From an uncultured Pseudacidovorax sp. (lineage in GTDB: Bacteria > Pseudomonadota > Gammaproteobacteria > Burkholderiales > Burkholderiaceae_C): a stretch of 40,137 nt of DNA. Below the pieces are notes generated by a model. That model did not search any database. It saw only the letters and a program-made list of their open reading frames with translations, and had not been told where the DNA came from. Numbering within the stretch: position 1 is the first letter of the stretch; every line of letters begins with the position of its first letter. A program made the position numbers and the translations under genes. Positions 1-40,137 of the stretch are shown piece by piece. The stretch is from assembly GCF_913773995.1 (NCBI RefSeq), contig NZ_CAJYES010000162.1, positions 1 through 40,137 of the forward strand, in the 5' to 3' direction.

Positions 1-837
1 GGCGCAGTGGCCGCCTGGCAGTGGCTGCCGCCGCAGGGCGCGCCGGTGGACCTCTGGCGTCCGTGGGACGGCAGCGACGACCTCTACCGCCAGGCCTCCT
101 TCGCGATGGTGCCGTGGTCCAACCGCATCGCGCAGGGCGGCTTCGAGGTGGCGGGGCGCTTCCATGCCATGCAGCCCAACCGCGAGGGCGAGCCCTATCC
201 GATCCATGGCGACGGCTGGCTGCAGCCGTGGCAGCTGCGGCAGACGGGCCCAGGCGAGATCGAGATGACGCTGCAGTCCGACGGCTTCGGTGGCAGCCCC
301 TATCGCTTCAGCGCGCGCCAGGGGCTGCGCCTGCGTGAGCGCGGGCTCGACCAGTGGGTCGAGGTGCGCCACGAAGGCGCCGAGCCGCTGCCCTATGGCC
401 TGGGTCTGCATCCGTGGTTCATGCGCGCGGCCGACACCTGCATCCACGCGGCGGTGCAGGGCGTCTGGCTGAGCGGCGACGATCCCATTCCCTCCGGGCG
501 CAGTGCCGTGCTGCCGCCCGACTGGAATCTGCCGGCCGGCATGCCTGCCCATGGCAGCTTCATCGACAACGCCTTCCTCGGCTGGGACGGCGTGGCCACG
601 GTGTGCTGGCCCTCATGGGGTTTGCAGGTGCAGCTTCGGCAGATCGAGCCGGCGGTGCAGGGTGACGGCCACTGCCTGGTCTACCGGCCGCCGCACGGCG
701 AGGCCTTCTGCCTGGAGCCGATCACCCACCCGATCGATGCCTTCCACCTGCCGGGGCAGGAGGGTCTGCGGCTGCTGGAGCGGGGTGGATCGATGCGGCT
801 GTCCGTCGCGTGGAACGTGTTGCCGGACGGCGTCTGA
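1..837 (+). CDS. aldose 1-epimerase family protein, 5' end cut by the window
   Basis: The reading frame is open from the first base (Gly-Ala-Val-Ala-Ala-Trp) and ends at TGA 835-837. Aldose 1-epimerases start with a strand ending in a Gly-Gly-Ala-Val-type segment, so the true start is almost certainly upstream and the GTG at 7 is probably an internal codon. Family marks are the NRI motif after the first strands, GLHPWF with the conserved His, and a C-terminal LEPITHPIDAFH segment that carries the usual catalytic Glu. The enzyme would interconvert alpha and beta anomers of a hexose or related sugar in the cytoplasm. The exact sugar cannot be read from the sequence. It points toward the next gene but shares no tight spacing with it. 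Confidence 0.85.
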   Translation, partial: GAVAAWQWLPPQGAPVDLWRPWDGSDDLYRQASFAMVPWSNRIAQGGFEVAGRFHAMQPNREGEPYPIHGDGWLQPWQLRQTGPGEIEMTLQSDGFGGSPYRFSARQGLRLRERGLDQWVEVRHEGAEPLPYGLGLHPWFMRAADTCIHAAVQGVWLSGDDPIPSGRSAVLPPDWNLPAGMPAHGSFIDNAFLGWDGVATVCWPSWGLQVQLRQIEPAVQGDGHCLVYRPPHGEAFCLEPITHPIDAFHLPGQEGLRLLERGGSMRLSVAWNVLPDGV

Positions 838-1012
838 CAAACGCGCGACGGTGGGACGCGCCACCGGCAATGCGTCGTGCTCCCGGCGGATCGCTCCGAT
901 GCATGGGGGCCTTCTGGTGATCTCGTCCGATGCCGGCCGTTGAACTTGGCCGACCCGGCCGCCAGACGTCGCCTCTATGCTGCCGCCGCAAGAGTCACCA
1001 TCGCCGCGCACC

Positions 1013-1336
1013 ATGACAACACATCGCCTGCTCGCCTGCCTCGCCGGCAGCCTGCTCATCGCCCCCACGCTCGCGCTGGCCGATCCGCCGCACGGTCGTG
1101 GCCATGGCAAGGGCCATGGTCCCGGCCACAAAGAGGCCTACTGGGATGGCCCCTGCAAGATCGAGCGCAAGTGGAAGAAGAACGGCGACTTCGACGAGAA
1201 GCGCAAATGCAAGGACCGCGGGCCGGTTGGTTACGCGCCCGTGCCGGCGCCGGCCTATGTGCCCGTGCCGGTGCCCGTCTACCCGGTGCAGCGCGAGCCC
1301 GGCGTGGTCATCCAGGGCACGGTCCGGCTGCCCTGA
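1013..1336 (+). CDS. small exported basic protein of unknown function
   Basis: 107 residues from ATG 1013. Residues 1-23 form a typical Sec signal peptide (Thr-His-Arg start, hydrophobic core, Ala-Leu-Ala cleavage region). After it comes a His/Gly-rich stretch (HGRGHGKGHGPGH), then a basic charged segment with two Cys (GPCKIERKWKK and KRKCKDRG), and a Pro/Val/Tyr-rich tail with repeated PVP units. An in-frame codon at 977 would add 12 residues before the signal peptide and is less likely. The two Cys could form a disulfide and the His-rich part could bind metal, but neither is shown. I do not recognise a characterised family. It stands alone, converging on the minus-strand aldolase gene 32 bp away. 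Confidence 0.65.
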   Translation: MTTHRLLACLAGSLLIAPTLALADPPHGRGHGKGHGPGHKEAYWDGPCKIERKWKKNGDFDEKRKCKDRGPVGYAPVPAPAYVPVPVPVYPVQREPGVVIQGTVRLP

Positions 1337-1368
1337 TCCCCGTCGGTAGTGCCATGTGGCGCCGGACC
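1321..1368. terminator. inverted repeat spanning a convergent gene junction, possible bidirectional terminator
   Basis: Arms GGTCCGGC (1321-1328) and GCCGGACC (1361-1368) are perfect 8-bp complements around a 32-nt loop. They lie at the ends of two convergent genes (stop at 1334-1336 on plus, stop at 1369-1371 on minus). No T run follows on either strand, so intrinsic termination is not certain. Confidence 0.3.
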
Positions 1369-2055
1369 TCAGACGGTGCCCGGCGTGCGGCTGAGCCGGG
1401 CCTTGCCGTAGCTGCGGTAGCGGTCGCGCACCGTCGCCATTTCCGCAGCATCCAGCACCACCGGTGTGCCCAGTTGGGCGCTCATCCAGTACTGCCGCGC
1501 CAGCGTCTCCAGCTTGGCCGCATTGGCAACGGCCTTTTCGAGGGAGGGGCCGTGGCAGACCATGCCGTGGTTGGCCAAGAGGCAGGCCGTGTGCCCGGCC
1601 AGCGCCTCGACGGCCGACGCCGCCAGCGCATCCGTGCCGAAGGTCGCATAGGCGGCGCAGGGCACCTCGTCGCCACCGAAGCCCGCCAGCATGTAGTGGA
1701 AGGCCGGAATAGGACGGCGCTGGGCCGACACGGCCACGCAGGCATCCGAGTGTGTGTGCACCACCGCCATCGCTTGCGGATAGTGCCGGTAGATGGCCGT
1801 GTGCATGGACCATTCGCTCGACGGGATGCCCGGCGAGCGGTTCTCGCCGTCCATGGTGATAGAGACGATGGCCTGTGCGTCGATGTTGTGGGCGTCGGCG
1901 CCGGAAGGGCTGATCAGCGCACCGCCGTCGAAGCGGCAGCTGATGTTGCCGGCGCTGCCTGTGTTGAGGCCCAGGTTGGCCAGCCGGCGGTAGCTGTCGG
2001 CCAGCGCCTGGCGAAGGGTGTCCTCGGAGATCGGGGCAGTGGTTGAAATCGTCAT
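1369..2055 (-). CDS. otnC: class II aldolase/adducin family, OtnC-like 3-oxo-tetronate 4-phosphate decarboxylase
   Basis: 228 residues, the usual size of L-fuculose-phosphate aldolase relatives. Visible family motifs are the phosphate-binding segment NTGSAGNISCR near residues 31-41, SPSGAD, the SSEW with the catalytic acid, the metal-binding VVHTHS, and the late LLANHGMV. OtnC enzymes decarboxylate 3-oxo-tetronate 4-phosphate to dihydroxyacetone phosphate, working directly after the kinase OtnK. The otnK-like gene lies 52 bp upstream on the same strand, which is the main reason for preferring OtnC over a fuculose or ribulose phosphate aldolase. The partner isomerase OtnI and an otn-type dehydrogenase are not in the window, so the incoming substrate may differ from the described threonate/erythronate routes. 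Confidence 0.75.
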   Translation of the reverse strand: MTISTTAPISEDTLRQALADSYRRLANLGLNTGSAGNISCRFDGGALISPSGADAHNIDAQAIVSITMDGENRSPGIPSSEWSMHTAIYRHYPQAMAVVHTHSDACVAVSAQRRPIPAFHYMLAGFGGDEVPCAAYATFGTDALAASAVEALAGHTACLLANHGMVCHGPSLEKAVANAAKLETLARQYWMSAQLGTPVVLDAAEMATVRDRYRSYGKARLSRTPGTV

Positions 2056-2107
2056 CGGTCGGCTTTCTGATGAGAGGTGAGGTTGCAGCAGGGGGCGGAG
2101 GCTTCCG

Positions 2108-3391
2108 CTACCCGCCGTGGGCCATGCTCTGGAGCATGGGCAGCAGCATGTCGGTGGGGCCGAGCTTGCCGGACTTGAGGCACAGCGCGAGGCGGGCCTC
2201 GCCCGCGTCGTCGGTCACGGCGCGGGCCACGCCAGGGCCTTCGTAGGCGCCCACGACCAGGCGGTTCACATCCAGGTGGCGGAGCACCGCGCCGGAGGTC
2301 TCTCCGCCGGAGATGACGAATCGCCGCACGCCTGCGTCGCGCAGGCGCAGGGCCAGGCGTCCCAGCACCTCCTCGGCCACGGCGGCGGCGCCCAGCTTGC
2401 CGGCGCGGGCCTGTACGCGCTCGACCTCGGCGGCATCGGCGGACGTGGCGATGGCGACCGGCCCCGCCGCAAGCAGGGGCAGCGCCCAGGCAAGGGCCTC
2501 GCCCACCACGTCGGCGCCTTCGAGCGCACGGACCATGTCGAGCCAGAGCACCGGCCGGTGCAGGGCGAAGGCGCGCAGCTGCTCGATGGAGCGGCCCGCG
2601 CAGCTGCCGGCCAGCACGACGGCGGGGCCTGCCACGGGTGGCAGCGCCTGGTCGGCCGGCGCTTGTGCCAGCCAGCCGTTGCGCCGCCAGTGCGCCGGGT
2701 AGTAGGCGCCGATGGAGGAATTGCCGGTCATGAGCGGCCAGTCCCAGGTGAGGGCCGCAAGCGCCGCGAGATCGTCCGGTTCGGCCGCATCGGCAATGGC
2801 AAAGCCCACGCCCGCCGCCTGGAGCTGGGCGACGTGCGTGCGCATGGCCTGCACGCCGGCATGCACCACCTGCTGGGGCAGCAGCCCCACTCGGGTCGCC
2901 GTCTGGCGCTGCAGCGTGCGCACGAGGTTGGGGTCGAGCATGGGCGTCAGCGGATCGAATCGCTTGGGCGACTCGGAGATCAGCATGTCGTCCGCGAACA
3001 GGTGGCCCTGGAACACGCGGCGGCCTGCCTCCGGAAAGGAGGGGCAGAAGGCCGTGAAGCGCGCCCCCGTGATCTCGCGCAGCAGGTCGGCGCACGGGCC
3101 GATGTTGCCGGCGTCCGTCGAGTCGAAGGTGGCGCAGTACTTGAAGAAGAGCTGGCGAACGCCCCGCGCCTGCAGCGCCCGGGCGCCCTCGGCAAAGGCC
3201 TGCACCGCTTCGTGCGCCGGCACCACGCGGGTCTTGCCGGCGATGACGGCGGCCTCGATGTCGCGGGGCAGGGCGTCCAGCGCCGAGGGATGCGTCACGA
3301 AGCCGCAGCGCACCCCCTGGGCCACGAGCATGGCGGCGAGCTCCATGCCGCCGGTCAGGTCATCGGCGAGGGCGCCGAACAGAAGGGCCAT
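2108..3391 (-). CDS. otnK: four-carbon acid sugar kinase family (DUF1537), OtnK-like
   Basis: 427 residues from ATG 3391 (complement), the usual length of the family. The N-terminal half begins with ALLFGALADDLTGG, the sugar-acid-binding DDxTG signature, and contains YCATFDSTDAGNIGP. The C-terminal half has the nucleotide-binding pattern FVISGGETSGAVLRHL and a GPGVAR segment. Known members phosphorylate 3-oxo-tetronates (threonate and erythronate catabolism) with ATP. It is followed on the same strand by the OtnC-like gene and diverges from the aminotransferase across a 113-bp AT-richer gap. The frame is open further upstream, but the sequence before 3391 runs through the divergent promoter region and is not protein-like. 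Confidence 0.82.
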   Translation of the reverse strand: MALLFGALADDLTGGMELAAMLVAQGVRCGFVTHPSALDALPRDIEAAVIAGKTRVVPAHEAVQAFAEGARALQARGVRQLFFKYCATFDSTDAGNIGPCADLLREITGARFTAFCPSFPEAGRRVFQGHLFADDMLISESPKRFDPLTPMLDPNLVRTLQRQTATRVGLLPQQVVHAGVQAMRTHVAQLQAAGVGFAIADAAEPDDLAALAALTWDWPLMTGNSSIGAYYPAHWRRNGWLAQAPADQALPPVAGPAVVLAGSCAGRSIEQLRAFALHRPVLWLDMVRALEGADVVGEALAWALPLLAAGPVAIATSADAAEVERVQARAGKLGAAAVAEEVLGRLALRLRDAGVRRFVISGGETSGAVLRHLDVNRLVVGAYEGPGVARAVTDDAGEARLALCLKSGKLGPTDMLLPMLQSMAHGG

Positions 3392-3504
3392 TCCAGTCTC
3401 CTTGCGTTGGAAAAAAAGCACCCGCGGCGTCCAGGGGGCTATTGCGTTACATAAAACATGATATATCCTACGGCCGAACTCGACGACCACCAAGGCTTCT
3501 TCCC
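3392..3504. promoter_or_regulatory. divergent promoter region between otnK-like and aminotransferase genes
   Basis: This 113-bp gap is clearly more AT-rich than its surroundings. On the plus strand TTGCGT (3442-3447), a 16-bp spacer and TATCCT (3464-3469) form a plausible sigma-70 promoter toward the aminotransferase. A perfect 8-bp palindrome GATATATC sits at 3460-3467 over that -10 element and could be part of an operator, for example for the GntR regulator at 8900. Both assignments are inference from sequence pattern alone. Confidence 0.4.
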
Positions 3505-4758
3505 ATGTCTTCCGAAACTTCCAGCGCCGGTGCCGGCGAGCGGGACCATCTTCTGCGCCAGCGCGCCCTCAAGGTGGTGCCGGGCGGCATGACCGGGCAC
3601 CTGAACGCGGCCCAGCTGCCCGCTGGCTATCCGCAGTACTTCGCCCGCGGGCAGGGCTGCCGCGTGTGGGACGTCGATGGCCACGAGTACATCGACTTCA
3701 TGTGCAGCTGGGGCCCCAACCTGCTGGGCCATGCCCATCCGCAGGTGGACGAGGCGGCCCGCCGCCAGCAGGCGCTGGGCGATTGCCTCAACGGCCCGAC
3801 CGAGCGCTTCGTCGAGCTGGCCGAGCGCTTCGTGGCCCGCACCGCCCATGCGGACTGGGCGCTGTTCCAGAAGAACGGCACCGATGCCACCACCATCTGC
3901 CTGATGGTGGCCCGTGCCGCCACCGGCAAGCGCAAGGTGCTGGTGGCCACCAAGGCCTACCACGGCGCCGACCCGTGGTGCACGCCGGTGCCGGTGGGCA
4001 TCACCGCCGAGGACCGGGCGCATCTCATCTACTACACCTACAACGACACGGCGAGCCTGGACGCCGCCGTGGCCAAGGCCGGCGACGACCTGGCCGCCAT
4101 CGTGTGCGCGGCCTTCAAGCACGACCTGGGCGTCGACCAGGAGCTGCCCACCGCCGCGTTCGCCCGCCACGCCCGCCAGCTGTGCGACAGGGCCGGGGCA
4201 GCACTGATCGTGGACGAGGTGCGTGCGGGCATGCGCGTGCATGCCGGCGGCAGCTGGGAGACGGTGGGCGTGCGGCCTGACCTGTGCGCCTGGAGCAAGT
4301 CCATCGCCAACGGCTACGCCCTGGCGGCCGTCACCGGCGTGGACAGCCTGCGCGATGCCGCCACCCGCATCTATGCGACGGGCTCCTTCTGGTCGGGCGG
4401 CGTGGCCATGGCGGCCAGCCTGGCCACGCTGGACGTGGCCGATGCGCAGGACGTGGTCGGCCATGTGCGGGCCATGGGCCAGCGCCTGCGCGACGGCATC
4501 GCCGCCCAGGCCGCCAGCCACGGCATGCCGGTGCGCCAGACCGGCCCCGCCGCGCTGCCGCTGATCCTGTTCGAGGACGATCCGGCCTTCGAGAAGGGCT
4601 CCGCCTTCACCGTCGAGGCGCTGCGCCGCGGCGTCTACCTGCATCCCCGGCACAACATGTTCCTGTCGCTCGCGCACACCGAGGCCGACATCGACCAGGC
4701 ACTCGAAGCCACCGACGCCGCCTTCGCCGCCGTTTCCCGGCGCTACGGGTCCCGATGA
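3505..4758 (+). CDS. class III PLP aminotransferase, glutamate-1-semialdehyde aminomutase (HemL)-like
   Basis: 417 residues from ATG 3505. It is a fold-type I class III enzyme: DVDGHEYIDF near the N terminus, FQKNGTDATT for phosphate contact, LIVDEVRAG with Asp237 expected to bind the pyridine nitrogen, and WSKSIANG with Lys265 expected to form the Schiff base with PLP. The spacing fits HemL-like enzymes. It is unlikely to be the housekeeping hemL, because it lies in a catabolic locus, its start overlaps nothing biosynthetic, and its stop overlaps the region just before an importer ATPase. It probably transaminates or isomerises an amino group on the imported substrate. The substrate is unknown. 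Confidence 0.8.
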   Translation: MSSETSSAGAGERDHLLRQRALKVVPGGMTGHLNAAQLPAGYPQYFARGQGCRVWDVDGHEYIDFMCSWGPNLLGHAHPQVDEAARRQQALGDCLNGPTERFVELAERFVARTAHADWALFQKNGTDATTICLMVARAATGKRKVLVATKAYHGADPWCTPVPVGITAEDRAHLIYYTYNDTASLDAAVAKAGDDLAAIVCAAFKHDLGVDQELPTAAFARHARQLCDRAGAALIVDEVRAGMRVHAGGSWETVGVRPDLCAWSKSIANGYALAAVTGVDSLRDAATRIYATGSFWSGGVAMAASLATLDVADAQDVVGHVRAMGQRLRDGIAAQAASHGMPVRQTGPAALPLILFEDDPAFEKGSAFTVEALRRGVYLHPRHNMFLSLAHTEADIDQALEATDAAFAAVSRRYGSR

Positions 4759-4793
4759 CGTCGCCGGACTCCATGATTGAAGGAGAGATGCAC

Positions 4794-5936
4794 ATGGCAT
4801 CCGACCCCCGTCCCACGCCCACCGGTACGGCCGACCCTGTCGGCGGCGCCTCCATCGAGATCACGCGGCTGGCCAAGCGCTTCGGTGCCGTCCGCGCCGT
4901 GGACGATGTCTCGCTGCAGGTCCGTCCGGGCGAGTTCCTGGCGCTGCTCGGGCCCAGCGGCTCGGGCAAGACCTCCATCCTCATGAGCATCGCCGGCTTC
5001 GAGCTGCCCGATGCCGGCCAGATCGCCATCGACGGTCGCGACGTGACCTACCTGCCGGCCAACCATCGCAACCTGGGCATGGTCTTCCAGAAGTACACGC
5101 TGTTCCCGCACCTCACGGTGCTGGACAACGTGGCCTTCGGCCTCAAGATGCGCGGCGTGGCCAAAGGCGAGCGCCACCGCCTGGCCGAGCAGGCCCTGGC
5201 CACCGTGCGGCTCGCCGGCCTGGGCGCGCGCATGCCGGCGCAGCTGTCGGGCGGACAGCAGCAGCGCGTGGCCCTGGCCCGCGCCATCGTCTATCGGCCG
5301 AAGGTGCTGCTGATGGACGAGCCACTCAGCGCCCTCGACAAGAACCTGCGCGAGGAGATGCAGCTGGAGATCAAGCGCCTGCAATCGCAGCTGGGCATCA
5401 CCGTCGTCTTCGTGACCCACGACCAGGGCGAAGCGCTGACCATGGCCGACCGGGTCGCCATCCTCAACCAGGGCCGCATCCAGCAGCTGGACGAGCCCAA
5501 GGCGCTGTACGAACGGCCGCGCAACCGCTTCGTCGCCGGCTTCATCGGCGAGACCAACTTCATCCCTGTCGGCGTGGGGCCCTTGCGTGGCGAGGCGGCC
5601 ACGGTACAGCTGCCGGGCGGCACGCACCACTGCGAGGTGGGTGCGAAGGCGCTGGTGGGTCTGGACGTTGCGGGCGGCCGGGGCGTGGCGGCGCTGCGGC
5701 CGGAGCAGATCGCGCTGGTGAATCCCGAAGACCCGTCCGCGTTGCGCGCCCGTGTGGCCGGCGTGATCTACAGCGGTTCCACCGTGCTGTGCATCGCCAA
5801 CCTGGACGATGGCACCGAGCTGCGCGCCCGCCTGTCCGACCCCAGCCGGGTGAACGTGCAGGCCGGCGACCAGGTCGGCCTGCGCTGGTCGCCCGAGGCG
5901 CTGCGCGTCTATGGCGAAGAGGCGGCCACGGCATGA
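4794..5936 (+). CDS. ABC importer ATPase, PotA-like (polyamine/opine/amine type)
   Basis: 380 residues. I chose ATG 4794 because AAGGAG at 4780-4785 sits 8 bp before it; the in-frame ATGs at 4755, 4773 and 4788 are less well placed. Motifs: Walker A GPSGSGKTS (residues 53-61), Q-loop Q99, signature LSGGQ (151-155), Walker B VLLMDEP (171-177), H-loop VTHD, then a C-terminal TOBE-type region of about 100 residues with the GVIYSG segment typical of PotA relatives. It powers uptake together with the two permeases that follow with ATGA overlaps and the binding protein at 7735. The PotABCD order suggests a small amine, polyamine or amide as substrate (inference). Confidence 0.92.
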   Translation: MASDPRPTPTGTADPVGGASIEITRLAKRFGAVRAVDDVSLQVRPGEFLALLGPSGSGKTSILMSIAGFELPDAGQIAIDGRDVTYLPANHRNLGMVFQKYTLFPHLTVLDNVAFGLKMRGVAKGERHRLAEQALATVRLAGLGARMPAQLSGGQQQRVALARAIVYRPKVLLMDEPLSALDKNLREEMQLEIKRLQSQLGITVVFVTHDQGEALTMADRVAILNQGRIQQLDEPKALYERPRNRFVAGFIGETNFIPVGVGPLRGEAATVQLPGGTHHCEVGAKALVGLDVAGGRGVAALRPEQIALVNPEDPSALRARVAGVIYSGSTVLCIANLDDGTELRARLSDPSRVNVQAGDQVGLRWSPEALRVYGEEAATA

Positions 5937-6847
5937 GCGCCGTCGCCCCTCCCGTGGCGGCATCGGCCCTGGCGCCACCGTCGCCGCTGCGCCGGCTCTG
6001 GCTGGGCGGCCGGCAGCTCAGTGGTGGCTGGACGGCCTTGCTGCTCGCGCCCTTCTTTGCACTGCTGCTGATCGTCTTCCTGTATCCGCTGCTGAGCCTG
6101 CTGTCGCTCAGCGTGCTGGAGCCGCACCCCACGCTGGACAACTACGCCCGTGTGTTCGACAACCCCGTCTATCTGCGGGTGATGGTGCGCACCGGATGGA
6201 TCAGTCTGCTCACCACCGTGCTGGCGCTGGTGCTGGGCTTTCCCATCGCCTACATGATGACGCGCGTGAAAGGCGCGGTCGCCCTGCTGCTGACGGCCTG
6301 CGTGCTGCTGCCGTTGTGGTCCAGCGTGCTGGTGCGCACCGCGGCTTGGATCGTGCTGCTGCGCCGCGACGGCATCGTCAACAACGCCCTGCAGTGGCTG
6401 GGCCTGACGGGCGAGCCCATGAAGCTGCTCTACACCGAGGGCGCCGTCGTGCTGGCCATGGCCCATGTGCTGCTGCCCTTCCTGATCCTGCCGATCTACT
6501 CGGCGCTCAAGAACATTCCAGACGACTACATGCGCGCGGCCGCCATGCTGGGCGCCAACCGCCGGCGCGCCTTCTTCGAGGTGCTGCTGCCCATGAGCCG
6601 GGCCGGCATCTGGAGCGGCTGCCTGATGGTGTTTCTCTCGGCGCTGGGCTTCTTCGTCACGCCCGCGCTGGTGGGCAGCCCGCAGGAGCTGATGATCGCC
6701 ACGCTGGTGTCGCAGCAGGTGCGCGAGATGCTCGACTGGCCCTTTGCGGCCGCGCTGATCGGCGTGCTGATGGTGGTCGTGGCCACCCTGACGATGGTCT
6801 TCAACAAGGCCGTGAGCTTCAACCGTCTGATGGGAGGCGGCGCATGA
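5933..6847 (+). CDS. ABC transporter permease, PotB-like
   Basis: 304 residues starting at ATG 5933, inside an ATGA overlap with the ATPase stop. A short cytoplasmic N terminus leads into a first membrane helix (LLLAPFFALLLIVFLYPLL), followed by about five more. The EAA-type coupling loop is seen as MRAAAMLGANRRRAFFEVLLPMS. This is the first of two permeases expected to form the heterodimeric channel. It belongs to the spermidine/putrescine permease group by order and motif; substrate not assignable from the permease alone. Confidence 0.9.
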   Translation: MSAVAPPVAASALAPPSPLRRLWLGGRQLSGGWTALLLAPFFALLLIVFLYPLLSLLSLSVLEPHPTLDNYARVFDNPVYLRVMVRTGWISLLTTVLALVLGFPIAYMMTRVKGAVALLLTACVLLPLWSSVLVRTAAWIVLLRRDGIVNNALQWLGLTGEPMKLLYTEGAVVLAMAHVLLPFLILPIYSALKNIPDDYMRAAAMLGANRRRAFFEVLLPMSRAGIWSGCLMVFLSALGFFVTPALVGSPQELMIATLVSQQVREMLDWPFAAALIGVLMVVVATLTMVFNKAVSFNRLMGGGA

Positions 6848-7683
6848 CCGACACCCCGAGCGCCCCGCCGGCCCGTCGCAACAAGGCCCACTTCGACCTG
6901 GGCAGCTTTTCCCTGCGCGTCTACGTGTGGCTGGTGGTGCTGTTCATCATGCTGCCCACGCTGATCATCGTGCCGATGTCCTTCAGCCCGGCGGACTTTC
7001 TCGAGTTCCCGCCGCGCGGCTTCACGCTGCACTGGTACGAGGAGTTCTTCGCCGATCCGCAATGGCAGCGCGCCACGCTGCTGAGTCTGCGCGTGGCGGC
7101 GCTCACCATGGTCTGCTCGGTCGTGATCGGCACCATGGTGGCGTACGCCATCGTGCGCGGCGCCGCCCGCCTGCGTCCGGCCACGCAGCTCATGGTCATC
7201 GGTCCGGTGATCGCCCCGCACATCGCGGTGGCGGTGGCCTGCTACCTGTTCTACCAGCGCCTGGGCGTGGTGGGCACGATGACCGGCTTCGTCGCGGCGC
7301 ACACCGTGCTGGCGCTGCCCTTCGTCGTCTTCACCGTCTCGGCCGCGCTGTCGCGCGTGGACCCCGACCTGGAGTCCGCCGCCATGAGCTGCGGCGCCAG
7401 CCGGCTGCGCGCCTTCTTCCTGGTGACGCTGCCGCTGATCGTGCCCGGCCTGCTGAGCGGTGCGCTGTTCGCGTTCATCATCTCCTTCGACGAACCGGTG
7501 GTGTCCTTCTTCGTGTCCAGCGTGCGCCAGCGCACGCTGCCGCGCCGGATGTTCGAGGACATCGAGCAGAACCTCACGCCTGTCATTCCCGCCATCGCGA
7601 CGCTGCTGACCCTGCTGTCGATCGCGGTGCTCGTCGCTGCCGCGCTGTTGCGCGTCATGGAGGCCCGGCGGCGCAGCCGCTGA
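6844..7683 (+). CDS. ABC transporter permease, PotC-like
   Basis: 279 residues from ATG 6844, again an ATGA overlap with the preceding permease. Six hydrophobic segments are visible, beginning with VYVWLVVLFIMLPTLIIV. The coupling loop reads ESAAMSCGASRLRAFFLVTLPLI, the usual EAA pattern. FSPADFLEFPPRGFTLHWYEEFF after the first helix is the typical periplasmic loop of PotC-type proteins. It completes the membrane domain of the importer. Confidence 0.9.
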   Translation: MTDTPSAPPARRNKAHFDLGSFSLRVYVWLVVLFIMLPTLIIVPMSFSPADFLEFPPRGFTLHWYEEFFADPQWQRATLLSLRVAALTMVCSVVIGTMVAYAIVRGAARLRPATQLMVIGPVIAPHIAVAVACYLFYQRLGVVGTMTGFVAAHTVLALPFVVFTVSAALSRVDPDLESAAMSCGASRLRAFFLVTLPLIVPGLLSGALFAFIISFDEPVVSFFVSSVRQRTLPRRMFEDIEQNLTPVIPAIATLLTLLSIAVLVAAALLRVMEARRRSR

Positions 7684-7734
7684 GCCCCCTGCCTTCTCTC
7701 CCTATCCCTGGTCTTCACTCGCAAGGAGTTCGTG

Positions 7735-8814
7735 ATGATGAATTGGCTCGATCCACGCAAGGGCGCCTGCGCGCTCGTCCTCGGCGGCGCGGCGCTGCTC
7801 GGTGCCGCTGGCGCTTCGGCCCAGGCCCTCGAGAAGGAGCTGGTGATCGCCACCACCGGCGGCCTGATCGAGAAGGCGCTGGTGCAGTCCTTCTACACGC
7901 CGTTCTCCAAGGCCAAGGGCGTCGAGGTGATCCCCGCCGCCATCGAGGTGCCCGACCAGTGGGCCAAGGTGCAGGCCATGTCGCGCAGCGGCGGCATGGA
8001 GTTCGACATCGTGACCGCCACGCCGCCCGACCTGGTGCAGAAGAAGGACCTGCTGCAGCCCATCGACTGCAGCAAGCTGCCCAGCGTGACCGCCAACGGC
8101 GTCAAGGGCGCCTGCACGCCCTACGGCGTGATGCGCACCGTGGGCGGCATGCAGATCGGCTACAACACCGACGTCTTCAAGGACGGCAAGGGCCCCAAGA
8201 CCTGGGCCGACTTCTGGGACACGGCCAAGTTCCCCGGCCCGCGCGGGCTGCCCGACACCGGCGACCGCGAATGGTGGGTACCCGTGGCCGCCCTGCTGGC
8301 CGATGGCGTCGCGCCCGACAAGCTCTTCCCGCTCGACCTGGACCGCGCCTACAAGAAGCTCGACAAGCTGCGCCCCAGCATCGCCGTGTGGTGGAAGAGC
8401 GGCGACCAGCTCCAGCAGACCATGCGCAGCAAGGAGGTGGTGATGACCATGGGCTATTCGGGCCGTCTCATCTCGCTGATCAATGCCAAGGTGCCGCTGG
8501 CCGTGTCGTGGGACGGCGCCATCCGCGACGTGGGCTACATGGCCATCCCCAAGGGGGCGCCGCACCCCAAGGCTGCCATGGCCTACCTCGACTTCTTCTA
8601 CAGCCTGCCGCCCGAGCAGCATGTGAAGTTCGTTGATGCCGTGAGCTACGACACCGGCAGCGCCAAGACCGCCAACCTGTTCCCGCCCGAGCGGCGGGCC
8701 ATGCTGGCCACCTCGGCCGAGAACTTCGACAAGCTGATCGTGGCCGACTACGAGTGGATCGGCAACAACCGCCAGATGCTGCGCGACCGCTGGATCGCGT
8801 GGCTGGGCCGCTGA
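7735..8814 (+). CDS. ABC transporter periplasmic substrate-binding protein, PotD-like
   Basis: 359 residues from ATG 7735; AAGGAG at 7723-7728 is 6 bp upstream, better placed than for GTG 7732, while ATG 7738 is also possible. The N-terminal 30 residues are a signal peptide ending in an Ala-Ser-Ala-Gln-type site. The rest is a two-lobed binding protein of the PotD/COG0687 kind: an early VIATTGG strand, YGVMRTVGGMQIGYNTDVF, TWADFWD and a late YLDFFYSLPPE segment. Two Cys (in PIDCSK and KGACTP) are close together and could pair. It delivers the unknown substrate to the permeases and defines the input of the locus. Confidence 0.88.
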   Translation: MMNWLDPRKGACALVLGGAALLGAAGASAQALEKELVIATTGGLIEKALVQSFYTPFSKAKGVEVIPAAIEVPDQWAKVQAMSRSGGMEFDIVTATPPDLVQKKDLLQPIDCSKLPSVTANGVKGACTPYGVMRTVGGMQIGYNTDVFKDGKGPKTWADFWDTAKFPGPRGLPDTGDREWWVPVAALLADGVAPDKLFPLDLDRAYKKLDKLRPSIAVWWKSGDQLQQTMRSKEVVMTMGYSGRLISLINAKVPLAVSWDGAIRDVGYMAIPKGAPHPKAAMAYLDFFYSLPPEQHVKFVDAVSYDTGSAKTANLFPPERRAMLATSAENFDKLIVADYEWIGNNRQMLRDRWIAWLGR

Positions 8815-8861
8815 GCCGGAAGGCCGGGCAGGCGGCGCGCAGCGGCCCCGATACTCGCTGC

Positions 8862-8884
8862 GCCGCCGCCCCGGCGGCTTTCTT
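8862..8884 (+). terminator. hairpin followed by T-rich tract after the importer operon
   Basis: GCCGCCG (8862-8868), a 3-nt loop, and CGGCGGC (8872-8878) form a perfect 7-bp GC stem followed by TTTCTT. It lies between the binding-protein stop (8814) and the GntR start (8900). It would end or attenuate the importer transcript before the regulator gene. Confidence 0.6.
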
Positions 8885-8899
8885 CGCAGCCCCACAGAG

Positions 8900-9649
8900 A
8901 TGAACATGTCCACCCCTGGTCTCAACGTCGTCGGCCGAACCAACCTCGCCAGCCAGATCTACGAAAGCCTGCGCGAGAAGCTCATGTCCGCGGTCTTCCA
9001 GCCCGGGCAGCGGCTCAAGATCCGCGAATTGGCCAAGGAGATCGGCACCAGCGAGACGCCCGTGCGCGAGGCCCTGATCCAGTTGGTGCGCGACCGCGCC
9101 CTGGAGATGAAGGAGGGCTACTTCATCCGCGTGCGGCAGCTGAGCCTGGCCGAGTACCTGGAGTTGCGCGACATCCGGCTGGCGCTGGAGCCGCTGGCGG
9201 CCGAGCGGGCGATCCCGCTGCTCGACGACGCGGCGATCCGGCAGCTGACCGAGTCGCACCGCCTGCTGATGCGGGCGGAGAAGACGCGCGACTACCGCGC
9301 CGCGCTTCAGCACAACTTCGACTTCCACTTCGGCATCTATCGCCGCTCGGGCATGCCGCAGCTCACCGAGTTGCTCGACCGCATCTGGGTGCAGGTGGGG
9401 CCGATGCTCAACTTCCTGTACCCGCACGGCCATCCCAGCTACGACGCCGAGCACCAGCACATGAACGTCCTCAAGGGCCTGCAGGCGCGCGACGTGGCCC
9501 TGGTCACCCAGGCCATCCGCGACGACCTGGTCGAAGGCGGACGCAACTTCGTGAAGGTGCTCACCGAGATCGACCACAACCCCGAGCGTGCGGCAGAGCT
9601 GCTGGCGCTTCGCAACCAGCCGGCGCCCCCCGGCAAGACACCGCCCTGA
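8900..9649 (+). CDS. GntR family transcriptional regulator, FCD (FadR/VanR) subgroup
   Basis: 249 residues. Residues about 12-80 form the winged helix (QIYESLREKLMSAVFQPGQ, then ELAKEIGTSETPVREAL as the recognition region). The C-terminal all-helical FCD domain carries HNFDFHFGIY and DAEHQHMNVL, whose Asp/His residues are the usual metal/effector ligands. It lies in the middle of the locus, between importer and amidase-like genes, so it most likely senses the imported compound or an intermediate and controls the neighbouring promoters. The downstream gene starts 2 bp after its stop, so they are co-transcribed. Confidence 0.92.
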   Translation: MNMSTPGLNVVGRTNLASQIYESLREKLMSAVFQPGQRLKIRELAKEIGTSETPVREALIQLVRDRALEMKEGYFIRVRQLSLAEYLELRDIRLALEPLAAERAIPLLDDAAIRQLTESHRLLMRAEKTRDYRAALQHNFDFHFGIYRRSGMPQLTELLDRIWVQVGPMLNFLYPHGHPSYDAEHQHMNVLKGLQARDVALVTQAIRDDLVEGGRNFVKVLTEIDHNPERAAELLALRNQPAPPGKTPP

Positions 9650-9651
9650 CC

Positions 9652-9990
9652 ATGATGGACCACACCAGCGACCCCCAGGCCGCGCGCTATGTGCTGGACC
9701 CGAGCCGCACCGAGCTCGCCAGCGAGTTCCGCCGCAACATCCGAGGCCCCCACAGCGAAGAGCTGCGCAAGCTGCTGCACCGCATGCGCTGGGGCGCCTT
9801 TCCGGGTCGCTACCTGCTGCTGACGGTCGAGCCCGGCCGCCGCTGGGCGCTGGCGCAGATGCCCGATGAGCGCGGGCAGAAGGTGAAGGTCTTCCACGAC
9901 GTGGTCTTCGAGTCGCTGGACGAGGCCGAATGGCATGTCTTCAAGCTGCGCTGGCAGGCGCTCGCCGGCACCCCGCTGGACATCGACTGA
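9652..9990 (+). CDS. putative small subunit of an N,N-dimethylformamidase-like enzyme
   Basis: 112 residues (about 13 kDa) directly upstream of the large-subunit gene. In known dimethylformamidases (DmfA1/DmfA2) a small subunit of roughly 130 residues is encoded just before the large one. The present protein has the same layout: a charged N-terminal helix region (ELRKLLHRMRWGAFP), a short strand (GRYLLLTVEPGRRW), then an acidic helix FESLDEAEWHVFKLRW at the end, which resembles the DmfA1 C terminus as I recall it. This rests on position, size and that weak likeness; an alignment is needed. Alternatively it is an unrelated small partner protein. Confidence 0.55.
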   Translation: MMDHTSDPQAARYVLDPSRTELASEFRRNIRGPHSEELRKLLHRMRWGAFPGRYLLLTVEPGRRWALAQMPDERGQKVKVFHDVVFESLDEAEWHVFKLRWQALAGTPLDID

Positions 9991-10019
9991 GCCTCACGCA
10001 CGCACCGCATTCCTCCACC

Positions 10020-12287
10020 ATGACCTTTCCCATCGAGACCAACGCCTTCGTCGGCTACCCCGACCAACTCAGCGTGCGCGCGGGCGATCGCATCCGCTTC
10101 CACCTCAGCAGCGCGCAGCAGACACAGGCCGACGTGAAGTTCGTGCGCGTGCGCTGCGCCGACGCCGACGCCACCGGCCCGGGCATCAAGTACCAGGAGA
10201 TGGCGTCGCCGATCGACGGCCTGCATGCGGTGGTGCACCGCGAGGTGCCCTGCGGCTCCTTCCTGCATGTGCCGGAAGATCCGCGTCTGGCGCCCGCCGG
10301 GACCTTCACCTTCGGCGCCTACATCTGGCCCACCCGCCTGACCGACACGCCGCAGACCGTGATGGCACGCTGGTGCGACGACACGGGCCGGGGCTATGCG
10401 CTGCAGGTGAGCCGCGCCGGCGTGGGCCTGCGCGTGGGCAGCGATGCGGGCGTCGCCGAACTGGGGACGGGCGTGGCGCTGGAGCAGCGGCGCTGGTACT
10501 GGGTGCAGGCCAGCCTGGACCCGGCCACGGGCGAGATGCACGTGCTGCAGTGCCGCCTGGCCGAGGGCGTGCTGCCCGAGCAGCGCCACGAGGCGCGCCG
10601 CACGGCACCCGGTCCATGGCAGATCGACGCCCAATGCGGGTTGACGGCGGGCGCACATCTGCGCACTCGCACGGAGGTCCGCTGCGCGGGCCACTACGAC
10701 GGCAAGATCGAAGGTCCGCGGATCGTGTTGGGAATCATGGAGGCCGACGCGCTGCGCCGCTGGGACGAGGCGCCCCGGCCCGGCCAGGCCGATGCGCAGC
10801 TGGTGGCCTGCTGGGACTTCTCGCAGGGCATCGAGACGCTGGACGTGCCGGACATCTCGGCCAACCGCCTTCACGGCCGCCTGCACCAGCTGCCCTGCCG
10901 CGCCATGACCGGCGTGCGCTGGACGGGCGATGTGCACGACTGGCGCGCCGCGCCGCAGCAGTACGGCGCCATCCATTTCCACAGCGACGACATCTACGAC
11001 TGCGAATGGCCCGCCACGCTGGAGCTCGACGTGCCGCGTAGCTGGAAGTCCGGCTTCTATGCCCTGCGCCTGCGCCCGCCGGGCGAGGGCGGGGCGCGCG
11101 CCGCGGACGATGCCGAGACCTTCATCACCTTCTTCATCACGCCCGCGGCCGATGCGGTGCGAGCCCCGCTGGCGGTGCTGGCGGCCAGCATGACCTACAT
11201 GGCCTATGCCAACAGTGCGCTGCGGCTGCATGCCGTGCACTTCGAGGTGCTGACCGAGCGGCTGCTGATGCTGACCGGCGACGACGTCTACCTGCAGGAG
11301 CATCCGGAGGTCGGTCAGTCCACCTACGACCACCACATCGACGGCAGCGGCCGCGCCTACAGCTCCTGGCTACGGCCGGTGCTGAACATGCGGCCGCGCT
11401 CCACGCCCGGCAACCTGGCCATCGACAGCCACTTCCTGGACTGGCTGGAAGAGAAGGGCATCGACTACGACGTCATCACCGACGTCGAACTGGACCGCCA
11501 GGGGCCCGGCGCGCTGGCGGGGTACCGCACGCTCGCCACGCTGTCGCATCCCGAGTACTACAGCGAGGCCATGATGAACGGCATCATGGCCTTCCAGAAC
11601 GCGGGCGGCCGGCACCTGGCCCTGGGCGCCAACGGCTTCTACTGGCGCTGCGCCTTCCATCCGCAGGCGCCCGCCGCGGTGGAAGTGCGCCGCGGCATGG
11701 CCGGCACCCGCACCTGGGAATCGCAGCCCGGCGAGGTGCACCTGGCCGGCACCGGCGAGCCCGGGGCGCTGTGGCGCCACAGCGGCTTCGCGCCGCAGAA
11801 GCTGATCGGCGTGGGCTTCGCGGCCATGGTCTACGACCATGCCGGCTACTACCTGCTGACGCCCGACGCGGCCAACCCGCGGGTGGCCTTTGCGGTCGAA
11901 GGCATCGCGCCCGGCGAGCGCATCGGCGACTACGGCGTGCGCATCGGGGGGGCCGTAGGCATCGAGATCGACCGCTTCGACGTCGGCCTGGGCTCCCCGC
12001 CTTATGCGGTGATGCTGGCCACCTCGCACGGCCTCGGGCCGGGCGCGCTGCCCACGCCCGAGGAATACCGCACCACGGTGCACGGCCTGGACGGCGAGCA
12101 GAACGCGCTGGTGCGGGCGGACATGGTGTTCTTCGAGACGGCCAACGGCGGCGCGGTCTTCGCGACGGGCTCAATCTCGTACGTGCTCTCGCTCAGCCAC
12201 AACGGCTACGACAACAACATCAGCCGCATCACGGGCAATGTGCTGCAGCGCTTCTTGGACCCGACGCCCTTCGAGGTGCCGGTATGA
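10020..12287 (+). CDS. N,N-dimethylformamidase large (beta) subunit-like protein
   Basis: 755 residues, close to the roughly 760 of characterised DmfA2. The N-terminal third is a lectin/LamG-like beta domain (FTFGAYIWPTRL, WYWVQASLD, HYDGKIEGPRI), and the C-terminal half is the catalytic domain. Dimethylformamidase uses a mononuclear iron held by two Tyr and one Glu (Tyr399, Tyr440, Glu521 in the Paracoccus enzyme). Here Tyr396 (in TYMAYAN), Tyr436 (in STYDHH) and Glu512 (in LSHPEYYS) fall at matching spacing, so the metal site seems intact. The enzyme hydrolyses an amide to acid plus amine. The locus contains no obvious dimethylamine or formate genes, so the true substrate is probably another amide. 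Confidence 0.85.
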   Translation: MTFPIETNAFVGYPDQLSVRAGDRIRFHLSSAQQTQADVKFVRVRCADADATGPGIKYQEMASPIDGLHAVVHREVPCGSFLHVPEDPRLAPAGTFTFGAYIWPTRLTDTPQTVMARWCDDTGRGYALQVSRAGVGLRVGSDAGVAELGTGVALEQRRWYWVQASLDPATGEMHVLQCRLAEGVLPEQRHEARRTAPGPWQIDAQCGLTAGAHLRTRTEVRCAGHYDGKIEGPRIVLGIMEADALRRWDEAPRPGQADAQLVACWDFSQGIETLDVPDISANRLHGRLHQLPCRAMTGVRWTGDVHDWRAAPQQYGAIHFHSDDIYDCEWPATLELDVPRSWKSGFYALRLRPPGEGGARAADDAETFITFFITPAADAVRAPLAVLAASMTYMAYANSALRLHAVHFEVLTERLLMLTGDDVYLQEHPEVGQSTYDHHIDGSGRAYSSWLRPVLNMRPRSTPGNLAIDSHFLDWLEEKGIDYDVITDVELDRQGPGALAGYRTLATLSHPEYYSEAMMNGIMAFQNAGGRHLALGANGFYWRCAFHPQAPAAVEVRRGMAGTRTWESQPGEVHLAGTGEPGALWRHSGFAPQKLIGVGFAAMVYDHAGYYLLTPDAANPRVAFAVEGIAPGERIGDYGVRIGGAVGIEIDRFDVGLGSPPYAVMLATSHGLGPGALPTPEEYRTTVHGLDGEQNALVRADMVFFETANGGAVFATGSISYVLSLSHNGYDNNISRITGNVLQRFLDPTPFEVPV

Positions 12288-13213
12288 GCGCCGGCTCCGT
12301 CCTGGCGGAGGGCGTCCATGACGCCGGTGACGCCGCACCACGCCCTGTGGCGGCCGGTGTCGATCCGCGCTGGCAGGCGGCAGGCCGCCTGGCCCTGCCG
12401 ACCTCCGAGCTGCGCGAGGTGGCCCGCATGCTGCGCCGCCAGGTGGTACAGCTGGTGCGCCGCCACGGTCAGGGCTATGTGCAGCAGGGCCTGGGTGCCG
12501 CCGAGCTGTTCGCCAGCCTCTACTTCCACGAGGCGGCCATCGATCCGGCCGACCCGCGTTGGTCGCGGCGCGACCGCTGCATCCTCTCGACCGCCCACAA
12601 CTCGGCGCTCTTCCATGCGGCATTGGCGCTGCGCGGGATGATTCCCGAGGCCGATCTGGCCGGCTACGTCGTGGACGGCTCCGTGCTGGAGATCAATGTC
12701 TCCGAGCGCCTGGGGCCGGTGGTCGAAGGCACCTTCGGCTCGCTCGGGCAGGGCGTCTCGGCCGCGGCCGGCATGGCGCTGGCCTCGCGCATCTCGGGCG
12801 TGGACTATCGGGTCAACGTCATCCTCGGCGACGGTGAACTCGAAGAGGGCCAAGTGTGGGAGGCTGCGATGTTCGCGGGCTCGCAGAAGCTGGGCAACCT
12901 CTGCGTGATCCTCGACCTGAACTGGATGCAGGTGGAGGGCCACACCGACCAGGTGCTGAAGCTCTCGCCCATCGCCGACAAGTGGCGGGCCTTCGGCTGG
13001 CAGGCCGTCGAGGTCGATGGCCATGACCTGGATGCCCTGGTCGCGGCCTTCGGCCTGGCCCGGGCCAACCGGGCGCAGCCCACCATCCTCATCGCCACCA
13101 CCGTGCCGGGCAAGGGCGTGCGTGCGCTGGAGGGGGTGATCAGTCACAACGCCAAGCTGCCCGCCGATCTGGCCGATGCGGCCCTGGCCGAACTGGAGGC
13201 CAGCCATGCGTGA
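12284..13213 (+). CDS. transketolase, N-terminal (thiamine-pyrophosphate-binding) subunit
   Basis: 309 residues; ATG 12284 overlaps the amidase-like stop as ATGA. It holds the first half of a transketolase: QGLGAAELFASLY, GSLGQGVSAAAGMALA, and the TPP/Mg motif GDGELEEGQ beginning at residue 182 with Asn213 about 30 residues on. Compared with free-standing N-terminal subunits it has about 40 extra residues at the N terminus. The usual SKGH motif reads STAHNSA. It must pair with the next gene product to make a working enzyme that moves a two-carbon ketol unit. In this setting the donor or acceptor is likely the carbon skeleton released from the imported compound (inference). Confidence 0.9.
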   Translation: MSAGSVLAEGVHDAGDAAPRPVAAGVDPRWQAAGRLALPTSELREVARMLRRQVVQLVRRHGQGYVQQGLGAAELFASLYFHEAAIDPADPRWSRRDRCILSTAHNSALFHAALALRGMIPEADLAGYVVDGSVLEINVSERLGPVVEGTFGSLGQGVSAAAGMALASRISGVDYRVNVILGDGELEEGQVWEAAMFAGSQKLGNLCVILDLNWMQVEGHTDQVLKLSPIADKWRAFGWQAVEVDGHDLDALVAAFGLARANRAQPTILIATTVPGKGVRALEGVISHNAKLPADLADAALAELEASHA

Positions 13214-14264
13214 CGCCACTCTTTCTCCTTTGTCGCAACCGGATGCGGTCGTGGTCGACGACTTCACCCAGGGCGGCGCGCATGCGGTCGCGCCGGCGCC
13301 GGGCGCAGCAGCTGCCAGCCAGGGCGCCGTGCCCCGCTACTACGGCGAGACGCTGCTGGCGCTGGCACGCGAACGCGGTCACATCGTGGCACTGTCCGCC
13401 GACCTGAGCAGTTCCACCGAGACCGACCTGTTCCGCGACGCGCTGCCGGAGCGCTTCATCAACGCCGGCATCGCCGAGGCCAACATGGTCGGCGTGGCGG
13501 GCGGACTGGCACGCAGCGGCATGCAGGCCTGGGTCCACACCTTCTGCGTCTTCGCCACGCGGCGGCCCTACGACCAGGTGGCCATGCAGGTGGCCTACCC
13601 CAAGGCCGACGTGAAGATCGTGGGCTTCCTGCCCGGGCTCGCCACCATCCTCGGCGTGAGCCACCAGGCCATCGACGACGTGGCGCTGATGCGGGCCCTG
13701 CCGAACATGACGGTGATCGAGCCCGCGGGCCCGGCGCAGGTGCCCGCCGCCGTGCGAGCGGCGGCCGACCACAAGGGGCCCGTCTACCTGCGCCTGCTGC
13801 GCGCCAGCCAGGCCTTGTCCGCGGGCACGCCCTGGATGCCGCTGCGCATCGGCGAGATCCAGCCGCTGGAAGCCGCCGAAGGCGAGGTGCTGCTGATCGC
13901 CAGCGGCCTGATGGTCGAGGTGGCGCTGGCCGCCGCGGCCCCCCTGCGGGCCCAGGGACTGGGCGTGGCCGTGGCCAACGCCCACACGCTCAAGCCCTTC
14001 GACGACGACTTCGTGCGTGCACAGGCCCGCCAGCGCCGGCTGATCGTCACGCTGGAGAACCATTCGGTGATCGGCGGACTGGGCTCGGCCGTCGCCGAGG
14101 CGCTGGCCGAAGCCGGGGGCGGCGCGCGCCTGCTGCGTCTGGGCGTGCGCGACCGGTTCGCGCAGGGCGCCTCGATGCCCTGGCTGTTCGAGCGCCATGG
14201 CCTCACGCCGCCGGCGGTGGCCGAGGCGGTCGGCCGCGCGCTGGCCGCGGGAGACGCGCGTTGA
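13206..14264 (+). CDS. transketolase, C-terminal subunit
   Basis: 352 residues from ATG 13206, overlapping the N-terminal subunit by 8 bp. It carries the pyrimidine-binding domain with NAGIAEANMVGVAGG, where Glu91 is the expected Glu that activates TPP, and the C-terminal transketolase domain ending near residue 335. A low-complexity Ala/Pro stretch (residues 25-40) precedes the folded part. Split transketolases of this kind are common in catabolic and secondary-metabolism loci and usually serve a special sugar rather than the pentose phosphate pathway. Confidence 0.9.
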   Translation: MRDATLSPLSQPDAVVVDDFTQGGAHAVAPAPGAAAASQGAVPRYYGETLLALARERGHIVALSADLSSSTETDLFRDALPERFINAGIAEANMVGVAGGLARSGMQAWVHTFCVFATRRPYDQVAMQVAYPKADVKIVGFLPGLATILGVSHQAIDDVALMRALPNMTVIEPAGPAQVPAAVRAAADHKGPVYLRLLRASQALSAGTPWMPLRIGEIQPLEAAEGEVLLIASGLMVEVALAAAAPLRAQGLGVAVANAHTLKPFDDDFVRAQARQRRLIVTLENHSVIGGLGSAVAEALAEAGGGARLLRLGVRDRFAQGASMPWLFERHGLTPPAVAEAVGRALAAGDAR

Positions 14265-15067
14265 GCGCCGCCCTTCGCATCACCGGCCGGACGGGCATCC
14301 TGTTCATCCTGGCCAATCCGGTGGCGCATGTGGTCGGTTCGGACCGGCTCAACGCGCGCTTCGCGGCCGAGGGGCTGGACATGGCGGTGTCGCCGCTGCA
14401 CGTGGGCCCGTCGGACCTTCCCACCGTCATCGGCACATTGCGGCTGCTGCAGAACGTGCGGGGCTTCGGCGTGACCATCCCGCACAAGATCGCGGTGATG
14501 CCGCTGCTGGATGCGGTCACGCCGCGCGCGCGCCTGATCGGCGCGGTCAACTTCGTCCGCCGGGATCCCGACGGCCGCCTCACCGGCGACAACCTCGACG
14601 GGCAGGGCTTCGTGGACGGACTGGCTGCGGGCGGCATCGGCCTGGCGGGCCGCCGCGTGCTGCAGCTGGGCGCGGGCGGCGCCGGACGGGCGGTGGCTTT
14701 TGCCGTCGCGGAGGCGGGCGCCAGCGCATTGGTCATCCACAACCGCACGGCGGCGCGCGCACAGGCGCTGGCCGAGGCGGTAGGCGCGGCCTGGCCGGGC
14801 TGTGCTGCCGCGTCGGGGCCGGACGATCCTCGCGGCTTCGACGTCGTGATCAACACCACCTCGATGGGCATGCACGAAGGCGATGCGCTGCCCCTGGATG
14901 TCGGTCGGCTCGCCGCTTCCACCGATGTGGCCGAGATCATCATGACCCCGGCGCTCACGCCATTGCTGGTCGCCGCGCAGGCCCGCGGCTGCCGCATCTC
15001 GCTCGGCACCTCGATGCTCGATGCGCAGTACGGGCTGGTGAAGCAGCTGCTGGGCATCTCCAGCTGA
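14261..15067 (+). CDS. shikimate dehydrogenase-like protein with an altered substrate pocket
   Basis: 268 residues. The start is a TTG at 14261 whose last bases overlap the transketolase stop (TTGA), which suggests translational coupling. It shows the AroE layout: VTIPHK with Lys76, GDNLDGQGF with Asp113 as the catalytic pair, then LGAGGAGRAV for NADP/NAD and NTTSMGM near the end. The N-terminal NPVxHSxSPxxHN motif of true AroE, whose two Ser bind the shikimate carboxylate, here reads NPVAHVVGSDRLN, so both Ser are gone at their normal places. It probably oxidises or reduces a related hydroxylated compound that lacks that carboxylate or carries another group. It is the last gene of the run. 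Confidence 0.82.
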   Translation: MSAALRITGRTGILFILANPVAHVVGSDRLNARFAAEGLDMAVSPLHVGPSDLPTVIGTLRLLQNVRGFGVTIPHKIAVMPLLDAVTPRARLIGAVNFVRRDPDGRLTGDNLDGQGFVDGLAAGGIGLAGRRVLQLGAGGAGRAVAFAVAEAGASALVIHNRTAARAQALAEAVGAAWPGCAAASGPDDPRGFDVVINTTSMGMHEGDALPLDVGRLAASTDVAEIIMTPALTPLLVAAQARGCRISLGTSMLDAQYGLVKQLLGISS

Positions 15068-15396
15068 GCCGAACGGGTCGCGGCGCGATCGGCCTTCAAC
15101 CCGTCCGCCGGCCGGGCGAGCCCCACCATGCGAGGGCGAGCGCGGGGTGAGCGCCGGTGCTCGAGGACGCCAACGAGGTGCGTGGGTGTCGTCCCATCTG
15201 GTGCACTGCACCGCTGTGGATCACGCCATGGCCGCGGCTCAGTGCGGCTCGTTGACGGGCGCGTGAATAGCCGTCGAAAAACACTGTACTGGTCAACGAA
15301 TGTTCTGGCGCACGCTTTGCTGCCCTTGCAGCTTTCGCGTCCCGCACCCCTGTCGTGCCAGAACACCTCCCGCTTCCTTCTTTCCCCTCCAAGGCC
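15068..15396. other. 329-bp gap without a recognisable gene
   Basis: I see no protein-like frame here. A 6-bp inverted repeat, ACGGGT (15073-15078) and ACCCGT (15099-15104), follows the end of the preceding operon but has no T run. TTGACG at 15252-15257 could be a -35 element, but no good -10 sits at the right distance. The promoter of the channel gene pair should lie in this gap. Confidence 0.4.
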
Positions 15397-15918
15397 ATGC
15401 GCCTGGGTGGCGACGGCATCTTCTTCATGCTGGCGCTGGCCGCCATGGTCTTCATGGGTTCCGCCGCCGCGCGTACCTGGCGTCACGCCACGCTGACGGA
15501 GCGGAGCAAGTCGCAGGCGGAGCAGCTGTCGCACTGGATGGCCGCGGCACACGCGGCGGGCCGCGGGCAGGACTTCCTGCCGCAGGCCTGCGCCGCGCCG
15601 CAGCCGCTCGCGGAGACATCGCCGCGCTGGGGCGCCTGTGCCCAGGCATTGATGGCAGACGCCGGGCCCTTGGGGGCCATGCGCAACGCCTTCACCGGTG
15701 CGCCGCTGCAGCTCATCGACAAGTGCAAGCCTGGCCAGGCTGCCACGGTAGGGCAGCTGGTGCTTGAGAAGCTGATGCCACCCGTTCCCGGCACGTCCAC
15801 GCCTGCGGCGGCGGTGCCGTTGGTGGAGGGCGACGCCCTGGCGCCGGCCTTGGCCTTGCGCCTGCAGGTCTGCGATGCCGCGGGCTACGCCATCCATGTG
15901 GCCGACCTCGACTTCTAG
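15397..15918 (+). CDS. single-pass membrane protein with four cysteines, unknown function
   Basis: 173 residues from ATG 15397; a GTG at 15355 would add 14 residues and is less likely. Residues about 6-25 (GIFFMLALAAMVFMGSAAA) form one membrane helix, then an amphipathic helix (TERSKSQAEQLSHWMAAAHAAG), then a globular part with Cys in PQACAAP, WGACAQ, DKCKPG and QVCDAAG. The N-terminal helix plus compact Cys-containing domain is reminiscent of pilin-like proteins, but there is no clear prepilin cleavage motif. The channel gene begins 18 bp after its stop, so the two are probably one transcript. It could be an accessory subunit of that channel; this is inference from spacing only. Confidence 0.6.
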   Translation: MRLGGDGIFFMLALAAMVFMGSAAARTWRHATLTERSKSQAEQLSHWMAAAHAAGRGQDFLPQACAAPQPLAETSPRWGACAQALMADAGPLGAMRNAFTGAPLQLIDKCKPGQAATVGQLVLEKLMPPVPGTSTPAAAVPLVEGDALAPALALRLQVCDAAGYAIHVADLDF

Positions 15919-15936
15919 AAGCCGACGCACGAGGCC

Positions 15937-17670
15937 ATGTCCATGTTGCCGATGAACGGCGAATCGCCGACCCCACGCTCCTACCGGCATGCGGCCCGCG
16001 GCCCGGTGCCGGCCATCGTCGGTGACCGGGCCCTGCACGAAGCGGCCGCCCTGAATCCGCGGCAGAGGCTGCGGCGGCTGCTGTGGGCCAGCCTGCTCGA
16101 TCCGGGCAATGCCAGCAACTGGCAGCGCGTCTTCGACCGCGCGGTGGCCTGGACCATCGGCGCGAACCTGGTCGTGGCCCTGCTGGAGGCGGCGGCGGCC
16201 CTGCCCGAATCGGCCCGGCACTGGCTGCACCTGTTCGATGCGGTGTCGCTCGCCGTGTTCATCCTCGAGTACGGGCTGAGGCTCTATACGGCCCCCGAAG
16301 ATCCGGCATTCGCGGCGGCGCCGCGTCCGCGTCTGGCCTTCTTCAGCAGTCCCTATGCACTGCTGGACCTGATCGCCATCCTGCCCAGCCTGCTGCATGC
16401 CTTCGTGCCCATCGATCTGCGCGTGCTGCGGGTCTTCCGGCTGTTGCGGATCCTGAAGCTGTTCCGCTTCCTCGTGCCGGCGGTCAACGAGTTCAACCAG
16501 CTCAATGCCGGCCGCAGCCTGCGGCAGCGGGTCCATGCGCTGGTCTTTGCCAGTCCGTACAGCGGCAAGCTGCACGGCTACTTCGACTTCGTGATCGCCG
16601 CCTGCGTGCTGGTGTCCGTGGTGGCCGTGATCCTGGAGTCGGTGCACTGGATCCAGTACCGCTTCCACCTGGAACTCGTGGTGGTCGACATCGTGGTGGT
16701 GTCGGTGTTCACGCTGGAGTTCTGGCTGCGGCTGTACGGCTGCGTCGAGGAGCCGGGCTACGAAGGGCCGCTGCTGGGTCGCCTGCGCCAGGCCCGCAGC
16801 CCGGGCATGCTGATCGACCTGCTGGCGATCCTGCCCTTCTTCGTGGAGGCGTTCTTCAACTATGTGCTGGATCTGCGCTTCCTGCGTGTGTTCCGCCTGT
16901 TGCGTCTGCTCAAGCTCACGCGCTACACCGACGCGACGCGCACGCTGGCCAAGGTGATCGGCCGCGAATGGCCGGTCATGGCGGCCGCGGCCTTCATCAT
17001 GGGGCTGCTGGTCATCCTCACGGCGAGCCTGGGCTACGTCTTCGAGCATGACGCCCAGCCCGACAAGTTCGAGAACATCCCGCAGTCGATCTACTGGGCG
17101 GTGATCACCCTGGCCTCGGTCGGCTATGGCGACATCACGCCGGTGACGCCGGCCGGCCGTACCGTGACCATCGTGCTGGCGCTGATCGGCATCGGCATCT
17201 TCGCCATTCCGGCGGCCCTGCTGTCCTCGGCGTTCTCCGACCAGCTGCACAAGGAGCGGGACGCGCTGCGTCAGGAGCTGTTCGACATGCTGGCCGACGG
17301 AAAGCTGTCGGAGGAAGAGGCCGAGATCGTCAACCGCGAGGCCAAGCGCCTGCACCTGTCGGCGGAAGACGTGGAGGTGCTGATGCAGGAGGCCCGGCGG
17401 GCGCGGGAGATCGCCACCGATCTGTCGAAGCTGCCGCTGCACGTCATTGCCGCGGACACCGACCATGCCATCGAGCACTTCAAGTCCTTGCTGTGCGACA
17501 TCCGCAAGCTCTCGCTGATGACCGACTGCGCGAAGTTCGCCCACGTCGCCCGCGTGGCCGGGCGGCTCACCGATGCGGAGTGGCAGGCCTGGGAGTGCAT
17601 TCGCGGGCCGTCGGCGTCCGTGCAGGCGGCGGACGCAGCGGCAGTCCAGGACAGCAGCAAGCGGTCGTAG
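15937..17670 (+). CDS. voltage-gated potassium channel with two tandem voltage-sensor domains and one pore
   Basis: 577 residues. First voltage sensor: S1 about 66-90, S2 about 98-119 (FILEYGLRLY), S3 about 138-155 (LLDLIAILP), S4 161-178 with Arg162, Arg165, Arg168, Arg171, Lys174, Arg177 at every third position. Second sensor: S1 215-239, S2 244-268 (TLEFWLRLY), S3 288-305 (LIDLLAILP), S4 312-329 with Arg314, 317, 320, 323, Lys326, Arg329. One pore follows: S5 about 345-368, filter TLASVGYGD (391-399), S6 about 407-432, then a charged 145-residue cytoplasmic tail rich in helices. Ordinary bacterial Kv channels have one sensor per pore. The two S3-S4 units are so alike that an internal duplication is likely. 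The GYGD filter indicates K+ selectivity. Confidence 0.9.
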   Translation: MSMLPMNGESPTPRSYRHAARGPVPAIVGDRALHEAAALNPRQRLRRLLWASLLDPGNASNWQRVFDRAVAWTIGANLVVALLEAAAALPESARHWLHLFDAVSLAVFILEYGLRLYTAPEDPAFAAAPRPRLAFFSSPYALLDLIAILPSLLHAFVPIDLRVLRVFRLLRILKLFRFLVPAVNEFNQLNAGRSLRQRVHALVFASPYSGKLHGYFDFVIAACVLVSVVAVILESVHWIQYRFHLELVVVDIVVVSVFTLEFWLRLYGCVEEPGYEGPLLGRLRQARSPGMLIDLLAILPFFVEAFFNYVLDLRFLRVFRLLRLLKLTRYTDATRTLAKVIGREWPVMAAAAFIMGLLVILTASLGYVFEHDAQPDKFENIPQSIYWAVITLASVGYGDITPVTPAGRTVTIVLALIGIGIFAIPAALLSSAFSDQLHKERDALRQELFDMLADGKLSEEEAEIVNREAKRLHLSAEDVEVLMQEARRAREIATDLSKLPLHVIAADTDHAIEHFKSLLCDIRKLSLMTDCAKFAHVARVAGRLTDAEWQAWECIRGPSASVQAADAAAVQDSSKRS

Positions 17671-17696
17671 GGCCGTGCCAGCGGGCCCGGACGCCG

Positions 17697-18392
17697 CTAC
17701 ACGCGTCCGCTCACCGGGATCGCCGCGCCATGGATGGCGCGCGCCGCGTCCGAGGCCAGGAAGGCGATCACATCGGCCAGGGCCTGTGGCGCCACCCAGC
17801 GTGCGAAGTCGGCATCGGGCATGGACTGGCGGTTGTCCGGCGTGTCGATGATCGAGGGCAGCACGCAGTTGACGCGGATGCCCTGGTCCTTCAGTTCCGC
17901 CGACATCGACTCGGTCAGGCGGACCAGCGCGCTCTTGGCCGCGCTGTAGGCGCCCATCTGCGCACCGCCGCGCGCGGCGGCGCCCGCGCCCACGGTCACG
18001 ATCTGGCCGCCGCCCTGCTTGAGCAGCAGCGGCACGGTGGCCGCGGCCACATGCAGCAGCGAGCGGGCGTTCAGGTCCATCAGGAAGTCCCAGGTCGCGG
18101 CGCTGGTCTCGTGCACCGCTTCGCCCATGCGGAAGCCGCCGGCGATGTGGCAGACGGTGTGCAGGCCGCCCATGCGCGCCACGGCTTCGCCGATGCGCTG
18201 CGCGACCTGTTGTCGATCGGCCAGGTCGACCGTCACGTTCAGCACGGCGTCGCCATCGGGCAGGGCGCCGCTCTGGCGGTCCAGCAGGATGAGCCTGGCG
18301 CCCCGGTCCTGGAATGTCTGCGCCACGGCGCGGCCGAGCTGGCCGGAGGCGCCGGTGATCAGCACCACCCGCTGCGCGTTCTGTGCATTCAT
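17697..18392 (-). CDS. short-chain dehydrogenase, quinonoid dihydropteridine reductase-like
   Basis: 231 residues from ATG 18392 (complement). It is a classical SDR: LITGASGQLGRAV for NAD(P), Tyr/Lys of the YSAAK motif, and a late substrate loop reading LPSIIDTPDNRQSMPDADF followed by ARW. Animal quinonoid dihydropteridine reductase has a near-identical loop (LP, then DTPxNRxSMPxADFxxW) and also the AGG after the fourth strand, seen here as HIAGGF. It is the last gene of an operon with phenylalanine hydroxylase and pterin carbinolamine dehydratase, 10 bp after phhA. I infer that it reduces the quinonoid dihydropterin back to the tetrahydro form. A general SDR role remains possible. Confidence 0.7.
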   Translation of the reverse strand: MNAQNAQRVVLITGASGQLGRAVAQTFQDRGARLILLDRQSGALPDGDAVLNVTVDLADRQQVAQRIGEAVARMGGLHTVCHIAGGFRMGEAVHETSAATWDFLMDLNARSLLHVAAATVPLLLKQGGGQIVTVGAGAAARGGAQMGAYSAAKSALVRLTESMSAELKDQGIRVNCVLPSIIDTPDNRQSMPDADFARWVAPQALADVIAFLASDAARAIHGAAIPVSGRV

Positions 18393-18402
18393 GGATGTGC
18401 CT

Positions 18403-19305
18403 TCAAACCTTGGGTGCGGAACGACGCGCCGCGTGGTAGCGGCCCGTGCCGCGGGTGAGGACCGCGTCGGTGGCCAGCACGTCGCCCGGCTCGTGCTCTG
18501 GCGCACCGGCCAGACGCTGATAGAGCGGCGCAAAGTCGATGCGGGCCAGCTCCAGCAGTTCGTCCAGGTGACCCAGCACGAAGTAGGTCTCCTGGAAGTC
18601 GTCGATGCGGTAGTGCGTCTGCATCACCCGCGCCAGCTCGAAGCGGATGCGGTTGGGCGAGTCGTCCTCGACGGCGAAGCGGGTCTCGCTGGCGGACGAG
18701 GCGATGCCGGCGCCATAGATGCGCAGGCCGTCGCTCTGCTGCACCAGGCCGAACTCCACCGTGTACCAGTAGACCCGGGCCAGCTTCTCCAGCATGCCCA
18801 GGCGGTTGGCCTTGAGGCCGCCTTCGCCGTAGGCCTGGATGTAGTCGGCGATGACCGGGTTCATCAGCATGGGCACATGGCCGAACACGTCGTGGAAGAC
18901 GTCGGGCTCTTCCAGGTAGTCCAGCTCATGCGGCTTGCGGATGAACTGGCCGGCCGGAAAGCGGCGGTTGGCCAGGTGCTCGAAGAACACGTCGTCGGGC
19001 ACCAGGCCCGGCACGGCCACCACCTCCCAGCCAGTGCGTGCGCGCAGCACCCTGGACATCTGCGCGAAGTCGGGAATCTGCTCCGGGCCGATGGGCAGGT
19101 CCTGCATGCCGCGGATGAATTCGTCGCACGCGCGGCCGGGTAGCAAGCGGCTCTGGCGTTCGAAGAGCGTGCGCCACACGCCATGCTCCTCGGCGGTGTA
19201 GCGGCCCCAGTCCTGGTCGATGGTCCAGTCGGGCCGCGCAGGGGCGTGTTCTGTCCCCGCCGCCAGGCCATGCTTGGCCGGCGCGGTGTCGGTGGTCTGC
19301 AGCAT
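18403..19305 (-). CDS. phhA: phenylalanine 4-monooxygenase
   Basis: 300 residues, the usual length of the bacterial enzyme. The non-heme iron ligands are visible as His138 and His143 in FHDVFGHVP and Glu184 in YWYTVEFGL, the same spacing as in the Chromobacterium enzyme. It hydroxylates phenylalanine to tyrosine using O2 and a tetrahydropterin. It sits between phhB (9-bp gap) and the dihydropteridine-reductase-like SDR, so the operon carries the hydroxylase and both steps of cofactor recycling, and hpd for the next stage of tyrosine breakdown. The C-terminal tail after residue 280 is Arg-rich and not conserved. Confidence 0.96.
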   Translation of the reverse strand: MLQTTDTAPAKHGLAAGTEHAPARPDWTIDQDWGRYTAEEHGVWRTLFERQSRLLPGRACDEFIRGMQDLPIGPEQIPDFAQMSRVLRARTGWEVVAVPGLVPDDVFFEHLANRRFPAGQFIRKPHELDYLEEPDVFHDVFGHVPMLMNPVIADYIQAYGEGGLKANRLGMLEKLARVYWYTVEFGLVQQSDGLRIYGAGIASSASETRFAVEDDSPNRIRFELARVMQTHYRIDDFQETYFVLGHLDELLELARIDFAPLYQRLAGAPEHEPGDVLATDAVLTRGTGRYHAARRSAPKV

Positions 19306-19314
19306 GGCGGGCTC

Positions 19315-19650
19315 CTAGGTGGAGGAGGCGGGGGCGCGGGCGCCCAGGGCGTTGGCCAGCCGGTCCATCAGGCCGGCCATCTCGATGTCCTTGGCCGAGA
19401 GGCCGTTGGCATCGTGCGTGGTCAGGGTGACCTGCACGCGGTTGTAGACGTTGAACCATTCGGGGTGGTGGTTCATGCGCTCCGCATGCAGCGCGACCTG
19501 GGCCATGAAGCCGAAGGCGGCCACGAAGTCGCCGAAGACGAATTCGCGCACGATCAGGCCGCCGCGCTCCGGTGCATGGCGCCACCGCGGCAGCGTGGCG
19601 AGCTGCGCCGCGAGCGCGTCGCCGTCGAGACGGACGGGCGCTGCGCTCAC
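19315..19650 (-). CDS. phhB: pterin-4a-carbinolamine dehydratase
   Basis: 111 residues, standard for the family. The start is a GTG at 19650 (complement) that overlaps the hpd stop as GTGA, so translation is coupled. The catalytic His-rich segment is [18 protein letters not shown], followed by [17 protein letters not shown], both diagnostic. It dehydrates the 4a-hydroxy-tetrahydropterin made by PhhA to the quinonoid dihydropterin. No in-frame ATG is available nearby upstream of the conserved core. Confidence 0.93.
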
Positions 19651-20756
19651 GCGGCTTCCTTCTCGGCGGCCTTGTCGTCCACCTTCAGCACGCCGCGGTT
19701 GATCTGGTCGCGCTCCAGCGACTCGAACAGGGCTTTGAAATTGCCCTCGCCGAAGCCTTCGCGGTAGTCGCCCTTGCGCTCGATGAATTCGAAGAAGACC
19801 GGGCCCAGGGTGGGCTCCGAGAAGATCTGCAGCAAGAGGCGCGGCTGGCCGCCTTCGGTGGTGCCGTCGAGCAGGATGCCGCGGGCCTGCAGCTCGCCCA
19901 CGGGCTGGCCGTGACCGGGCAGGCGCTTTTCGAGGTTCTGGTAGTAGATGTCGTTGGGCGCCGTCAGCAGCGGCACCCCGGCCATCTGCAGGCGGTCGAT
20001 GGAGTCGAGCAGGTTGTCCGTCAGCAGGGCGATGTGCTGGATGCCCTCGCCGTTGAACTGCATCAGGAACTCCTCGATCTGGCCGCCGCCCTGGCGCGAC
20101 TCCTCGTTGAGCGGAATGCGCACGAGGCCATCGGGCGCGGTCATGGCCTTGGAGGTGAGGCCGGTGTATTCGCCACTGATGTCGAAGTAGCGGATCTCGC
20201 GGAAGTTGAAGAGCTTGCTGTAGAAGTCTGCCCAGTAGCTCATGCGGCCGCGGTAGACGTTGTGCGTCAGGTGGTCCACCACCTGGAAGCCATGGCCCTT
20301 GGGATGGCGGTCCACGCCCGGCAGGAACTCGAAGTCGATGTCGTAGATGGACTTGCCGTCCTCGTAGCGATCGATCAGGTACAGCGGCGCGCCGCCGATG
20401 CCCTTGATGGCCGGCAGGCGCAGCTCCATGGGACCGGTGGCGATCTCGACGGGCTGGGCGCCCTGCTCCAGGGCGCGCTTGTAGGCCAGATGCGAGTCCT
20501 TCACGCGGAAGGCGAGGCCGCAGGCGGAGGGACCATGCTCGGCGGCGAAGTAGGCGGCCGGGCTGCGCGGCTCGCGGTTGACGATGAAGTTGATGCCGCC
20601 CTGGCGGTAGAGCAGCACGTCCTTGGAGCGGTGCTTGGCCACCAGCGTGAAGCCCATCTTCTCGAACACCGGCTCCAGGACATTCGGCGTGGGCGAGGCG
20701 AACTCGACGAATTCGAAGCCGCACAGGCCCATGGGGTTGTCGAAGAGGTCGGACAT
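19647..20756 (-). CDS. hpd: 4-hydroxyphenylpyruvate dioxygenase
   Basis: 369 residues. It has the two vicinal-oxygen-chelate domains of the family, with iron ligands His162 (VVDHLTHNV), His241 ([12 protein letters not shown]) and Glu323 ([10 protein letters not shown]), and the C-terminal [13 protein letters not shown] helix. It converts 4-hydroxyphenylpyruvate to homogentisate, the step after tyrosine transamination. It is the first gene of the operon, and its stop overlaps phhB. The homogentisate dioxygenase and maleylacetoacetate isomerase genes are not in this window; the FAH-family gene at 33872 is in another operon. Confidence 0.97.
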
Positions 20757-21059
20757 ATCGGCTCCAGATTCGTGGGGGTGGACGGAAAGGCTCTACTGTA
20801 GGCAGAGGGCCGCGCACTTATCCTGCAATTTCCGGAGCGATTGCGACTGGGATCAATGATTTCCTGCGAATTCGGGGGTAGAGGAGCTTTTCTGAAGCGC
20901 GATTGGTCGACGCTGTGCAGGGAAGGCGCTTGGCCGGGTCGGTGCCGCGCGGCATTCATCTGCCGATTGCGGCGCTGCGTGGGTGCCGTGCGTGGGCGGC
21001 CATTGCAAGTTGGCCTCAGCGTGGAACGCGAGGCCCCCCGCGGTGACCGACGCTGATGT
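20757..21059. promoter_or_regulatory. upstream region of the hpd operon with a spaced direct repeat
   Basis: 303 bp with no convincing gene. TCCTGCAATTTCCGG at 20821-20835 and TCCTGCGAATTCGGG at 20862-20876 share 11 of 15 bases, and their starts are 41 bp apart, close to four helical turns. They lie 65-120 bp before the hpd start, a suitable place for an operator of an aromatic-amino-acid regulator, though none is encoded beside it. The rest toward vapC shows nothing I recognise. Confidence 0.35.
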
Positions 21060-21470
21060 TCAGCGGCGGGCGCCCACCCAGTTTTCGATCTGCAAGGCTG
21101 GCACCCGCTCGAACTCCGACACGTTGTTCGTGACCAGCACCAGCCCTTCGCTGCGGGCGTGGGCCGCGATGTGGAGATCGTTGACGCCGATGGGTTGCCC
21201 CTGCTTTTCGAGGGCCGCGCGGATCGCGCCGTAGTGCTGGGCGGCCTTGCCGCCATACGGCAGGACTTCGAGGCGGCTGCAGAAGTCCTCGACCGCCGCC
21301 AAATTCTGAAGCACCCGTTCGCTCTTTTGCGCGCCATGCAGAAGTTCTGCCATCGTGATGGACGAGATGGCCATGCGGTGCGCATTGGCATTGAAGGTCG
21401 ACAGCACCTCGACCGGCCGCCGCTTTAGTACGTAGATGACGGTGTTGGTGTCCAGCAAATAGTTGAGCAT
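21060..21470 (-). CDS. vapC: type II toxin, VapC-like PIN-domain ribonuclease
   Basis: 136 residues from ATG 21470 (complement); a GTG one codon earlier is possible. PIN-domain acids are visible: Asp7 in LLDTNTVIYVL, Glu42 in MAELLHG and Asp98 in GVNDLHIAAHA, with TNNVSEF near the end where the fourth acidic position lies. VapC proteins cut tRNA or rRNA and are held inactive by VapB. The start shares a base with the vapB stop (TGATG), so the two are coupled. Confidence 0.93.
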   Translation of the reverse strand: MLNYLLDTNTVIYVLKRRPVEVLSTFNANAHRMAISSITMAELLHGAQKSERVLQNLAAVEDFCSRLEVLPYGGKAAQHYGAIRAALEKQGQPIGVNDLHIAAHARSEGLVLVTNNVSEFERVPALQIENWVGARR

Positions 21471-21703
21471 CACAGCGCCTCACGCTCTGCCTGATGCTGG
21501 TCGGAGCGCTCGGCCATGAAGTCATCGCTGACGGCTGGACCTTCGAAGAAAAAGCTGTCCCAGACCTGGCCAACGGGAACGAGAATGCGTTCCGGGCCCC
21601 GGATCCTCACCTCGACCTTGTGAACCCCATCGGGCAGCCGGACATCCACGGGAAGGCGAACAGCCTGTGTTCGGTTGTTGATGAAGACGGTGCCGATGGA
21701 CAT
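21470..21703 (-). CDS. vapB: type II antitoxin, VapB-like
   Basis: 77 residues. The N terminus is an AbrB/SpoVT-type swapped-hairpin DNA-binding domain (IGTVFINNRTQAVRLP), and the acidic C-terminal tail (FFFEGPAVSDDFMAERSD) would wrap around VapC. A good ribosome site, GGGAGAA, lies just before the ATG at 21703 (complement). The gene is preceded by a palindrome that is probably its own operator. Confidence 0.92.
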   Translation of the reverse strand: MSIGTVFINNRTQAVRLPVDVRLPDGVHKVEVRIRGPERILVPVGQVWDSFFFEGPAVSDDFMAERSDQHQAEREAL

Positions 21704-21719
21704 GTTTGGTTCTCCCGTG

Positions 21720-21740
21720 GGTATATGGCAATCGTATACC
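21720..21740. promoter_or_regulatory. palindrome upstream of vapB, likely autoregulatory operator
   Basis: GGTATA (21720-21725) and TATACC (21735-21740) are perfect inverted arms separated by 9 bp, beginning 17 bp before the vapB start. GTATA-type palindromes at this place are usual VapBC operators, and the TATAC also fits an overlapping -10 element on the minus strand. Confidence 0.6.
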
Positions 21741-21803
21741 GCGGGCTTCGCGCTCGTCAAAAGGCGTCATTTCAGCCGCCTCCCCATTCGCCCCAGGGCG
21801 CCG

Positions 21804-21998
21804 GAGAACGCCCACGCACAGGCCCTGTCGGTCGATGGCACGCCGGTGCCAAGCCTGCACGTGGACGGCAACGACATGCGCTCGCTGATGGGCGGGCAGT
21901 ATCCTGCGCCCGGCATCACGCTCGGCCCGGCGCTGACCTTCGCTTGGCCGGCCGGCCAGCACCTGGCCCATACCCCACCCGTGGAGTCCCAACCATGA
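21804..21998 (+). pseudogene. C-terminal remnant of a FAD-dependent 3-ketosteroid-dehydrogenase/fumarate-reductase-like protein
   Basis: About 64 codons end at TGA 21996-21998. The translated end reads VDGTPVPSLHVDGNDM, then MGGQYPAPGITLGPALTF and WPAGQHLA, which matches the conserved FAD-binding C terminus of KstD-type flavoproteins (pattern DGxPIPGLYAxGNDM, MGGxYPGxGITLGPALTFGYIAGRH). No N-terminal or middle part exists: upstream lie the vapB promoter and vapBC on the other strand. The stop overlaps the glutathione S-transferase ATG as ATGA, so an intact two-gene operon probably existed before the loss. Confidence 0.75.
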
Positions 21999-22600
21999 AG
22001 ATCCTGTTCTCGCCCTTCTCCCCCTATGTGCGCAAGTGCATGGTCACTGCCCACGAACTCGGCCTGGATGGGCAGATCGAGCTGCTGCCCTCCAGTGCGC
22101 ATCCGCTCCAGCGCGACCAGTCCATCATCTCCCACAACCCGCTCGGCAAGGTGCCGACCTTCTTCACCGACGACGGTCAGGTGCTCTACGACAGCCGCGT
22201 GATCTGCGAGTACCTGGATGTGCAGGCAGGCCGTCGCCTGATCCCTGCCTCCGGCGCTTCCCGCTGGACCACGCTGACCTTGCAGTCGTTGGGAGACGGC
22301 ATGCTGGACGCGGCACTGCTCGCGCGCTATGAAGACGTGGCGCGGCCCGAATCAATCCGCTGGCCGGAATGGCGAGCCGCACAGCTCGACAAGATCGAAA
22401 CCTCACTGGCCCACCTCGATGCCCATCCGGACCTGCTCGCCGGCCGCGTGGACCTGGGTGCGCTGACCATCGGCTGTGCGCTGTGGTACCTCGACTTGCG
22501 CTTTCCGGATCTCGGCTGGCGCGAGCGCCACTCGCCAACGGCCAGTTGGTACGAAGCCTTCCGCCAGCGTCCCAGCATGGCAGCGAGCTGGTCGTTGTGA
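21995..22600 (+). CDS. glutathione S-transferase family protein
   Basis: 201 residues. The thioredoxin-like N-terminal domain starts MKILFSPFSPYVRKC with the Ser/Cys region where glutathione is bound, has the cis-Pro in GKVPTFFTDDG and the DSRVICEYLD motif; residues about 85-195 are the helical C-terminal domain. It begins inside the remnant flavoprotein frame and now lacks an intact partner upstream. The transcription source after the loss is unclear. Substrate unknown. Confidence 0.9.
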   Translation: MKILFSPFSPYVRKCMVTAHELGLDGQIELLPSSAHPLQRDQSIISHNPLGKVPTFFTDDGQVLYDSRVICEYLDVQAGRRLIPASGASRWTTLTLQSLGDGMLDAALLARYEDVARPESIRWPEWRAAQLDKIETSLAHLDAHPDLLAGRVDLGALTIGCALWYLDLRFPDLGWRERHSPTASWYEAFRQRPSMAASWSL

Positions 22601-22637
22601 CGCAGGAGGCGGGCGGCATCGCTCCGCAGGCGGGCAC

Positions 22638-22985
22638 TCAGTGCCGCATGGGATCGTGTCCCCAGTTCATCAGCGACTGGCGCCACGGCGTGTCGCGCAC
22701 CGACCCGTCCGGGCGCTGCGCCAGGTGCCGCTTCACATAGCCCACCACTTTGCGCATGTGCGCCAGGTCCCCCGCGGTCAAGTCGTCCGTCTTCTTGTGC
22801 AGCAGTCGCACGATGCGGCGGCCGGAGCGGTGGCCCACGGACTCACCCCCTGCGCCACCCTTGAAGCCGACGGTCTTCGACGCTTCCGTCTCCAGCCACT
22901 TCTCCAACTGGGCCGGCGTCATGTTCACGGCATGCTTGAACGCACGCACGATTTCCGATGCGTCATCGCTCTTCGGCTGCGACAT
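22638..22985 (-). CDS. DUF3140 family protein
   Basis: 115 residues. The conserved core is VNMTPAQLEKWLETEASKTVG, then GGESVGHRSGRRIVRLL, HMRKVVGYVKRHLAQRP, all hallmarks of DUF3140, a small basic protein family without a settled function. It lies 4 bp after the stop of the DUF2945 gene on the same strand, a pairing often seen in proteobacteria, and both are probably co-expressed. Confidence 0.88.
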   Translation of the reverse strand: MSQPKSDDASEIVRAFKHAVNMTPAQLEKWLETEASKTVGFKGGAGGESVGHRSGRRIVRLLHKKTDDLTAGDLAHMRKVVGYVKRHLAQRPDGSVRDTPWRQSLMNWGHDPMRH

Positions 22986-22989
22986 CGGC

Positions 22990-23199
22990 TCAGGCCTTCT
23001 TCAGCGCATCGGCATGGTGGATCGCCTTCTTGCCGGTCTTGCTGCTCTTGACCTCGTACTGAGGGTGGGCCGGTGAGGCCTTGGCTTCGTGCCCGGCCAC
23101 ATGGGCGGTATGCGTGACTTTGCGCACCACCTTGCCGGTGGTCTGCCCCTGGGAGGTATCCCACTTCACCTTGTCGCCCGTCTTGAGGCTGGATGTCAT
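22990..23199 (-). CDS. DUF2945 / hypervirulence-associated TUDOR-domain protein
   Basis: 69 residues from ATG 23199 (complement). The sequence KTGDKVKWDTSQGQTTGKVV opens an SH3/Tudor-like small barrel, followed by ASPAHPQYEVKSSKTGKKAIHHADALKK, typical of the family. An in-frame codon at 23232 would add 11 residues not seen in relatives. Function unknown; coupled to the DUF3140 gene. Confidence 0.88.
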   Translation of the reverse strand: MTSSLKTGDKVKWDTSQGQTTGKVVRKVTHTAHVAGHEAKASPAHPQYEVKSSKTGKKAIHHADALKKA

Positions 23200-23324
23200 C
23201 GTGCCGCTCCTGAAGTGCTGATTGGCGCTCAAGCTATCAGCGAGGCTGCACCCTGGTGTAGGCCGGCGCGCCGAGCGCGCGGCGGGTCAGATGGGCGGCA
23301 GGCCGCGGCCGCTAAAGTGGCCGC

Positions 23325-23984
23325 ATGCGACGGCACTTTCGACATGTCAATGGGACGCAGCGTCTGACCTATGGTGGCCTGGCCGGCGTCGCTGTCGCGG
23401 GCCTGTGCATCGCGGGCGGCATGGCCGCGCGGCCGGCCGGCCTGCTGGGCTGGTGTGCGGCGGTGGCCGCCTACCTGGGCTGGGCCGTCTGGCAGGCGCG
23501 CATCTTCGACGCGGCGCAGGTCAAGGCCCGGGCCCGATCGCTCGATCCACCGGGGCCGATCATCCTGGCCATCGTCTCGGCCGCCATCCTCAGCAGCGTG
23601 ATCGCCATCGGCCTGCTGCTGCAGCAGGTCAAGCAACTGGGCGGCGTGGAGCGCGGCGCGCACATCGTGCTGGGCATGGTGGCACTGGCGGGCTCCTGGC
23701 TGATGATCCACACGGTCTACGCCTTTCACTACGCCCACCGCTACTACCGCGACGACGGCACGCCCGATGAGGGCGGGCTGGACTTTCCAGGCAAGGCCGA
23801 CCCGGACTATGCCGACTTCATGTACTACGCCTTCGTCGTCGGCATGACTTCGCAGGTGTCCGACGTGCAGGTCACCACGCGCGAGATGCGGCGGCTGACG
23901 CTGATGCACAGCGTGCTGTCCTTCGGCTTCAACATGGTGGTGCTGGCGCTGTCGATCAATGTGGCGGCAGGGGTAATCCAGTAG
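23325..23984 (+). CDS. DUF1345 integral membrane protein
   Basis: 219 residues with about five membrane segments: roughly 15-34, 38-56, 80-100 (LAIVSAAILSSVIAIGLLL), 112-132 and 190-215. Conserved features of DUF1345 are seen: HTVYAFHYAHRYY after the fourth helix, LDFPGKADPDYADFMYYAFVVGMTSQVSDV, and the late LMHSVLSFGFNMVVLALSINV. Its function is not known. It is transcribed away from the DUF3140/DUF2945 pair and stands alone. Confidence 0.9.
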   Translation: MRRHFRHVNGTQRLTYGGLAGVAVAGLCIAGGMAARPAGLLGWCAAVAAYLGWAVWQARIFDAAQVKARARSLDPPGPIILAIVSAAILSSVIAIGLLLQQVKQLGGVERGAHIVLGMVALAGSWLMIHTVYAFHYAHRYYRDDGTPDEGGLDFPGKADPDYADFMYYAFVVGMTSQVSDVQVTTREMRRLTLMHSVLSFGFNMVVLALSINVAAGVIQ

Positions 23985-24399
23985 GGCCTGCGCCTGATCG
24001 AAGGCAGCTTTCATCGGACAAGCATGAAGCTGCCGTCCGCAGAGACCGAGACAGCCCACTTGCGCCACTGAGCGCGGCAGGGATGCGCGCATGCATCGCC
24101 GGCGGTGATGCGAACCATCGTCAGATTCCATTGGTCCCGCCCTGGCCGCACTCCTATGCTGGGTGTTGCTCACTGAGGCGTCACCCGGCGTCGCCGATGG
24201 GCCAACGACAGCACGGCACGCACGACGCTGATCGGACAAGGAGACAAGAAGACCGAGACATCCATTGCTGCCCTCCTCCGGGAGGCTGAACCCCACCCCC
24301 AGCCGGCCGACGGCTTCAGATCCGCCCCTCACCGTCCCGGACCCGCGCGGTCCCTCCGGGTGGCAGGCGTGCGTCCGCAATCTTCAAAAAAACGAGACG
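23985..24399. other. 415-bp gap, no gene, one imperfect hairpin
   Basis: GGCAGCTT (24003-24010) and AAGCTGCC (24027-24034) are perfect 8-bp arms extended by CAT/ATG after a one-base bulge. The hairpin starts 19 bp after the DUF1345 stop but has no T run, so it may be a weak terminator or an intergenic repeat. An ACAAGGAGACAAG ribosome-site-like stretch at about 24236-24248 is not followed by a good start codon. The frame of the hydrolase is open back to a TTG at 24265, but that part is Pro-rich and not family-like. Confidence 0.4.
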
Positions 24400-25560
24400 A
24401 TGTTCGAATACTTTCCCGACAACTACGCCTGGAGCCTGGCGGTGATGATGGCCGAGACCTGTGGTGGCGCCATCGGCGAGATCGACGAAGCGTGCAGGCC
24501 GCTGCGCCCGCTGGCCTCGGTCAAAGGCGAGGCGTCGTCGCTCGCATGGACACAGAGCTGGCTGCGCGTCGCCGACCGTGTCTCCGAACATGCCCAGGTC
24601 GATCTGCGCGCCGGTCGTGCCTTCAGCGCCGGACGCAAGCTGCAGCGCGCCTGCACCTACTACATGATGGCCGAGCGCCAGATGCGCCACGCCGACCCGC
24701 AGCGCATGCCGGTCTACCACCGCATGCTCGACAGCTTCGCGGGCTGGCAGGCCACGCTGGAGCAGCCCGTGGAGCGCTGCGCCGTGCCCTACGAAGGCAG
24801 CACGCTGCCGGCGCTGTTCGTGCGCGCCGGAGACGGGCGGGGCCCGTGCATGGTGATGTTCGACGGCTTCGACATCATGAAGGAGACGATCTGCCTGATG
24901 CAGATCCACGAGGAGTTCCGCCGCCGCGGCATCTCGATGCTGATCGTGGACCATCCGGGCGTGGGCGAGGCATTGCGCGTGCAGGGCCTGCTCGGCATGC
25001 CCGAGACCGAGCGTCCGGCACGTGCGAGCCTGGAATATCTGCTGGGTCGCGATGACGTCGACCCTGCGCGCATCGGCATCATTGCGCCATCGGCGGGCGG
25101 CTACCACGCCGTGCGTTCGGCCGCGCTGGAGCCGCGCTTCGCCTGCTGTGTGGCCTGGACCGGCGTGTGGGACTGGGGCTCGCTCTTCGAGAAGCGCCTG
25201 AAGGGCCAGCTTGCGCAGGCGGTGCACTTCCATCTGGAACATGCCGAGTGGGTGTACGGCGCGCAGGGCGTCGAGGACGTCGTCGCGAAGATGGCGCCCA
25301 TGCACCTGGGCGGCATCGCCGAGCGCATCCGCTGCCCGCTGCTCATCACGCACGGCGGCAACGACCGTCAGACGCCGGTGACCGAGGCGCACCAGGTCTA
25401 CGCCGCCGCCGTCCACAGCGCGCGGCGCGAACTGCGGGTCTTCACCGCAGAAGAAGGCGGCTGCGAGCACTGCCACGTCGACAACCAGGCGCCTGCCACC
25501 GACTACATGGCCGATTGGGTGGCCGAGGTGCTGGGCGGACACACCGCGCCCGCTCGATGA
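24400..25560 (+). CDS. alpha/beta hydrolase, FrsA / dihydropseudooxynicotine hydrolase-like
   Basis: 386 residues from ATG 24400. Residues 1-110 are a helical cap-like N-terminal domain (YYMMAERQMRH). The hydrolase fold follows, with Ser231 in IAPSAGGYHA as nucleophile, Asp322 in HGGNDRQTP, and His359 in CEHCHVDN as the expected triad, plus FDGFDIMKE for the oxyanion region. Relatives of this layout cut C-C bonds of 1,3-diketones (dihydropseudooxynicotine hydrolase) or esters. The gene leads an operon with a Bug-type binding protein (20 bp later) and a hydroxyacid dehydrogenase, so it probably acts on an imported carboxylate or diketone (inference). Confidence 0.8.
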   Translation: MFEYFPDNYAWSLAVMMAETCGGAIGEIDEACRPLRPLASVKGEASSLAWTQSWLRVADRVSEHAQVDLRAGRAFSAGRKLQRACTYYMMAERQMRHADPQRMPVYHRMLDSFAGWQATLEQPVERCAVPYEGSTLPALFVRAGDGRGPCMVMFDGFDIMKETICLMQIHEEFRRRGISMLIVDHPGVGEALRVQGLLGMPETERPARASLEYLLGRDDVDPARIGIIAPSAGGYHAVRSAALEPRFACCVAWTGVWDWGSLFEKRLKGQLAQAVHFHLEHAEWVYGAQGVEDVVAKMAPMHLGGIAERIRCPLLITHGGNDRQTPVTEAHQVYAAAVHSARRELRVFTAEEGGCEHCHVDNQAPATDYMADWVAEVLGGHTAPAR

Positions 25561-25580
25561 CCGCCACGAGGAGACAGCCC

Positions 25581-26567
25581 ATGCCCACCTCCATCCCACG
25601 CCGCCGCGTGTTGACGGCGGCCGCCGCCGGTGCCGCCTCACTCGCCTTCGGGGCCTCGGCCCAGAGCGGCTATCCCGACCGGCCCATCAAGCTGATCGTG
25701 CCCTTCGCCCCGGGTGGCGCCACGGACATCACCGCCCGTATGGTGGCCGACCGGCTGCGCATCGAGCTCGGCCAGCCCGTCGTCATGGACAACCGCCCCG
25801 GTGCCACCGGCACCATCGGCACTCAGGCGGCGATGCGCTCGCCCGCCGATGGCTACACGCTGATGTTCACGACCTCGACCAACCAGGTGATCGCGCCGCT
25901 CCTGCTGGAGAAGCCGCCCTACGACGGTGCGCGCGACTTCGCGCCGATCACGCTGCTGATCCACTATCTGGGCGTGTTGATGGTGAGCACCTCGGTGCCG
26001 GGCAAGACCCTGGCCGACTTCATGGCCTACGCCAAGCAGCGGCCCGGAAAGCTGAACTACGCCTCTTCCGGCGTGGGCAGCACCAACCACCTGCTGGGCG
26101 AGCTGTTCAAGAGCCGCACGGGGCTGGATCTGGTGCATGTGCCCTACAAGGGCTCTGCCGCCGCGGTGCAGGCCCTGGCGGCGGACGAGGTGCAGATGTA
26201 CTTCGACACCGTGCCCAATGCCCAGATCTGGATGAAGCAGGGCAAGGTGAAGGTGCTGGCGCTGAGCAGCGACGCCCGCTCGAGCCTGATGCCCGGGGTG
26301 CCCACGCTGGTGGAACTGGGCGTGCTCGATGCCGGCGCGGACTACTGGATGGCGCTGATGGCCCCTCTCGGCACGCCCGCGCCCATCATCGCCCGCGTGC
26401 GCGAAGCGGCGGCCAAGGGGATGGCCTCGGCCGAGATGCAGCAGTTCGCGGCCAACGGGGGCGGCGAGATCAGCACCGGCACCCCCGAGCAGTTGGCCAA
26501 GCTGCTGGTCGACGAGCAGCGACGCTGGGGCGAGGTGATCCGCCGGAACAACATCCGCGCCGAGTGA
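25581..26567 (+). CDS. Bug/TctC family periplasmic solute-binding protein
   Basis: 328 residues. The N terminus has a twin-Arg-like RRR followed by an Ala-rich hydrophobic core ending ASAQS. Family marks are YPDRPIKLIVPFAPGGATD, where the main-chain carboxylate-binding loop lies, DNRPGATGTIGT, and VPYKGSAAAVQAL. A GAGGAG ribosome site lies 8 bp upstream. Bug proteins bind small carboxylates and normally feed TctAB transporters; no TctA or TctB gene is in the window. It is coupled on both sides to enzymes. Confidence 0.93.
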   Translation: MPTSIPRRRVLTAAAAGAASLAFGASAQSGYPDRPIKLIVPFAPGGATDITARMVADRLRIELGQPVVMDNRPGATGTIGTQAAMRSPADGYTLMFTTSTNQVIAPLLLEKPPYDGARDFAPITLLIHYLGVLMVSTSVPGKTLADFMAYAKQRPGKLNYASSGVGSTNHLLGELFKSRTGLDLVHVPYKGSAAAVQALAADEVQMYFDTVPNAQIWMKQGKVKVLALSSDARSSLMPGVPTLVELGVLDAGADYWMALMAPLGTPAPIIARVREAAAKGMASAEMQQFAANGGGEISTGTPEQLAKLLVDEQRRWGEVIRRNNIRAE

Positions 26568-27499
26568 TGGCGCTGCTGGTGCATGCGGGGCCCGTGCCCC
26601 TGCCGGCGCTGCGCGTCGCCGTGCAGGCGCACTGCGGCGACGAGTTGCCCGTGCGCATCTGGCCCGACGTGGGAGATGCGACGGAGATCGAGTTCGCGCT
26701 CGTCTCGCGCATCCCGCACGGCGCGCTGCAGGCGCTGCCTCGGCTTCGCCTCGTGGGCTCGCTGCACGCCGGCGTGGACCACCTGCTGCGCGACGGCGGC
26801 ATTCCCGCCGGGGTGCCGCTGACGCGCCCGGTCCCCCAGGGCGGCGATGTGCTCATGAACGAGTACGTGTTGACCCAGGTGCTGCAGCTGCATCGCGAGC
26901 TGCCGGCCTATGCGCAGGACCAGCGCGCGCGGCGTTGGTGCAAGCGGGCGCCGCTGCCCCTGCGCGCGCGTCGCGTCGGCTTCCTCGGTTTCGGTGCGAT
27001 GGCGGCACCCGCGGCACGCCTGCTGCGGCAGGTGGGCTTCGATGTGGCCGCGTGGGCACGCCGGGGCCGGTCGGAGGACGGCATCCAGGTCTTCGAAGGC
27101 GCCGCGGGCCTGCAGGCGCTGCTGGCCCGCTCGCAGATCCTGGTCAATCTGCTGCCGCTGACGCCCGACACCGAGAACCTGATCGACGCGCGCCTGCTGT
27201 CCCAACTGCCGGCGGGCGCCTCGCTGCTGAACGTGGGACGCGGCGAGCATGTGGTGGACGCCGACCTGCTGGCCGCGCTGGACAGCGGTCACCTCGCCGC
27301 CGCGGTGCTGGACGTCTTCCGGCATGAGCCGCTGCCACCCGAAAGTCCGTTCTGGCAGCACCCGCGCGTGGTCGTGACCCCGCATGCCTGCCGCAGCGTG
27401 GACATCGGGGCCGTGGTGGCACAGTTCGCCGAAGAGGTCGCGCGTGTGCGCGCAGGCCTGGCGCCGCTGCGTGCGGTGGACCGCGGCGCCGGCTATTGA
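26567..27499 (+). CDS. D-2-hydroxyacid dehydrogenase, GhrA-like glyoxylate/hydroxypyruvate reductase
   Basis: 310 residues from ATG 26567, overlapping the previous stop by one base (TGATG). The NAD(P) fold begins VGFLGFGAMA (137-146), with the last Gly of the usual GxGxxG replaced by Ala. Catalytic residues are Arg225 in NVGRGE, Glu254 in FRHEPLP and His273 in TPHAC. It reduces 2-oxo acids such as glyoxylate or hydroxypyruvate, or works in the oxidising direction. In this operon it would act on a carboxylate bound by the Bug protein or released by the hydrolase. Confidence 0.88.
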   Translation: MALLVHAGPVPLPALRVAVQAHCGDELPVRIWPDVGDATEIEFALVSRIPHGALQALPRLRLVGSLHAGVDHLLRDGGIPAGVPLTRPVPQGGDVLMNEYVLTQVLQLHRELPAYAQDQRARRWCKRAPLPLRARRVGFLGFGAMAAPAARLLRQVGFDVAAWARRGRSEDGIQVFEGAAGLQALLARSQILVNLLPLTPDTENLIDARLLSQLPAGASLLNVGRGEHVVDADLLAALDSGHLAAAVLDVFRHEPLPPESPFWQHPRVVVTPHACRSVDIGAVVAQFAEEVARVRAGLAPLRAVDRGAGY

Positions 27500-27526
27500 T
27501 GCTGGCCGCGGGAGCAGGGCAGCCCC

Positions 27527-28597
27527 TCAGCTGCCTGTGCGGCTCCAGCGGCGCAGGCCCAGTTCCGTGGCCAGCTTCTGGTACTTGTCCAGCTCCGCTT
27601 CCACGAAGCGCGCCAGGGCCGGGCCGGTGAGCGCGAAGGGATAGAGCGAATGGCGGACCAGCAGCTGCGCATAGCCCGGCGCCTTCATCGCCTCCTCGAA
27701 GGCGGCGGTCCAGGCGTGCACCGCAGGCTCCGGCACATCGGCGCTGAGGTACACGCCGCGCACGGTGGGCCAGACGATGTCGATGCCCTGCTCGCGCGCC
27801 GTGGGCACGCCCTGCAGCGCGCCGCCCAGCCGCTCGGCCGAAAAGACCGCCAGGAAGCGCAGGGCGGCGCCGGCGTCCACGGCCTGGGCGGCCTCGGCCG
27901 CGTCGCCGCAGAACACGTCCACATGCCGCCCCTGCAGCGCATTGAGCGCATCGCCGCCGCCTTCGAAGGCCACGAAGCGCATGGCCTTGTGGTCACCGCC
28001 GCTGGCCCGCACCAGCAGGGCAGCCTTCACCCAATCCTGGCTGCCGACGGTGCCCCCGGCGCCGAAGGCGATGCGGCCGGGCTTGGCGCGCAGCACTTCC
28101 ACCAGGTCCTGAAGCCGGCGGTAGGGCGAGTCGCGGTGCACGGCGATCACGCCATAGTCGGCACCCAGCAGCGCCAGCCAGCGCACCGCCGAGACCGGGT
28201 GCGGGCCGAAGCGGCCCTGCGCGATGTTCAGCAGCGAGCCGCCGGAAAAGGCCACCAGCGTGCCGGGGCCGCCGATGCGCCCGGTGGCGATCTGGTCGAA
28301 GGCGAGGGCGCCGATGCCGCCGGGCAAGAAGCGCTGGCCCAGCGGGGGCCGCTGCGGCCGCACCGCCTGCAGGGCGTCGCGCGCCAATGCGCAGGTGAGC
28401 GCGAAACCGCCGCCGGCCTTCGCCGGAATGACGCATTCGGCAGCCAGGACGCTTGGGTCCGGGATGGCCGGCAAGGGGGCGGCGGCTGCGGCGGCGAGGG
28501 CAGCGCCTGGTGCGCCCGCAGGCAGCACCAGAGCTGCGGCGGCCCGCAGCAGCAGCTGGCGGCGATCAGGTGGGCGTGGCGGGGTGCGATGCCTCAT
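27527..28597 (-). CDS. TctC/Bug family protein linked to a TctDE two-component system
   Basis: 356 residues from ATG 28597 (complement). After an Arg/Pro-rich N terminus comes a long Ala-rich signal region (LLLRAAAALVLPAGAPGAALAAA). The mature part shows a tripartite-tricarboxylate binding fold: CVIPAKAGGGFALTC, FGAGGTVGSQDWVKAALL, ARFVEAELDKYQ near the end. Its start overlaps the end of the sensor kinase gene by 32 bp. In TctCBA-TctDE loci the binding protein and kinase work with the carboxylate transporter; here it may pass a ligand signal to the kinase. Two Cys in CVIPAKAG and LTCALARD may pair. Confidence 0.85.
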   Translation of the reverse strand: MRHRTPPRPPDRRQLLLRAAAALVLPAGAPGAALAAAAAAPLPAIPDPSVLAAECVIPAKAGGGFALTCALARDALQAVRPQRPPLGQRFLPGGIGALAFDQIATGRIGGPGTLVAFSGGSLLNIAQGRFGPHPVSAVRWLALLGADYGVIAVHRDSPYRRLQDLVEVLRAKPGRIAFGAGGTVGSQDWVKAALLVRASGGDHKAMRFVAFEGGGDALNALQGRHVDVFCGDAAEAAQAVDAGAALRFLAVFSAERLGGALQGVPTAREQGIDIVWPTVRGVYLSADVPEPAVHAWTAAFEEAMKAPGYAQLLVRHSLYPFALTGPALARFVEAELDKYQKLATELGLRRWSRTGS

Positions 28598-30074
28598 GGG
28601 TGTCTCCGGTCGTTCTTGCGGTGTCGGCGCGGCGGTCGCGTGGCCACCAGATCTCGGCATGCAGGCCGGACGATGGCGCACGGTCCCGCAGCCGCAGTTC
28701 GCCGCCATGCCGCTGGGCGATGGAGCGCGCGATGGCCAGGCCCAGGCCGAAGCCGCCCGGCCGCGCACCGCTGCCGCGCTGGAAGCGCTGGCCGAGGCGC
28801 GCACGGTCCTCGGCATCCAGGCCGGGGCCGTTGTCCTCGACGGCCAGCAGCCAGCCCTGCGCATCGCTGCCGGACAGCAGCGTCACGGTTCCTCCTTCGG
28901 GCGTGTACGCCACGGCATTGGCCACCAGGTTGGCGAAGGCCTCGCGCAGCAGGTGGCGGTCTCCGAAGGCGGCCGGTGCGTCTGCCTCGGGCTGGATGCC
29001 CAGGTCGATGCGCTTGCGGCGGGCGGCCGGCAGCCATTGCAGCGCGACCTCACGCAGCAATTCGCCAGCGTCGAAAAGTGCGGCCTCCACCGGCACCGTG
29101 TCGCTGCGACCAAGGGCCAGCAGTTGCTGCGCGCTGCGCGTGGCGCTGGCGATCTCGGCCTCGAGGGCGGCGAGCGCGTCCTGCACCAGGCCCGCGTCCT
29201 GTTCGCGCCGCGCATAGTCCACCTGCATCTGCAGCGTGGTGAGATGGGTGCGCAACTGGTGCGACGCGTCGTCCAGGAACTGGCGCTGCAGCGACACCAG
29301 CTCCTGCGTGCGCGCCATCTGCCGGTTGACGGCTTCCACCAGCGGGCGGATCTCGGCTGGCAGGTTCTCCTGCGAGATGCGGTTCAGGTCATCGGGCGGG
29401 CGTGCCTCGACCTCTTGCGCCAGCCGCGAGAGCGGCCGCAGCGCTGCCAGCAGTGCGGCCGTGGTGCCGCCCAGCATCAGGAGCAGCACCAGCAGGTCAC
29501 GCAGCGCGGCACTGCGCACGAAGCGGGCGCTGAAGACCTCGCGCGACTGGGTGCTTTCGCCCACCTGGATCATCACGGTGCGTGCCGTGCTGCCGGCGGG
29601 CATGCGCTCCAGCTCGCGCTGGTAGGCCGCGAGCCGCACCGGCTCGCCGAAGTACACCGCGTCGTAGAACACCGGCACGCCCAGGGGCGGCGGGGTGCCC
29701 GGCTGCGGGAAGTCGGCACTGCCCAGTTCGACCAGCCCGTCGGAGGTGGCGACACGAAAGAACACCTGGCCGCTCGCCGTGAGCTCGAAGAACTCGAACA
29801 TGGTGTAGGGCATCTCCAGCGACAGGCCGCCCGAGGCGGTGGAGATGTTGGCGTCGATGGACTTGAGGGCGCCCAGCAGCGAGCGGTCGTAGGCCGAGTT
29901 GGCGGATTCGAGCGCATCGTGGCGGGTCATCCACAGCTCCAGCGCCGTGACCGCCGCCAGCCCCGGCAGCAGCAGCAGGGCCAGCCGCTGCCACAGGCTG
30001 CTGCGCTGCAGCCAGCGCGCGACGCGAAGGCGCAGCCGCGGCGGCGCCGCAGGCTCAGTCCGGTTCGAGCACAT
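28566..30074 (-). CDS. sensor histidine kinase, TctE-like
   Basis: 502 residues from ATG 30074 (complement), overlapping the regulator gene by 20 bp. Membrane helix 1 about 28-48, a periplasmic sensor domain about 50-187 (TctE-type), helix 2 about 190-212, HAMP linker, then the dimerisation helix with His272 in DDASHQLRTHLTTL, and an ATP domain with NLVANAVAYTP, DNGPGLD and GFGLGLAIA. The Pro that usually follows Arg-Thr in the H-box is His278 here. It should phosphorylate the regulator encoded just upstream in response to a carboxylate. Confidence 0.9.
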   Translation of the reverse strand: MCSNRTEPAAPPRLRLRVARWLQRSSLWQRLALLLLPGLAAVTALELWMTRHDALESANSAYDRSLLGALKSIDANISTASGGLSLEMPYTMFEFFELTASGQVFFRVATSDGLVELGSADFPQPGTPPPLGVPVFYDAVYFGEPVRLAAYQRELERMPAGSTARTVMIQVGESTQSREVFSARFVRSAALRDLLVLLLMLGGTTAALLAALRPLSRLAQEVEARPPDDLNRISQENLPAEIRPLVEAVNRQMARTQELVSLQRQFLDDASHQLRTHLTTLQMQVDYARREQDAGLVQDALAALEAEIASATRSAQQLLALGRSDTVPVEAALFDAGELLREVALQWLPAARRKRIDLGIQPEADAPAAFGDRHLLREAFANLVANAVAYTPEGGTVTLLSGSDAQGWLLAVEDNGPGLDAEDRARLGQRFQRGSGARPGGFGLGLAIARSIAQRHGGELRLRDRAPSSGLHAEIWWPRDRRADTARTTGDTHEASHPATPT

Positions 30075-30720
30075 AGCCCAGCCCGCGCAGGGTGACGATG
30101 CGCGCGCCACTGCCGTCCAGCCGCCTGCGCAGGCGGTACACCAGCACCTCGACCGCCTCGGGGTTCACCTCGTCCTGGTCCGAGAACACGCGGTCGACGA
30201 TCTGCTGCTTGGACAGCGGCTCGCCAGTGCGTTGCGCCAGCGCCCGCAGCACGGCGGACTCGCGCGGCGACAGCGCGAGCACTTCGCCGTGCAGCGTGAA
30301 CTGCCGTCGGGTGCTGTCGTAGACCAGTGGCCCGCACGCCAGGCGCGGATGCTCCACGCCGCGGGCGCGGCGCACCAGTGCATGCAGGCGCGCCTCCAGT
30401 TCGGCAAGGGCGAAAGGCTTGGCGAGGAAGTCGTCGGCGCCCGCGTTCAGGGCCGCAACCTTCTCGTCGACCGAATCACGCGCGGTGAGGATCAGCGCCG
30501 GGATGCGCTGGTCGCGCTCGCGCAGGCGCTGCAGTACGCGGTGGCCGTCCAGTCCCGGCAGGCCGAGGTCGAGCACCAGGGCGTCATGGTCGCGCTGCTG
30601 CAGGGCCCGGTCGGCGAGGCGGCCGTCGTCCACCCATTCGACCTGGATGCCCGAATGCTCCAGCGCCCGGCACAGCCAGGTGCCGAGGGTGTGTTCGTCT
30701 TCCGCCAGGAGAATGCGCAT
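30055..30720 (-). CDS. OmpR-family response regulator, TctD-like
   Basis: 221 residues from ATG 30720 (complement). Receiver domain with acidic pocket AEDEH, phospho-acceptor Asp51 in LVLDLGLPG, Thr79 and Lys101 in LAKPF. The DNA-binding winged helix occupies about 125-220 (LSPRESAVLRALA, then VEVLVYRLRRRLD and GLGYVLEPD). First gene of a kinase/binding-protein operon. Targets are probably tct-type transporter genes outside the window. Confidence 0.94.
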   Translation of the reverse strand: MRILLAEDEHTLGTWLCRALEHSGIQVEWVDDGRLADRALQQRDHDALVLDLGLPGLDGHRVLQRLRERDQRIPALILTARDSVDEKVAALNAGADDFLAKPFALAELEARLHALVRRARGVEHPRLACGPLVYDSTRRQFTLHGEVLALSPRESAVLRALAQRTGEPLSKQQIVDRVFSDQDEVNPEAVEVLVYRLRRRLDGSGARIVTLRGLGYVLEPD

Positions 30721-30772
30721 GGTGGCCGATGCTAGCTGCGGCCCATGCCGCTTCGGCAGCCGGCAGCGCCGC

Positions 30773-31786
30773 TCAGTCGGGCTTGATGTTGGCGCGCGCG
30801 ATGACCTTCTGCCAGCGGGCCTGCTCGGCCGCGATGAACTGCGCGAACTGCTCGGGCGTGCCGCCCACCACCTCGGCCGCATCGGCGCTCATGCGCTCCA
30901 GGGCCGGTGGCGACTTGGCAGCCTTCATCGTTTCGGCCGACAGCTTGGCCAGGTGGGCCGGCGTCATCGAGGCCGGGGCCATCATGCCGTACCACTGCGT
31001 CATCTCGAAGCCCGGGAAGCCCTGCTCGGCCACGGTGGGCACGTCGGGCAACTGCGGCAGGCGACGCGTAGAGCCGGTGCCGATGCAGCGCAGTTTGCCC
31101 GACTTGATGAAGGGAATCACGGCCGCCGCGCCGATGGCCGAGGCCTCCAGCCGGCCGGCCATCAGGTCGGTGAGCATGGGGCCGGTGCCCTTGTAGGGCA
31201 CGTGCAGCATGAAGATGTCGGCGCTCATCTTCAGGTATTCCATGGCCAGGTGGCCGGCGCTGCCGTTGCCGGCCGAGCCGTAGCTCAGGCGGCCCGGGCG
31301 GCTCTTGGCATAGGCGACGAACTCCTTGAGGTTCTTGGCCGGCACGTCCGGATGGATCACGTACAGGCTGGGCACCTTGGCCAGCAGGCTGACGGGCTTG
31401 AAGTCCTTGTTGGGTTCGTAGGGCAGCTTGGCGAAGATGTACGGATTGACCGCCAGCGTGCCGATGTGGCCCAGGATGATGGTGTGCTGGTCGTCGGCGC
31501 GGGCCACGTCCTGCATGGCGATGTTGCCGGCGGCGCCCGGCTTGTTGTCGACGTAGACGCTCTGGCCCAGGGTCTTGCTCAGCTCGGCGGCGGTGGAGCG
31601 CGCCACGATCTCGGACGAGCCGCCCGGTGCGAAGGGCACCACGAAGCGCACCTGGCGCGTGGGCCAGTTGTCCTGGGCGAAGGCCAGGTGGGGCAGGGCG
31701 CCGGCGGCGACGGACGCGGCAGCGCCCTGCAGCAGGCGGCGGCGGGTAGGCAGGGCGGGGTGGGCGAGCGGGTCGTGGTGCGTCAT
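30773..31786 (-). CDS. Bug/TctC family periplasmic solute-binding protein
   Basis: 337 residues. N-terminal RRRLLQGAAASVAAG with a twin-Arg-like start and Ala-rich core ending AFAQ. Marks: WPTRQVRFVVPFAPGGSSE, DNKPGAAGNIAMQ, VPYKGTGPMLTDLM, and LPDVPTVAEQG. It lies 52 bp upstream of the TctD-like regulator on the same strand, so it may share its operon. No transporter membrane genes accompany it. Typical ligands of the family are dicarboxylates, amino acids or aromatic acids; the actual one is unknown. Confidence 0.93.
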   Translation of the reverse strand: MTHHDPLAHPALPTRRRLLQGAAASVAAGALPHLAFAQDNWPTRQVRFVVPFAPGGSSEIVARSTAAELSKTLGQSVYVDNKPGAAGNIAMQDVARADDQHTIILGHIGTLAVNPYIFAKLPYEPNKDFKPVSLLAKVPSLYVIHPDVPAKNLKEFVAYAKSRPGRLSYGSAGNGSAGHLAMEYLKMSADIFMLHVPYKGTGPMLTDLMAGRLEASAIGAAAVIPFIKSGKLRCIGTGSTRRLPQLPDVPTVAEQGFPGFEMTQWYGMMAPASMTPAHLAKLSAETMKAAKSPPALERMSADAAEVVGGTPEQFAQFIAAEQARWQKVIARANIKPD

Positions 31787-31925
31787 GGCGTCGTCTCCGG
31801 AACTGTTCTAGGGGCGCGGCGGCGAGGTCCGCCAGGAAGGAATTCGGCACGGCCAGCGCGACGCCGGCCAGGCTGGACGCGATGGTGCACAAGGCAAGCT
31901 GTCAAAAGGCTTTCAGCGCTCGGCA

Positions 31926-31947
31926 CTGGCGCTTGCGCCAACGCCAG
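31926..31947 (+). other. leader stem-loop with two alternative pairings
   Basis: CTGGCG (31926-31931) and CGCCAG (31942-31947) form a perfect 6-bp stem. Inside the same stretch GGCGC-TT-GCGCC can pair instead, so two mutually exclusive hairpins are possible. It is about 40 nt before the terminator-like hairpin on the same strand. Confidence 0.35.
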
Positions 31948-31984
31948 GCGTCAGGCACGTCGACGATGATCGGGTCGGTTCGGG

Positions 31985-32011
31985 GGCGGCCGCGTCGGCC
32001 CCGTCTTTTTT
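31985..32011 (+). terminator. intrinsic-terminator-like hairpin just before the family 3 binding protein gene
   Basis: GGCCG (31988-31992), a 3-nt loop and CGGCC (31996-32000) pair perfectly, extended by two G-C pairs (31985-31986 with 32001-32002) around one bulged C. GTC and then six T (32006-32011) follow. The upstream neighbour is on the minus strand, so any plus-strand transcript ending here starts within the short intergenic region. That makes it a candidate attenuator or small-RNA terminator. Confidence 0.5.
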
Positions 32012-32034
32012 GGCCTGCTTCCAAGGAGTCCACC

Positions 32035-32772
32035 ATGTCCCTCATCGATCCGGCCGTCGCGGCCGCCTTCGCGCCGCGCGGCGTGCTGCGCGCCTCCATC
32101 AACCTCGGCAATCCGATTCTGGCCCGCCGCGACGCGGGCACCGGCGAGGTGGGGGGTGTCTCGGTCGATCTGGCCCGCGCGTTCGCACAGGAGCTGGGCG
32201 TCGGCCTTGAGCTGGCGGTGTTCGACACCGCGGCCGCGTCGGTGGCCGCGGTGAAGGCCGAAGACGCGGACGTCGGCTTCTTCGCCATTGATCCGCTGCG
32301 CGGTGAAGGCATTCGCTTCACGGCGCCCTATGTGCTGATCGAGGGTGCGTACCTGGTACGCGATGCCTCGCCCCTGCAATCCAATGAAGAGGTCGACCGC
32401 GCCGGCACCCGCGTGATGGTGGGCAAGGGCAGCGCCTACGACCTGTATCTCACGCGCGAGTTGAAGACGGCCAGCATCGCGCGTGCGCCGTCTTCTCCGG
32501 CGGTGGTCGACGCCTTCATCGCCGAGGCGGCCGACGTGGCCGCCGGGGTGAAGCAGCAGTTGCAGGCCGACGCCGCACGCATCGGCGGCCTGCGCCTGCT
32601 GCCGGGGCGCTTCATGGTGATCCAGCAGGCCATGGGCACGCCCGCCAGCCGGGGAGAGGCGGCGGCCGCCGCGTTGGCCGCTTTCGTGGAAGAGGCCAAG
32701 GCGAGCGGCTTCGTGGCGCAGGCGCTGGCGCGCCATGGCATCCAGGGGGCGTCCGTCGCGCCCGCGGCCTGA
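32035..32772 (+). CDS. family 3 extracellular solute-binding-like protein lacking a signal peptide
   Basis: 245 residues from ATG 32035; AAGGAG at 32023-32028 is 6 bp upstream, which fixes the start. It has the amino-acid-binding-protein fold: GVLRASINLGNPIL, GVSVDLARAFAQELG, DVGFFAIDPLRGEGIRFTAPYVLIEGAYLV, VMVGKGSAYDLYL. Most relatives begin with a signal peptide, but here the fold starts within 15 residues of the Met, so the protein seems cytoplasmic. It may act as an intracellular sensor, or be a cyclohexadienyl-dehydratase-like enzyme of the same fold. No ABC permease genes are adjacent. Confidence 0.8.
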   Translation: MSLIDPAVAAAFAPRGVLRASINLGNPILARRDAGTGEVGGVSVDLARAFAQELGVGLELAVFDTAAASVAAVKAEDADVGFFAIDPLRGEGIRFTAPYVLIEGAYLVRDASPLQSNEEVDRAGTRVMVGKGSAYDLYLTRELKTASIARAPSSPAVVDAFIAEAADVAAGVKQQLQADAARIGGLRLLPGRFMVIQQAMGTPASRGEAAAAALAAFVEEAKASGFVAQALARHGIQGASVAPAA

Positions 32773-32828
32773 GACCGGCGCCCCGGCTCCCTGCGCTGCC
32801 GGTGCAGCATGGAGGCCGGCGTCGAGGC

Positions 32829-33752
32829 TCAGCCTGGCGCGGGCTCGGTGAGCTGGTGCCCCCACCGTTCGGTCAGCGCCTGGATCTGCGCCGCCACGGC
32901 GCGGGTGGCGGCCGACAGCTTGCCCTGGCTGGGCATGGCCAGCACCACATGCCGGCACAGGTCGGGTTCCACCAGCTGGCTGGCCTGCAGCCTGCCGGTC
33001 GCCACGGCCTCGGCCACCGCGTAGGGCCCCAGCACGGCATACAGCCCCGGCACTGCGGCGGCCAGTTCCTTCTGGGTCGTGAGCGAGTCGGCCTCGACGG
33101 CCGCATCGAGCCGGAACCCGCACGCGCGCGCCGCTTCGTCCAGGGTCTGCCGCCATTGGCCGGGCCGGCGCGGCAGCACCAGGCGCAGGTCGCGCAACTG
33201 CTCGAAGGCCAGCACGGGCGCGCGCGTGAGGGCATCGCCTGGCGCGGCGACCAGGTAGGTATGGGCCACGCACAGCGCCTTCTCATCGCGGCCGTTGGGT
33301 TGCTGGGCACGAAAGAGGATGGCCAGGTCGACCGCACCGGTGTCGAGCATCAGATCCAGCTCGGCCCCCTGGGCTTCCGCGATGCTCAGGCGGATGCCGG
33401 GGTGCTCGCGCTGCAGCGCCTCGAACAGGCGTGTCATGAGCGGGTGGGCCGCCGAGGGCAGGATGCCCAGCCGCACCTCGCCCAGCAGTTGCCCGGCGTC
33501 GGCGCGCATTTCGCTCTCCAGCTGTTCCGTGTCGTGCAGCCAGGCCCGCAGCCGCCGGGCCGCGCGCTCTCCCAGTTCGGTGAGCGTCACGCCGCGGCCC
33601 GTCCGGTGAAAGAGGCGCCCGCCGCAGCTCGCCTCGAAATCCGCGATCTGGCGGCTGATGTGCGACTGCACGGTCTGCCGCCGCAAGGCCACCTTGCTCA
33701 GGCTGCCGGTGTCGGCGACTTCGAGGAACAGGCGAACGCTGGCGGGGTTCAT
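32829..33752 (-). CDS. LysR family transcriptional regulator
   Basis: 307 residues. Winged helix at residues 1-60 (RLFLEVADTGSLSKVALRRQTVQSHISRQI, then RLFHRTGRGVTLTELG), then a two-lobed effector domain (GEVRLGILPSAAHPL). It diverges from the FAH-hyuA-hyuB operon across 119 bp that carry a LysR-type palindrome, so it very likely controls that operon with a substrate or intermediate as co-inducer. Confidence 0.93.
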   Translation of the reverse strand: MNPASVRLFLEVADTGSLSKVALRRQTVQSHISRQIADFEASCGGRLFHRTGRGVTLTELGERAARRLRAWLHDTEQLESEMRADAGQLLGEVRLGILPSAAHPLMTRLFEALQREHPGIRLSIAEAQGAELDLMLDTGAVDLAILFRAQQPNGRDEKALCVAHTYLVAAPGDALTRAPVLAFEQLRDLRLVLPRRPGQWRQTLDEAARACGFRLDAAVEADSLTTQKELAAAVPGLYAVLGPYAVAEAVATGRLQASQLVEPDLCRHVVLAMPSQGKLSAATRAVAAQIQALTERWGHQLTEPAPG

Positions 33753-33771
33753 CGGGCGAAAGGGGCTGAGT

Positions 33772-33789
33772 TATGCCTCATGAAGCATA
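33772..33789. promoter_or_regulatory. LysR-type operator palindrome
   Basis: TATGC (33772-33776) and GCATA (33785-33789) are perfect inverted arms with an 8-bp spacer. The site lies 20 bp before the lysR start and about 83 bp before the FAH gene, the usual place for a LysR recognition site. A second, weaker ATATCTGCCAT stretch follows and may be the activation site. Confidence 0.6.
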
Positions 33790-33871
33790 TCTGCCATCTT
33801 TCCCGTCTGTCTAGGAAGAAGGCGCGGGCATTCCTACAGTCCCTCCATTGCTTTGACCGATGGAGACAGAT

Positions 33872-34720
33872 GTGAGACTCGCCAGCTTCGTGTTCGAGGG
33901 CCAGCCCGCCTATGGCGTGGTGGAGGATGGCCACTACCGCGTACCGCCCGCCGCTTTCCGCGCCCGCTTCGCCGACCTGACCGCCGTGCTGCGTGCCGGG
34001 GCGCTCGATGAACTCCGCACGGCCGCTGCCGAGGGCGAGCGCGTGGCGGCCGAGGCTGTGCAGCTGCTGCCCGTGATCCCCAACCCCGGCAAGCTCATCT
34101 GCGTGGGCCTGAACTACAAGACCCACGTCGCCGAGACCAAGCGGGCCGACAGCGACTACCCCTCGCTCTTCCTGCGCTTCAACGACACCCTGGCCGCGCA
34201 TGGCGACGCGGTGCTGCGCCCCGCCTTCTCCGAGCGCTTCGACTGGGAGGGCGAGCTGGCCTTCGTGATCGGCAAGGGCGGCCGGCACATTCCGAAAGCG
34301 CAGGCCTTCGAGCACATCGCCGGCTATGCCTGCTTCAACGACGTGAGCGTGCGCGACTGGCAGCGCCACACCCACCAGTTCACCCCCGGCAAGAACTTCC
34401 CGGGCACCGCGCCCTTCGGCCCCTACCTGGTCACTCGCGACGAGGTTCCCGACGTGACGGCGTTGACGCTGGAGACGCGGGTCAATGGCCAGGTCATGCA
34501 GCATGCCGGCATCTCGGACCTGATCTTCGACATCCCCGTGCTGGTCGAGTACATCTCGCGCTTCACGCCGCTTTCTCCCGGCGACGTGATCGCCACCGGC
34601 ACGCCCGGCGGCGTGGGTGACCGGCGCGAGCCGCCGCTCTACATGAAGGACGGCGACACCGTCGAGGTCGAGATCACCGGCCTGGGCGTGCTGCGCAACC
34701 GCATCGGCACCGCGCACTGA
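33872..34720 (+). CDS. fumarylacetoacetate hydrolase (FAH) family protein
   Basis: 282 residues from GTG 33872, preferred because GGAGA at 33862-33866 is well spaced and relatives begin MRLASFV; an in-frame ATG at 33860 would add four residues. Metal ligands are Glu126 and Glu128 in DWEGELAFVIGK and Asp157 in YACFNDVSVRDWQ. GLNYKTHVAE and ATGTPGGVG are typical. Members hydrolyse or decarboxylate 2-oxo or 1,3-dicarbonyl acids such as acylpyruvates. It leads the hydantoinase-type operon and is likely the last carbon-carbon cleaving step of that pathway, not the tyrosine-pathway FahA. Confidence 0.9.
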   Translation: MRLASFVFEGQPAYGVVEDGHYRVPPAAFRARFADLTAVLRAGALDELRTAAAEGERVAAEAVQLLPVIPNPGKLICVGLNYKTHVAETKRADSDYPSLFLRFNDTLAAHGDAVLRPAFSERFDWEGELAFVIGKGGRHIPKAQAFEHIAGYACFNDVSVRDWQRHTHQFTPGKNFPGTAPFGPYLVTRDEVPDVTALTLETRVNGQVMQHAGISDLIFDIPVLVEYISRFTPLSPGDVIATGTPGGVGDRREPPLYMKDGDTVEVEITGLGVLRNRIGTAH

Positions 34721-34744
34721 CGCGCACCCCACAGAAAGACTTCC

Positions 34745-36844
34745 ATGGCACACACATCCGATGCGGCGCGGGCCGCAGGCGGTCGGCTGCGCATCGCCGT
34801 CGACATCGGCGGCACCTTCACCGACATGGCCGCCTTCGACGAGGCCAGCGGCAAGCTGCTGTTCGGCAAGGCGCTCTCCACCCATGGTGAGCTGGTCAAG
34901 GGCATCCAGGCCACCATCGACAGCGCGAAGATCGACTGGCGCGACGGCCACCTGTTCCTGCACGGCTCCACCATCGCCATCAACACGCTGCTGGAGCGCA
35001 ACGGCGCCAACACCGCGCTGCTGATCACCGAGGGCTTCCGCGACATCTACGAGATCGGCCGCGTGAACCGGCCCGATGCCTACAACCTCTTCTTCAACAA
35101 GCACGAGCCGCTGGTGCGCCGCAGCCTGCGCTTCGAGGTGGCCGAGCGGCTGCGCGCCGATGGCAGCACCCACAAGCCGCTGGACGAAGAGGCGGTGCGC
35201 GAGCTGGCCCGCACCCTGCGCGGCGAGGGCGTGGAGGCCGTGGCCGTGCTGCTGCTGCACTCCTACCGCAATCCGAAGCACGAGCAGCGGGTCAAGCAGA
35301 TCCTGCAGGAAGAGATCCCCGGCGCCTTCGTCTGCGCGTCGCACGAGCTGTCGCAGGAATACCGCGAGTTCGAGCGCGTCTCCACGGCGGTGGCCAATGC
35401 CTATGTCGGCCCCCGCGTGAGCGAATACCTGGGCCAGCTGGAGCGGCACCTGGCCGGCAAGGGCTTCGGCGGCGACTTCTACATCGTGCAGTCCACCGGC
35501 GGCCTGTTCCCGGTGGAGCATGCGAAGGTGGGTTGCGTGCGCATGCTGGAGTCCGGCCCGGCGGCCGGCGTGATCGGCGCGCAGGCCATCTGTGCCCAGC
35601 TCGGCATGGGCGACGCCATCGCCTTCGACATGGGCGGCACCACGGCCAAGGCCGGCGTGATCAGCGAAGGCCGGCCCCTGACCACCGGCTCCGCCCTGAT
35701 CGGCGGTTATGAGCGAGCCCTGCCGATCCAAATCCCGATGATGGACATCCACGAGGTGGGCACGGGCGGCGGCTCCATCGCGCGGGTGGAGACGGGCAAC
35801 GCGCTGCGCGTCGGCCCGCAGAGCGCCGGCTCCATCCCCGGACCGGTCGCCTACGGCCGCGGCGGCACCGAGCCGACCGTCACCGATGCCAACCTGCTGC
35901 TGGGCCGGCTCGACGCCGATCACTTCCTCGGCGGCGAACTCAAGCTGGACCTGGACGGCTGCCGCCGCCAGATGGCCGAGCGCGTGGCCGGCCCGCTGGG
36001 GCTGGAGCCCACCGAGGCGGCCGACGGCATCCTGCGCATCGCCGTGACGCAGATGTCGCATGCCGTGAAGGCCGTGACCACCGAGCGCGGTCTGGATGCC
36101 GGCAGCTTCACCATGGTGGTGTATGGCGGCGCCGGGCCGCTGCATGCCTCGGCCATCGCCCGCGAGATCGGCATCCGCAAGGTGCTCATCCCCTATGCGC
36201 CGGGCTACTTCTCGGCCTACGGCATGCTGTTCTCGGACCTGCGCTACGACTATGTGCGCTCGGTGTTCCGCAAGCTGGGCGACGTCTCTTTCGAGGAGAT
36301 CGAGGCTGCCTACCAGTCGATGGAGGACGAGGGCCGCGCCGCGCTCGCGGCCTCGGGCGTCGAGCCCGATGGCGTGGTGATTGAGCGTGCCGCCGACATG
36401 CGCTACGTGGGCCAGGAGCATGCCGTGACGGTGGACCTGCCGCTGGCCTTCTTCGAAGGCCGCGACCGAGCCGCCATCAAGCAGCAGTTCGACGAGCTGC
36501 ACAAGGTGCGCTACGGCACCTCGGCGCCCAAGGAGCCGGCCGACCTGGTCAGCCTGCGCGTCACGGTGCTCGGCACCATGAAGAAGCCGCCCAAGCACAG
36601 CGTGGAGTCGGGCCGCACGCAGCCCGATGCGGTGGCCGTGCGCACCGTCAAGCCGGTGTACTTCCGCAGCACGGGCTGGACCGACACGCCGGTCTACATC
36701 CGCGACCTGCTGCTGGCGGGCAACGAGATCGCCGGCCCCGCACTGGTCGAGGAGCATGCCTCCACCACCGTCGTGCAGCCGGGCGATGCGCTGCGCGTGG
36801 ACGAACTGGGCAACCTGCAGATCTCCATCGGGAGCGAGCGATGA
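34745..36844 (+). CDS. hyuA: hydantoinase/oxoprolinase family protein, subunit A (HyuA-like)
   Basis: 699 residues. Two ATP-binding halves of the ASKHA kind are visible: VDIGGTFTDMAAFDE at the N terminus (Asp20-Asp27) and AFDMGGTTAKAG around Asp295. HGSTIAINTLLERNG and GTGGGSIA are typical of N-methylhydantoinase A, 5-oxoprolinase and the ATP-using subunits of acetone and acetophenone carboxylases. It would activate a cyclic amide or a ketone with ATP, with the partner encoded by the next gene (ATGA overlap). Which of these reactions it performs cannot be told from motifs alone. Confidence 0.9.
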   Translation: MAHTSDAARAAGGRLRIAVDIGGTFTDMAAFDEASGKLLFGKALSTHGELVKGIQATIDSAKIDWRDGHLFLHGSTIAINTLLERNGANTALLITEGFRDIYEIGRVNRPDAYNLFFNKHEPLVRRSLRFEVAERLRADGSTHKPLDEEAVRELARTLRGEGVEAVAVLLLHSYRNPKHEQRVKQILQEEIPGAFVCASHELSQEYREFERVSTAVANAYVGPRVSEYLGQLERHLAGKGFGGDFYIVQSTGGLFPVEHAKVGCVRMLESGPAAGVIGAQAICAQLGMGDAIAFDMGGTTAKAGVISEGRPLTTGSALIGGYERALPIQIPMMDIHEVGTGGGSIARVETGNALRVGPQSAGSIPGPVAYGRGGTEPTVTDANLLLGRLDADHFLGGELKLDLDGCRRQMAERVAGPLGLEPTEAADGILRIAVTQMSHAVKAVTTERGLDAGSFTMVVYGGAGPLHASAIAREIGIRKVLIPYAPGYFSAYGMLFSDLRYDYVRSVFRKLGDVSFEEIEAAYQSMEDEGRAALAASGVEPDGVVIERAADMRYVGQEHAVTVDLPLAFFEGRDRAAIKQQFDELHKVRYGTSAPKEPADLVSLRVTVLGTMKKPPKHSVESGRTQPDAVAVRTVKPVYFRSTGWTDTPVYIRDLLLAGNEIAGPALVEEHASTTVVQPGDALRVDELGNLQISIGSER

Positions 36845-38649
36845 GCAACACCACCCTCTCCACCTCGGCCGCGCCGCAGGGCGCCGGCGCCGTCGATCCG
36901 GTCACCGTCGAGATCATCCGCAACGGCCTGTATGCCGTGACGGAGGAGATGAAGAGCAACCTGACGCGCACCGCGTACAACCTCATCATCTACGAGGCGC
37001 TGGACTTCACCGTCGGCCTGTTCACCCGCGAGGGCGACACGGTCTCGATCGGCCTGGGCCTGCCCATGTTCATCCGCGGCATGAGCGAGACGGTCAAGGC
37101 CAAGATCCGCCACTTCGGCTACGAGAACATCAAGCCGGGCGACATCCTCGTCACCAACGACGCCTACACCACCGGCAGCCACCTGAACCACTTCACCTTC
37201 ACCATGCCGGTGTTCCACGAAGGGCGACTGGAGGGCTTCACCTGCTGCATGGCGCACTGGCTGGACGTGGGCGGCACGTTGGGCAACGTGACCACCGACA
37301 TCTTCAGCGAGGGCATCCAGATCCCCATCGTGAAGTACCAGCGCGAGGGCGCCGTCAACCAGGACCTGGTCGACATCATCGCGATGAACGTGCGCATGCC
37401 CGAGCGGGCGCTGGGCGACCTGCGGGCCCAGATCACCGCCGTGACGACCGGCGAGCGCCGCTACCTCGAACTGCTGCAGCGCTACGGCGCCGGCGCCGTC
37501 AACGGTGCCATCGCGCAGATCATGGATTCCAGCGAGGCAGTGGCGCGCAAGAACACGCTGTCCATCCCCGACGGCACCTACGAGGCCGAGTCCTTCATGG
37601 ACGACGACGGCCTGGAGATCGGCAAGCGTATCCCGATCCGGGTGAAGGTCACCGTCAAGGGCGACGAGATGACCGTTGACCTGAGCGACGTCAGCAAGCA
37701 GGTGCGCGGCTTCTACAACAGCGGCTTCACCACCGGCATCGCCTGCGCGCAGGTGGCCTACAAGTGCCTCACCACGCCGACCGACTACCCGGTCAACGAC
37801 GGCTCCTTCCGGCCGCTGAAGGTCATCATGCCGATGGGCACCGTCATCAGCGCCGAGCGGCCGTATCCGATGCGGGTGTGGATGACCTTCCCGATGACGG
37901 TCATCGACACCATCTTCAAGGCGCTGGCGCCGGCCATTCCCGACCGCTCCATCGCAGGCCACCATGCGGACCTGGTGTTCCCCAACATCCACGGCATCAG
38001 CCCGGAGGATGGGCGGCTGTTCATCGTGGGCATCGGTCCGCTGGGTGGCGGCTGGGGCGCCAAGAGCCGGGAGGACGGCGTGTCGGTCACCGTCTGCATC
38101 AACGACGGCGACACGCACAACAGCCCCACCGAGCAGCTGGAGGCCAAGTACCCCGTGCTGGTGGAGAAGTACGAGATCCGCCAGGACTCCGGCGGCGCCG
38201 GCCGCTACCGCGGCGGCCTGGGCGCCGAGATGGTGGTGCAGGCGCTGTCGCCCTTCACCGTTACGACCCGCATCGACCGCGTGCATTGCAAGCCCTGGGG
38301 GCTGGAAGGCGGCGGCGAGGCCATGGGCAACGGGCTGGCCGTGCGCCACAAGGGCGAATGGAAGACCGACCATCCCAACGCCAAGATCTTCAACGTGCGG
38401 CTGGAGCGCGGCGACGCCTACAAGATGCTCTCGGGCGGCGGCGGCGGCTTCGGCAACCCGCTGGAGCGCGAGCTCGACAAGGTGGCCGAGGACGTGCGCG
38501 AGGGCTACGTCAGCGCCCAGGTGGCGCGGGAGGTCTACAAGGTGGCGCTCGACGCCCGGGGCCAGGTCGATGCCGCGGCGACGCAGGCCCTGCGCAGCGC
38601 GGCGCCCGGCGGCGCCGGCGCCAGCGAACTTGCCTGGGCCGGCCAGTGA
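36841..38649 (+). CDS. hyuB: hydantoinase/oxoprolinase family protein, subunit B (HyuB-like)
   Basis: 602 residues, starting in an ATGA overlap with hyuA. Family motifs: VTVEIIRNGLYAVTEEM at the start, NDAYTTGSHLNHFT with the metal-binding Asp/His, HWLDVGG, DSGGAGRYRGGLG late, and GGGGGFGNPLER near the end. Together with subunit A it forms an ATP-dependent hydrolase or carboxylase. The C-terminal 60 residues are those usually seen in N-methylhydantoinase B relatives of Comamonadaceae-type operons. Confidence 0.92.
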   Translation: MSNTTLSTSAAPQGAGAVDPVTVEIIRNGLYAVTEEMKSNLTRTAYNLIIYEALDFTVGLFTREGDTVSIGLGLPMFIRGMSETVKAKIRHFGYENIKPGDILVTNDAYTTGSHLNHFTFTMPVFHEGRLEGFTCCMAHWLDVGGTLGNVTTDIFSEGIQIPIVKYQREGAVNQDLVDIIAMNVRMPERALGDLRAQITAVTTGERRYLELLQRYGAGAVNGAIAQIMDSSEAVARKNTLSIPDGTYEAESFMDDDGLEIGKRIPIRVKVTVKGDEMTVDLSDVSKQVRGFYNSGFTTGIACAQVAYKCLTTPTDYPVNDGSFRPLKVIMPMGTVISAERPYPMRVWMTFPMTVIDTIFKALAPAIPDRSIAGHHADLVFPNIHGISPEDGRLFIVGIGPLGGGWGAKSREDGVSVTVCINDGDTHNSPTEQLEAKYPVLVEKYEIRQDSGGAGRYRGGLGAEMVVQALSPFTVTTRIDRVHCKPWGLEGGGEAMGNGLAVRHKGEWKTDHPNAKIFNVRLERGDAYKMLSGGGGGFGNPLERELDKVAEDVREGYVSAQVAREVYKVALDARGQVDAAATQALRSAAPGGAGASELAWAGQ

Positions 38650-39023
38650 GCTGCGCGATGGCCGAGGTCGACACCGCCCGCGAGCAGGCGCATCGGCTGC
38701 TGGAGCTGTGGAGCGCGCTGGCCCTGCGGCATGTGGCGCTGGGCGGTGCCTGCGCCTGCGGCGCGGGCGGCGTCAGCCTGCGGCTGGAGGACTTCGAGCT
38801 GGACATCGCCGACTACCTGCAGGATGGCGGCGAGCGGCACGAGGATGCAGGCGTGGCCGGCTGGTTCAAGGCGCGCGCCGGCCAGTCGCCCGGCAGCCAG
38901 CCGCTGCGCGATCTGCTCGACGGTGTGCTGAGCGGGACCGTTCCCCCGGCTGCCGCCGACTGGCTGCTGCCGCGGCTGGAGCGCACGCTGCGCTCCTTTG
39001 CCGAACTGCACGGCGGGCTGTGA
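38646..39023 (+). CDS. small CxC protein in the hydantoinase operon, unknown function
   Basis: 125 residues if it starts at GTG 38646 (GTGA overlap with hyuB), 121 from ATG 38658. It contains GGACACGAGG with Cys in a CxC pair, then an acidic region LRLEDFELDIADYL and helical ends. I know no family for it. ATP-dependent acetone and acetophenone carboxylases contain a small zinc-binding subunit beside the HyuA/HyuB-type subunits, so this may be a comparable third subunit or a metal carrier. The next gene is a CobW-type metal GTPase, 13 bp later, which fits a metal-related role. Confidence 0.65.
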   Translation: MSCAMAEVDTAREQAHRLLELWSALALRHVALGGACACGAGGVSLRLEDFELDIADYLQDGGERHEDAGVAGWFKARAGQSPGSQPLRDLLDGVLSGTVPPAAADWLLPRLERTLRSFAELHGGL

Positions 39024-39036
39024 CGCGGGGCGCACC

Positions 39037-40107
39037 ATGAGCGGCCATTTCTCCGCGCTGCTGGCAGCCACGCCGCCGGCCGAGCCGGTGGACCGGGTGC
39101 CGGTGACCGTGCTCACCGGCTTCCTCGGCAGCGGCAAGACGACGCTGCTCAACCGCCTGCTCGCGCTGCCCGACCTGGAAGGCACCGCGGTCATCGTCAA
39201 CGAGTTCGGCGCCGTCGGCATCGACCACGACCTGGTGGCCCACAGCACCGGGGACACGGTGCTGCTCGCCAACGGCTGCCTGTGCTGCGCCGTGCGTGGC
39301 GATCTGGTCGACGCGCTGGTGCGACTGCGGGAACGTGGCGCCTCGTTGCGCCGGGTGCTGATCGAGACCAGCGGCCTGGCCGACCCCGGCCCCATCCTGC
39401 GCACGCTGATGGGCGAGCCCGCCGTGGTGGCGCATTACCGGCTGGCGGGCACCGCCTGCACGGTGGATGCGGTGCTGGGCGTGGACACGCTGGCGCGCCA
39501 TCCGCAGGCGCAGCGGCAGGTGGCCGTGGCCGACCTGCTGATGGTCACCAAGACCGACCTGCTCGACGATGTCGCGCTGCCCGCGGGCCTGATCGACCGG
39601 CTCGGCCGCCTCAATCCGCAGGCCATGCGCCGCGACGATGCGGTGATGCATGCGCAGAGCCTGCGCCGGCTGATGGAGCGCCCGCCGCTCGACGCCCCGG
39701 TGGAGCTGGCGCCCGCCTACCGCCCCGCGGCCGGCGTCGCGCCCGCATCGACCGCCGATGCGGGCCTGCATGCCGAGGACATCCGCTCCTTCGTCATCAC
39801 CCGCGAAGAACCGCTTCCCCGCGATGGCTTCGCCGCCTGGATGGACATGCTCGTCGCCATGCGCGGCGAGGACCTGCTGCGCGTCAAGGGCATCGTGGCG
39901 CTGGCGGAGCAGCCGGAGCAGCCCCTGGTCTTCCATGGCGTGCAGCACCTGTTCGCGCCGCCGCAGACGCTGCCGGCCTGGCCGGGGCCCGACCGCCGCA
40001 CGCGCATCGTGTTCATCACCCGCGGCCTGGACCTGGAGGCGCTGGACGAATCGCTGCATGTGCTGGCGCGGCGAAAGCGGCGAGCGCCTCCAGCCGCGAG
40101 CGGCTGA
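39037..40107 (+). CDS. CobW/COG0523 family GTPase, putative metallochaperone
   Basis: 356 residues from ATG 39037. Walker A GFLGSGKTT (28-36), the metal-binding CxCC as Cys81-Leu-Cys83-Cys84, the switch ETSGLADPGP, the base-recognition MVTKTDLLD, and a C-terminal CobW_C domain (about 250-345, RSFVITREEPL and VLHVL-type end). The family inserts or supplies metals such as Zn, Co, Fe or Ni to client enzymes using GTP. As the last gene of the FAH-hyuAB operon, its client is most likely the HyuA/B enzyme or the small CxC protein. Confidence 0.92.
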   Translation: MSGHFSALLAATPPAEPVDRVPVTVLTGFLGSGKTTLLNRLLALPDLEGTAVIVNEFGAVGIDHDLVAHSTGDTVLLANGCLCCAVRGDLVDALVRLRERGASLRRVLIETSGLADPGPILRTLMGEPAVVAHYRLAGTACTVDAVLGVDTLARHPQAQRQVAVADLLMVTKTDLLDDVALPAGLIDRLGRLNPQAMRRDDAVMHAQSLRRLMERPPLDAPVELAPAYRPAAGVAPASTADAGLHAEDIRSFVITREEPLPRDGFAAWMDMLVAMRGEDLLRVKGIVALAEQPEQPLVFHGVQHLFAPPQTLPAWPGPDRRTRIVFITRGLDLEALDESLHVLARRKRRAPPAASG

Positions 40108-40137
40108 CCCTGGCCGTCCACGCATCGAACAACCAAG

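Follow-up and report, generated by a model that had tools for sequence, protein, structure and literature searches.

Voltage-gated K+ channels of the Kv type combine a voltage sensor (S1-S4), with a ladder of basic residues in S4, and a following S5-P-S6 pore segment with a K+ filter of the form TxxVGYGD, with one sensor per pore segment; tandem 6TM channels and TPCs have two pore segments per chain. In Hv1, a voltage-sensor domain alone conducts protons, and its hallmarks are an Asp in mid-S1, an S4 of the form RxWRxxR and no pore. How the number and coupling of sensors bear on gating steepness has usually been studied by cutting and linking eukaryotic channels. To our knowledge, dedicated auxiliary subunits and deliberate subunit asymmetry occur only among the voltage-gated channels of eukaryotes, and we know of no dedicated auxiliary subunit of a bacterial one. 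Eukaryotic Kv-like tandems of the 6TM-6TM type have two pores, as described in the accessible part of PMC7576140.

The window (the whole stretch analyzed, 40,137 nucleotides from an uncultured Pseudacidovorax sp.) holds an open reading frame, starting with ATG, that encodes two complete voltage sensors ahead of a single pore (Table 1). Two matches to PF00520 (Ion_trans) fall in this frame. The first (56.5 bits) spans profile positions 2-113, corresponding to S1-S4 only, and marks the first unit, while the second (118.8 bits) spans profile positions 2-238 and takes in the second unit together with the pore. A single Ion_trans_2 pore match lies at residues 357-433. The first-pass annotation had read this arrangement from the letters, and its particulars are all there: two S1-S4 units and one S5-filter-S6, six basic residues in each S4 (162-177 and 314-329), the S3 strings LLDLIAILP and LIDLLAILP, and the filter SVGYGD. 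Across 89 two-sensor genes the filter reads SVGYGD in 87 and SIGYGD in one, and is missing from L092, which is broken before the pore. Held against the Kv plan, the protein has S1-S4 with a basic S4 ladder, then S5-P-S6, with a filter that reads ITLASVGYGD; it has two sensors per pore segment and is therefore filed as a variant. The one Ion_trans_2 stretch differs from the two pore segments per chain of tandem 6TM channels and TPCs. The tail (residues 441-577) has a weak TerB-like match below the Pfam cut-off, and a scan of positions 15000-18000 for promoters and terminators found none.

Table 1. Coordinates of the channel gene, its parts and the gene directly upstream.
Feature	Position	Strand	Evidence
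Probable auxiliary subunit gene (aux), 173 aa from ATG 15397	15397..15918	+	Linkage, co-occurrence, alignment, AF2
Two-voltage-sensor K+ channel subunit, 577 aa	15937..17670	+	ORF, Pfam matches, homologue alignment, AF2 model
Voltage-sensor domain 1, residues 62-180	16120..16476	+	Ion_trans, alignment, model helices 63-85, 91-121, 139-156, 161-189
S4 of sensor 1, residues 160-180 (R162 R165 R168 R171 K174 R177)	16414..16476	+	79-protein alignment
Linker between sensors, residues 181-211, cytoplasmic by topology	16477..16569	+	Identity 0.645; pLDDT 94-96 at 181-210
Voltage-sensor domain 2, residues 212-332	16570..16932	+	Ion_trans, alignment, AF2 model
S4 of sensor 2, residues 312-332 (R314 R317 R320 R323 K326 R329)	16870..16932	+	79-protein alignment
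S4-S5 linker, S5, pore helix, filter, S6, residues 333-440	16933..17256	+	Ion_trans_2, model, identity 0.831
K+ selectivity filter SVGYGD, residues 394-399	17116..17133	+	Sequence; 89-gene filter count
C-terminal tail, cytoplasmic, helical, residues 441-577	17257..17667	+	Pfam, AF2 model

An AF2 monomer model built from 74 aligned sequences (mean pLDDT 79.6, pTM 0.60) places, after the four helices of sensor 1 given in Table 1, helices at residues 212-235, 237-271, 289-307 and 314-328, followed by S5, pore helix, S6 and a helical tail. Means of ten-residue blocks reach pLDDT 80-95 in sensor 1 and 94-96 in the linker, which is largely helical (helix to residue 189 and again at 195-203). The corresponding means drop to 56-66 at residues 361-430, so that the pore is modeled with low confidence in the monomer. 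By sequence, the whole protein comes closest to the solved structures of KCNQ and Kv channels, the best match being KCNQ5 (9j38; E 1.8e-24, query residues 212-440), and among the best 60 of 244 PDB matches the best stretch lies within residues 194-464, comprising sensor 2 and the pore. Residues 1-211 alone match Cav channels, bacterial Nav channels ("ion transport protein"), CatSper, Kv and KCNQ channels among the best 60 of 106 PDB matches, all weakly (best E 2.4e-4). The best fold match is Kv4.2 (7uk5; E 9.4e-07, TM-score by query 0.24); the 50 fold matches listed from the PDB are significant but cover the model poorly, with TM-scores by query of 0.19-0.24.

Inspection of other assemblies reveals that the two-sensor layout is common to 79 distinct full-length proteins, namely the window's own and 78 others. 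This set derives from 81 full-length proteins (window included, its own copy L004 dropped) minus two identical ones, and excludes cut or broken genes (L091, L092, L099 and G011's L008, L025 and L031). The relatives are labeled in their records as Pseudacidovorax, Limnohabitans, Rhodoferax, Polaromonas, Ramlibacter, Comamonas, Comamonadaceae and Oxalobacteraceae and are mostly metagenome-assembled; the broken frame of L092 carries the label Alphaproteobacteria. The contig scan with query peptides, whose best 80 of 206 relatives were pooled with congeners to build this set, is biased to close kin and is no measure of frequency. Whole-genome surveys do address frequency. Profile A1, an alignment of the 74 of the 79 proteins with a Met before the match, found full two-sensor matches in 4 of 399 genomes of the order and 4 of 299 of the family (own genome counted in each), the family yielding one broken copy besides, and in 2 of 398 genomes of the phylum (the window's own and G377, both in Burkholderiales). 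These samples overlap, and three or four candidates per genome were scored, such that misses are possible. Within the genus, a single-protein search found full-length copies in 4 of 15 genomes, own included. A further genome, G011, carries the channel in three pieces and its upstream partner with one stop, breakage that could be decay or sequencing error. Given these counts, the two-sensor family is patchy and rare.

The two hits in the phylum sample had first led us to regard the layout as confined to Burkholderiales, a reading contradicted by a plasmid of Gemmobacter aquarius. A tblastn search of plasmids, with 11 records matched, recovered there a distant two-sensor channel (WP_159082572.1, annotated "ion transporter", 491 aa) that is 39% identical over 379 aa, sensor 1 included. 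It has two Ion_trans stretches, and its S4 charges are fewer in both sensors; a 7.0-kb locus around it contains no match to the profile of the upstream gene described below. The sensor-sensor-pore plan thus extends beyond Burkholderiales. No two-sensor match occurred in 120 genomes of another family of the phylum (f95, presumed to be that of Gemmobacter), and a Pfam survey for sensor-sensor-pore channels of other lineages took in the best matches of 398 genomes.

Two further groups bear on the role of sensor 1. A set of one-sensor Burkholderiales channels, here called a1 (L120, L121 and L147, with L116 and L146 less surely placed), shares with the window's channel the start of the linker, sensor 2, the pore and the tail, and differs from it in lacking sensor 1. 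The existence of a channel with the same tail and pore indicates that sensor 1 is dispensable for a channel of this kind. A second two-sensor type, a2, is present in two genomes and has a Glu near the first charge position of sensor 1.

The charge machinery of both sensors is intact across the family. In the S4 of sensor 2, all six basic residues (Table 1) are present in each of the 79 proteins. In the S4 of sensor 1, R168, R171, K174 and R177 are likewise found in 79 of 79, whereas position 162 is R in 71 and H in 8 and position 165 is R in 71 and K in 8. The residues equivalent to the charge-transfer center of Kv channels, F108/E111/D144 in sensor 1 and F258/E261/D294 in sensor 2, are invariant in all 79. 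Two acids in the S1 of sensor 1 are also kept: position 67 is D in 72 and E in 7, and E84 is present throughout (79/79). Within the linker, P181, A182, N190, R193, R196, A201 and G210 are invariant in 74 aligned rows. Mean pairwise identity is highest in the pore (0.831), followed by sensor 2 (0.676), the linker (0.645) and sensor 1 (0.625), and lowest in the tail (0.473). Relative to three congeners, dN/dS is 0.36, 0.33 and 0.24 for sensor 1, 0.19, 0.19 and 0.20 for sensor 2, and ~0.04 for the pore. Sensor 1 is constrained by purifying selection, less so than sensor 2; it also evolves faster than sensor 2, a difference most marked in the lineage of the window (end branches 0.97 versus 0.61). 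With its S4 ladder and charge-transfer center kept and a dN/dS of 0.24-0.36, sensor 1 looks like a working voltage sensor.

Directly upstream of the channel lies a gene, aux, whose stop ends 18 nt before the channel ATG and whose mechanical reading frame opens at GTG 15355. A same-strand aux gene is positioned directly upstream in 78 of the 83 distinct two-sensor genes for which 700 nt or more of upstream DNA was available (77 by script and L064 by separate listing), the count drawing on 89 distinct two-sensor genes in 87 loci, L092 and the two a2 genes included. In an initial pass over 68 loci, the gap between aux and channel ranged from -46 to 29 nt. Three loci (L039, L067 and L109) contain no match to the aux profile anywhere, and neither a2 gene has aux upstream. 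Genome-wide, the aux profile was found in 5 of 299 genomes of the family (G000, G011, G853, G950 and G1027), in each case just upstream of sensor 1, and sensor 1 was found with the channel profile in these same five genomes (both genes are broken in G011). The two 299-genome searches are taken as one draw because their handles and listed members agree; the aux search scored 11 candidates per genome. Its profile, A2, comprises 69 of 75 distinct upstream proteins, the remaining six (L005, L041, L091, L094, L105 and L108) having been removed by eye under no stated rule.

The aux product is modeled with a single N-terminal helix (residues 3-54) followed by a small beta-rich domain (AF2 pLDDT 92.3, pTM 0.84), and we read the helix as a membrane anchor. 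Across 69 sequences C81, C110 and C159 are invariant, and C65 is kept in at least 90%. The protein is otherwise loosely kept, with the window's copy 21-41% identical to the 68 others and a dN/dS of ~0.54 against L007 (dN 0.58, dS 1.08, 148 codons). No known family was assigned to the upstream protein (0 of 3 above cut-off with Pfam, 0 of 2 with NCBIfam), and Foldseek returned no PDB fold match at E <= 0.001. A pilin-like reading, suggested by the long first helix and subsequent beta sheet, was dropped, as there was no PDB fold match at that threshold and no prepilin motif was evident. For a presumably membrane-anchored, cysteine-bearing protein whose gene accompanies that of a channel, an auxiliary subunit is the best reading, and the aux product is likely such a subunit of this channel.

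On balance, we think it rather probable that the gene encodes a K+-selective, depolarization-activated inner-membrane channel of the Kv/KCNQ type, in which sensor 1 is a real sensor that biases sensor 2 and the upstream gene provides an auxiliary subunit. Subunits would assemble as a tetramer, assumed to be a homotetramer, around one pore. Sensor 2 would act as an ordinary sensor and drive the gate through the long S4-S5 linker, as in Kv and KCNQ channels, while sensor 1 would sit outside it as a second voltage sensor with no pore of its own. The S4 of sensor 1 would run through P181-A182 into the conserved cytoplasmic linker and onward to the S1 of sensor 2. Movement of sensor 1 may then bias sensor 2, such that the pore opens more steeply or opens only after both have moved. 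A mechanical influence on sensor 2 is favored because the linker is conserved and confidently modeled, with no evident loose tether. Such a tetramer would carry eight sensors and 48 basic S4 residues, an arrangement that could steepen gating or impose two steps. The aux product would contribute a membrane-anchored auxiliary subunit whose folded part may lie in the periplasm and bind the channel. Several observations sit less easily with this explanation: the low confidence of the monomer model and its poor coverage by fold matches, the faster evolution of sensor 1, the weak constraint on aux, the thinned S4 charges of the Gemmobacter channel, the Glu and the missing aux gene in a2, and the existence of the one-sensor a1 group.

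The main rival, which we regard as rather unlikely, casts sensor 1 mainly as a scaffold that docks the auxiliary protein or stabilizes the tetramer, with little or no part in gating. The co-occurrence of aux with the two-sensor gene fits such a role, as does the lack of any match to the aux profile in the fetched loci (3.6-4.1 kb) of five a1 genes, and the faster evolution of sensor 1 points the same way. A pure scaffold, however, need not keep gating machinery, whereas R168, R171, K174 and R177 and the charge-transfer residues of sensor 1 are invariant in all 79 proteins; moreover, the a2 genes and L039, L067 and L109 have two sensors with no auxiliary gene upstream.

Some relatives carry additional channel genes downstream. 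Two one-sensor channel genes, b and c, follow 25 of the 67 distinct two-sensor genes that have at least 2.2 kb of downstream sequence; 42 of the 67, both a2 genes among them, have neither, and in no case was one present alone. Where less than 2.2 kb was available (22 genes), 16 show neither gene, 4 show b only, with the contig ending soon after, and 2 show both. If each frame is assumed to start at its first ATG, 23 of 27 pairs show an overlap of 1-8 nt between b and c. The consensus S4 retains the full ladder in both (26 b and 23 c sequences). In an alignment of 71 sequences, the filters of b and c have one residue fewer than the 54 other sequences. The short filter occurs in all 30 readable b sequences (31 found) and all 26 readable c sequences (27 found), the commonest forms being T-I-T-S-GYGN or a near variant in b and T-I-I-S-GWGN in c, compared with T-L-T-T-V-GYGD in canonical one-sensor kin. 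For neither string did the part of the literature that was searched yield a channel report. By phylogeny, b has c as its sister clade (b+c 100/99), and the pair lies beside canonical TVGYGD channels (94/87). Judged by their sequences, b and c would form no ordinary K+ channel alone and may join the two-sensor subunit, here called a, as a heteromer. Both these downstream genes and the conserved upstream partner had escaped the first-pass annotation.

An obligate heteromer, in which the two-sensor subunit works only together with the one-sensor b and c subunits, is improbable. The appearance of b and c always as a pair among the 67 genes and the close overlap of their frames speak for it, yet 42 of those genes have neither, and the one other Ion_trans frame found in the window's genome is a separate Kv channel (a 367-aa frame) on another contig. 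Together, these last two results argue that a does not depend obligately on b and c, at least in the window's genome.

Still less probable, to the point of being very doubtful, is a reading in which sensor 1 conducts protons or other ions by itself in the manner of Hv1, giving two permeation units per protein. The precedent is Hv1 itself, in which a lone voltage-sensor domain can conduct protons. Against this precedent, the Hv1 hallmarks are missing from sensor 1: its S4 reads RVLRVFRLLRILKLFR, its conserved S1 acids are D67 and E84, and a pore is present in the same chain. Hv1 is also absent from the best 60 of the 106 PDB matches to residues 1-211.

That the layout is an assembly error, which the first-pass annotation had itself named as a danger, or a meaningless recent duplication within the gene is so improbable as to be negligible, since 78 distinct full-length homologs share it, the two units of one protein are only 32-44% identical across the 79 proteins (39.5% in the window's), and a tree of 95 rows resolves each of the two sensors as one clade (100/99 for sensor 1 and 96/93 for sensor 2). 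At the DNA level, the longest ungapped repeats between the units measure 45 nt (71% identical) and 47 nt (81%). Nothing was found in favor of such an artifact.

The separate clades further indicate that the sensor was doubled before the family radiated. In the 95-row tree a1 groups with sensor 2 (99/85). A tree of sensor 2, pore and tail recovers a, a1 and a2 as one clade (100/100), in which three a1 proteins stand beside the rest (89/88). This position of a1 is consistent with an a1-like channel having acquired sensor 1, which the weakly placed L146 and L116 may later have lost. Tandem duplication within the gene had been proposed in the first-pass annotation from the likeness of the units, and the phylogeny suggested there bears out two old, separate clades. 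As to duplication, sensor 1 (V1) joined V2+a1 in the narrow 95-row tree (97/84), and the join was lost after 23 one-sensor channels from across the phylum were added. AU tests rejected neither a V1+V2 clade (p-AU 0.677) nor V1 with the one-sensor b/c lineage (p-AU 0.369), such that tandem duplication is neither rejected nor favored over the b/c grouping. With the Gemmobacter channel added, the branch leading to its sensor 1 had a length of 8.64 changes per column; the grouping of V1 with its Gemmobacter counterpart (p 0.534) and that of V2 with the corresponding Gemmobacter sensor (p 0.467) both escaped rejection. Sensor 1 may therefore be either a copy of sensor 2, by duplication, or a piece of another channel, by fusion, neither grouping being rejected. 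Two-sensor proteins numbered 25 in the 95-row tree and 15 in each of the broad tree, the tree of sensor 2, pore and tail, and the Gemmobacter tree; b contributed 9 of 26 sequences and c 8 of 23. Other Kv rows numbered 20 (95-row), 5 (broad), 4 (sensor 2, pore and tail) and 5 (Gemmobacter), and five long-branch rows (L116, L134, L140, L141 and L142) were omitted from the Gemmobacter tree.

The sensor-sensor-pore layout seems to be undescribed. The first-pass annotation knew of no characterized bacterial channel of this form, and we likewise found no description in the part of the literature that was searched. The accessible part of the review PMC13095418 uses none of the terms "two VSDs", "eight VSDs" and "tandem". 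The same searches turned up no auxiliary subunit dedicated to a bacterial voltage-gated channel, a role for which the upstream protein would be a candidate. The family offers a natural test of an extra sensor, with a whole second sensor per subunit and its charge machinery kept across a bacterial family, and the one-sensor a1 relatives provide the natural control. The b and c genes, in turn, are natural one-residue deletions of the filter. Tentatively, an eight-sensor K+ channel with a periplasmic auxiliary subunit might represent a new class of bacterial complex, to which some lineages could add the short-filter b and c subunits to form an asymmetric heteromer of changed ion selectivity; we hold this wider view to be possible and somewhat doubtful.

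Comparison with known systems places the window's channel closest to KCNQ (Kv7), Kv1/Kv2/Kv4 and bacterial one-sensor Kv channels, with which it shares S1-S4, the S4-S5 linker, S5, the filter and S6. It differs from KCNQ and Kv channels in having an extra S1-S4 unit before the canonical one, a C-terminal tail of its own and an upstream partner gene. The Gemmobacter channel shares the two S1-S4 units, the linker and the single pore, and differs in its fewer S4 charges, its filter (SSIGYGD) and the absence of an aux match from its locus. The eukaryotic 6TM-6TM tandems, as far as the accessible part of PMC7576140 describes them, likewise have two S4 ladders per chain; in contrast to the one pore and two sensors seen here, they repeat S1-S6 as a whole and therefore have two pores. 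TPCs and the fungal TOK channels share with the window's channel the use of internal repeats within the voltage-gated channel superfamily. According to the same portion of PMC7576140, the TPC repeat includes the pore and the TOK repeat is the pore unit, whereas the window's channel doubles the sensor only.

Of the 67 loci with at least 2.2 kb of sequence downstream of the two-sensor gene, 25 carry a pair of one-sensor channel genes (b and c) at that position, and in no case among the 67 was b found lacking c or c lacking b. Loci having the pair include L045, L043 and L172, among others. In the genome G950, locus L172 presents an ion-channel island composed of the two-sensor gene (a), b, c, a Kv gene, a bacterial Nav-like gene and a2, which is the second, diverged two-sensor gene of the locus. 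The Kv gene lies on the opposite strand with the filter TTTGYGD, and the Nav-like gene (filter TLESW) overlaps a2.

In the congener G011, the two-sensor channel is split into three pieces and the upstream partner gene, a probable auxiliary subunit, is interrupted by a stop codon, such that both appear to be broken together. Within the window, the opposite-strand genes downstream of the channel presumably encode a short-chain dehydrogenase, phenylalanine 4-hydroxylase and 4-hydroxyphenylpyruvate dioxygenase, as recognised by eye. A 1113-residue antisense open frame through the channel was read not as a gene but as a shadow frame such as GC-rich DNA produces.

L095 and L096 each carry, a few kb upstream of their two-sensor gene, two Nav-like genes with TLESW filters. 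The genome G249 has, all on one strand, first a one-sensor channel gene whose filter is the canonical TVGYGD, next the partner gene and then the two-sensor gene. The selectivity filters of b and c are one residue shorter than the canonical filter.

Positions of features surrounding the two-sensor channel gene in the window and in relatives
Feature	Location	Strand
Ion-channel island	L172:6177-14438	
b/c gene pair, example	L172:10826-11824 and L172:11790-12707	both (-)
Nav-like genes	L095:851-1714 and 3114-3974	(-)
Nav-like genes	L096:896-1759 and 3116-4000	(-)
One-sensor channel gene, G249	L176:6473-7438	(+)
Disrupted channel and partner (L008, L182)	G011:C6:59512-61701	
Antisense open frame	window 14203-17544	(-)
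Genes downstream of channel	window 17697-20756	(-)
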